From positions 1-41,418 of IMG/VR virus record IMGVR_UViG_3300047157_000040: a stretch of 41,418 nt of DNA; one strand, given 5' to 3'. This DNA is from a virus. The notes beneath the pieces are model-generated. The model was given only the letters and a program-made list of their open reading frames with translations, was not told the DNA's origin and did not search any database. Shown piece by piece: positions 1-41,418 of the stretch. The position numbers and the translations under genes are program-made. The stretch's first letter is position 1; each line of letters starts with the position of its first letter.

Positions 1-138
1 AACAACTTGCAATATACTACCCGTAGGCATTACCAATTTAGAACCAGCAATAGCAGCACTACTATTTATGTCAGCATTAACAATCGTATTGTCTTGTATC
101 TTGTTGACTCCAGTTGAGCCACTAATCTCTGTTGGCAT
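1..138 (-). CDS. Tail-fibre-like protein, N-terminal part, cut by left edge
   Basis: Starts at the ATG at 138-136 behind a GGAGTAGTAA leader and runs open to base 1, giving 46 residues. The start resembles the gene at 1327-1581 (an ISG.TG..KI.DNTI..ADINS pattern) and residues 38-46 (MPTGSILQV) match the fibre genes at 495-791 and 791-1330. It is therefore a further member of the local fibre array. The Gly-rich fibre end at 41028-41418 could be its missing C-terminus if the molecule is circular, but joining the ends directly leaves the frame off by one base. Confidence 0.7.
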   Translation of the reverse strand, partial: MPTEISGSTGVNKIQDNTIVNADINSSAAIAGSKLVMPTGSILQVV

Positions 139-147
139 TTACTACTC

Positions 148-464
148 CTATGGTTTAGGGTTTGCGTCTTTTACAGCTTTAATTGCTTTGTGCCACTCAC
201 CTGTTGCGTCTAACTTACCAGCAGTCATATCGTGGTACAGTTGGTCTAACTGCTCCTTAATTTCTGCATAGGCTGTTGCCCTTGTTCTTTGGTATGCGTT
301 ACCATCATAGACACCTTGAAGTCTTGTAACCTCTGCGTCTATTTCGTCTGTGTTGGTTCAGTTTGTTTACTGTCCAGCCACTCTAATTCGTCACCTCTCA
401 ATACCCATTCAGCTCCTGGCTTTAAAGATTGAAGGGCATCGACTGTTGTCATCTCATTTGCCAT
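148..464 (-). CDS. XkdW/DUF4376-like tail protein, frame-broken
   Basis: From the ATG at 464-462 (leader AACAGGAGCAAGAA) frame one runs 41 codons to a TAG at 341-339. The second half lies in another frame from about 348 to the TAG at 150-148. Its residues include a QLDQLYHD motif and end in AIKAVKDANPKP. The intact gene at 1585-1896 has the same layout: a YQR...YP.I.DQLD.IYH segment and an AIKAVKDKYPKE end. This C-terminal pattern is typical of short phage proteins encoded beside tail fibres, possibly fibre assembly factors. No slippery heptamer is visible at the junction, so one missing base is likelier than programmed frameshifting. Confidence 0.6.
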
Positions 465-494
465 TTCTTGCTCCTGTTAAAATTAAATTAAAAA

Positions 495-791
495 TCATCC
501 CTTAGTGCTAACAGCATAGTCTGCACCGTGCTTGTATAGACCATTTAAATTTGAAACAACCAATATTTTACTGCTAGTTGAAAAAGGGGTAATTGTTGCA
601 GACATTCCAGTATCTACAAAAGTTGTAGATGTTGTAGCTGTATTGTAAGCTGTGCTTCTGTAATTTACTACTTGTAACACACTACCTGTAGGCATACTCA
701 CACCTGTCATTCCCGATAGCTGATTCTGTAAGGCTATAGTGCCTGTGCCATCTGCGGTTTGTATTTGGTCTACTTTAATTTTTGATGCCAT
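495..791 (-). CDS. Truncated tail-fibre paralogue
   Basis: 98 codons. After a short N-terminal segment (KVDQIQTADGTGTIALQNQ, a common phage fibre motif) comes MPTGSVLQVVNYRST and a beta-rich stretch that parallels residues 36-95 of the neighbour at 791-1330. It then stops where the neighbour continues for another 80 or so residues. The stop is followed 29 bases later by the start signal of the next gene, so this is either a shortened fibre or a decayed copy. Its start overlaps the previous gene's stop. Confidence 0.7.
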   Translation of the reverse strand: MASKIKVDQIQTADGTGTIALQNQLSGMTGVSMPTGSVLQVVNYRSTAYNTATTSTTFVDTGMSATITPFSTSSKILVVSNLNGLYKHGADYAVSTKG

Positions 792-1330
792 TAGCCCGCT
801 ACCTCCATAAGTGTTATTGTAGTTGAGTGCGTAGTATGAGAAGAACTATATCGAGTATTGACATAAACAGTACCTCCAGTACAAGACCTAAACTGTATTT
901 TGTATTCAGTAGCAGAAGTAGTATTTGGACTATCTAAATAATTCATAGATGTACAAGCACCCGTTGGACTTGTACTATCATCGTGTAATGATATTGCATC
1001 TATTTGTGATAATTCAGTAGAACCTCTTACTAACCTAGTTCCAGCACTTGTATTCGCTCCATCTTTGTGCAATCCATTTACAGAAGCCATAACCCATATT
1101 TTACTGTTAGCTGAAGAAGGGGTTATTGTTACAGCAATTCCAGCATCTTGAAAACCTGTTGATGTTGTACTCGTATTAGCAGCTGTACTTCTAAAATTTA
1201 CTATTTGTAATATATGACCAGCTGGCATAATAACTGAGCCTTGACTTTTGAGGTCTAGCGTTTCACCAGCAGCTATTTTTAAATCAAAGCCAGTTGGTGC
1301 TGCTAATTCTTTAACTGTAATCGTACTCAT
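791..1330 (-). CDS. Tail-fibre / receptor-binding protein
   Basis: 179 residues. The N-terminus (MSTITVKELAAPTGF) is a short attachment-like segment. From residue 36 a domain starting MPAGHILQIVNFRST shares a pattern with the two paralogues at 1-138 and 495-791. The C-terminus ends TTITLMEVAG, a pattern I recall from marine phage fibre tips. It is beta-rich, with Ser/Thr-rich strands and no enzyme motif. Start and stop overlap the neighbouring genes, so it is translated with them. The host-surface binding role is inferred from family and place. Confidence 0.7.
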   Translation of the reverse strand: MSTITVKELAAPTGFDLKIAAGETLDLKSQGSVIMPAGHILQIVNFRSTAANTSTTSTGFQDAGIAVTITPSSANSKIWVMASVNGLHKDGANTSAGTRLVRGSTELSQIDAISLHDDSTSPTGACTSMNYLDSPNTTSATEYKIQFRSCTGGTVYVNTRYSSSHTTHSTTITLMEVAG

Positions 1331-1581
1331 ACTACACTCCAGTTTCCGTTAACTGTGACTGTGTAGCCATCAGCGATTGTTATAGGTCCAGCACTCATAC
1401 CGTTACTCGTAGAAGCAATGGTTATGTTCTCGCTTATTGTTTGGGCATTGGTTCTAATCACACTCGAAGCACCTAGACTTGGACCACCTAACTCTACTGC
1501 TGAGTTAATATCGGCAGCAAGGATTGTGTCGTTTAGTATTTCGTTTGTGGTTATTCCGTTGCCACTAATCGTTATTGCCAT
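1327..1581 (-). CDS. Small tail-fibre module protein
   Basis: 84 residues. The N-terminus (ISGNGITTNEILNDTILAAD) resembles the edge gene at 1-138. The C-terminus, with its MSAGPITIADGYTVTVNG run ending in WSVV, resembles the end of the protein at 2453-3007. So this short protein joins an N-terminal module of one fibre type to a C-terminal module of another. It begins behind AAGGAGTAACGA at ATG 1581 and overlaps the next gene by four bases. Confidence 0.65.
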   Translation of the reverse strand: MAITISGNGITTNEILNDTILAADINSAVELGGPSLGASSVIRTNAQTISENITIASTSNGMSAGPITIADGYTVTVNGNWSVV

Positions 1582-1584
1582 TCG

Positions 1585-1896
1585 TTACTCCTTTGGGTAT
1601 TTGTCTTTGACTGCTTTAATTGCAGCTTGAAATGTAGCACCACCATCTCCGTTATGGTAAATCATATCTAACTGGTCGCCTATTGATGGGTACTCGGCTA
1701 CTCTACTTCTTTGATAAGCTGCATCATCATATGTTTTTTGCATTGCTGCCACTCCAGCATTACAGTCAGCCTCTGAAGGTTTAGCATCATCAGAATGAAT
1801 AACTAAATTAGCATAGACTTTGTTTTTACTATCGCTCCAACCAAACCATTGACCTGTATGTAAACTTACTAAATAGTCCTCAAGTGTGTAAGTCAT
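1585..1896 (-). CDS. XkdW/DUF4376-like tail-associated protein
   Basis: 103 residues. An N-terminal part with WFGWSDSKNKVYANLVI is followed by a helical YQRSRVAEYPSIGDQLDMIY segment and an AIKAVKDKYPKE end. This pattern is common in short phage proteins encoded next to tail fibres. Exact function is unknown; fibre assembly or chaperone roles have been suggested for similar genes. It starts directly at the stop of 1896-2453. The broken gene at 148-464 is its paralogue. Confidence 0.6.
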   Translation of the reverse strand: MTYTLEDYLVSLHTGQWFGWSDSKNKVYANLVIHSDDAKPSEADCNAGVAAMQKTYDDAAYQRSRVAEYPSIGDQLDMIYHNGDGGATFQAAIKAVKDKYPKE

Positions 1897-2453
1897 TAGG
1901 TATCTCCTATTCTTGTAAATGTTACATAAGTCCTGTTCTTTGTTGAATGACCAAGCATAATTCTTGATGTATCAACAGAGAAACAAGAAAATTTAACTTT
2001 TATATTTGTAGTGTTAGTAACATCTACAATGCAACTACCATAGGCAGTACATAAAGTTTGATTTGATTGTGTTCGTTGTATATGTGTTTCAAGAGCAGCT
2101 CTGTCATAATATGTAGAATTATTTTCAGTTGTACCAATATAACCATATACATTTCTTGAATCACCATCCATACTTGCAGTAAAAACATATTCAACTTTAT
2201 ATTTTCCTGTTTCGGGAAAAGTCCAATAACCATTTGCTGGTAAAGCACCAGTTAATTTAGAAGCTGTTAAAGCTGAAATTCTAGCATCTGCAACTGTGCC
2301 TGTTAGGTTAGCTGCTGGTAAGCTAGAGTTCTCATCTAACATAGTTCCTGTTGTGTCAGGTAATGTTATCGTTCTGTCTGTACTCGTATTCGGAGCAGTT
2401 ACAGTTAGTACCCCTGTTCCTGATGCGTTACCTTGTATTTTAACTTTACTCAT
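1896..2453 (-). CDS. Tail-fibre protein with jelly-roll-like tip
   Basis: I place the start at ATG 2453-2451, overlapping the upstream stop as TAATG, giving 185 residues; an upstream ATG at 2468 would add five. Residues 1-75 have a phage fibre pattern (KVKIQGNASGTGVLTVTAP, DRTITLPDTTGT). The last 100 residues have alternating strands with a GYWTFPETGKYKV start and a TYVTFTRIGDT end, which looks like a C1q/TNF-type jelly roll. That fold call is inference. Likely a receptor-binding tip. Confidence 0.65.
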   Translation of the reverse strand: MSKVKIQGNASGTGVLTVTAPNTSTDRTITLPDTTGTMLDENSSLPAANLTGTVADARISALTASKLTGALPANGYWTFPETGKYKVEYVFTASMDGDSRNVYGYIGTTENNSTYYDRAALETHIQRTQSNQTLCTAYGSCIVDVTNTTNIKVKFSCFSVDTSRIMLGHSTKNRTYVTFTRIGDT

Positions 2454-3007
2454 TATGCTATCACCCAAGTTGAACCCGTTGGAATCGTAACTGAAACCCC
2501 TGAGTTAATTGTAATCGGACCAGCAGTCATAGCGTTGTTGCCACTTGTGATGCTATAGTTAGCTGCTATGGTATGTGCGTGTTCGTACAAACCTTTGTCT
2601 GTAGTATTACCACCGCCTACTGCTGTCCAAGCTGAACCATCGTAAATCTCAGCACTCGTATCTGTTGTGTTAAATCTAATAAATCCAGCAGAAGGTGAGC
2701 CATCTCTCTGTGCTGTTGTACCTGCTGGCAGAGCACCTGACCCTGTGGCTGATGTCTTAGTTACTACCGCAGTCGTTGCTGCCTTAGTATCTATCTGAGT
2801 TTGAATAGCAGAGGTAACACCATCTACATAGTTAAGCTCAGTATCTGTTGCAGTTATTGCACCATCAATGCTGGGGAATGTAGTCTTCAGTACATTCTTG
2901 ATTCCTCGTATATGGTCATCACCCTCAGAGACATTATCGCCTGCTGCTGGGTTAGTCGCTACGAGGTCATCTATGTACTTAGTACCTGTTAAATCCTCTA
3001 AAGCCAT
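2453..3007 (-). CDS. Tail fibre with virion-attachment N-terminus
   Basis: 184 residues behind AAGGAGTAGAGA at ATG 3007. Residues 1-65 (DDLVATNPAAGDNVSEGDDH, then TFPSIDGAITATDTELN) closely parallel the N-terminus of the separate protein at 37153-37773. Shared N-termini with different C-termini are the usual sign of a virion anchor domain. A middle segment (GFIRFNTTDTSAEIYDG) is a common fibre repeat. The C-terminus, with an MTAGPITINSG core and ending in WVIA, recurs at 1327-1581. Confidence 0.75.
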   Translation of the reverse strand: MALEDLTGTKYIDDLVATNPAAGDNVSEGDDHIRGIKNVLKTTFPSIDGAITATDTELNYVDGVTSAIQTQIDTKAATTAVVTKTSATGSGALPAGTTAQRDGSPSAGFIRFNTTDTSAEIYDGSAWTAVGGGNTTDKGLYEHAHTIAANYSITSGNNAMTAGPITINSGVSVTIPTGSTWVIA

Positions 3008-3018
3008 TCTCTACTCCT

Positions 3019-3510
3019 TTATGCTGAAGCAGCTGTTACTGTTACCGTTACCTGTAGTGTGTCACCAGAGATTACTGCTCTTGAAGAACTAAAGTCAACT
3101 ACACCGTATAGTGTACCTGCTGTTCCTGTCGCTGCTGTGTTTAGAAAAGCACCAGCAATTGTAGCTGTTGCGTTAATTGTAAAGTCCACGCTAGAACTGT
3201 TAGTCATACTACCGCCTGACGCTGCACCTTCTGTCCATTCTTTTCTGTTACCAGAATAGCCAGTAAGTTCTGCCCAGCTTGAGTGTGATGCCATAGTGTC
3301 TGCTGCTACTGGAGTACCAGCCCCTTTCAGTCCTATGTACCAAGTTGTGTTCTGTGTACTTGCGTGAAATTGTGTATCTAGAATATGGTTCAAACCTACT
3401 GTAGTAATGAGGTTCTTTTTATTCTCTTCCCATTTGACGTTTCCGTCTTTGTCAAGACAAGTAACTTTCCAATAGTTAGCAAGCCCTATGTTTACATTTT
3501 CTAATGCCAT
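3019..3510 (-). CDS. Virion structural protein, unknown role
   Basis: 163 residues from ATG 3510 (leader AGGAGTAAATA). The N-terminal part (NYWKVTCLDKDGNVKWEENK, then NHILDTQF) is followed by a beta-rich region with YGVVDFSSSRAV. I recall similar proteins beside head-tail genes of marine podoviruses, where they are called structural without a role. It sits between the tail-fibre block and the head-tail adaptor block. Confidence 0.55.
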   Translation of the reverse strand: MALENVNIGLANYWKVTCLDKDGNVKWEENKKNLITTVGLNHILDTQFHASTQNTTWYIGLKGAGTPVAADTMASHSSWAELTGYSGNRKEWTEGAASGGSMTNSSSVDFTINATATIAGAFLNTAATGTAGTLYGVVDFSSSRAVISGDTLQVTVTVTAASA

Positions 3511-3525
3511 TATTTACTCCTGTTA

Positions 3526-3957
3526 TTATTCATCTGGGTCACTTATCTTTGTCCAAAGTGTATCCGTGTCTTCCGCTACATCGTTCCATAAGAAGGTGTT
3601 GTCACTTGAGGCAGAACCTGTCATACCCATCGTTCCACTCTCTTCAAAGTTTACGTTGTTCTTTATGTTACTTGTTCCTGCCAGAGTTCCACTAACTGGA
3701 AGCTGTGCTGTCTGACTGTTAGCTACTGCACTAGTACCTTCTAGTGTAGCTGATGCTGGCATAACGTGTGCTGTTGTGCCTGACATTCCATAGTTACTGC
3801 CCATAGACAAAGACCTAGGGAATACTGTATCTTCTAGACCACTCTTAGATAATATGGTCTGTGTCATTGTTGCTGTTACTTGGTATGTACTGTTATTCCA
3901 TATGTAGGAATTGCCTGACCAAGTTGATGAGTCTGCTGACCAAGTGCTAGAGGCCAT
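3526..3957 (-). CDS. Hypothetical head-tail region protein
   Basis: 143 residues, Ser/Thr/Asn-rich, with Trp repeats at the start (STWSADSSTWSGNSYIW) and a negatively charged end. The weak repetition suggests a beta-structured virion protein. It begins at the stop of the adaptor gene (TAATG-type overlap at 3957) and is followed by AGGAGTAAATA for the next gene. No known domain was recognised. Confidence 0.5.
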   Translation of the reverse strand: MASSTWSADSSTWSGNSYIWNNSTYQVTATMTQTILSKSGLEDTVFPRSLSMGSNYGMSGTTAHVMPASATLEGTSAVANSQTAQLPVSGTLAGTSNIKNNVNFEESGTMGMTGSASSDNTFLWNDVAEDTDTLWTKISDPDE

Positions 3958-4601
3958 TAACCTTCAACTCCAGAGTATATGTTTCTTACTCTCATCGCAG
4001 AGCCAGAGTGTCTATCTCTTTGGTCTGCTTTTTGTAGCTTGTCTATTGCGTTACTGTAGCCATTAAGCCATACTGGTATACGCTCATCATTCTTAATGAA
4101 AGGCTCTGCTTCCATAAGAGCACCATATAACAATACGTCTGGTGCATTTGCAGTCAACCAGTTGTTTGTGACTGTACCTGATGTGCCATCTCCTAATGGG
4201 GTAAATTTCTCGTAGAAAGCCATTTCTATCTGGTAGGCTGAGTCAGGTATTGGTGCTAGTTGAATCTCGTCTCCAATCAAAGTATAGGCCCTTGGCTTAC
4301 CTGTTGTAGTGCTACCATATAACCTATCTAACATCTCTGGTGTAATGTACTCAAGAGGTGTCGTTGGATTTGTGTTTAGTTGTATGTTACGCATTTGAAT
4401 GTAACCACCGGGTAGGTTAAAGTATTGTTGGTCTACTGTAGCATACATTGTACTTCTTACTTCCATAGGGCGAATGCGTAGCTCCCTATTAATTCTAGCT
4501 TCTGCTAGTGCAATAAAGTCTGGTATCCTTGCGGTCAAGTCTGACCTATCTAACCAGTCTGCTATTGCATCTTTTAATTCTGTAAATGTACCTAATGCCA
4601 T
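3957..4601 (-). CDS. Head-tail adaptor protein (P22 gp4 / phage adaptor type)
   Basis: 214 residues. The N-terminus (FTELKDAIADWLDRSDL, then IPDFIALAEARINRELR) is the classic start of phage adaptor proteins that sit under the portal and complete the head. It is followed by a beta region (FNLPGGYIQMRNIQLN) and a helical end with LYGALMEAEPFIKND. The length is normal for the family. The order MCP, small protein, adaptor fits. It starts at 4601 on the stop of the preceding small gene. Confidence 0.8.
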   Translation of the reverse strand: MALGTFTELKDAIADWLDRSDLTARIPDFIALAEARINRELRIRPMEVRSTMYATVDQQYFNLPGGYIQMRNIQLNTNPTTPLEYITPEMLDRLYGSTTTGKPRAYTLIGDEIQLAPIPDSAYQIEMAFYEKFTPLGDGTSGTVTNNWLTANAPDVLLYGALMEAEPFIKNDERIPVWLNGYSNAIDKLQKADQRDRHSGSAMRVRNIYSGVEG

Positions 4602-4894
4602 TATACTTTTCCTTTAGTAGTTCGCCACATAGCGTTGGCTGGGTCGTTCATCCAGACTTTCATTCTTTCTTGGTTTCCCCATATACCTTCTCTCATCATT
4701 TGTTCTACTACGATTAAAGGTATAGTTGCCACCTTGTGCGACATTACTGAGTCACCTTTGTATTGTGTGTTTCTGTTATGGAACTTATCTTTTGCGTTTA
4801 GCTCGGCTAGTTTCTTAACTACCTTGTCATCTTGCTGACTAGCTACCGTAAGACTTCCATCTAAATTTGTTATAATTTTTGTATCAATTGCCAT
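4601..4894 (-). CDS. Small hypothetical protein downstream of MCP
   Basis: I choose the ATG at 4894-4892 (MAIDTK), giving 97 residues; ORF extension to 4906 would start inside the hairpin arm. The protein is polar with a KKLAELNAKDKFHNRN segment and a VWMNDPANAMWR end. The gene lies 43 bases after the capsid gene stop, with a strong hairpin in between. Function unknown; its position suggests a virion or head-completion role. Confidence 0.55.
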   Translation of the reverse strand: MAIDTKIITNLDGSLTVASQQDDKVVKKLAELNAKDKFHNRNTQYKGDSVMSHKVATIPLIVVEQMMREGIWGNQERMKVWMNDPANAMWRTTKGKV

Positions 4895-4901
4895 AATGTA
4901 A

Positions 4902-4925
4902 ACCACCCCAGTTGCCTAGGGTGGT
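4902..4925 (-). terminator. Hairpin after the capsid gene
   Basis: Seven-base perfect arms (ACCACCC at 4902-4908, GGGTGGT at 4919-4925) with a ten-base loop, between the capsid stop at 4937 and the next start at 4894. On the minus strand it is followed by only a short T run (TTTA), so it may be a weak terminator or an mRNA-stabilising hairpin that sets capsid expression apart from downstream genes. Confidence 0.6.
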
Positions 4926-4936
4926 AGTTGGTTATA

Positions 4937-5838
4937 TTAACCTGTAGTGTATCTAATCTTAGCGTTAGCAGCTTCGTTGCCACAACGTAGACCGTACTCA
5001 ACTAGAAGCATCTTCTTCTCTGAGTCACCTTCTTTAGCGATGTCCACAGTTTGGAAATCACGAAGGTAATCAACTGACCACATATCGTGGTCTAAGAAGT
5101 ATACAACGTCTTGGTCACAGAATCTATCCATAACAATGTTGTAAGTACCAAAGTCTGATACATATACATCAACTGAGTTTTGAATAGTCATATTGTTATC
5201 TGCTACTGAGCGAACCGCATCAGCACGACCTGACATAGCTGTGATTAACTTCTTGTTAGTTGCACCAAGTAGGATAGTAGAGGCTTCTCCGCCTTGTGTC
5301 CATACTGCTTCAGCAGCAGCTAGAACGTCAGCTTCAGTCATAGCAGCGTGTGAACCACTAGTACCAGCATCTACAACATTAGTTGTAATCCAGTTAGCAG
5401 CACCACGAGTCTCACGAGCTGTAGTTGCGTTACCCGCAGCAGCAGCGTTGTCAGCTAGTAGTGAACCTTCCATATCACGCTTAAGCTCTTTAGAAGCCTT
5501 TGCTAGTTGGTGAGCCATTTCTGACTTTTTACCAGCGTTGTTTACAGTCTCGTGAGTACCAGTAACCTCAACAACCTTTTTAGAGATTTGTGTTTGGTTA
5601 GTACACGAGTTGTAGCAGTAGTTGCAGCTGTACCAGCAGCAGCTCCTTCAACGTGGTAGTTATTAATTACAGCAGCAGCAAGTGCTTCTGTTTGCCACTC
5701 AAATAGAGTGTTAGATACTGAACCTTTGCCAGCAATGCTGGACATAAATGGAGTATCTGTTGGTGAAATATCATAGATTACATCAGACAAATCCTCACGG
5801 ATTGCAGTTGCATCGTATGTCTTAAATTGCGTAGGCAT
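4937..5838 (-). CDS. Major capsid protein, frame-broken
   Basis: Residues from 5838 (MPTQFKTYDATAIREDLSD, SPTDTPFMSSI) match the N-terminus of the SU10/DUF5309-type capsid family of marine podoviruses. At about 5588-5600 the frame changes; in the next frame the protein continues ISKKVVEVTGTHETVNNAGK and through MAHQLAKASKELKRDMEGSL to a TTG end at 4937. Read together it is about 300 residues, a normal capsid length. Later features are NMTIQNSVDVYVSDFG and DQDVVYFLDHDMW. One base appears lost (or two gained). A functional phage must encode this protein, so error is the simplest cause. Confidence 0.8.
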
Positions 5839-5850
5839 TATCCTATCTCC

Positions 5851-6889
5851 TTAAAGCATATCATAAAAGACAGAAGCGGCATCATGTTGTTTACCTGACT
5901 TCTGTAACCTTGCACGCTTTTTCTTAATAGCTTCAGCAGCTACATCTTCTTTAGAGTTTCCTCTTCCAGACTTTTGTACTTTAGGAACTTTCTTAACTGC
6001 TTTTTTCTTAGGAGCAACCTTTTTTGTTAGCTTGTCATACTCCATAGCTTTCTTAATTACTAGAACACTACGGTGGTCTGCTAACTGGTTAATCTCTTCT
6101 GGTCGAAAGCCTACTGATGGCAGCGTACTCTTGTATATCTTTTTTAATAGTAGATTCTTTATCGTTCCACTCAGGTAAAGCCTCAACTAGCCTAGCATAC
6201 TCTTGTTGAACAAAATGTGCTTTAGCAGCTTGTTGCTGTTCAGCATTTGTTCTTGTTGAACATATTGTTGTTGCTGTACTACGTTCTGCACTTTTTCTTG
6301 TGCATCTCTGTACTCTTCTTTCTTTATCATGTACTGCGTAGGGGTCTTCGTTTTTTAAGGTATCCCAATCTACACTATTAAACTCTTGAAGTTTTGCATT
6401 CTGTTGCTCTTGCAACATCTGTAAACCATTTGCGTACATTTGCCTCTCTTGCTCTAGCCTTTGACGCTCGGACTGGATTTGTTCCGTCTCCTTACGCTGC
6501 TCTGCTAATGCTTGAGACTTACGAGTGTAGTCAGCTTGCCTTTGGTATCCGTTCTTAAGTTCTTCAATACCAACCTCTAGTTCTTCTCCGTCTACCTTAA
6601 TGGTGTACTTTAAATCTTCTTCGGCTACTACATCAAACTCTTCTTCTTCTACCTCTTCTTCGGTTTCTTCTTCAGCTTGTCCCTCTTCTTCTTCGGGGGC
6701 TTCTTCTTCTACCTCTTCAGCTTCCTCTGTTTCCTCTACCACTTCCTCGTCAACAGGGGTATCGGTTTCCTCGCTTGCGGTTTGCTCTTGTGAGTCCCAC
6801 ATATTAAGGATTTGGTTTGCAGCATCTTCTGCTGAACCTTCTCTTACTCTTTCAAATCTACCTTCTTGGGTGTTCTCTGCAGAATCCAT
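5851..6889 (-). CDS. Scaffold-like protein, frame-broken
   Basis: ATG at 6889. Residues about 40-85 are almost all Glu/Val/Ala (very acidic), followed by LKYTIKVDGEELEVGIEELK and YQRQADYTRKSQALAEQRKE, which is typical of scaffolding proteins encoded between portal and capsid. Two compensating frame changes at about 6325 and 6275 hide a Gln-rich coiled coil (DAQEKVQNVVQQQ). A third at about 6118 moves the end to another frame, reading SVGFRPEEINQLADHR and a Lys-rich tail ending VFYDML. The intact product would be about 345 residues. Basic C-terminal tails bind capsid protein in scaffolds. Confidence 0.75.
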
Positions 6890-6902
6890 AGGTTGTTCTC
6901 CT

Positions 6903-9207
6903 CTATTCAGTTAAAAATTGTTCTTGCTCCCTTTCAGCAAGTTTGCCTGTCTCAAGCACTGAAGTTATGTGTTGATTAACTAAATCCAGTGCTTTGATTG
7001 TTATATACAATCTATCTCTTTCCACTTCTTCGGCAACTTTAGTGTCAAGTAAGTATTGTACTAATGCTTCTTTGACTGTGGCTAGAGCCTCTACATATAG
7101 AGGATGTTCTAAAATCTGTTTAGCTTGGTCAGCCCTTGCTATCTCTTCTCCCTTTTCCCCATAATCAGTTCCTATTTTAACTGCTCGTTCTTGTTCTCTT
7201 TCTAGTACAAGCTCTTGTTGCTTAAGTGCAAGCTCTGCTTTCTTAATCTCAAGTTCTTGTGCTTTAATTTGCATGTCTACACTAGCTTCTTGTGCTGTTT
7301 AAGTTCTAAATCCTGCTGTGCTATCTGTGCATCAATTTGCATCTCTTGTTGTTTAAGCTGAGACTCTGCTTGTATTTTTTGTACTTTAACTTTTATTTCT
7401 TGTTGCTTTAAGCTGTGCTTCTTGCATCTTAGCTTGTTCTTCTGGGCTAGGCCCTTGTTGTTGAGGAACGTCTTGGTCTCCGGGGTCTGTAATAAAGTCA
7501 TCTACATTCTTCATGCCCATAGCTTTTATCTGCTCAGCTACTAGGTTATATACATTCTTAGGCTTAAGTAACATACCTGCTGCTGGGTGTTGTGCAATCA
7601 TTTGTATTGTTTGTGACAACCTGCCTAAATGCATTAGGTTCATATCTTTGTTACCAAACCTAATCCAACTTGTGCTACACAATCCATCTTTTCTTTCCAC
7701 TCATGTGGGTATAGTGTAGTCCATTTGTTGTTTAGCCTTACAAGTTTTTCAGGCTTTTCAAATTTCTGTACTAACATATATACAGAGTTTGCTAGGTCTT
7801 TCATACCTGTTTCAGCAAATATTCTAGCTATTAATTCTATTTTCTGCTGTGCAGCAGTCATAACTTGACCGACACCTGTAGCAGTTTGGTGCGACTTTAA
7901 CGCACCCTCAGATAGACCCATTGACTTCTTACTAACACCAGTTCGTTCTTCTCTAATACTATCTAAATACCCTAGCATGTTAAAAGAGTTCTGGTCTAGT
8001 TGTGGTGTTCCCAGAGGGTTGACAGCACCCGGTGTGCGTACTCTTACAATACCACCCGGTCTAGAAGTCATTAGGTCATCTAAATTCGCTTGACCTTCCA
8101 CTACCTCGTATCGCCCATTATTTGTTAGATACATGTTGTCTAACAAGTTACGCATTAGTGTAGTCTTAATGAGTTGAAGGTCGGAGATTAAGTCATAAAT
8201 ACTCAGACCGTAAAACTTATGAGGCATTGGTATAGGTGTAAGGGAGGAGAAGGGAACACTATCCACAGCCTCATTATCTAACAGTTCATCTCCAACCTTC
8301 GTTACTTTTCTTAGTTCAGCAATGCCATCGTTGTCAAAGTCAACACGCATGTAACATTCTGTAACCCAAATTCCATCATCAATGTCACCTTCTGGTGCAT
8401 TGTCTTGTTCGTGTGAAAATCTAGATAGTCTTTCAGCTTTATAATCAGCTTCATCATTACTAAATACATTCTCTATTTTACTTTTAGGGTAGCCTTGTTC
8501 TATTAGTTCAGACTTAGTTCTTTTTACCCTGTGTCCTACAAAACGAGCATCCTCTATTGTCTTGGCATACTTGTTTATTAAAAATTCTTCTGGTGGTACA
8601 GCTTCTATTCTAACCTGACCATCATCATATGTTCTGTTTACTACAACATCATGTAATATTTGTTGTGGCTCCAAGAGACATCATGTCTCTTCACCAATAT
8701 TTTCTGTATGTTCTTTTACTTCTACATTGTCATCTAATAAGAGTGCAGTAAATTCTTCTTCTGTTAAATTCTTATATTCTTCTCTTAATGTTTCACTACT
8801 ATCATCCCAATAGTGTTTTACTATACCATTCTTTTGTAGTAGTGCATCCTTAAACCATTGATATATAATAGAAAATCCTGGGTTTTGTCTCATAATGACA
8901 TGGTTCACATAATCAGTAGACTGCTTTGCCATTTAACATCTTCTGGCCCTTGTGGTTCAAACTGTACTACCTTATCGCCCGAAGTAAATATCTTCATAAG
9001 GCTAGGCATAATCCATTCGATTACATCGGCTACATCTCTTGTGACAATTTGTGAACGACCTTCTTGCTCATTACCATACTTTTTACCATAGTAACGGTCT
9101 AATGCATCAGAGCGTTGTTCTGTCAGCTTTCCGTCTTTGTATCCTAAAGCAGAGTTAATCTCTTGCTCTAGGTGAGCAGATAGCTCACGCTTTGTCATTT
9201 TAGCCAT
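6903..9207 (-). CDS. Portal protein (P22 type), frame-broken
   Basis: ATG at 9207 (MAKMTKRELSAHLEQEI). The expected protein runs through 9207-8932, 8932-8684, 8680-7655, 7655-7405, 7405-7295 and 7295-6903 by changing frame. At 8681-8683 there is an in-frame TGA. Pieces include YYGKKYGNEQEGRSQIVTRD, GFSIIYQWFKDALLQKNGI, QVRIEAVPPEEFLINK, LPTPIPMP-like KFYGLSIYDL and a Gln/Glu-rich coiled-coil end (QQEMQIDAQIAQQDLELK). Total length near 768 codons suits the P22-type portal, the dodecamer through which DNA enters and leaves the head. It lies between terL and scaffold, as expected. At least four frame changes plus a stop make residual sequence error likely. Confidence 0.85.
8673..8691. repeat. 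19-bp inverted repeat at the in-frame stop in the portal gene
   Basis: AAGAGACAT and ATGTCTCTT flank a single C, giving nine perfect base pairs. The reverse-strand TGA that interrupts the portal frame lies exactly in its centre. Nothing of known function matches. It could be an assembly or basecalling artefact at a fold-back, or a small insertion. Confidence 0.6.
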
Positions 9208-9246
9208 AAATTATTTACCTTTATTTATAGGGTATTTTGTTTCTTT

Positions 9247-9353
9247 TTAGGTGGTGGATGGACTACTGACTGCCTTCATTATTTCTTTTAGGTCTTTAAT
9301 GTCCTGTGCCATTTCTAATAATTTATTTTCTAACCATTTGGGTTCATTGGCAT
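9247..9353 (-). CDS. Possible small gene between terL and portal, frame-broken
   Basis: ATG at 9353-9351 has a well placed AAGGAG. The first codons read MPMNP, then a stop; in the next frame the text continues KWLENKLLEMAQDIKDLKEI and ends SSPSTT at TAA 9249-9247. Together this is a 35-residue amphipathic helix with a tail. It fills the only gap between the terminase and portal genes. No family recognised. Confidence 0.4.
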
Positions 9354-9363
9354 ATACTTCTCC

Positions 9364-10654
9364 TTATACTATCCAACTTAAATCAGTCTCAGGGAGTTCC
9401 CTTCCCCAGACACTATCATTACCTGTAAACACTACATCTGTTACACATAAGTAACGAAATGCATCACTGGCATGTGAAGTCCAGTCATGGACTGGTCTTT
9501 GTGACCATATCTTTTTCTTATCATCATAACTACTTCTATATTGTAGTAATGCTTCTAATCCTTTCTTGGTTTTTTCTTCATCAAACCAACACTTGTTTAA
9601 ATAAGTTCTAGTTGTATCAATACCATCCATAACCTTTAACTTAGGTGCTACTTGAAAGTCTATGCCTAGGTCAAATGCTAGGTCTCGTCTTGACTTACCA
9701 GTAGAAAATTCTCTAACTACTATATCATGTGGTGCTATGTGTGCACCATAATGATAACCCTTTTTGATTAAGTACATCTATATAGTAAGGCAATCCTTCG
9801 TTTGAGTTTTCATAATAATCTATAACGTGTACTGCTTTACCAACAAATTGTACAAACCATATACTGGTTGCATCTGAGACTCCGAGGTCCCAGCTTGTTA
9901 CTACTTGTTTAGACGGGTCATAAGGGACTTTCCCCACTCGGTCTTCTTCATAAGCAGTTTCAATCTCTTTAGCATAATACGCACCTCTAAGTGCAGCAGA
10001 CCAAGAACACTCGTATTCTTGTTCAAATTCAGTCTCTGCCATATCCTGTTTCGCAAGTTCCAGTTCCTCATCATCTAATATCCCTGTTTCACTCGCCTTG
10101 TATAAGAATCTGGCCCATCCCTTCCTCTCTGGAGCAGAGTGATATAAATCATAAAATTCGTTCTTCCCTTTAGGTGTACCAATAAATATGGCATAACCTT
10201 TCCTATCTGAGAGTGCCGGCCTTATAACCTCTGAGAACATCTTAGGGTTCATCTGGGCATACTCATCTAATACTACACCGTCAAGATAAATTCCACGGAG
10301 AGTGTCATAGTTATCAGCTCCGTACAGTTGTATCCTAGCTCCCATGAAGTCAGCTCTTAGTTCCGCTTCATTAAACTTAACCTCAGGGAATACGCTGCAT
10401 AGTCTTTTTAATTCATCCCAAGCAACTGTCTTAGCCTGCTTAAATAGTGGTGCTATGTACGCATATCTAGGTTGTCTCTTACCAGCTTGTATATCTTCTA
10501 CAGAACTTTTGATTAACTGGTTTATAGCAAATACAGTCTTACCAAACCTTCTGTGACATACAACAACATTAAATCTATCTAGATTAGTATGTAAGTGTTT
10601 CTGTAAATCCCTAGGTGTATAGGGAATTACTATGGATTTCCTCTCCTCTTGCAT
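9364..10654 (-). CDS. terL: Terminase large subunit, frame-broken
   Basis: ATG at 10654. Residues 33-40 (CHRRFGKT) form the Walker A motif, 127-132 (VVLDEY) the Walker B motif, and 157-163 (FIGTPKG) the coupling motif III. A nuclease aspartate lies in SWDLGVSDA (D256). At about 9770 the frame changes and the rest of the nuclease domain follows: KKGYHYGAHIAPHDIVVREF and HASDAFRYL, holding the last metal-binding Asp. The full product would be about 430 residues, normal for packaging ATPase-nucleases. It follows terS and precedes the portal. Confidence 0.9.
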
Positions 10655-10659
10655 AAATA

Positions 10660-11249
10660 CTAGTGTACTTTGCCTTCCTTATTCTTTAGTAATTGATTAG
10701 CGTCTGCAATGTCAGCCTCATCGTTGGCCCATTGTATGTCAAACTGTCTATCCTCTACAACAACATGGTGTTTCGGGGACCATCCGGCCTGAGTCTTTAA
10801 CCAAAACGTAGTCATGCTAGGAGATTCCCCGCTAACCGCCATTTCATAAGCTACACCTGCTACTCTTGCGGTGCGTTTCTCTTTACCTACTAGTAAATTG
10901 TGTGCATAATATTTAGTTAGAGTAGCATTACTAATACCCATTACTTTAGCTATAGTATGCTGGTCTAATCCTATAGTAACCATCTCTTCTACCTTAGAAT
11001 AATCGTCATCTGTAGGTTTATACGTCTGTCCACTCTTTTGATTCTAGACTTTTTACCACCAGCTTTCTTAGATTCTGCACTAAGACCACCAGTAGGTCGA
11101 CCTTTCTTACGCTCTATCTTTAATACAGCATCTGCTGGGACCACACCCTTTGCTGATGCTACTGCATATCGTAGTTCTTCTTCGAGTTCTTTTTCTATTT
11201 CTCTAATCTCATCTTCTGAGTCTACAGAAATTTCACCTTTATTTGCCAT
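10660..11249 (-). CDS. terS: Terminase small subunit, frame-broken
   Basis: The first frame (ATG 11249) gives an acidic helix and a basic AT-hook-like stretch (KKGRPTGGLSAESKKAGGKK). At about 11030 the frame changes and the protein continues GQTYKPTDDDYSKVEEMV and a helix-turn-helix QHTIAKVMGISNATLTKYY. The C-terminus follows through WLKTQAGWSPKHH to 10660. The combined length of about 196 residues and the HTH suit the DNA-recognition subunit of terminase. No good Shine-Dalgarno stands before the ATG. The gene heads the leftward late unit. Alternatively these are two genes, but the second frame has no good start before the HTH. Confidence 0.75.
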
Positions 11250-11257
11250 ATACTATT

Positions 11258-11263
11258 ATTATA
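11258..11263 (-). promoter_or_regulatory. Possible leftward -10 element before terS
   Basis: On the minus strand a perfect TATAAT ends eight bases before the terS ATG. A transcript from it would begin about two bases before the ATG, a leaderless message, and no Shine-Dalgarno is seen. There is no good -35 hexamer. A second TATAAT within GGTATAATAGTACC lies near 11371-11376 and would give a normal leader. Confidence 0.35.
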
Positions 11264-11323
11264 CCATAAATTTAAATTAGTTATCCCTTCATTCCTAGAA
11301 TTCTTACAAAGTTTTCTTTTACC

Positions 11324-11337
11324 AGTATATATATACT
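11324..11337. promoter_or_regulatory. 14-bp palindrome, copy 1
   Basis: AGTATATATATACT is perfectly self-complementary and is followed by ATTAGT. The same 14 bases occur at 16342-16355 in the only other sizeable early intergenic region, followed by ACTAGT. Occurrence of one long AT palindrome in both control regions suggests a shared protein-binding site, for example an operator or a replication initiator site. Confidence 0.6.
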
Positions 11338-11562
11338 ATTAGTTTGGTTCTTTGGGGCTCATTCTAGGTACTATTATACCAGATAATATCTAAGTAATTA
11401 TGCATAGTGCCGAAAATAGTTGGTTATGCAAGGTACTACATTGAAAAAATAAGAATTTTATACGTGGGTTCCTTCGGCTCATGGACAAAATTCACAAAAG
11501 AGGTGCCCCCCCTTCCGCCTACGCTCCCTCCCCCCCACGCATATTCGGGGTTTTCTTACATG

Positions 11563-11662
11563 GGATGGGCTTTCTGGGATGGATGGCGTAGACTGGACCA
11601 GATAGGATGGATTCTTGGACCCATCATGGGATGGGATGGATGGAAAAAAGCAGAGGGGATGG
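11563..11662 (+). repeat. GGATGG repeat cluster
   Basis: Eight copies of GGATGG lie within 100 bases, at 11563, 11577, 11581, 11605, 11629, 11634, 11638 and 11657. Two are extended to GGATGGATTC followed by T or G and TGG (11605, 11657). The strand is strikingly G-rich, beside two C7 tracts just upstream. Clusters of short direct repeats beside terS or the early promoter fit an origin or packaging site. Confidence 0.7.
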
Positions 11663-11739
11663 ATTCGTGGATTTCATATATTCCTTGACATAATAACCAA
11701 GGCTCTCAAAGTTTTATTATCCATTGATTAAATTAATTG

Positions 11740-11768
11740 TTGACATATGAAATTGACTCAGGCATAAT
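11740..11768 (+). promoter_or_regulatory. Rightward sigma70-type early promoter
   Basis: TTGACA at 11740-11745, a 17-base spacer, and CATAAT at 11763-11768 (five of six consensus bases). It lies 44 bases before the first early gene. With no phage RNA polymerase seen, host polymerase would transcribe the early genes from here. An additional TTGACA near 11685 lacks a good -10. Confidence 0.8.
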
Positions 11769-11812
11769 TCACTTACTGGAATTGACCAGCACTTGCCAAG
11801 GAGGCACACAAA

Positions 11813-12037
11813 ATGAATGACCTAATAAAAGCAATCAAAGAAGTAGAGCAAAGAACTAATACGCTAGGCTATGCACTAGTAGAGACATTGAACGGTAACT
11901 ATGTACTCAAGCCACTAGCCAAAGCAGAGGCCAGAGGCGATAGCATAGAGATGGAATTCTGGGGCCCAGATATGGACAGTATCAAGGCTCAGAAAAAAGA
12001 GCATATTGCTCAAATGAAAGCCGATGGCTTACTATAA
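11813..12037 (+). CDS. Early hypothetical protein
   Basis: 74 residues, starting behind AAGGAGG with eight-base spacing. The N-terminus is helical (LIKAIKEVEQRTNTLGYAL) and the end is charged (SIKAQKKEHIAQMKADGLL). No domain was recognised. It is the first gene after the strong early promoter; by analogy with other phages such genes often act on host functions, but nothing in the sequence shows which. Confidence 0.65.
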   Translation: MNDLIKAIKEVEQRTNTLGYALVETLNGNYVLKPLAKAEARGDSIEMEFWGPDMDSIKAQKKEHIAQMKADGLL

Positions 12038-12055
12038 CTAACGGAGGATATTAAA

Positions 12056-12415
12056 ATGGAAAACAAAGAAATTAGAAGAATGATTAGCAAGATACCAGCA
12101 CCTCTAGAACTACACTTCTGGACAGGTGATGGGAATACATACTATTGTGAGTGGAACTCAGTCCGCAAGGGATACCCTCAAGGATGCGTTGATATTAAAT
12201 GCAAGGGCGGTCATATGACATACCTATTTCATCTCACTGAGATTGAGACTGATGAGTTTGAGATTAAGCCAGCCTTTAACTGGAAGCAAGGCACTCCATC
12301 CCTTGAGGTTGTTGAAGCCTATGTTGAGAACTGTGCAGATAGTATCTGGAAAACTATGTACTACTTCAAGCACATGCAGGATGTAGCCAGAACGATAATG
12401 AGAAGCAGTAAATAG
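12056..12415 (+). CDS. Early hypothetical protein
   Basis: 119 residues, with a perfect GGAGG eight bases before the ATG. Three Cys (CEWNS, GCVDIKCKGG) and many aromatic residues in the first half; the second half is helical (VEAYVENCADSIWKTMYYF). No family recognised. It is followed by a Rho-independent terminator that closes the first small operon. Confidence 0.6.
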   Translation: MENKEIRRMISKIPAPLELHFWTGDGNTYYCEWNSVRKGYPQGCVDIKCKGGHMTYLFHLTEIETDEFEIKPAFNWKQGTPSLEVVEAYVENCADSIWKTMYYFKHMQDVARTIMRSSK

Positions 12416-12438
12416 GCCTTAAACCGGTCCAACCTACC

Positions 12439-12459
12439 AAGCCCCTACCAAGGGGCTTT
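12439..12459 (+). terminator. Rho-independent terminator
   Basis: AAGCCCC at 12439-12445 pairs with GGGGCTT at 12452-12458 around a six-base loop, followed by TTCT. The stem and the flanking CTACC and CTAGGT recur at 13125-13147, so the two terminators share ancestry or a common function. Confidence 0.7.
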
Positions 12460-12530
12460 CTAGGTGATTCAGATGTACAAAAGGGCAAGTTTGGCCCCCT
12501 CAAGAGCCAAGCGACATATAAGGATATAAC

Positions 12531-12761
12531 ATGACACAAAAAGAACTAGAACAAGCCCTAACAAGGCTAGCAGAAATTGAGCCTACTGGAGTAGTAGCTG
12601 GGCTCATCTATGAGAGTGAGGCAGAGGATACATTCTGTGAGCACTGTGGCCAGCCTACAGGCTACGGTAGAGGCTCAGAGCCTAGCCGATATGATACGAT
12701 GGTATGCTCTACAGAGTGTGCCAAGGAACTCTTCCCTAATGACTATAACTGGAGCAAATAA
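12531..12761 (+). CDS. Small zinc-ribbon-like protein
   Basis: 76 residues. Two cysteine pairs, CEHCGQPTG at about 36-44 and CSTEC near 59-63, could bind one zinc. The N-terminal 25 residues form a helix (ELEQALTRLAEIEPTG). RBS-like AAGGATATAAC precedes the ATG. The stop overlaps the next start as TAATG, so the pair is coupled. Role unknown. Confidence 0.6.
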   Translation: MTQKELEQALTRLAEIEPTGVVAGLIYESEAEDTFCEHCGQPTGYGRGSEPSRYDTMVCSTECAKELFPNDYNWSK

Positions 12762-13105
12762 TGAAAGCATGGAAAAACAGAACTACACTACCAATAGACC
12801 AAAATACTGGAACTATTTTTAAGATTCAAATGAGGCTACCTCATAAGCATGTCAATCATTTATACACTGTAAATATTGGAGCCCATTTGATGACCAATGA
12901 TGACACTGAGGAGGTTACAATTTGCACGCTTGATGGTAAGACTGTAACCTATGGCATGGGCCATACTTACTCAAGCCCTGCCACTCTTCAAGAGATTGCA
13001 GACTGGGTAGCTGAAAAGATTGATGAGAATGCCCGAATTAATGCGGAGTATGACAGAGAGATGATTGAGGAGGAATACCTGCAAAGGAGCGGTAATATTT
13101 ACTAG
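12761..13105 (+). CDS. Early hypothetical protein
   Basis: 114 residues, coupled to the zinc-ribbon gene by a one-base overlap. Beta-rich middle (VTICTLDGKTVTYGMGH) and a helical, acidic end (IADWVAEKIDENARINAEYD). No family recognised. The operon ends with the second twin terminator. Confidence 0.6.
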   Translation: MKAWKNRTTLPIDQNTGTIFKIQMRLPHKHVNHLYTVNIGAHLMTNDDTEEVTICTLDGKTVTYGMGHTYSSPATLQEIADWVAEKIDENARINAEYDREMIEEEYLQRSGNIY

Positions 13106-13124
13106 GCCCTAGGCCTGCCCTACC

Positions 13125-13147
13125 AAGCCCCTTAACTGGGGCTTTTT
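13125..13147 (+). terminator. Rho-independent terminator
   Basis: AAGCCCC at 13125-13131 pairs with GGGGCTT at 13138-13144 around TTAACT, followed by TTT. It ends the two-gene unit at 12531-13105 and is nearly identical to the one at 12439-12459. Confidence 0.8.
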
Positions 13148-13172
13148 AGGTAACTAAACCAAGGAGGTAAGA

Positions 13173-13796
13173 ATGTATAAAAAAGATAATAAAATAATCG
13201 CAGATTTTTTGCTGGCCAGCCCAGACAATATGGTAAGGGGTTTTACTTTTGTATTGCTATCAATCCAGCAACCAACTCAAGGCCTAGCAGATAAAATGTT
13301 TGAGGTAGACCAGCAAGGGTTAGAGTGTAGGCATTTAAATTATGGTAAGACTGTCACAAAAAGAGACGGGCTTGCATATGTACAAGCCAACAAACGGGCC
13401 ATATTTGAGAGATTAACTCAGCATGTAAGCCAAGGCCTTGATGATGTAGAAAACATCTCAAAAGCCCTGCTTTTTGTTTACGACACGCCAAACCTAGGAA
13501 TGGTTAAATCTGCATTCGTGCTCCAGCTACTAGGATTTAATGTTTCCTGCATTGATAGTCATAATCTTAAACGCCTAGGCTGGAAACAGTCTCAAGTATC
13601 ATTGCCTAAAACCTTAAAGCATGAGTCCAAAATGCGAAAGATTAGAGCCTATGTATCCCAGACCCAGCAAAAAGGGACCGCTTACTGGTGGGATAGCTGG
13701 TGCCATTATGTAGCAGGAAACATAGCCAATAAGAAATTGACTACAGGCCAGCAGGTTAGTAATTACCACATAAAGGCCATTTTACCCAAGGCCTAG
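13173..13796 (+). CDS. HhH-GPD-like protein, possible DNA glycosylase
   Basis: 207 residues behind CCAAGGAGGTAAG. Residues about 105-130 read DTPNLGMVKSAFVLQLLG followed by CIDSHNLKRLGW. This pattern, a hairpin-like turn with G.VKSAF, then a hydrophobic helix and a D.HNLKR segment, resembles helix-hairpin-helix DNA glycosylases, where a lysine in the hairpin and a later aspartate are catalytic. Other regions are unrecognised and the protein is divergent. It could repair or edit modified bases, or may have lost activity. The functional call is inference. Confidence 0.4.
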   Translation: MYKKDNKIIADFLLASPDNMVRGFTFVLLSIQQPTQGLADKMFEVDQQGLECRHLNYGKTVTKRDGLAYVQANKRAIFERLTQHVSQGLDDVENISKALLFVYDTPNLGMVKSAFVLQLLGFNVSCIDSHNLKRLGWKQSQVSLPKTLKHESKMRKIRAYVSQTQQKGTAYWWDSWCHYVAGNIANKKLTTGQQVSNYHIKAILPKA

Positions 13797-13826
13797 GTAT
13801 TACCCAACTAATAAAAGTCCCTAGAA

Positions 13827-13860
13827 TCGAAGATTTCGAGCCCAGTTATCCAAGCTGGGC
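13827..13860 (+). other. Two adjacent hairpins
   Basis: TCGAA/TTCGA (13827-13831 and 13835-13839, three-base loop) is followed directly by GCCCAG/CTGGGC (13840-13845 and 13855-13860, nine-base loop). No T run follows. They lie after the HhH-GPD-like gene and 43 bases before a promoter. They could form a transcript end, a processing site or a small structured RNA. Confidence 0.45.
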
Positions 13861-13902
13861 CAAGGATTCCCAATTATTTTCAATTTATTTGCATTTTAGG
13901 GG

Positions 13903-13932
13903 TTGACAGGATTTATAGATTCGTGCTAAAAT
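13903..13932 (+). promoter_or_regulatory. Sigma70-type promoter
   Basis: TTGACA at 13903-13908, an 18-base spacer, and TAAAAT at 13927-13932. It stands 40 bases before the gene at 13972 and would start the next early operon. Confidence 0.7.
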
Positions 13933-13971
13933 TCTTACCAGAAATTAAATAATAATACCAAGGAGGTAAAA

Positions 13972-14136
13972 ATGTCGTTTAGAAAAATGTTTACAGAACA
14001 CTTAGTAATTGAGGGATGGAGCAATTGTTGTGATTCCCCAGTATATACTCCCAATACAGATGGGATAGGGCTTTGCTCACATTGTGGTGAGTGGGCTGAA
14101 ATTGTACAAATTGAGGAGGATGATGCCGATGAGTAA
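13972..14136 (+). CDS. Small zinc-ribbon-like protein
   Basis: 54 residues behind CCAAGGAGGTAAAA. A CC pair (NCCDSPVY) and a CSHCGEW motif could bind zinc; the end is very acidic (EEDDADE). The stop region overlaps the next start. Such small zinc ribbons are common in phage early regions; its partner is unknown. Confidence 0.6.
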   Translation: MSFRKMFTEHLVIEGWSNCCDSPVYTPNTDGIGLCSHCGEWAEIVQIEEDDADE

Positions 14137-14290
14137 TGAAAAGACTATAAAAATTATGGGTTATTTTGACAAGGAGGTTGAGAAAACCAAGGAAGAGTAT
14201 GTAAAAATATGGATTGAGAATGCCTCTTTATCCAGATTGTGTATTTGTGATGGAGGCAAGGCATTTTACAATGATGTAATATTTTATTAA
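14129..14290 (+). CDS. Small early protein, intact member of a tandem pair
   Basis: 53 residues; I choose ATG 14129 (MSNEKTIKIMGYF) over an upstream GTG because it sits behind GAGGAGGATG and has a decayed copy beginning at the matching ATG at 14301. The protein has a charged N-terminus and a CICDGGKAFYND end. No family recognised. Confidence 0.55.
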   Translation: MSNEKTIKIMGYFDKEVEKTKEEYVKIWIENASLSRLCICDGGKAFYNDVIFY

Positions 14291-14300
14291 GGATGAGATA

Positions 14301-14463
14301 ATGAGTAATGACTTGACTGAGTAAAAATTATGGGATTATTATGTACAAGGAGCAACATGAGAAAATTAGGAAGATCTATGTAAGTAATAGTGGATGATGA
14401 AGTATCAGTCCAGATTGTGAAACTATGTGATGGAGGCAAGGCTGACATTACATACAGAGAGTG
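14301..14463 (+). pseudogene. Decayed or frame-broken copy of 14129-14290
   Basis: It begins ATGAGTAATGA like the intact gene, keeps AAAAATTATGGG and ends with codons for LCDGGKAD..., matching CICDGGKA of the intact copy. It carries a TAG or TAA at codon eight in frame one, and its similar segments lie in at least three frames (KIMG, EKIRKIYV, VIVDDEVSVQIVKLCDGG). So it is a tandem duplicate that is either dead or damaged by sequence errors. Confidence 0.55.
14332..14359 (+). repeat. Duplicated start-signal module, copy 1
   Basis: GGGATTATTATG followed by TACAAGGAGCAACATG. The same text, one base pair triplet shorter, occurs at 14498-14524, where it gives a good RBS and start for the gene at 14522. 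Here the ATG opens only an eight-codon frame, so this copy may be a leftover of the duplication. Confidence 0.6.
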
Positions 14464-14497
14464 AACTAAGGAGAAAACAAATCAATATGATTATATA

Positions 14498-14524
14498 GGG
14501 ATTATATGTACAAGGAGCAACATG
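14498..14524 (+). repeat. Duplicated start-signal module, copy 2
   Basis: GGGATTATATG followed by TACAAGGAGCAACATG, containing AAGGAG and the ATG of the gene at 14522-14707. It repeats the module at 14332-14359. Confidence 0.6.
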
Positions 14525-14707
14525 GATAATTATACTAAAATGAATAGAGAAATCAATGACTTAGCCAAGAAACTATCTAAGATAGATAATACAGAGGCTA
14601 AGCAAAAGCTGACATTTCATGGTAAGAGACAATACAGAAACTCCAGAAGTCCTCTTGACATGACACCAGCACAGGAAAATGCATGGTTAAGAAGTGGAGG
14701 ATTTTAG
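14522..14707 (+). CDS. Small early protein
   Basis: 61 residues from the ATG in the repeated AAGGAGCAACATG module. Basic and mainly helical (REINDLAKKLSKIDN), with a RSPLDMTPAQENAWLRSGGF end. The stop TAG directly abuts the GTG of the next gene. No family recognised. Confidence 0.55.
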   Translation: MDNYTKMNREINDLAKKLSKIDNTEAKQKLTFHGKRQYRNSRSPLDMTPAQENAWLRSGGF

Positions 14708-15112
14708 GTGCCTAAGAATTTACATAAGGAATATGTTTTAGCGGATAGGTCTATTGTTACTATTGCTAGAATTATGGAGGCAACTGGGCTCAGTTATGTT
14801 GGTGCTTATAGCAGGCTCCAGCGTTCTGCCCAGCCAGATTACATATGGGCTGAGATGGGGCATGGAGGCAAGCAACTGCAGACTTCAACAAAGAAATGGA
14901 AAAATGAGCCAGATGAGGTCGTTGCAGGGATACAATTGAAAGCCAGCTGGATGGATGGCATGTTGCATACTCTTGCTGGCCCTCCACATGATAGACATGG
15001 GCTTGTGATGACCAAAAAGGATGTTAGGTCTTTGCTAGCCTATCGTGAAGAGATGCGTCAGCAGTGGCGTGATGGTAATAATAATATACTAAATATGGAG
15101 GTAGAAAAATGA
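14708..15112 (+). CDS. Early hypothetical protein
   Basis: 134 residues from a GTG (GGAGGATTTTAG before it), directly after the previous stop. The first part (LADRSIVTIARIMEATGLSY, AYSRLQRS) has a helix-turn-helix look, so DNA binding is possible. The C-terminal part is basic and helical (KKDVRSLLAYREEMRQQW). The stop overlaps the next start as ATGA. Confidence 0.55.
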   Translation: MPKNLHKEYVLADRSIVTIARIMEATGLSYVGAYSRLQRSAQPDYIWAEMGHGGKQLQTSTKKWKNEPDEVVAGIQLKASWMDGMLHTLAGPPHDRHGLVMTKKDVRSLLAYREEMRQQWRDGNNNILNMEVEK

Positions 15113-15423
15113 TTAGAGTAGATTCAAAAAAATGTAATGAACTTTATCATAAGCTAGTTGATAAGGTAGTTTCTATAGAGGGTCAACATTTAGATATTTG
15201 GGATGTTCCTTGTAAAGGCGATGCCAAAGAAAGGAAAGAATATTATCTGTTAAATAAATTTGAGTGTGTTAAAAGCTATTATTACTATGAGTGTTTAAAT
15301 GCTTGGCTTAGTGTTGAAGAAATGGAGCAAGATGTGGGCTTTGATTCTTTGTATTTAGATGTAATAGAGATTGTTACAGGTAAACTACCATTACGGATTA
15401 ATAGCTATAGGGAGGATGTATGA
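15109..15423 (+). CDS. Early hypothetical protein
   Basis: 104 residues, coupled to the previous gene by ATGA and preceded by ATGGAGGTAG. Aromatic-rich centre (VKSYYYYECLNAWLSVEE) and several Cys. No family recognised. Its stop overlaps the next start in the same way. Confidence 0.55.
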   Translation: MIRVDSKKCNELYHKLVDKVVSIEGQHLDIWDVPCKGDAKERKEYYLLNKFECVKSYYYYECLNAWLSVEEMEQDVGFDSLYLDVIEIVTGKLPLRINSYREDV

Positions 15424-15641
15424 GTACATTTAAATGGTTAAATGAATTAGAGAAAGAAATAATTAGGAAAAATACTGTAAAAAAAGCCCTAAGAAAAGAG
15501 ATTGATGCTAAAATAGAGCAACTAAGGGCCCTTGAAATTGACTTAGAGAAGACAGTTGAAAAGGCGTTAGCTACAGGCCAGCCCAGTCGAGAGGATGTTG
15601 AGTGGGACTTGATGGATAAACGAGTAAATGGAGGAAAATAA
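15420..15641 (+). CDS. Small coiled-coil protein
   Basis: 73 residues, preceded by GGGAGGATGT. The central part is a charged coiled coil (KEIDAKIEQLRALEIDLEKT). The stop overlaps the next start as TAATG. Role unknown. Confidence 0.55.
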   Translation: MSTFKWLNELEKEIIRKNTVKKALRKEIDAKIEQLRALEIDLEKTVEKALATGQPSREDVEWDLMDKRVNGGK

Positions 15642-15808
15642 TGGATGCACTACAAACACTTAGAGAGTTAGGAATGAATGTATATGATGGCTCAGATATT
15701 GAGTTCTTCTTGAAATATGGTATAACATTAACAATGTTGATGGGTGACGAGCCTATACCAGAAGAAACACTTAAAAAAATAAGGGAGGATTATGACCAAT
15801 CCAAATAA
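15641..15808 (+). CDS. Small early protein
   Basis: 55 residues (MDALQTLRELGMNVYDGSD...), with GGAGG before the ATG and TAATG coupling to the upstream gene. Acidic, with a hydrophobic middle (FFLKYGITLTMLM). Its last codons overlap the start of the following gene. Confidence 0.5.
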   Translation: MDALQTLRELGMNVYDGSDIEFFLKYGITLTMLMGDEPIPEETLKKIREDYDQSK

Positions 15809-15929
15809 CAATCAGAACTTTAATGATGAGGCCCTAAGGATTAATAGGTCTTTGAAAAAAGAGAATGATAAACTAAAAGAAGAAATACAAAAACTACAGG
15901 AGGAGTTAAATGATAAAGAGAGACATTAA
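15792..15929 (+). CDS. Small coiled-coil protein
   Basis: 45 residues starting inside the previous gene, behind GGGAGGATT. Residues 18-42 form a heptad-like, highly charged helix (LKKENDKLKEEIQKLQEEL), likely a leucine-zipper-type dimeriser. Its end overlaps the next start. Confidence 0.5.
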   Translation: MTNPNNNQNFNDEALRINRSLKKENDKLKEEIQKLQEELNDKERH

Positions 15930-16083
15930 TGGTGTGCCTTATACCTATGAAAATAAGGATGAGCTGGCCTTTGGTACAGACTTTGAGGATAGTTGGGATA
16001 ATGCTATGGCATACGCCCACTATATTATGACTACGCCAGAGTTTGAAAAAGATATGAAAGAATGGTTGGATAAGAATGACTGA
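15910..16083 (+). CDS. Small early protein
   Basis: 57 residues (MIKRDINGVPYTYENKDELA), beginning within the previous gene with AGGAG before it. Aromatic and acidic, with AMAYAHYIMTTPEFEKDM. It overlaps the next start at 16076. No family recognised. Confidence 0.5.
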   Translation: MIKRDINGVPYTYENKDELAFGTDFEDSWDNAMAYAHYIMTTPEFEKDMKEWLDKND

Positions 16084-16282
16084 TATCAATAGCATGACTG
16101 GAAGAAATTGGGAAGTGGACCATGAACTGGTAGATGTAGCATTAATGCTTAAGAAGTACAGGAATCTACAATATGATGCAGACTTTGAAGAGAATATAAA
16201 AGATTATAACTTCTACAAAGCTAGAGCAGATTACTACCAAGAACTTGTTGACAAAGGACAAGAATATGACCCACAATTTTAA
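16076..16282 (+). CDS. Small early protein
   Basis: 68 residues, last of the chain of overlapping small genes. Charged and helical (VDVALMLKKYRNLQYDADFE) with an aromatic ADYYQELVDKGQEYDPQF end. Function unknown. Confidence 0.5.
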   Translation: MTDINSMTGRNWEVDHELVDVALMLKKYRNLQYDADFEENIKDYNFYKARADYYQELVDKGQEYDPQF

Positions 16283-16310
16283 TTGCATAACATAAAATAG
16301 TTGGTACAAT
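16283..16310 (+). promoter_or_regulatory. Possible sigma70-type promoter
   Basis: TTGCAT at 16283-16288, 16-base spacer, TACAAT at 16305-16310. It would transcribe through the inverted repeats that follow. It could drive a small RNA or the SSB operon. Confidence 0.5.
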
Positions 16311-16378
16311 ATATCTATGTATGGTTACTATGAAGTTGTTAAGTATATATATACTACTAGTAATTCATACATAGATAT
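16311..16378. repeat. 13-bp inverted repeat enclosing palindrome copy 2
   Basis: ATATCTATGTATG at 16311-16323 is complementary to CATACATAGATAT at 16366-16378. The 42 bases between include AGTATATATATACT (16342-16355), the same 14-bp palindrome as at 11324-11337. The nested design suggests a control element or replication site rather than chance. Confidence 0.65.
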
Positions 16379-16391
16379 TCTTAGTATTTCT

Positions 16392-16436
16392 AAGAGTGCA
16401 TTGAGTTTTTACTTCCATTTTTCTTAATGCACTTTT
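16392..16436 (+). terminator. Long hairpin upstream of the SSB gene
   Basis: Stem 16392-16405 pairs with 16423-16436 (core AGTGCATT/AATGCACT, two G-T pairs) around a 17-base pyrimidine-rich loop, ending in TTTT. It could end transcripts of the small-gene chain or form the 3' end of a short RNA starting near 16317. Confidence 0.5.
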
Positions 16437-16500
16437 AGTAGTATTAAGCTACTAGGTAGCCCAGCCTTTGGGTAGAATGTTAACTATAAAGGAGTTAAAT

Positions 16501-16887
16501 ATGAGTGAGATGTTACCACTAACAGGTGAAGTTGTTTTCAATAAATTAACTACACCAGATGTCTTTATGGGTACGAGTAAGTACACACTTACAATTGCCT
16601 TAGATAAGGATGGTAAAAAACTAGCAGAGAAGAACGGTCTTAAGACTAATGACTATGAGGGTAAGACACAGATTACTTCTAAGCGTAAGATAGACTTTGG
16701 CCAGCCCAAGGTTTACAATGCTGACAAGGAGGAAGTTGATGCCTCTCATGTATCTTTATTTGGTGATAAGGTTACGATGCTAGTCAAGAAAGGTAAAGCA
16801 CCTTACGATGCTTACACATACCTAGAAAGAGTCCGAGTGGATGAAAAGGCTGAGGGTGTGGAGGAGTACGACCAAAGCGAATTCTAA
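16501..16887 (+). CDS. Single-stranded DNA-binding protein (T7 gp2.5 type)
   Basis: I choose ATG 16501 (MSEMLPLTGE), behind AAAGGAGTTAAAT, giving 128 residues. The OB-like core contains GEVVFNKLTTPDVFMGTSKY and SLFGDKVTMLVKKGKAPY. The acidic C-terminus ending DQSEF, with a final aromatic residue, is the hallmark of phage SSBs that dock the replisome with this tail. It heads the replication operon before primase-helicase and polymerase. Confidence 0.75.
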   Translation: MSEMLPLTGEVVFNKLTTPDVFMGTSKYTLTIALDKDGKKLAEKNGLKTNDYEGKTQITSKRKIDFGQPKVYNADKEEVDASHVSLFGDKVTMLVKKGKAPYDAYTYLERVRVDEKAEGVEEYDQSEF

Positions 16888-16903
16888 CTGGTCGTAAAGT
16901 CAT

Positions 16904-16929
16904 GGGCTACTATCATGGTAGCCCTTTTT
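16904..16929 (+). terminator. Rho-independent terminator after SSB
   Basis: GGGCTAC (16904-16910) and GTAGCCC (16918-16924) around a seven-base loop, then TTTTT. It lies between the SSB and primase-helicase genes and probably lowers read-through, giving more SSB than downstream products. Confidence 0.85.
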
Positions 16930-16950
16930 ATTTAAAGTAAGGGAGTTAAA

Positions 16951-18591
16951 ATGGATAATAAACTAATCCGAAAGGAGCAGTGCCCCGACTGTGCAAAGAT
17001 GGGGAAAGATACAAAAGGTGATAACCTTGCTGTCTATGATGATGGCCAAACTCACTGCTATGCTTGTGGCACACATGGTCATGTAACACACAAGAGCAAG
17101 CCAATACAAATCAAAGATTCTAGCTGGATGAAAAACTACAGAGGGGATTACTATTCTCTTCCAGATAGAAAGCTAAGGGCCGAGACTTTAGAGAAGTATA
17201 AGGTTAAATGTGAGAAGAATAATAAGGGTGAGATAATTAAGCACCACTACCCATACCACAACCAGAAAGGTGAGATGGTGGGTATCAAGACTAGGACCGT
17301 AGCTAACAAATCATTTCGAGGATGGGGTGATACTAGTAATACCAACATGCTATTCGGTCAAAACTTATTTAAAGCTGGAGGCAAATTCCTTACCATCGTA
17401 GAGGGTGAGTTGGATTGTTGTTCGGCCTATGAAATGTTTGGTAGTAGATGGCCTGTTGTTTCTATTAACAATGGTGCTAACTCCGTATCAAATATAAAAA
17501 ATAATTTAGAGTGGATAGATTCTTTTGAGACTGTAGTCATATGTTTTGATGATGATGAGGCAGGCAGAGAATCAGCCAAGCAAGTGGCACCTATACTGGG
17601 CCCAAATAAATGCAAGATACTAACACTAGCCAAGCATAAGGATGCAAGCGATTACCTAGCTAATGGGGATAGTAAAGCATTCTACGATGAGTGGTGGAAT
17701 GATGCCAAGGAGTATACAGTTAGTGGTGTAGCTACCATCGAAGAGATGAGAGAGGCTTTGCTGGACTATCAGAATACAGAGCTGGTGCCATTGCCAGATT
17801 CCTTTGGGGATTTGAATCACATGATGCGTGGTGGTATAGCCAGAGGAGAGCTAGTATCTATTGTGGCACACACTAGTATTGGTAAGACTACTATACTTAA
17901 CGAACTCATCTACCACTTTGCCACACAGACTAATGAGAGGATTGGATGTTTCATGGTAGAGGATAACATTGATGAGACAATCCGAAAGGTTGTGAGCGTG
18001 CACACTGCAGAGAATTTACAACTGGTCAAGCCAACAGATTTAAATGTGGATGTCATCATGGAGTCTGCAATTGATATTGGATTTGGCTCAAAGATACAAC
18101 TACATAATGATGGTGGTGGTAGTATTGATATTGATGAGATGTTTTCTAAGATAAGATACTTTGTAAAGGGATTGAATTGTGGTATTATTTTGGTGGACCC
18201 ATTGCATACTGCAATCAAGAACTTAAGCAACGAGAATATCGAAGAGGTTATGGACAGGTTTATTAAGCTATGTAAAGAGACCAAGTGTGCCGTCATACTG
18301 AGTACACATACTAGAAAGCCAGATGATGGCTCTCATCCTCACAAGATTAGCGAATATGATGTGAAAGGTAGTGGAGCAATACCACAGGCTTGCCATACAA
18401 ATATATTATTCTCTAGGGATAAGCTAGCTGAGGATGAGTACACAAAGAATTCAACAAGGATAAGGGTACCTAAGCTAAGAAGAACTGGACAGACTGGTGA
18501 GGCTGGATGGGCCTACTTTAATCCAGAGACTGCCAGACTAGAGAAAGGAATCAATCCAGATATGGGAGGGTCAGATGCCTCAGACTTTTAG
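16951..18591 (+). CDS. DNA primase-helicase (T7 gp4 type)
   Basis: 546 residues behind AAGGGAGTTAAA. Residues 11-39 form a primase zinc site (Cys 11, 14, 36, 39). A TOPRIM domain follows: EGEL at 151-154 and FDDDEAGRESA from 199. The DnaB/gp4-type helicase half has Walker A at 307-314 (HTSIGKTT) and Walker B near 412-416 (IILVD). It unwinds DNA and lays primers at the fork. The stop overlaps the polymerase start by 17 bases, linking production of the two enzymes. All motifs are intact and there is no frame change. Confidence 0.95.
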   Translation: MDNKLIRKEQCPDCAKMGKDTKGDNLAVYDDGQTHCYACGTHGHVTHKSKPIQIKDSSWMKNYRGDYYSLPDRKLRAETLEKYKVKCEKNNKGEIIKHHYPYHNQKGEMVGIKTRTVANKSFRGWGDTSNTNMLFGQNLFKAGGKFLTIVEGELDCCSAYEMFGSRWPVVSINNGANSVSNIKNNLEWIDSFETVVICFDDDEAGRESAKQVAPILGPNKCKILTLAKHKDASDYLANGDSKAFYDEWWNDAKEYTVSGVATIEEMREALLDYQNTELVPLPDSFGDLNHMMRGGIARGELVSIVAHTSIGKTTILNELIYHFATQTNERIGCFMVEDNIDETIRKVVSVHTAENLQLVKPTDLNVDVIMESAIDIGFGSKIQLHNDGGGSIDIDEMFSKIRYFVKGLNCGIILVDPLHTAIKNLSNENIEEVMDRFIKLCKETKCAVILSTHTRKPDDGSHPHKISEYDVKGSGAIPQACHTNILFSRDKLAEDEYTKNSTRIRVPKLRRTGQTGEAGWAYFNPETARLEKGINPDMGGSDASDF

Positions 18592-20308
18592 TTGTGATAT
18601 AGAAACTGATGGTATCGAGGCTACTACAATCTGGTGCGTGTGTGTGCATAATACATACACTCAAGAGACAAAGGTATTCTATAAGGCTGAGGAGTTTAAG
18701 GAATGGCTGGAGGATAGGAGCATATGTCATACCCTAGTCTTTCACAATGGCATAGCTTTTGATGTGCCTGTGCTGGAAGAACTTTGGGGCATAGATTTTA
18801 AGGATGTCTTTATACATGATACTCTTCTACTGAGTCAGCTGGACAATCCAAGAAGAGAGGGCGGTCATTCCTTATCTAGCTGGGGTGAGTACCTAGACTA
18901 TCCTAAAGGGGAGCATGAAGACTGGTCCAAGCTCAGCACAGAGATGGTAGATTATTGTATTACAGATACAGAAATAACTAGCAAAGTATATAAGATACTA
19001 ATGCAGAAAGGATTAAGTAAGGATGCTATTGAACTAGAGTATTCTACTAAAAGACAATGCTCAATACAAGAAAAAAATGGGTGGTTGTTTGATGAGCATG
19101 GTGCTATGCATTTACAACAAAGAGTTAATGAGGACCTAAGAAAAGCAGAGCAGGAAGTACATAAGACTTTTGCACCTTTGCCTGTATGGGTCAGCAAGAA
19201 ACCAGTAGAAAATAGATTTAATGCAGATGGTAGGAGGTCTAAGTATTACCAAGATGAGGTGGACCTTGGTTGTTATACTAATGATGATGATGACTATGGG
19301 TACTGGACCTATCCCGAATTAAATTTAGGTAGCAGGCAACAAGTAGGTAGACACCTCATGCATTATGGCTGGAAGCCTAGTATATTTACAGAGACTGGTA
19401 AGCCTAAGGTAGATGAGTCCACACTTAAGGATGTGGATATTCCAGAGGCACAGCTGATAGCTAGATACTTAATGCTACAGAAAAGACAGGGCCAGATTAA
19501 AGGATGGTTGGATGCTCTGGATGAAAGAACTGGTAGAATACACAGTCGAGTTCATACTATGGGCACTGTCACACACCGCATGTCTAGTAGTAATCCTAAT
19601 TTACAGCAGGTAACAGCTAGTAGTAAAGAATATGGTCCAGAGATGAGAGCATTATTTACTGTGCCAGAGGACAAGGTACTGGTAGGTGCTGACTTATCTG
19701 GTCTGGAACTTAGATGTCTAGCACACTATATGAATGACAAGAACTATACAAAAGAAATACTGACTGGTGATATACATTCTGCCAATCAAAAGTCAGCTGG
19801 TCTGGATACAAGGGATAAGGCCAAGACATTTATATATGCATTCTTATATGGTGCAGGAGATGCTAAGATAGGTAGCATTGCTGGTGGCGGTGTACCAGAG
19901 GGAAAGGAACTTAAAGAGAATTTCTTAAACAATACACCAGCCTTAAAGAAACTAAGATACAGGGTGAATAAGGCATCTGATAAAGGATACTTGAATGCTT
20001 TGGATGGTAGGAAAGTTAGGGTTAGGAGTGAGCATGCATCCCTTAACTTCCTGCTCCAGAGTGCTGGTGCTATCATAGCCAAGAGAGCTTGGGATATTTT
20101 CCATGGTCTTGCACAGTATGAGGGTCTAAAGTACAAGCAGATTGGTGTCATTCATGATGAGATTCAGATTGAATGTAATCCAAATGATGCAGACTACATT
20201 GGTATGCTTATTGTAGATGCCATGAAAGAGACAACAAATTATTATAAACTAAATTGTCCAATAACTGGGGAGTATAAAATAGGGAGGAGCTGGAATGAAA
20301 CGCACTAA
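18575..20308 (+). CDS. polA: Family A DNA polymerase with 3'-5' exonuclease
   Basis: 577 residues from ATG 18575 behind GGGAGGGTCAG. Exonuclease motifs: DIE at 8-10, FDVPVL around D63, YCITDTE around D131. Polymerase motifs: A with GADLSGLELR (D373), B from R413 to G426 (RDKAKTFIYAFLYG), C with HDE at 527-529. The residue equal to E. coli Phe762 is Tyr421, as in T7 polymerase; in viral surveys Tyr or Phe here goes with a lytic lifestyle. There is no 5'-3' exonuclease domain. Helicase is encoded just upstream, so the fork machinery is T7-like. Confidence 0.95.
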   Translation: MPQTFSCDIETDGIEATTIWCVCVHNTYTQETKVFYKAEEFKEWLEDRSICHTLVFHNGIAFDVPVLEELWGIDFKDVFIHDTLLLSQLDNPRREGGHSLSSWGEYLDYPKGEHEDWSKLSTEMVDYCITDTEITSKVYKILMQKGLSKDAIELEYSTKRQCSIQEKNGWLFDEHGAMHLQQRVNEDLRKAEQEVHKTFAPLPVWVSKKPVENRFNADGRRSKYYQDEVDLGCYTNDDDDYGYWTYPELNLGSRQQVGRHLMHYGWKPSIFTETGKPKVDESTLKDVDIPEAQLIARYLMLQKRQGQIKGWLDALDERTGRIHSRVHTMGTVTHRMSSSNPNLQQVTASSKEYGPEMRALFTVPEDKVLVGADLSGLELRCLAHYMNDKNYTKEILTGDIHSANQKSAGLDTRDKAKTFIYAFLYGAGDAKIGSIAGGGVPEGKELKENFLNNTPALKKLRYRVNKASDKGYLNALDGRKVRVRSEHASLNFLLQSAGAIIAKRAWDIFHGLAQYEGLKYKQIGVIHDEIQIECNPNDADYIGMLIVDAMKETTNYYKLNCPITGEYKIGRSWNETH

Positions 20309-20540
20309 TGAATTTAAGGTTGACTGGAATGAGCACAGGATACCAGACAACATCAACCCAGAGCACTACACACAGGGTATAGAATGTATTGATTATATTA
20401 CCTCAAAGAACATGAGTTTTCTTGAGGGCAATGTGGTAAAATATGTCACTCGATATAAGATGAAGAATGGGTTAGAGGATTTAAAAAAAGCACAATGGTA
20501 TTTGAATCGTCTAATAGAAATTACAACAAGAGAGGAGTAA
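20295..20540 (+). CDS. DUF3310 protein (T7 gp1.7-like)
   Basis: 81 residues starting in the end of the polymerase gene behind GGGAGGAGC. The pattern NPEHYTQGIECIDYI and GNVVKYVTRYKMKNG followed by LKKAQWYLNRLIE is the DUF3310 signature. T7 gp1.7, in this family, is a nucleotide kinase that supports dTTP synthesis; whether this short version has that activity is not shown by the sequence. Confidence 0.8.
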   Translation: MKRTNEFKVDWNEHRIPDNINPEHYTQGIECIDYITSKNMSFLEGNVVKYVTRYKMKNGLEDLKKAQWYLNRLIEITTREE

Positions 20541-20544
20541 GAAA

Positions 20545-21354
20545 GTGGAAAAGACAATAGAAACATTAATACCAGATGTATATGAGGTAATGAAGTCTAA
20601 AGATTATTCTGGTGACTTGGGCTCAATAGCTATGCAAGCAGGTCGTGAGGTAGAGGATGCAATTAAGAATGCATTTGAGCCATACGAGCAGAAGAACGAG
20701 TTAAGAATGTCTGGTATAGGAAGATGCGAAAGAGCACAATGGTATGGAGTTAAGGGTTACACACCAGAAGAGATAGATGGTAATGTATACTTGACTTTCT
20801 TACAAGGCCATGTGCTTGAGGCTGTGTTAGTGGCCTTGGTAAAACTAGCAGGACACACTGTCGAGGACCAACAGAAGAAACATACTGTTGAGGGTGTCAA
20901 TGGCTCACAGGACTGTACTATTGATGGTGAGCTAGTAGACATAAAGACAGCGAGTGCTTGGTCTTGGGATAACAAGTTTACTGAGACAGGTATAAAAGAT
21001 GATGGCTTTGGATACATTAAACAGCTATCAGCTTATGGTAAGAATGACAACAGAGAGCATGGATACTTCCTAGCTTTGAATAAAAACAAATCAACTCTTA
21101 AGTTGTGCAAGCAAGAACTAGAGCAGGATGTTGATACTTTTATTGTTGACTTAAAAGATAAGATGGAATCTGATACACCGCCAATGCGAATAGCTAACGC
21201 TACTACCTTAACTAAGAATGGTGAGGAAAAGTTATGCATGACTTGCTCATTCTGTGGATTTAAGGAAGACTGTTATGGGAGTCTAATAGCTAAGCCTATT
21301 CCGTCTGGCAAGATAACTAATTATTTTGTTGACAATACAGGAGCCAGCTTTTGA
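20545..21354 (+). CDS. PD-(D/E)XK exonuclease with Cys cluster
   Basis: 269 residues from a GTG. GIGRCERAQWY (C61), GHVLEAV (E92), TIDGE (D127), VDIKTAS (D132, K134) and YIKQLSAYG (Q160) are the RecB/Cas4-type nuclease motifs. Cys 231, 234, 237 and 243 near the C-terminus, with C61 upstream, recall the iron-sulphur clasp of AddB/Cas4 nucleases. Likely role: end resection for recombination, or degradation of host DNA. It is followed by a small gene overlapping its stop. Confidence 0.8.
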   Translation: MEKTIETLIPDVYEVMKSKDYSGDLGSIAMQAGREVEDAIKNAFEPYEQKNELRMSGIGRCERAQWYGVKGYTPEEIDGNVYLTFLQGHVLEAVLVALVKLAGHTVEDQQKKHTVEGVNGSQDCTIDGELVDIKTASAWSWDNKFTETGIKDDGFGYIKQLSAYGKNDNREHGYFLALNKNKSTLKLCKQELEQDVDTFIVDLKDKMESDTPPMRIANATTLTKNGEEKLCMTCSFCGFKEDCYGSLIAKPIPSGKITNYFVDNTGASF

Positions 21355-21512
21355 AACAGCTACCAGAGTTAAAGGCTTACATTGCAAAGACATATGACAC
21401 TTGTCTTATATGCGATGAGTTAGAGATAGAGCCAGAGGATTTACTAGATGCATTTGAAAATAAACTAATAGAAAAGAAAGATAGATTTCTAGAAGATTTT
21501 GAGGAGATATAA
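21351..21512 (+). CDS. Small acidic protein after the exonuclease
   Basis: 53 residues from a TTG at 21351 overlapping the exonuclease TGA, with AGGAG seven bases before. Starts MKQLPELKAYIAKTYDTC and holds a CLICDEL pair, then an acidic helix. It resembles small proteins I recall next to this nuclease in marine phages. Possibly a partner of the nuclease; function unknown. Confidence 0.55.
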   Translation: MKQLPELKAYIAKTYDTCLICDELEIEPEDLLDAFENKLIEKKDRFLEDFEEI

Positions 21513-21716
21513 ATGGGATACATAGAAATAAGTTTAGCTTTCACATTCTTAGGTGCAGTCGCTATCTACTTTACATATAGGACAGCATATGACAAAGGTA
21601 TAACAACAGCAATATTGTTACACAGGAATGGAAGATTGAAGTACAAAGATTATTATGATGAGAATGGCGATAAGATGGTTGACATTGAAATCGCACCACT
21701 AGAGGATGAAGAATGA
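21513..21716 (+). CDS. Small membrane protein
   Basis: 67 residues, starting at the base after the previous stop. Residues 3-22 (YIEISLAFTFLGAVAIYFTY) form one membrane helix, followed by a soluble acidic tail. GAGGAG lies before the ATG. The end overlaps the ribonucleotide reductase start. Role unknown. Confidence 0.6.
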   Translation: MGYIEISLAFTFLGAVAIYFTYRTAYDKGITTAILLHRNGRLKYKDYYDENGDKMVDIEIAPLEDEE

Positions 21717-23659
21717 ATACACTACCAAATGACTACCAAAATTTTATAGCACTGAGCAGGTATGCGAGATGGCTACCAGAAAAAAATAGAAGAGAGACAT
21801 GGAAAGAAACAGTAGCTAGGTACTTTGACTTTATGGAAGTACACTTGAAAGAAAATACTAACCAAGAGCTGGTACCTAAGACAAGAAAAATACTAGAGGA
21901 TGCAGTATGTAACCTAGAAGTTATGCCAAGTATGAGAGCTTTAATGACAGCAGGCAAGGCACTAGAGGATAACAACATAGCTGGATACAACTGTGCGTAT
22001 CTAAGTGTTGACCATCCTAAGTCATTTGATGAGGCCTTATATGTATTGATGCATGGTACTGGTGTAGGCTTTAGTGTAGAGAGACAGTTTGTTACCAAGC
22101 TACCAGAGGTACCAGAAGAAATGGTAGATGTTGAGGATGTTATTGTTGTACAAGACAGTAAAGAGGGTTGGCAATCTGCCTTCCGTAAACTTATTACATA
22201 CCTGTATGATGGTGAGATGCCTAAGTGGGACTTCTCAAAGATAAGACCAAAGGGCTCAAGGCTTAAGACATTTGGTGGCAGGGCTAGTGGACCAGAGCCA
22301 TTGCTTGACCTGTTTAATTTTGCTACTAATCTATTCAAGGATGCAGTAGGCAGAAAGCTGACAAGTTATGAGTGTCACCGAATGATGTGTAAGATTGCAG
22401 AGGTTGTTGTCGTTGGTGGTGTCAGACGTAGTGCATTGATTTCCCTCAGTAATTTGACTGATGAGCGTATGCGTAATGCTAAGTCTGGACAGTGGTGGTC
22501 AGACACACCAGAGATGGCACTCAGTAACAACAGTGTATGCTACACAGAGAAGCCAGACATAGGAATCTTTATGAAAGAATGGACTTCATTGTATGAGTCT
22601 AAGTCTGGTGAGCGTGGTATATTTAATAGAGAAGCGGCAATTAAACAAGTAGCTTCTATAGGTAGACGTGACACAGACCATGACTTTGGATGTAATCCAT
22701 GCAGTGAAATCATACTGAGAGACGGGCAGTTCTGTAACTTGACAGAGATTGTAGTACGGGCTGAGGATACTCAAAGGGATATATTACGCAAGGCTAGACT
22801 GGCCACTACCCTTGGTACATTCCAAGCATCACTAACAAATATCAAAAGATTACGACCTAAGTGGGTTAAAAATACAGAAGAAGAATCTTTGTTAGGAGTG
22901 TCATTAACTGGTATAATGGATAACAGTTTCATGAATGGCTCTGTGGACAAGGAAGCCTTACCTAAATTCCTTGAGAAAGTTAGAAAAGAAGTAGTTGAAA
23001 TTAATGCTCATTGGTCAGAACTACTAGGCATTAACCAAGCTACTGCAACCACAGCCATTAAACCTAGTGGCACAGTCAGTCAGTTAGTTGACAGTGCTAG
23101 TGGTATACACACTAGACATAACGATTATTATTTTAGAAGAGTAAGAGCAGATGCTAAGGACCCTATTGCACAGTTAATGGAGGACCAAGGCATTCCTTGT
23201 GAAGCTGATGTAATGAAACCTAATAGTGTCAAGGTCTTTACTTTTCCAATGAAAGCACCAGAGGGTGCTGTGCTTAGGAATGAGAGGACTGCTATTGAAC
23301 AGCTAGAACTATGGCTCATATACCAGAGACATTATTGTGAGCACAAGCCTAGTGTTACGGTCAGTGTAAGAGAACACGAATGGATGCAGGTAGGTGCGTG
23401 GGTGTATGAACATTTTGATGAGGTGAGTGGAGTTAGTTTCTTGCCACACTCAGACCATTCATACCAGCAAGCACCTTATGAAGACTGTACCAAGAAAGAA
23501 TACAACGAGCTTGCTAAGAAAATGCCTAAGTCTGTTGACTGGGATTTGATTAGTGAATATGAATTAACAGATACTACTGTAGGAACTAAGACACTGGCTT
23601 GTACTGGTAGTGTGTGTGAGTTAGTTGACTTGGTAGAAGAAGAAAGAGAAATAGAATGA
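21713..23659 (+). CDS. nrdJ: Class II (B12-dependent) ribonucleotide reductase
   Basis: 648 residues, a single chain. C94 lies in YNCAYLSVD and its redox partner C341 in FCNLTE; the active-site motif is NPCSE (N328, C330, E332). C630 and C635 near the C-terminus (ACTGSVCEL) are the shuttle pair that accepts electrons from thioredoxin or a similar donor. No small subunit or activase gene is near, which fits a monomeric, adenosylcobalamin-dependent enzyme. It makes dNTPs from ribonucleotides during infection and would rely on host or environmental B12. The start overlaps the previous gene and the stop overlaps the next, both by ATGA. Confidence 0.9.
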   Translation: MNTLPNDYQNFIALSRYARWLPEKNRRETWKETVARYFDFMEVHLKENTNQELVPKTRKILEDAVCNLEVMPSMRALMTAGKALEDNNIAGYNCAYLSVDHPKSFDEALYVLMHGTGVGFSVERQFVTKLPEVPEEMVDVEDVIVVQDSKEGWQSAFRKLITYLYDGEMPKWDFSKIRPKGSRLKTFGGRASGPEPLLDLFNFATNLFKDAVGRKLTSYECHRMMCKIAEVVVVGGVRRSALISLSNLTDERMRNAKSGQWWSDTPEMALSNNSVCYTEKPDIGIFMKEWTSLYESKSGERGIFNREAAIKQVASIGRRDTDHDFGCNPCSEIILRDGQFCNLTEIVVRAEDTQRDILRKARLATTLGTFQASLTNIKRLRPKWVKNTEEESLLGVSLTGIMDNSFMNGSVDKEALPKFLEKVRKEVVEINAHWSELLGINQATATTAIKPSGTVSQLVDSASGIHTRHNDYYFRRVRADAKDPIAQLMEDQGIPCEADVMKPNSVKVFTFPMKAPEGAVLRNERTAIEQLELWLIYQRHYCEHKPSVTVSVREHEWMQVGAWVYEHFDEVSGVSFLPHSDHSYQQAPYEDCTKKEYNELAKKMPKSVDWDLISEYELTDTTVGTKTLACTGSVCELVDLVEEEREIE

Positions 23660-23802
23660 ATACTATAATATTAATAATAGCCTTGCAGATTGTTGTTGTC
23701 ACCTTAGCAGGATGTACTACACTACAAGACAAGATGGAAGAGCAGAGACATTTAACTTGTAACCCACCACACGATACTTTGTGTATAGGTTGGCATATAT
23801 GA
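23656..23802 (+). CDS. Small lipoprotein
   Basis: 48 residues, start overlapping the reductase stop by ATGA. An N-terminal hydrophobic stretch ends in the lipobox LAGC (Cys 20), so the mature 29-residue peptide would be lipid-anchored. Two further Cys lie in TCNPPHDTLC. It could act in lysis (an outer-membrane spanin-like part) or at the envelope, but no inner-membrane partner is evident here. Confidence 0.55.
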   Translation: MNTIILIIALQIVVVTLAGCTTLQDKMEEQRHLTCNPPHDTLCIGWHI

Positions 23803-23927
23803 GAGTAAGTCTAATGCGTAAGCTATGGAAAGAAAAGGTAGAGGTGCCTGCTCTAGAGAAAAAGATAGAGAAAATCCTCAAGGCGATAGATGTTAAACTA
23901 AAAGAAAGGAGTAAAGATGTTAGATAA
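23799..23927 (+). CDS. Small basic protein
   Basis: 42 residues, overlapping the lipoprotein stop by ATGA. Mostly helical and Lys/Glu-rich (KVEVPALEKKIEKILKAIDV). Its last codons overlap the next gene. No family recognised. Confidence 0.45.
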   Translation: MRVSLMRKLWKEKVEVPALEKKIEKILKAIDVKLKERSKDVR

Positions 23928-24159
23928 AATCAAGAACGGAGCTGATGGTGCGATAGATGTTGGTATCAAACTAATTAGCCTGTCTATTATACTGCAGATT
24001 ATCTTTGGACCAAAGGTAGCATTCCTAACCGGAGATGTAATCGGCTCTATACTAGGCATAGTTTGGACTTTAGGAAACGGTGGACTGGCTGGCATAATCG
24101 CAGCTGTCATAATCTGGAGACTACTCGACAAAGATATAGTCGATGAGCTCAAAGACTAA
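23917..24159 (+). CDS. Two-helix membrane protein, holin-like
   Basis: 80 residues, behind AAAGGAGTAAAG. Two strong hydrophobic stretches, about 16-34 (GIKLISLSIILQIIFGPKVA) and 42-68 (IGSILGIVWTLG and GLAGIIAAVIIW), with charged ends, suit a small class II holin. Yet it lies in the replication operon, far from the late holin at 37775-38212. It might be an early membrane-acting protein instead. Confidence 0.5.
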   Translation: MLDKIKNGADGAIDVGIKLISLSIILQIIFGPKVAFLTGDVIGSILGIVWTLGNGGLAGIIAAVIIWRLLDKDIVDELKD

Positions 24160-24277
24160 AGCTAAAACAACTTGGGGTCTTGTCCGCATGGATGGGACTT
24201 CCAAGTTGTACCTAGAACTTAAGAAGAAAAAGAAAGAAACTAACCCACGACTTTGGCAATCAGACTGGAGAAAGTAA
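24143..24277 (+). CDS. Small basic protein
   Basis: 44 residues, starting in the holin-like gene's end and overlapping the next start as TAATG. Very basic (LELKKKKKETNPRLW), so it may bind nucleic acid or a membrane surface. No family recognised. Confidence 0.45.
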   Translation: MSSKTKAKTTWGLVRMDGTSKLYLELKKKKKETNPRLWQSDWRK

Positions 24278-24690
24278 TGAAGCACAAAGGTATATTACCA
24301 CTACCTGTATTTAGCAAGGGTAGGGGTGAGAAGAAAAGGGAACTCATGGTTAGTCTAAACAATTTCTTTCCTATGCATTACATACAAAAGAATAATGTAA
24401 AGCAGGCGTACCACGCAACAGTGAAAGAATGGGTAAAGACATTACCCAAGTACAAGACAATACAACCAACCTACAAATTATTTTTTAATAACAAAAGAAA
24501 GAAAGACCTAGATAACTATACATTTCCTATGCATAAGTTTCTCATGGATGCTTTAGTAGAGAATAATATAATTGAAGATGACCACTACGAATATGTTACC
24601 AAGATTACTACTGAGTTTGGTGGCCTAGATACGGACAACTATGTTGTCGTAGAAATAAAAGGAGAAGAGCATGGGACTGAACAAGAGTAA
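24277..24690 (+). CDS. RusA-like Holliday junction resolvase
   Basis: I choose ATG 24277 (MKHKGILPLP), preceded by GGAGAAAGTA and by the TAATG overlap, giving 137 residues. The segment KRKKDLDNYTFPMHKFLMDA followed by IIEDDHY keeps the RusA pattern: D..N...K..LDAL...I..DD, with Asp at about 77, 79, 91 and 101-102 as metal ligands. It would cut recombination intermediates in replicating concatemers before packaging. Confidence 0.75.
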   Translation: MKHKGILPLPVFSKGRGEKKRELMVSLNNFFPMHYIQKNNVKQAYHATVKEWVKTLPKYKTIQPTYKLFFNNKRKKDLDNYTFPMHKFLMDALVENNIIEDDHYEYVTKITTEFGGLDTDNYVVVEIKGEEHGTEQE

Positions 24691-25069
24691 GGATATAAAA
24701 GAGATGCGTAAGTTTGATGTTGACTTAGAGTTTGGTCAGCAATGGGAAAAGCACATAGATGAAATGTTTTCTGGGGCCAAGACTTGCGAGATAAAAACAG
24801 AGAGAGATAAGTGGGCGAGTACAGGTAACATCTGTATCGAGATTGAAAGCTATGGTAAACCATCCGGACTAACCAGTACAGAGGCAGAGCTCTGGGTCCA
24901 CAACTTGGTAAAGGATGGTGAGTTGTGTTGTAGTTTAGTCTTTAATACTAACAAACTACGAGAAGTAATGGCACAGATGGAGCCATATACTGTCATGGGT
25001 GGGGACCACAAAGCCTCTAAACTATACCTAGTTAATATACAAAAGCTACTTAAGCAGGTGGGTTCTTAG
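24671..25069 (+). CDS. Possible PD-(D/E)XK nuclease-like protein
   Basis: 132 residues, start inside the RusA-like gene behind AAAGGAGAAGAG. The segment EIKTERDKWASTGNICIEIE, with E-x-K and a later E-x-E, followed by GKPSGLTSTEAELWVHN, recalls small phage endonucleases with a PD-(D/E)XK core. The call is inference. Its 3' end overlaps that of the converging late gene by 20 bases. Confidence 0.5.
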   Translation: MGLNKSKDIKEMRKFDVDLEFGQQWEKHIDEMFSGAKTCEIKTERDKWASTGNICIEIESYGKPSGLTSTEAELWVHNLVKDGELCCSLVFNTNKLREVMAQMEPYTVMGGDHKASKLYLVNIQKLLKQVGS

Positions 25070-27168
25070 GGTCCCTTAATTCTTCTGGTAATAGCCCTGC
25101 TTTCTGTGGGGCATATACCGTATCCTCTTCCGATGCTGTTCTATTCTGTTTAGCAAACGGACCAAAATTAACCCAAGAGTTTTGACCTCTAGTTTCACTA
25201 GCCAGTGCCTTAACAGCTAGGTCAGAGTACATAGAAGCATGAGATATAAATGCTGCTTCTTCACCCTCAGCTCTAAACCCAACACCATTCTTAGCATGAC
25301 CAAAGTAATCATGCACTACCCTAAACAAGTCATTAGCTAAAGCAATCTCACCACTAATTGTAAACTCAGTAGGTGCAAGCATAGGATGCTCAGTGTTTTG
25401 TTCCCCTTTACCATAACCATCTCTAGTAGAAAATACCCACATATGATTGTTGTCTACTATATCTTTTACAGCTTGACTAGGATAAGCATACGGAGATTTT
25501 TGTCCACTAGGTATAAACTCTACTTGCAGTCCAGACTCTAGTATTGTTTTGTACTGCTCAATAGTTTCATTAATCAATGCATCATAGGCCTCAGCTACAT
25601 CCTTATTCCTAGGTGTGTGTTTCATAGCATCATATGCCATAGCTACTCTTGTTGCAAACTTAGGATTAACTGGCCGATGTATTTTAGTCTCTGGCTTTAC
25701 TATCCTAGACTTGGCCCTGTATTGTTTAGCTACTTGTATTATTCTAGGGCTGGCATCACCAAGAGCATCCTCTACTATTTCACTATGCGGAGTAGACTCT
25801 ACTATACCATCTCTCTTTGCCATAACTAGTGGACCTACTTGAACCACTTGCGATGAAGATAATATTTTTTCACCAGTTTCTTTTACATAAAAATAACCAT
25901 AGCGAATAGGATTCATTCCAACCTCTACCCAATTCTCTGGGTCCGCTATTGCTTCGTTAGCCATCTGCTCTGCTTGTCTTTCATTCACATCTACCCAGTC
26001 ACCTTGCATAGTAGCAAAGGTAGATTTAGATGCTTTCCCTGACAGCTACTTTGCCTAGCTGCTTTGCTAAATTCACCAAACTCTACATTATTTAATACTG
26101 CAGACTTAGCGTAGCCAATAACACCCATGCCCTTTAAATCATGGACAGTAACTATCCAAGTGTCTGTCTTTTCATAAGCAGGTATGTCTAACCTAGACTT
26201 TACTCTTGTGCCATTATTAATTCTCTTGTATAACCATCACCACCACCTTGCCTTATTAAACCTGCAGGTGCTTTAGCTTTTACAGCCATTATCATTTCTC
26301 TGAATGTAGGTATTTTCTGTACTTTACCTAGTAAAGCAATATCATTTTTTAATATAATATTTTGTGCCCACTCATAGTCTTCATCTAAATTAATACCATC
26401 ATCTACTTTATTTAATGCTAGACTTTTTAATTCTTCTGGCTGTTTCCATTCATTCTTAGGTCTATTAGCTCTTGCTATTTCTATCTCTTCAGGAGTAATT
26501 CTCCAGCCCTCTAACAGACTAGCCATCTTAGATTCATTTGAGATAGTCTGTGCATCAGTCCTAGGCTTTACTTGCTCTACTGCTGTTGGCTCCCAGATAG
26601 CTGCACTTAATCCATACCCCATACCATTCGATACAAATATACCAGCGTACCCAGCATCTCTTATTACTCTATAGAATGCTTGTGTCCTACCATCAGTATC
26701 TGTAGGAGGTATATTTTCTTGCTCTATTATTTTATCTCTTTCAAGGTAAAGGAAGTCCTTATCTTTTTCCATGTCATATATTCTTTCGACAGGCATCTTA
26801 CTAATGTACTCAACATTACCTAAGCCTTGTTCTTTTTTATATCCTTTAGGATGTCCTACATTTAAACCATAAGAAGAAAACAATACTTGTCCCGGTGCTC
26901 CATACCCTCTTCTAAAATTACTACTTCTTAATCCAGTTCCTTGTTTCTTTGGGTCAAGTTCTGTTAGTCCTTTAACATTACTGTAATGGTGCATAACAAC
27001 ATTACCATCTTCATCAGGTATAGGTTTAAATCCCTCTCTGTTATTTATTTCCTCAGCTGACTTGACACCTTCCCAGTCATCCATAGCATCATCAATACCT
27101 TTGGCTGATAATATATTACCTTCTAATTGAAAGCCATTGAAAGGTCCCATTGCACATTTTCTAGGCAC
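25050..27168 (-). CDS. Large polyvalent-type protein, frame-broken, possible ADP-ribosyltransferase-like part
   Basis: GTG at 27168 behind GGGAGGTGAGTA, overlapping the stop of the gene before it. The first frame runs to 26200; a second frame carries KSRLDIPAYEKTDTWIVTVH and KGMGVIGYAKSAVLNNVEFG to about 26035; a third continues LSGKASKSTFATMQGDWVDV to 25050. Joined, it is about 705 residues. Residues 60-170 (MHHYSNVKGLTELDPKKQGT, VLFSSYGL, then FYRVIRDAGYAGIFVSNGMG) resemble ADP-ribosyltransferase-like parts of phage polyvalent proteins. The end (FRVVHDYFGHAKNGVGFRAE) resembles another polyvalent module. Such proteins are often injected with phage DNA. No catalytic Glu is confirmed. Confidence 0.55.
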
Positions 27169-30100
27169 TACTCACCTCCCAACGCTTCAGCACCCAGAGC
27201 ACCCACACTAGCCCTAAGTAATATATCATAAAATTGTTCTGGTGTTTTTGCTAAGGTTTCTGACAAACCCTCTCCGTACAAAGACGCTAGGAAATCATCC
27301 ACTATACTAACAGCAGGTCCTCCTATATATCCAGACAAAGATGTCTCTCCAACTAGTGGTACACCAATAGCAGATACATAATCAATAGGTCCTTTCTCTC
27401 TTTCACTACCACGAATCTCATCCTTGATAGCCATAGCTAATGCAGCAGCTCCTAGTGCTGTACCTATCGCAGCTACTGTAGCCATTTGACCCATGAAGTC
27501 TGGACTACAAGTCTTAGGATTCATTTTCCTTATTACTCTTTTAGCAATAGTATTACCAAACAGAATAGGAAAAGACTTAAGCTGTGCTAGTAATTGCATA
27601 TCAGGATTAGACATCCACAACGGTCTATTAGTAGTAGTAGGCTCTAGTGCTACATCCGTAACTAACTTACGAACCCAAGGAACCATCAGGTCTCTTACCC
27701 TAGCTTGGGTACCATCACTTCTAGTTATCATTGTTTCTAGAAAGTTCTCATCTGTTAGTCTCATCCTGTTGCCACCTACTCTGTATATCTCAGCAAACTC
27801 TTCTATAGTAAGACCATTTTCTCTTAGCTCTTCTTCTAACCTACGCTTCCTTGCAGGCTTCATATTCTTTAGCTTCTTAGCTTCTGATTCTATTCTTTTT
27901 AATCCAGCAACAGCAGCCCATGTACGAACAAAGTTTGTGTACTGGGTCAAGAATAAACCAGCAGGTGTACGGAAGTATACCCCTAAGAATTCATTTCTGT
28001 CACCAGCAAATAGTTTTTCTACTCTCTCGTTCATTGCAGGGTCTACTGCAAATCCCATGGTCCTAATTAAATCTCGGCCAAAGGAACTACTAGGTGCTTT
28101 TCCTACACCACCTGCGTAAATGCTACGCTTGATTCCTACCAAGACATTAGCAGCCATGGCCGGTGCAGCTCTTAGTGTATTGACCACACCATTTCTCTGC
28201 ATTATCCAAGCAGGCTCAGTAATAGAAGATATAGTAGCCATACCTAGATACTTGACAGCAGCTGCAGTAGCAACAGTTTTGTATGCTAACTGCCTTGTTC
28301 TTCCTGTTTCATCCTGTGGTCTTCTATATACATTATGCAACCCGTCATACATATCCCACATTTTCTGTGCTTCTGCATTAGAGACAATATTATTTTCTAG
28401 TAAATGGTTAATGTCATCGTTAAGTCTGTTAGCACTGTTAGCACCAAATGCATCAGCAGATGCTAAACGAGTAGAAGCATTAAGTAAGTAATCACCCACA
28501 GATTCAAAAGGACTTTTCTTTCTGAACTGTTCATTAAGCCTGTTCCATCTACCATCTCTTGATTTTTCAAATGATGGCCTGCCTGTGCCAGTCCTTGTCT
28601 TAATCTTTCTTATCTGCTCAGAAGTTAATACAGACGGGTCAATATCATTTAGTATGTCATTTAATATTCTTTCTCTTACTTGTTCAGCAGTCTCTATAAT
28701 CTCCCCAGTCTTAGGGTCTTTGGTAGGACCTATCTGTACATCTTCTTCTAGTGATTTAAGAAATGCATCTGGGTCTGCTTTCACTGCTTTCTTATCTATA
28801 CCACGAGTTAGGTAATCTTTCTGAAAATTAATCTTTAGACCATCCTTACCAAGTGCTTTAGCTAAGGAATTAAATACCTTGTCTTGTATCTTTCTGATAG
28901 TAACAATGTCTGCTTCTAGTTCTCCGAATCTTCTACCTAACTGAGAACGAACCTCTGCTTTTAGCTTAGGGTCTACTTTATTTTCTAGTACCTGACCTAG
29001 ATACTTGTCAATGTTATGTCCAATCTTACCACCAAATTGTCCGGCCAATGGGTATGCACTAGTCCACTTATCTCTTATGTCTCCAAACGGAGTAAGAAAT
29101 TCTCCAACATAATTATGCTTGAGTGTATTAAATGATGGGTTTGTTTGGAACTGACCTGTTCCTGATTCGACATCGCCAAAGCCTCTGAGTGCTCTGTCCA
29201 GATGAAACATATCTTTACCTGTCTTGGTCTTTGCACGAGTCTGCTCTAAGAATTCTGTAGACCTGTTAAGTAAAGCATCTGCTGCAACAGTAGTAAGTTT
29301 AGATATGCGACTAGGCTGTAGTCTTTTAAAGTCTATTGTCTCTGGTATTACATCTTCTACTGGTGCTAGTTCTTTTATCTTAGCATCTAGCTCTGGACCC
29401 TCGTACTTGTCTACTAATTCTTGGTATTGTTTTTCGTAGTTCTTTACACCAGTGCTATATTGTGCACCTGCTTCCTGTAATTTTTCTAGATTACTTTGGT
29501 CCAGTATTTTTTGAGATTGCTTGGCTTCTCTAGTATCTTGAGTTGCATCTCTATAACCAGCCAGAGAACCCATTGTCGTTCCACCTACAGTACCTGCTGC
29601 AAATGCTCCGGCTGAAGCATCCACATTCATATCTCTTCCCCTAGTAGCCGAAGTAAATTGTGCTATCGCATCCTGTAATACTTCTGTTCCACCCTCAATT
29701 ATACCAATAACCCCAGCTTTCTTAAGGCCAATCATAAGAGCGTTTGCAAAACCCATCTTTTCAAAGTCATTTAGATAAGATGCCATCTCACTTAAATCTT
29801 TTTTAAGTAATGGACTAAATGATTTACCTATTTTAGTTGGAGCATACAAATCTAATGCTGTCATTAATGCAGCTGCAAAAGTTGTTTGTACTTTTTCTGA
29901 GCCTGTGAACTCAGAAACAGGTTTGTCTGCATTCTCAGCGTGAACATTACCAGCTTCATTTAATTGCAGAAAACTTATTATAGCAGCACCCGGCTCTAGT
30001 CTTCTTGTAAGTAGCATTGCTGCTAGAGCTGCACCACTACCTACCGCATTTTCTTTTGCTCTTTCAACAGCCCATCCAAACTTTCCTCCAAATCCTTCTT

Positions 30101-30407
30101 GCTCTAAAAAAGTGCCAGTAAACTTTGGCATATAATCTTCCTTGCCAATTTCACCAGACTCTTCCAGTGCTTCTCCCCATTGACTGAGAAAAGAGTCTTT
30201 ATTTAATATGTCATCTAACGTCTGAAGTCCGCCACCAAACTGTATTTTAAAATTGTCCCAGCTAGTAGCAAGAGGGTCATTCTTTTTTCCAGTACCAAAA
30301 GCACCTAAGTCAAGATTACTTAATCCATCTAAACCTTCTAAATTTGATAACCCCTCTAAGCCTTGTAATCCACCTAGAGAATATTCTTCTTCATCTATTA
30401 AAGCCAT
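27168..30407 (-). CDS. Large internal virion / ejection-type protein
   Basis: 1079 residues, intact. It starts with a Gly/Leu repeat (LGGLQGLEGLSNLEGL), then helical regions with hydrophobic helices (GSGAALAAMLL and SAGAFAAGTVGGTTMGS). The middle is helix- and charge-rich with ILNDILNDIDPSVLT. A late segment MGQMATVAAIGTALGAAALA could span a membrane. Its size, place in the late unit and helix content match podovirus inner core proteins that are ejected to make a DNA channel. It may also be a polyvalent protein. The role is inference. Confidence 0.6.
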   Translation of the reverse strand: MALIDEEEYSLGGLQGLEGLSNLEGLDGLSNLDLGAFGTGKKNDPLATSWDNFKIQFGGGLQTLDDILNKDSFLSQWGEALEESGEIGKEDYMPKFTGTFLEQEGFGGKFGWAVERAKENAVGSGAALAAMLLTRRLEPGAAIISFLQLNEAGNVHAENADKPVSEFTGSEKVQTTFAAALMTALDLYAPTKIGKSFSPLLKKDLSEMASYLNDFEKMGFANALMIGLKKAGVIGIIEGGTEVLQDAIAQFTSATRGRDMNVDASAGAFAAGTVGGTTMGSLAGYRDATQDTREAKQSQKILDQSNLEKLQEAGAQYSTGVKNYEKQYQELVDKYEGPELDAKIKELAPVEDVIPETIDFKRLQPSRISKLTTVAADALLNRSTEFLEQTRAKTKTGKDMFHLDRALRGFGDVESGTGQFQTNPSFNTLKHNYVGEFLTPFGDIRDKWTSAYPLAGQFGGKIGHNIDKYLGQVLENKVDPKLKAEVRSQLGRRFGELEADIVTIRKIQDKVFNSLAKALGKDGLKINFQKDYLTRGIDKKAVKADPDAFLKSLEEDVQIGPTKDPKTGEIIETAEQVRERILNDILNDIDPSVLTSEQIRKIKTRTGTGRPSFEKSRDGRWNRLNEQFRKKSPFESVGDYLLNASTRLASADAFGANSANRLNDDINHLLENNIVSNAEAQKMWDMYDGLHNVYRRPQDETGRTRQLAYKTVATAAAVKYLGMATISSITEPAWIMQRNGVVNTLRAAPAMAANVLVGIKRSIYAGGVGKAPSSSFGRDLIRTMGFAVDPAMNERVEKLFAGDRNEFLGVYFRTPAGLFLTQYTNFVRTWAAVAGLKRIESEAKKLKNMKPARKRRLEEELRENGLTIEEFAEIYRVGGNRMRLTDENFLETMITRSDGTQARVRDLMVPWVRKLVTDVALEPTTTNRPLWMSNPDMQLLAQLKSFPILFGNTIAKRVIRKMNPKTCSPDFMGQMATVAAIGTALGAAALAMAIKDEIRGSEREKGPIDYVSAIGVPLVGETSLSGYIGGPAVSIVDDFLASLYGEGLSETLAKTPEQFYDILLRASVGALGAEALGGE

Positions 30408-30415
30408 ATATAACC

Positions 30416-30775
30416 TTATTTAAAGAAACCTAAAAATCTTCCTTCTGATTTCTCATCATCATTATCGTCATCAGTCTGTGGTGGCTGCATAGCAGCAATT
30501 GCTTCTTCAATAGTAGGTATTTTTGTTATACCATTTTGAGTATTAACCAAAGTCATTTGAAGCATCTTTTCTCTAATAGCATAAGCTGTAGTTGCTATGT
30601 CATTATCAATGTCAGCCTGACTGTCACCGCCAATTAATCCAAATAATAATCCTTTGTCAGCTTCATTTTCCATCTGACCTCTAATAGTATTTTCTATTAC
30701 AGCGGTGCTTGGTACTCCTGCTCTTAATGATGCAAAAGATGGAGGGTTGGCTGTATTAGCTGACCGATAATCCAT
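30416..30775 (-). CDS. Hypothetical virion-region protein
   Basis: 119 residues, overlapping the upstream stop at 30775. Helical, with MENEADKGLLFGLIGG and an acidic segment (PPQTDDDNDDEKSEG) before a hydrophobic GRFLGFFK end. No family recognised; its neighbours suggest a core or tail component. Confidence 0.5.
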   Translation of the reverse strand: MDYRSANTANPPSFASLRAGVPSTAVIENTIRGQMENEADKGLLFGLIGGDSQADIDNDIATTAYAIREKMLQMTLVNTQNGITKIPTIEEAIAAMQPPQTDDDNDDEKSEGRFLGFFK

Positions 30776-32610
30776 TACATGTTATTCATCTGAGTCATTT
30801 GGTTTTCAATGTTCTGTTGAGCAGGTGTCTTAGATGGTCTGTACTTTAATGGTGTACCTATGTACGCAAGAGCTTCAAAGAATTGTACTGCTCTATTACT
30901 ACCGGGAACACCTCCACCTCCACCCATCCACCATTTCTTATTCTCTGGTGATAGTGGGTTAGTAAGTCTGTCCATTGTAAATCCTTCCATACTATCATCA
31001 GAAGTAACTGACATTATACCAGAAACGGACTCACCTTGACTGCCTGCAACCGCTGCATTAAATACATTAGCATTTTTATTATCAGCTGTCTTATTATCTG
31101 TTAGCAAACCAGCTTGCTCTGTTTCTTGCGTTGCTTCACTGCCCGACTCTGCAGCTATTTGTGCTATGTCATTAACTGTTGCATTTCCATCTTCTTCAGT
31201 TACACCTTCGTTGTCATTATCTAACAAACCTAATTTATCTAAGAACTTACCTAATAAATTTTCACCCCTTAAAGTTTTGTCAACAAATAAATCGTTCTTT
31301 TCATCATTACTTAATTCTTCAATCTTTTTTTCTACTGATGGTAGTATGTGTTCTGCAAGAGTAATAGGCTCTTCACCGATGATAGGAACGTCTAACGCCT
31401 CGTTGTCTAGACCTTCTTGATTAACTGTTTCCATTGCAGCTTGAGCTTCTTGCATATTGTTGTAGCCACTTTCCATTTCGCTTTGCTGCTCAATAAATCC
31501 TTGCATGTTTCTAATTCTATCAGCCTCTGCTGCTCTCTGTGCTTCAGCTTCTGCTGCTCTTTTTGCTGCAAGTTGCTCAGTCTCTTGTCTAACTATCTCA
31601 TCAGTAGCCCATATGCCAGCAGCTTTCATTTCTTCTGCTTTTGCTGCAGCCTGTTCAGCTTCTATAGCATCTAATTGCTGGTCAACTAAAAGTCCTGCTT
31701 GCTTCATCTCTTCTCTTTTCTTTGCTACTTCTCTTGCTGCTACATTCTCTGGCAAGTTGTATTCTCTTTCAGCTTCTATTCTATCTATCTGGTCATCTGC
31801 CCACTGACCCGGACCAACGATTGCATCACCGGCCATATTTTTCATACCCATATAAGGTATTCTAGAATTTTCATAAGCTGCTCGTGCTAGGTCAGTTCCT
31901 ACATCACCAACTCTTGTACCCACAGTAGGTAAACGACTGAAAGTACCATCTGCATTGTAGCGAAGTCTACCTAGCATTTCACCGACATTCATATAAGTAC
32001 CAGCTACTGGCTGTGAATAAATGGCACCAGCCTCTGCATCACTTAGTTGTTTACCTTGACTAAAATTAAATTCGCCCGGAGGTACAATTCCTGTAACACC
32101 TTGATTCACTTCTTTTTCTTCTACTACTCTAGGCTGAATTTGAGGGGCACCTAGTCCCGGGGACCAAACTTGCTGTGCCAATTGTCCCGAGCCAGCTTGT
32201 TGGTCAGCAACAGCAGTGGCAACAGCCTTCGCTCTTTCTTGTTCTAATTCTTGCTCATCAATCAGCCTGTCAACTATAAGTCCTTGCTTATAAGCAGAAT
32301 TTTCATTAGTCCATGCGTCACTAAGAGCATTCTTTGCTCTATCAAACAAAGACAATTGAGGACCGGGGTACATATTACCTGCCAGCATTCTCTGCTCTTC
32401 TTCACTACTTCTACCAAGCAACCCCGGAAAAAACCCTACATCATCTTGAGTCATTGCTGTTTGATTCTTTAGAGCACTTGCTTTATTTCGTGCTAGCATT
32501 TTTTCATTGAAAGCTCTTTGAGCTGCCATTTTTCTTAGCTCTTCTTCTTCCATAAGAGCTAGCTGTGCTGCTGAAAATGGTTGTCTTCCTTGTCCTGAAT
32601 ATACTGCCAT
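30775..32610 (-). CDS. Coiled-coil virion protein
   Basis: 611 residues. A basic start (PFSAAQLALMEEEELRKMAA), a middle with a long Ala/Glu/Arg coiled coil around residues 285-385 (VAKKREEMKQAGLLVDQQLD, then AKRAAEAEAQRAAEADRIRN), acidic stretches, and a Gly-rich hinge (WWMGGGGGVPGSN) near the end. There are no enzyme motifs. It fits an internal core or tail protein of a podovirus. Function unknown. Confidence 0.55.
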   Translation of the reverse strand: MAVYSGQGRQPFSAAQLALMEEEELRKMAAQRAFNEKMLARNKASALKNQTAMTQDDVGFFPGLLGRSSEEEQRMLAGNMYPGPQLSLFDRAKNALSDAWTNENSAYKQGLIVDRLIDEQELEQERAKAVATAVADQQAGSGQLAQQVWSPGLGAPQIQPRVVEEKEVNQGVTGIVPPGEFNFSQGKQLSDAEAGAIYSQPVAGTYMNVGEMLGRLRYNADGTFSRLPTVGTRVGDVGTDLARAAYENSRIPYMGMKNMAGDAIVGPGQWADDQIDRIEAEREYNLPENVAAREVAKKREEMKQAGLLVDQQLDAIEAEQAAAKAEEMKAAGIWATDEIVRQETEQLAAKRAAEAEAQRAAEADRIRNMQGFIEQQSEMESGYNNMQEAQAAMETVNQEGLDNEALDVPIIGEEPITLAEHILPSVEKKIEELSNDEKNDLFVDKTLRGENLLGKFLDKLGLLDNDNEGVTEEDGNATVNDIAQIAAESGSEATQETEQAGLLTDNKTADNKNANVFNAAVAGSQGESVSGIMSVTSDDSMEGFTMDRLTNPLSPENKKWWMGGGGGVPGSNRAVQFFEALAYIGTPLKYRPSKTPAQQNIENQMTQMNNM

Positions 32611-32611
32611 G

Positions 32612-33109
32612 TTATCTTCCTAAGTATGTATTAAATCTTTTGTAATAGTCGGGGTCTTCTTCAATTGTTTTCCCTCGCCATGCTTCTATAAAACTTTGTA
32701 CTGGGTTTTCTTTATTCTTATTTTTGTTCCACATATCCTGCATCATGTCTTGTGCAAAATCTTTGTACTGTATTTTTTGTATGTCAGTTAAGCCAATACC
32801 CTCACCCTTATAATCATACCTAGGGTCATACCCTGCCAGTCCTTCTTCGTTTCCAAAGTGGCTAAACAATGCAGCTTGTCCTCTAAGTAATTGTGCAATA
32901 TCAGAATTGTCATCAAATACACTTCTTTCATTATTATAGAAGTCATCTATTAAACCACCAGTTATTTGGACTGGGCCATAGGCTGTACTACCACCGGGTG
33001 TATTCTCTGCTACTGTGCGTATCCAAGGATTACTAAAAGAACCTGTCTCTGCAAACTGGTATGCATTATAAATATCTTCTAGGTTAAAGTTACCAAATAA
33101 TGTTTCCAT
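32612..33109 (-). CDS. Lysozyme / transglycosylase-like virion protein
   Basis: 165 residues. Near the N-terminus AETGSFSNPWIRT with a likely catalytic Glu, then GGSTAYGPVQITGGLI, matches the E...S.YG..QI pattern of phage lytic transglycosylases and muramidases. The Tyr-rich C-terminal half is unusual for lysozymes. Place among the internal virion genes suggests a peptidoglycan-opening enzyme used during entry; it could also be the endolysin, because I see no other candidate in the window. Confidence 0.6.
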   Translation of the reverse strand: METLFGNFNLEDIYNAYQFAETGSFSNPWIRTVAENTPGGSTAYGPVQITGGLIDDFYNNERSVFDDNSDIAQLLRGQAALFSHFGNEEGLAGYDPRYDYKGEGIGLTDIQKIQYKDFAQDMMQDMWNKNKNKENPVQSFIEAWRGKTIEEDPDYYKRFNTYLGR

Positions 33110-33114
33110 ACTAA

Positions 33115-34143
33115 TTATGCAAAAAGATTTCTAACATCTCTTCGTGCTTTGAAACTAGTGTTTACATCTTTAGTAGTATATTTTTTTACAGCCTTTGCTG
33201 TACTAGCTTTCTTAGTTTCATAGTTTCTTCCCGGCTTTGGACCCGATGCTCCTGTGCCTGCACTTGGTATACTAGAAGTTCTTGTTACTTTCTTTTCAAC
33301 TTTAGGTCTTTGGTCTTGGCTTAACAACATCGCTTGACTCTTTGCAATTTGTGCTGCATTTTCTGCAGGAGTCAAAGTAGGATATTTTAAATTAAATGCT
33401 TGCTGTGCATCCATAGCTGCTTGCATGTTAGGGTATATACCATTCCTTACATTAGCTGCTGCTGCCTCTAGCATAATTTTTGCATTAGGGGCTGAATCTC
33501 TCATACTTGGAGGTACATTAGTTTGATTAGGAGCTGTTCTTCCTGTGTAACCATAGTCTCTAACTATTTGCTCTGGAGTTCTTGGTACAGGAGTATTAGG
33601 TGTAAACGCACTAATGTCAGCACCCCTGTTAGGCATGTTATTAGGCAATGTTATTGGGTCTAGTCCTATAAGTCCCGGTGTGTAATCTGCTGGTGTGCTT
33701 AATAAGTAAGGATTTTCTCCCGGCTTAGAGCCCCATATGTCATATGCTGCACCTGCATTGCTAAGCCCATCACCATAAATGTAAGGGTCTCTAGTAGCAT
33801 AATCATACGGAACTGGTGTTGCTGGTGTTGGTGGAGTATATGTACTCTCATACGGTGCAAATGTTTGAGGTCTTAGTGAAACATTAGGCCCTGCTGGTGC
33901 AGAACTTCCTCCTCCTCCGCCCCCAAAAGAAAAACTAAGTCCTCCTGTTGGTCTGCTAGTAGGTGGCTTTAAATCAGGAAAAGGTGGGCTAATGATTGGT
34001 GCATTTCCTACTGGCCCTGTTGGTGGGTTGTATGTTACAGTAGTAACTGGAGCTGGGCTAGGTTTGTCAAATGAAATAGTAGGCGATGCTATAGGAGCAT
34101 TTCCTCCCATTAAATGACCATATGCTTCTGTTGCGTATCCCAT
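33115..34143 (-). CDS. Proline-rich virion protein
   Basis: 342 residues. The first 200 residues are Pro/Thr/Gly-rich (APVTTVTYNPPTGPVGNAPI, a GGGGGSSAPAGP linker), and the end is basic (KKASTAKAVKKYTTKDVNTS). Low-complexity, probably extended. No family recognised. Late position suggests a virion component. Confidence 0.5.
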   Translation of the reverse strand: MGYATEAYGHLMGGNAPIASPTISFDKPSPAPVTTVTYNPPTGPVGNAPIISPPFPDLKPPTSRPTGGLSFSFGGGGGGSSAPAGPNVSLRPQTFAPYESTYTPPTPATPVPYDYATRDPYIYGDGLSNAGAAYDIWGSKPGENPYLLSTPADYTPGLIGLDPITLPNNMPNRGADISAFTPNTPVPRTPEQIVRDYGYTGRTAPNQTNVPPSMRDSAPNAKIMLEAAAANVRNGIYPNMQAAMDAQQAFNLKYPTLTPAENAAQIAKSQAMLLSQDQRPKVEKKVTRTSSIPSAGTGASGPKPGRNYETKKASTAKAVKKYTTKDVNTSFKARRDVRNLFA

Positions 34144-34151
34144 GTTATCTC

Positions 34152-34952
34152 CTATCGGTTAAAGCCAGACAATGTAGAACCAAGCACACCAATTGTGTTA
34201 AGCATGCTAGGACCCGGTGTTGTCTCTGTTGATGAACCTGCTGCTCCCATTGCTGGCTGGAATCCTGCAATACCTGCTTGGTAGTTCTGGAATTTTTGGT
34301 AAGGTAAGTTCATGTTAAAGTCATGAGCTGCTTGTGCATCATTAATTAATGCTTGTTCTCTTAACTGCTGCTGCTCTCCTGATAAAGACAAGTTAGCATA
34401 AGGCTGGAATCCTGCACCCATAAGAGCACCTGTCTGTCCTAATGTTCCTAACTGATTGCTCAATCCTTGACCATAAGCATTACCATATATTTGTGCTGCT
34501 GCTTGATTAGCTGAATCTGCTGCACCTGCTAAAGCGTTACCTTCTGCAATACCTTGTCTGCCACCACCGTAGCCACCTGACATAATAGCACCGCCTCTAA
34601 TGTTAGCTAGTTCTGGCTGTAAACTACTCATTGCTCTGTCTGCTGCTGCTTGTGCCATATTATTTACATATGGGTTGTTAGCTACATCAAGTCTCGATGG
34701 ACTCATTGCATCTTTGTAAGCACTCATTGCTGGGTTCATTATTTCAGGAGCACCTTTAACAGCAAAGTCTCTCATGCCTTGTTGTGCTGTTAATTGGTCT
34801 GGACTAAAGTATGCTTGAGTTGGCCCACTATAAAAAGTAGGATTAAAATTGTTGTATAAATTAGACGCTTCCTTGAAGCCTTCCGTAATGTAAGGCGAGG
34901 CTTGACTCCAAGGTTCGTTTTCTTTTGTTTCTACATTGTCACCTTTTGACAT
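34152..34952 (-). CDS. Virion protein, Gly/Ala-rich
   Basis: 266 residues. It contains ITEGFKEASNLYNNFNPTFY and an Ala/Gly-rich region with IRGGAIMSGGYGGGRQGI. I recall similar proteins in podovirus late regions, called DNA-transfer or tail proteins, but this is from memory. The start overlaps the previous stop at 34952. Role unknown. Confidence 0.5.
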   Translation of the reverse strand: MSKGDNVETKENEPWSQASPYITEGFKEASNLYNNFNPTFYSGPTQAYFSPDQLTAQQGMRDFAVKGAPEIMNPAMSAYKDAMSPSRLDVANNPYVNNMAQAAADRAMSSLQPELANIRGGAIMSGGYGGGRQGIAEGNALAGAADSANQAAAQIYGNAYGQGLSNQLGTLGQTGALMGAGFQPYANLSLSGEQQQLREQALINDAQAAHDFNMNLPYQKFQNYQAGIAGFQPAMGAAGSSTETTPGPSMLNTIGVLGSTLSGFNR

Positions 34953-35359
34953 TATGTTATCTCCTTAGCAAATAATCTTGTTTGTTCTTTATAATTAATA
35001 TCCTCAAGTACCTTTCCCCATCCTTTTCTACCAAATAGTTCTACATACTCACAATCGTTTTCTTTTCCAAATGCATTTAGGAGTGCATCTGCTTCATCTC
35101 TCCATGTCATAAATTCTTTTCCACCTAGTAACAGCACACATAGTATATTCTTTTGTGGGTACATACTAATCTTTGTAATAAAAGCACCCTCTACTTCGGT
35201 ACCTATTTTTACCCAGAGCTGCATATTCTTCGATATACAGGACTTTTTTATATCAGTAATACTATACTCGCCTAAACTGTATTTCATGGCTGCATTCAAG
35301 TATTCTTCAACGAGAGGCCACCAAGCCTCAATCTCCCCCGACCTTATCCCTTCAATCAA
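34952..35359 (-). CDS. GNAT-like protein
   Basis: 135 residues. A MIEGIRSGEIEAWWPLVEEY start and an ELFGRKGWGKVLEDINYKEQ segment near the end look like the fold pattern of GNAT acetyltransferases found in tail regions of some podoviruses. No clear acetyl-CoA motif (Q/RxxGxG/A) is present, so catalysis is doubtful. Overlaps the genes on both sides. Confidence 0.45.
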   Translation of the reverse strand: MIEGIRSGEIEAWWPLVEEYLNAAMKYSLGEYSITDIKKSCISKNMQLWVKIGTEVEGAFITKISMYPQKNILCVLLLGGKEFMTWRDEADALLNAFGKENDCEYVELFGRKGWGKVLEDINYKEQTRLFAKEIT

Positions 35360-35604
35360 AGTTTACTCCATGCTCCTGTACTCAAGTATAAATACAACCC
35401 CTCACCACTGCCCGGATTCCAGTTAGTACCATCTGCGTACCTAACATCTCCAGCTCTTGGCTTTGATGGAACTGCATTAGATTCATCATAATGTCCATCA
35501 GCTATGTTACTTATTATAGCAGACATTCTAGAAAATTCTTGTCTTAAATATGCAGGTAAATCCTTTGCATCATCAGGTACTGGTGCAGGAGAATAACGAA
35601 TCAT
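35356..35604 (-). CDS. Small tail-region protein
   Basis: 82 residues. Pattern PDDAKDLPAYLRQEFSRMSA followed by KPRAGDVRYADGTNWNPGSG and LYLSTGAWSKL recurs next to phage tail proteins. Likely a small fibre or tail component. Its ends overlap the neighbours by ATGA-type junctions. Confidence 0.6.
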   Translation of the reverse strand: MIRYSPAPVPDDAKDLPAYLRQEFSRMSAIISNIADGHYDESNAVPSKPRAGDVRYADGTNWNPGSGEGLYLYLSTGAWSKL

Positions 35605-37149
35605 ACTCCCTTACCTCTGTTTCCTGACGGACTCCAGTGTACTTCTAAGTTAGCTAATGCCCATGTGTTTGCATCAGTAGACTCTGCTCTAATACCTACA
35701 TAGTTTCCTGTGGCTCTTACTGGTATCTCTGAATGTACACCACTAGTAAATGTATATGGTCCTTTCCATGTTGTGCCTTCGTGTGGCATCATCTCTTGAC
35801 CTACATAAAAATCTACTGAACCTGTACCACTTATTCTTGGTACAATCTTTTGTATAGTCTTAGTACCCGGATACCCTAAATTCATATGTTCTTTTTCTAC
35901 ATATGCTCTAAAACTTGTTCCTGCATTTTGATTACTACCTAATACATACAATTTAGTAGCACTTGTAGCAGCTAATAATAAACTAGGCTTAAGTGGTGAA
36001 TCCCAAGACTCACTGTCTGTGTCCCAGTCTCCTGACTCTGACCAGTCACTCGTACTTACTGTGTCTACAATACCCCAAGAAATATAACTTACATAAGGCA
36101 AGTCTCTCTTAGACCAGCTGTTGTTTCTAAAGTTGTATACATATGCTGTGTCTGCAAATGCATTTGTGTCATTAGTGTTAGATACAAAGCATACCCACAT
36201 CTCATTCTTTTCTCTGTCCGCAGCTACAAAAGTTCTTGTCTTGTAGTCTGGATGCATAGAGTTAAATAGCTCGTCTCTAATTTGCTGGTCTACAATTGAC
36301 TGCTTAGTCTGACCATCATGTACATATACATCATCCTCAGAGACCACAAAATGCTTGTTATCGAAACTTTTTGCACAGTGCCTACCTAGTATACCAACAT
36401 CATCAAATAGTTGCCTAAATCCAAATATAGACTGTCCGCCTTCAAATGCCATAGACCAGATTGAGTCTTGTTTGTATACAATATTAACGTCACCTAATGG
36501 CAAGCAATCAATTACATAACCATTAGACTGTGATAAATCTACATAACCAGCATCCTTGGTTGCATCTGCTGGGTCCCAAGTAGTAGGTACTGTACCACCC
36601 TCTGCTGGATGTGACCACTTAACTCTAAAAGGGTAGCGTGTACTTGACTCTGTTGTGTCTAGTGCTACTAAGAATCTTTTAAATGGTCTAATAACTTGAC
36701 AGCTTGTATTACTTGGCCAGTTAGTTAAATCAGCAAAAGCAGATGATGATGTGCCTAACATTTGTGGGTCATCTACACCGTTGTTAAGTATAGCTACACC
36801 ACCTAAAACTCCACCGTTCCATCCTTTAGCAGCAGTAGCTGAATAGTCACCACCACTAGAGCGTGTTACATCAGCGTGAGTTGTTGTAGTTCCCGGATGT
36901 ACTTACTCTGTATATTTTAGTTAAGCTAGGGTAAATCCAATAGTCAGTAGTTGTAGTGTTAAAAGGTAATAACCAGTAAGGTGCTACCGTGGGTGTACCA
37001 AATACTTGCTGTTGTCCTAATACCTTGGCAGTTTTGTCATTGTCAAATTGTATATTATTACCATCAGACCATTGCGTCTCTGGTAGTTCATACGAGTCAA
37101 TGTCTCTATTAATACCTGTAGGATTTAATACTGTTATTTGTGCCGGCAT
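35601..37149 (-). CDS. Tail hub/stabilisation-type protein, frame-broken
   Basis: ATG at 37149 (MPAQITVLNPTGINRDIDSY, ELPETQWSDGNNIQF). At about 36895 the frame changes and GTTTTHADVTRSSGGDYSAT leads into the ORF beginning MLGTSSSAFADLTNWPSN. It is beta-rich with blades (SWGIVDTV..., LLLAATSATKLYVLGSNQ) that look like a beta-propeller. Total about 515 residues. P22 gp10-type stabilisation proteins have a similar start and size. One base appears gained or lost. Confidence 0.65.
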
Positions 37150-37152
37150 TTA

Positions 37153-37773
37153 TTAGCTCATGTTTAAACCATCAACAACTGCGTACCAGTTAGCACCGTT
37201 GTCAATTGTTTCAAATGTAAGAATGTCTATTCCGCTTGTTGTTAGTGTAGGTGTAGTTCCACCAGCAAACTTGACACTGCTTGGCCAAGGGTCTGCTACC
37301 GTACCACCGTTAGTTAGTATTAATTTAAACTTACCGTATATGCCAGATGTTGGTGCGTTAGTAATTGTAAACGCTCCGCCACTTGCAAGTACAGCAGTTA
37401 CTACGTTGCCTAGTGCAAAGTTAATTGCTGTTGAGGTACTGACTGTACCTACTGCATTAACAATCTCTGTTTGCTTCTTGGTCTTTAAATTAGTTGTTGT
37501 TCCTACAGCATCAGCAGTCACAGTTCTTGATGCCTCTACTGTTCCTAGCGTTGGTACATCATTGTAGTTTAGCTCTGCTGTTGTTCCAGTGTAGCCATCT
37601 ATCTTATTTATTTCTGTGTGCGTAGCTGTTACAGCACCAGCAATGTTGGGAAAGGTAGCAGCCACTGCTGACTTAACTAGTCTTATGTGGTCATCTCCTT
37701 GACTCCTTGGGTCTGTACCGGTAGGGTTTGTTGCTACTAACCCGTCTATGTATGTTGTGGATTCTAGTGCCAT
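37153..37773 (-). CDS. Tail fibre with anchor module
   Basis: 206 residues. Residues 1-65 (IDGLVATNPTGTDPRSQGDD, TFPNIAGAVTATHTEINKID) are homologous to 2453-3007. The C-terminal half has beta strands (FKLILTNGGTVADPWPSSVK) and a GANWYAVVDGLNMS end. It may be the second adhesin sharing one virion-binding domain, or a fibre base. Confidence 0.7.
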   Translation of the reverse strand: MALESTTYIDGLVATNPTGTDPRSQGDDHIRLVKSAVAATFPNIAGAVTATHTEINKIDGYTGTTAELNYNDVPTLGTVEASRTVTADAVGTTTNLKTKKQTEIVNAVGTVSTSTAINFALGNVVTAVLASGGAFTITNAPTSGIYGKFKLILTNGGTVADPWPSSVKFAGGTTPTLTTSGIDILTFETIDNGANWYAVVDGLNMS

Positions 37774-37774
37774 G

Positions 37775-38212
37775 TTATTTTCCTTTTGCTAATTGTGCTC
37801 CAAAGTAGAACTCTATTATCATCGTAGCCCAGCCAAAGATTTCATCCATCTTCAATACTGAACCAGCTTGTATTTCTATATACTCCACTATGTCTGGTGT
37901 AAACTGTATACCAAAAAAACTAAATCCTTCTATAGTGTTAGGTATTACTGTTGGTACATTAAAGAACACTGGAGCTACTTGTGTAAATATTATAAGTGCC
38001 AATATAACAAATATAATAACTCGTCTATTAAGTGCAGCCATTGGACTTTCTTTGTCTGCTCTGTCTCTTGCTTGGTTAATAGAATCATTGCGTGCTTGCA
38101 AGTTCTGTATCATTAACTTTTGATTTTCTGCTGCTGCTTGACTCTTAAGTGCAAACAACTTAGCAACAAAGCCCAGTGCTATTGGTGCTACGTTTGTTAA
38201 AAATGCTATCAT
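37775..38212 (-). CDS. Three-helix holin (GTA holin 3TM type)
   Basis: I choose ATG 38212 (MIAFLTNVAP) over the upstream 38287 start because it overlaps the previous stop as ATGA and has GAGG nine bases before. 145 residues: an N-terminal helix, a polar helix with AENQKLMIQNLQARNDSIN, a strong hydrophobic helix (VIIFVILALIIFTQVAPVFF), and a C-terminal amphipathic helix (FGWATMIIEFYFGAQLAKGK). The pattern fits three-TM phage holins. It would permeabilise the inner membrane at lysis. It is next to the export cassette. Confidence 0.7.
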   Translation of the reverse strand: MIAFLTNVAPIALGFVAKLFALKSQAAAENQKLMIQNLQARNDSINQARDRADKESPMAALNRRVIIFVILALIIFTQVAPVFFNVPTVIPNTIEGFSFFGIQFTPDIVEYIEIQAGSVLKMDEIFGWATMIIEFYFGAQLAKGK

Positions 38213-38434
38213 ATTGCTAACCTCATTGCCTCTATAATCCCTACTTGTCCTATGATGTACCAAGCAAATGCACCAAACACTCCCCATTTAATTTGCAGTA
38301 ATGAAGTGTTAATCTTTTGTATACACAAATTAGTGTCATCAATTTTGCTAAACAGCTTTTTGCTATTTGTCCTGAATGCTTATCTACCTTTTGGTAGCGG
38401 TTTGTAATTGCATTCTACTAAGCTCATCATTCAT
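38209..38434 (-). CDS. Small membrane protein, frame-broken
   Basis: ATG at 38434 overlaps the stop of the small basic gene as ATGA. Frame one gives MNDELSRMQLQTATKR and a TAG; a second frame continues VDKHSGQIAK; a third continues LFSKIDDTNLCIQKINTSLL and a membrane helix WGVFGAFAWYIIGQVGII, then a stop that overlaps the holin start as ATGA. Two frame changes in 226 bases (about 38392 and 38358). The likely product is a short coiled coil with one membrane helix. Confidence 0.5.
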
Positions 38435-38502
38435 TTTTTAACTGGTCGTTTAGCTGGTGGTCTTCCTCTTTTTCTTCCGTAAGTTCCCGGTCCTTGTGGC
38501 AT
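38431..38502 (-). CDS. AT-hook-like micro-protein
   Basis: 23 residues: starts MPQGPGTYG and continues RKRGRPPAKRP. The RGRP core with basic sides is the AT-hook motif. Highly similar micro-proteins occur in marine cyanophages near late genes. It is preceded by AGGAGAATAAT and its stop overlaps the next start. Too short for ordinary gene calling. Confidence 0.6.
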   Translation of the reverse strand: MPQGPGTYGRKRGRPPAKRPVKK

Positions 38503-38511
38503 ATTATTCTC

Positions 38512-39063
38512 CTAGTTTGCTAGTGGATTATCTAAAGCTCTTTGTAGTCTTGTGTTAAGTCTTTCTTCTACTTCTTTAATCTTTCTATCCGTATCAGAAT
38601 AAAGAGCATCTCTTCTTTGGTCAAACCTTGTGTCAGCGTTGTCAATCATTGTTGCTAAGTTTTCTTTTTGTTTCTGCAACTTAGTTTCTACATCATTAAC
38701 AATACTTTCAAGGTGTCTCATGTCTTCTCTAACATCCTTTTTTACTTCTTTCACATATGTAATCTGTTCATCAACATTTGCTTTAATCAAGTCTAGTTCT
38801 TCTTTAAACAAATCAATCTCTTTACTAACAAACTCCATATGTGTATTTACTGTAGACATATGCTCGTTTATAACTGCTAAATCTTTTTCTATGCCTGACA
38901 AATCAGGTGCAATGTAGGAATCTATTTTGGCTTCCATGTCTAGGTATCTTTGGTACACTTCAAATCCGCCCCAAGCACCACCTAATACTGTACCAATTAA
39001 AGGAATGATTAATAGTAACTTACTACCACCTACTTTAATCCCACCGTATTCTACTTCTGCCAT
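38512..39063 (-). CDS. Membrane-anchored coiled-coil protein, spanin-like candidate
   Basis: 183 residues. One membrane helix at about 15-34 (KLLLIIPLIGTVLGGAWGGF), then a nearly unbroken charged coiled coil (HMEFVSKEIDLFKEELDLIK, DVETKLQKQKENLATMI). N-in with a long helical domain outside is the shape of an inner-membrane spanin, although this is longer than most. It overlaps the following gene by 13 bases. Function not shown. Confidence 0.55.
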   Translation of the reverse strand: MAEVEYGGIKVGGSKLLLIIPLIGTVLGGAWGGFEVYQRYLDMEAKIDSYIAPDLSGIEKDLAVINEHMSTVNTHMEFVSKEIDLFKEELDLIKANVDEQITYVKEVKKDVREDMRHLESIVNDVETKLQKQKENLATMIDNADTRFDQRRDALYSDTDRKIKEVEERLNTRLQRALDNPLAN

Positions 39064-40520
39064 TGCAAGTCCATTAATTTATTATGTAGTATTTCGTTAG
39101 CCAAACCGTTTCTTAATCCTCTTTGATTGTCTGGTATATCCTTGTCTAAATATATACCCTTGTCTTTATAAAACACACCATCAATAAGTAGTTGTGTGTT
39201 GTAGCTGTTGAATCCAGCATTAAAGTTTAAGAGTGCAAGTATTAGGCTTTGTAGTTTCTGTTGCTCTTCTAGTGATGCAGCTTCGCCCATTTCTACTGCA
39301 AGATTCTTTAGCTTGTTACCTATAATCTCACGCATCTTTTCTTTCTTACTAGCCTCTTTCTTTTTCTGTACTAGCTTGGGCTCTTCTACAACTTCTACTA
39401 CCGCCTCTTGTTCTGGCTCTTCTTCTGTTTGTTCTTCTTGTACGGTGTCTTCTTCTGGCTCTGGCTCATCAAGTTCCTCTTCTATTGGTTCTTCTAAAGG
39501 TTCTTCTTCTAACTCTGGCTCTAGGAATTCTTCTAACTCTGCTTCTATTTCCTCTATTAATTCTTCTTGTGCTATTTCCTCAAACAAGTCTTCCATCTCT
39601 GGTATGGCTTCTTCTATGGTTGTGGAAATTAATGTGTAGTCATCCAACGGTTCTATTTCTATTACTTGAAAAACCTCTGGCTCTTCCAAGACGTATATTG
39701 ATTCAGTATCTTCCTCATCAGCTTCCCAAACTTCTGGTACATCTTCCTCAACATATTCATCTATGTAAGCATCACTCCATCCATCACAACCGTAATCGTA
39801 CAAAGGGTCCAATGCACATTGTTGATTATACACATTATCAGCATAGACTTGTGGGTAGTATAAACAACTGATATGACTGTCTGGTATTACACTGCATACA
39901 CTCTCTCCGTTTGCTATTTCTACTGGGTCATCTTCTGCACTGTTCCAAAAGATTGCTCCGTTAGTAGGGTGGTTATAGAACCATTGTTCATACTCACCTA
40001 AACTTAAATCTCCAACTACTGCTACTGTTACTGCGTGGTTATTTATTTGTACCTGCTCATAGTTTACTTCTATGTTACCCATTGGGTATATTGTCAGGTC
40101 AAATGTATTACTTGTATTTCTGTTGTAATACTCTGATAAGTTTTCCCACATATACTTTTGGAAAGTCTCATCACCTTGTGTATAAAATTTACCTATACCT
40201 GTGTCTATTAAATCTGTGTTCCAAGGCATTATAGTGTAATTAAATCTTACACCTGTAAATGAACTTAGGTCCTGTCCTTGACAACACAACCCATCATATA
40301 CAATGCCAGTACCGGGTACATCAAGAGGGTCAAGAAACCCCACAACACCGTTACTAAACATAAAGCTAGTGACATAACTATTTCCATAAAAAGGAAAAGT
40401 AAAGTCAAGAGGTACTTCCACCCAGCCATCATCTGCAATCTGATGCTCAATTATCTCCGGGTCAGACCACGAGGATAGCGAGCAAGATAACACCAAGAAT
40501 GCCACTAACCAACTTTTCAA
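39051..40520 (-). CDS. Exported NIDO-like protein with Glu-rich stalk
   Basis: 489 residues from a TTG at 40520 (AGAGGAG eight bases before). Residues 1-19 are a signal peptide. Residues 25-190 (VEVPLDFTFPFYGNSYVTSF and MPWNTDLIDTGIGKFYTQGD) resemble a NIDO-type beta domain found in extracellular matrix-type and adhesive proteins. From about 245 to 395 the chain is dominated by Glu with Pro and Val, then a Lys-rich patch and a C-terminal domain (LRNGLANEILHNKLMDLQWQ). It overlaps genes on both sides. Surface or periplasmic role; host or virion attachment is inference. Confidence 0.6.
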   Translation of the reverse strand: MKSWLVAFLVLSCSLSSWSDPEIIEHQIADDGWVEVPLDFTFPFYGNSYVTSFMFSNGVVGFLDPLDVPGTGIVYDGLCCQGQDLSSFTGVRFNYTIMPWNTDLIDTGIGKFYTQGDETFQKYMWENLSEYYNRNTSNTFDLTIYPMGNIEVNYEQVQINNHAVTVAVVGDLSLGEYEQWFYNHPTNGAIFWNSAEDDPVEIANGESVCSVIPDSHISCLYYPQVYADNVYNQQCALDPLYDYGCDGWSDAYIDEYVEEDVPEVWEADEEDTESIYVLEEPEVFQVIEIEPLDDYTLISTTIEEAIPEMEDLFEEIAQEELIEEIEAELEEFLEPELEEEPLEEPIEEELDEPEPEEDTVQEEQTEEEPEQEAVVEVVEEPKLVQKKKEASKKEKMREIIGNKLKNLAVEMGEAASLEEQQKLQSLILALLNFNAGFNSYNTQLLIDGVFYKDKGIYLDKDIPDNQRGLRNGLANEILHNKLMDLQWQK

Positions 40521-41055
40521 GAAATACTCCTCTGTTCATATTAGAAGATTGTTGTTTCTCTGGAATCTTCTTAGGGTTCAGTCTCCATTCTGCTGTAGCT
40601 TCTTGTCCTATTAGCCCCTCACCTGTAGTGGGCGAGTTTATCGGGCAGGGGGTCCCGGCAAATTTCATTGCGTCATACACCGACCTCGTTTGGCACATTA
40701 AAGCAACTGCTGCTACCTTCATACCCATATCATAGAGTACCTTTGCATTCTTAAGTCTCATACAGTTCTCATCTGAGTAAGCCTGTCCTGTGCTGATACC
40801 TAGTATCTGTGTCTGTACTGCTCCACTAACTCCTACCATACATAAGTCACTATTACTTGCGTTAATGCTCGGACTAATTGCACTAGGTGGGTTTGTCCTT
40901 ATTGTACTCTTAGTGTCTGTACTTGTTGTTACTGTACTATTACTTGTACTGTTTGTAACAATTGGGTCAGCAGCCATTACTGGCAATACAAACACTATCC
41001 AAAATGCTACAACTATAAACCCAGCTATTACATTGTTACGCAGTCTGTCAGACAA
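40462..41055 (-). CDS. Exported protein with signal peptide and C-terminal anchor
   Basis: 197 residues from a TTG at 41055. Signal peptide at 1-29 (FIVVAFWIVFVLPVMA before ADPIV). A Ser/Thr-rich linker is followed by a Cys-bearing domain (DLCMVGVSGAVQTQILGIST, ENCMRLKNAKVLYDMGMKVA, LMCQTRSVYDAMKFAGTPCP) and a C-terminal membrane helix (LVSGILGVILLAILVV). I recall this pattern in T4-like cyanophages, of unknown function. It overlaps the fibre gene by 28 bases and the next gene by 59. Confidence 0.6.
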   Translation of the reverse strand: MSDRLRNNVIAGFIVVAFWIVFVLPVMAADPIVTNSTSNSTVTTSTDTKSTIRTNPPSAISPSINASNSDLCMVGVSGAVQTQILGISTGQAYSDENCMRLKNAKVLYDMGMKVAAVALMCQTRSVYDAMKFAGTPCPINSPTTGEGLIGQEATAEWRLNPKKIPEKQQSSNMNRGVFLEKLVSGILGVILLAILVV

Positions 41056-41418
41056 CCCGGAACTCTAGTACCGCCTCGACCTCCTCCGCCTGAACCGCCA
41101 CCTGAAGCAGTTGTTTCAACACTTCCACCAGCTCCACCACCATCAGCAGTAATAATGCCAATTGATGATGCTGTGCCTTTCGTGTGTGTAGAACCACCAG
41201 CACCTACTGTAACTGTATTAGAACCTGAAGCTAAATAAACTCCAGTTTTATAAACATAACCACCAGCTCCACCACCACCAGCTCCATAAAAACTTCCACC
41301 ACCACCTCCACCGCCTATACAGATAATTTCAAAAAGACCGGGAGTTGTAACTGTTAATGTACCTGAAGAAGTGAATGTATGGTATTTATAACCTCCTGTT
41401 GTAACTACTGTACCACCT
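41028..41418 (-). CDS. Gly-rich tail-fibre end, cut by right edge
   Basis: Open from the edge (first in-frame codon at 41417-41415) to TAA 41030-41028, about 129 residues. It begins GGTVVTTGGYKYHTFTSSG, then an IICIGGGGGGGSFYGAGGGG segment and more Gly-rich turns, and ends PGCLTDCVTM. This is the Gly-rich domain of phage fibre C-termini. Its N-terminal part is outside the window. It may belong with 1-138. Confidence 0.7.
   Translation of the reverse strand, partial: GGTVVTTGGYKYHTFTSSGTLTVTTPGLFEIICIGGGGGGGSFYGAGGGGAGGYVYKTGVYLASGSNTVTVGAGGSTHTKGTASSIGIITADGGGAGGSVETTASGGGSGGGGRGGTRVPGCLTDCVTM

Follow-up and report, generated by a model that had tools for sequence, protein, structure and literature searches.

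What does it mean that a phage carries one palindromic word at exactly two places, each just downstream of a promoter-like element that faces a different operon, and what keeps the two copies alike? The question is raised by a complete IMG/VR virus record (IMGVR_UViG_3300047157_000040), which belongs to a family of uncultured marine phages and all 41,418 bp of which were examined (hereafter, the window). An earlier note had pointed to the 14-bp palindrome AGTATATATATACT at positions 11324-11337 and 16342-16355, and had proposed that one protein, perhaps a phage regulator or initiator, binds both. We think that this idea is partly supported. The reading that we favour, to which we would give a probability of about 0.4, is that these are paired, operator-like double-stranded DNA (dsDNA) sites that serve one common factor and have been homogenised through copying; we rank it above copying without a ligand, RNA signals of the put or nut kind, replication-initiator sites and the other explanations weighed below.

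Two sites at two promoters

The palindrome is present exactly twice in the record, against a mean of 0.00 exact matches in shuffled sequence. With two mismatches allowed, two matches are found in 8 of 100 shuffles, which is not rare. The shared word is in fact longer, namely the 20 bp AGTATATATATACTAYTAGT, for which even up to three mismatches give only the two sites of the record (0.03 expected). When 2.9 million viral contigs of IMG/VR were scanned for AGTATATATATACTAYTAGT, it turned up in 13 stretches, three contigs having both copies; those that were examined belong to the clade of the window, several of them being already in our set of relatives, and L191, the one unfamiliar contig tested, aligns with the window over 5.4 kb at 89% identity. 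There are thus two copies only, both are adjacent to a promoter and their pairing is conserved in relatives, so that neither the many random copies nor the lack of conservation that the earlier note had named as grounds against its idea is what one observes.

The left shared site (11324-11343) consists of the palindrome followed by ATTAGT and the right one (16342-16361) of the palindrome followed by ACTAGT. The 13-bp inverted repeat described around the second site is exact (16311-16323 and 16366-16378, with 42 nt between the arms), and the left site, as had been overlooked, sits within an inverted repeat too (11294-11368, minus strand), with outer arms CCTAGAAT (11294-11301) and ATTCTAGG (11361-11368) and inner arms CAAAG/CTTTG (11307-11311 and 11350-11354). 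The CCTAG/CTAGG arms of this left hairpin are invariant in 35 relatives. In the window the core alone is common to both sites, the arms of the two being different and non-homologous.

Promoter-like elements lie upstream of the left and the right site in most relatives. Those of the window are weak by consensus, and a promoter scan of the window itself was not significant; they were assigned by conservation and by the extended -10 motif. On the left, the extended -10 TGGTATAAT (11373-11381, minus strand) stands 4 nt upstream of the inverted repeat, and about 28 related genomes have TTGACN-17/18-TATAAT 31-37 nt ahead of the hairpin. On the right, the promoter (16283-16310, plus strand) is made up of TTGCAT (16283-16288), a 16-nt spacer and the extended -10 TGGTACAAT (16302-16310), relatives having TTGACA-17-TACAAT/TAAAAT at this position. 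The hairpin that holds the right copy (hairpin 1, 16311-16378, plus strand) starts directly after this extended -10. The centre of the palindrome is 42.5 nt from the end of the -10 on the left and 38.5 nt on the right.

The leftward genes code for terminase, portal, scaffold and other head or structural proteins, and the block is led by the terminase small subunit gene, terS (10660-11249, minus strand). The rightward genes, from position 16501, code for a probable single-stranded DNA-binding protein (SSB), a primase-helicase, a DNA polymerase, a Cas4-type exonuclease, a ribonucleotide reductase and a RusA-type resolvase. The product of 16501-16887 (plus strand), the first gene after hairpin 1 and a second leader hairpin and just before the primase-helicase gene, has no PHROG or Pfam match, and is probably an SSB judging by its position and its resemblance to T7 gp2.5. 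An intrinsic terminator (16904-16924, plus strand) separates it from the primase-helicase gene; similar hairpins are visible after the SSB gene in two relatives (L016 and L071). In every relative that has both genes, terS runs leftward and the SSB gene rightward.

The description of the two control regions (563 and 218 bp) as the only two long early intergenic regions was too strong, as there are further early gaps of about 231 bp (14291-14521) and 175 bp (13797-13971) in which no plus-strand ORF of at least 50 aa is listed.

Cores that match within genomes and differ between them

Both copies are kept in the close relatives L003, L005, L081 and L082, and variants occur in L006, L007 and L008; the left copy is intact in L007 and reads AGTAAATATATACT in L006 and L008. 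When the comparison is extended to more distant relatives (about 43 genomes overall, additional SSB scans having given few new genome pairs), the arms are found to be conserved and the cores to differ greatly between phages. Within each genome, the left and right cores match: the mean local-alignment score over 43 genomes is 30.8, whereas the highest mean reached in 10,000 permutations is 26.1, and left cores score 31-72 against right cores of their own clade and 14-24 against those of other clades. With clade-stratified permutation p is 1e-4, a value also obtained for the divergent remainder taken alone, most of whose genomes are individually non-significant. For each core the best match of at least 13 nt in its own locus is the partner core, if short AT-rich or unrelated matches are set aside, and beyond such matches no third site of at least 13 nt was found in the fetched loci. 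Centres that are the same in the two hairpins of one phage, and differ from phage to phage, suggest that a control signal is shared or that copying keeps the two sites matched.

The matched segments are about 8 to 47 bp long and include indels; examples are L013 (42 bp, exact) and L027 (25 bp). Such variable length, together with indels, is unusual for the site of one protein and counts against the operator reading. The core of the window is a perfect 14-bp palindrome; those of some other clades are not palindromic.

The orientation of the match depends on the clade. It is direct in the clade of the window, in the L032-L040 group and in L045, and inverted in L013/L027 and in the CATTGAACC clade. 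In the direct clades, including the window, the cores of the leftward and rightward leader RNAs are complementary, and in the inverted clades they are identical. The occurrence of both orientations is what one would expect of a dsDNA site.

Between L131/L054 and L077, whose DNA is about 91% identical, the cores are unrelated and in opposite orientation, each being matched within its own genome (p = 0.004, 0.02 and 0.007). In the CATTGAACC clade there are two core alleles, A and B, switched at both sites and tracked neither by early-gene content nor by the sequences of the ten genes compared. The absence of a tracking gene and the switch between L131/L054 and L077 point to a direct coupling of the two sites or to copying between them. 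Finally, L013 and L027 have almost identical helix-turn-helix (HTH) domains, and yet both of their cores have changed jointly at several positions. The speed with which the cores turn over in concert, in genomes that are otherwise almost the same, provides a natural experiment on what keeps two distant sites of a phage genome identical.

A common factor, copying or an RNA signal

On the operator-like reading, each site would combine a phage-specific core with conserved inverted-repeat arms and would lie just past a sigma70-type promoter, the left promoter driving the terminase/structural block and the right one the SSB-primase-polymerase block. A common factor would recognise the core, in the window as a homodimer would recognise the 14-bp palindrome, and would thereby couple the two operons; its simplest role would be that of a repressor or roadblock in early infection. 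The cores would drift fast, and selection for the common factor would hold them equal, with the aid of copying events in which one core overwrites the other in either orientation. The binding of a factor, its preference for dsDNA and its regulatory effect are what we infer. In phages among whose scanned proteins there was no RNA polymerase of their own, a matched pair of sites at the two main promoters gives a concrete handle on the timing of late and replication genes. What stands of the proposal of a single binder is the restriction to two copies, their position at both operon promoters, the conserved pairing and the indifference of the matching to orientation. What does not stand so well is its regulator or initiator. 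Many matched genomes have no homologue of the best HTH candidate, or one without the HTH, and in the one clade tested no compared gene or early-gene set tracks the change of allele.

This candidate is a protein of 134 aa (14708-15112, plus strand) with an N-terminal beta-hairpin and HTH and a conserved C-terminal domain, encoded by the most widely conserved early gene (42 loci). Its HTH has weak matches to winged-HTH families, its family has no match above any curated cut-off, and its AlphaFold model (mean pLDDT 82.6), which likewise shows a beta-hairpin plus HTH, found no significant structural neighbour in fold searches. The recognition helix groups with the type of core, but this grouping follows phylogeny. 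Many genomes that are still matched have only the C-terminal part or no homologue, and the CATTGAACC clade has none. We do not consider the HTH as the required or sole cause, because matching is significant also in HTH-less genomes and in the homologue-free CATTGAACC clade; the protein is a candidate binder for the phage of the window and not a general explanation. The N-terminal HTH is indeed optional in this family, and L100 seems to carry two HTH repeats. TerS was also considered and is an unlikely binder, being 85-95% identical between clades whose cores are unrelated.

Are the sites read as DNA or as RNA? The second hairpin of the SSB leader (hairpin 2, 16380-16448, plus strand), which begins 1 nt after hairpin 1, is a useful standard of comparison. 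It has a covarying stem, with compensatory changes in 12 of 21 pairs across 35 genomes; its sense strand is the more stable one in 37 of 37 cases, and in the pair table G-U outnumbers A-C by about 110 to 1. To judge from this pattern it is clearly an RNA structure. The two matched hairpins, unlike hairpin 2, have no sense-strand preference for G-U (by script count, 24 G-U and 46 A-C on the left, 29 G-U and 20 A-C on the right), and therefore look like DNA-level sites. The missing G-U signature and the mixed orientation of the cores would favour recognition of dsDNA, but this is suggestive rather than decisive, since the excess of A-C on the left may partly reflect an A/C-rich sequence. The mixed orientation also speaks against a sequence-specific RNA binder as a general explanation.

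We think that the hypothesis to be taken most seriously besides our own, even if we find it rather doubtful, is concerted evolution without any shared ligand, in which the quasi-palindromes swap their cores in either orientation during phage replication, by template switching or annealing-type recombination, and only the arms or hairpins matter. Copying is a serious rival because the HTH candidate is dispensable for matching and none of the genes compared in the one clade tested tracks the allele. It would readily account for matched segments that vary in length, contain indels and occur in both orientations, for the 42-bp exact copy of L013, for the A and B alleles and for the different, internally matched and oppositely oriented cores of L131/L054 and L077. 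It leaves unexplained, however, why the exchange is confined to the same two places and to the cores, the arms being non-homologous, and it has to recur in several lineages. A bolder variant, which we consider improbable, is that the hairpins form a directly coupled pair whose cores must equal each other rather than fit a fixed ligand, the phage rewriting one from the other in either orientation; if true, the late and replication operons would be linked by a self-matching paired control or synapsis element of a new kind. It is somewhat harder still to believe in RNA signals of the nut/boxB or HK022 put kind in the two leaders, where the nascent hairpins, either by modifying the host RNA polymerase or as targets of an RNA-binding protein, would allow read-through of the long operons. 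Both hairpins do begin at or soon after the promoter-like elements, hairpins 1 and 2 are adjacent, the latter covaries and there is a terminator after the first gene; but the RNA cores are complementary and not identical in the clade of the window, the left hairpin has no sense-strand preference and the stems of the two sites are unlike.

The remaining possibilities seem weaker. That the cores are replication-initiation sites (DNA hairpins, or AT-rich unwinding elements) for one initiator would fit their AT-rich and palindromic nature inside inverted repeats, and the position of one directly before the SSB, primase and polymerase genes and of the other beside a probable genome terminus; yet phages with unrelated cores have replication proteins that are 75-99% identical, neither an initiator gene nor iterons were seen, and we hold this to be unlikely. 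Direct pairing of the two leader RNAs as antisense kissing loops, coupling the operons, is very unlikely: the complementary cores of the direct clades, including the window, are as it predicts, but the inverted clades have identical RNAs, and no third matching site of at least 13 nt was found. We give hardly any credence to site-specific recombination that would flip or remove the early region. Conserved arms with arbitrary matching cores would have the look of partner sites, but no integrase or recombinase (nor a phage RNA polymerase) was found among the scanned ORFs, a subset of all ORFs, the directions of terS and SSB are constant, no rearranged early region was seen, and sites in direct orientation would delete the early genes.

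Known systems and neighbouring features

The phage operator pair OL/OR of lambda consists of short palindromic dsDNA sites next to two promoters. The likeness lies in the same short palindromic dsDNA site being present at two promoters and nowhere else in the genome, with a specificity that differs between related phages and an orientation that is irrelevant. The differences are that here each promoter has a single site, which is placed after the -10 within a longer inverted repeat, that the cores vary in length and that the candidate HTH gene is dispensable for matching; no repressor or lysogeny gene was identified.

The boxB loops of lambda nutL and nutR share one sequence in a given phage and differ from phage to phage, as do the present cores. 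These are, however, far longer than a boxB loop and vary in relative orientation, so that identity in the same sense in both transcripts exists only in the inverted clades, the clade of the window being complementary; no boxA or N-like protein was found. Antitermination by HK022 put acts via the beta' zinc-binding domain of RNA polymerase. The put sites are two similar two-stem elements just downstream of PL and PR (PMC9378689), which resembles our pair of related elements. There is also an adjacent pair of stem-loops, but in the SSB leader only, the left leader having one nested hairpin, and here again there is no phage RNA polymerase among the proteins scanned. By analogy put is the nearest RNA counterpart, but its defining features fail in our case: the cores match and the stems do not, the RNA cores of the window are complementary and the left element lacks an RNA-strand signature.

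Hairpin 2 deserves attention of its own, as a well-supported RNA element without an Rfam entry; neither it nor the leaders gave an Rfam match above the gathering score. It is conserved in at least 35 genomes, and its U-rich loop with CUUCC (UUUUUACUUCCAUUUUU) is conserved too. The SSB of T4, gp32, controls its own mRNA autogenously. Both cases have in common that the SSB gene is preceded by a structured leader containing a U-rich single-stranded stretch, although the sequence and fold of hairpin 2 are unlike the gp32 pseudoknot, and hairpin 2 is possibly an autoregulatory site for SSB.

Comparison with cultured phages yielded no match, whether at the nucleotide level or for the SSB and the 14708-15112 protein; the DNA polymerase is at most 43% identical to that of Pelagibacter and Roseobacter phages. 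A tRNA search gave nothing. An early gene found in some relatives (L025:6646-7257) matches Pfam GP88 (PF17338, E 2e-9) and was undetected in the window. The left cores of L065:2745-2816 and L056:577-648 contain CCTCCTTA, the bacterial anti-Shine-Dalgarno sequence, which may be due to chance.

The terS gene is split by a frameshift into two ORFs in this record (587 nt, against 585 in relatives), and the ORFs of terL (309 aa) and portal (344 aa) also look short, so that the record may hold frameshift errors. A second leftward TATAAT (11258-11263, minus strand), conserved in relatives, lies about 9 nt ahead of the terS start codon in the phage of the window and in relatives, a spacing that could possibly yield a nearly leaderless terS mRNA. 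Adjoining the left site, at about 11440-11680, is a G/C-rich tract with GGGATGGAT-like repeats. Relatives have contig ends that cluster 300-600 bp upstream of terS, and in two near-complete contigs the ends overlap each other in this region, by about 140 bp in one and 9 bp in the other; the region is probably a genome terminus or terminal repeat.
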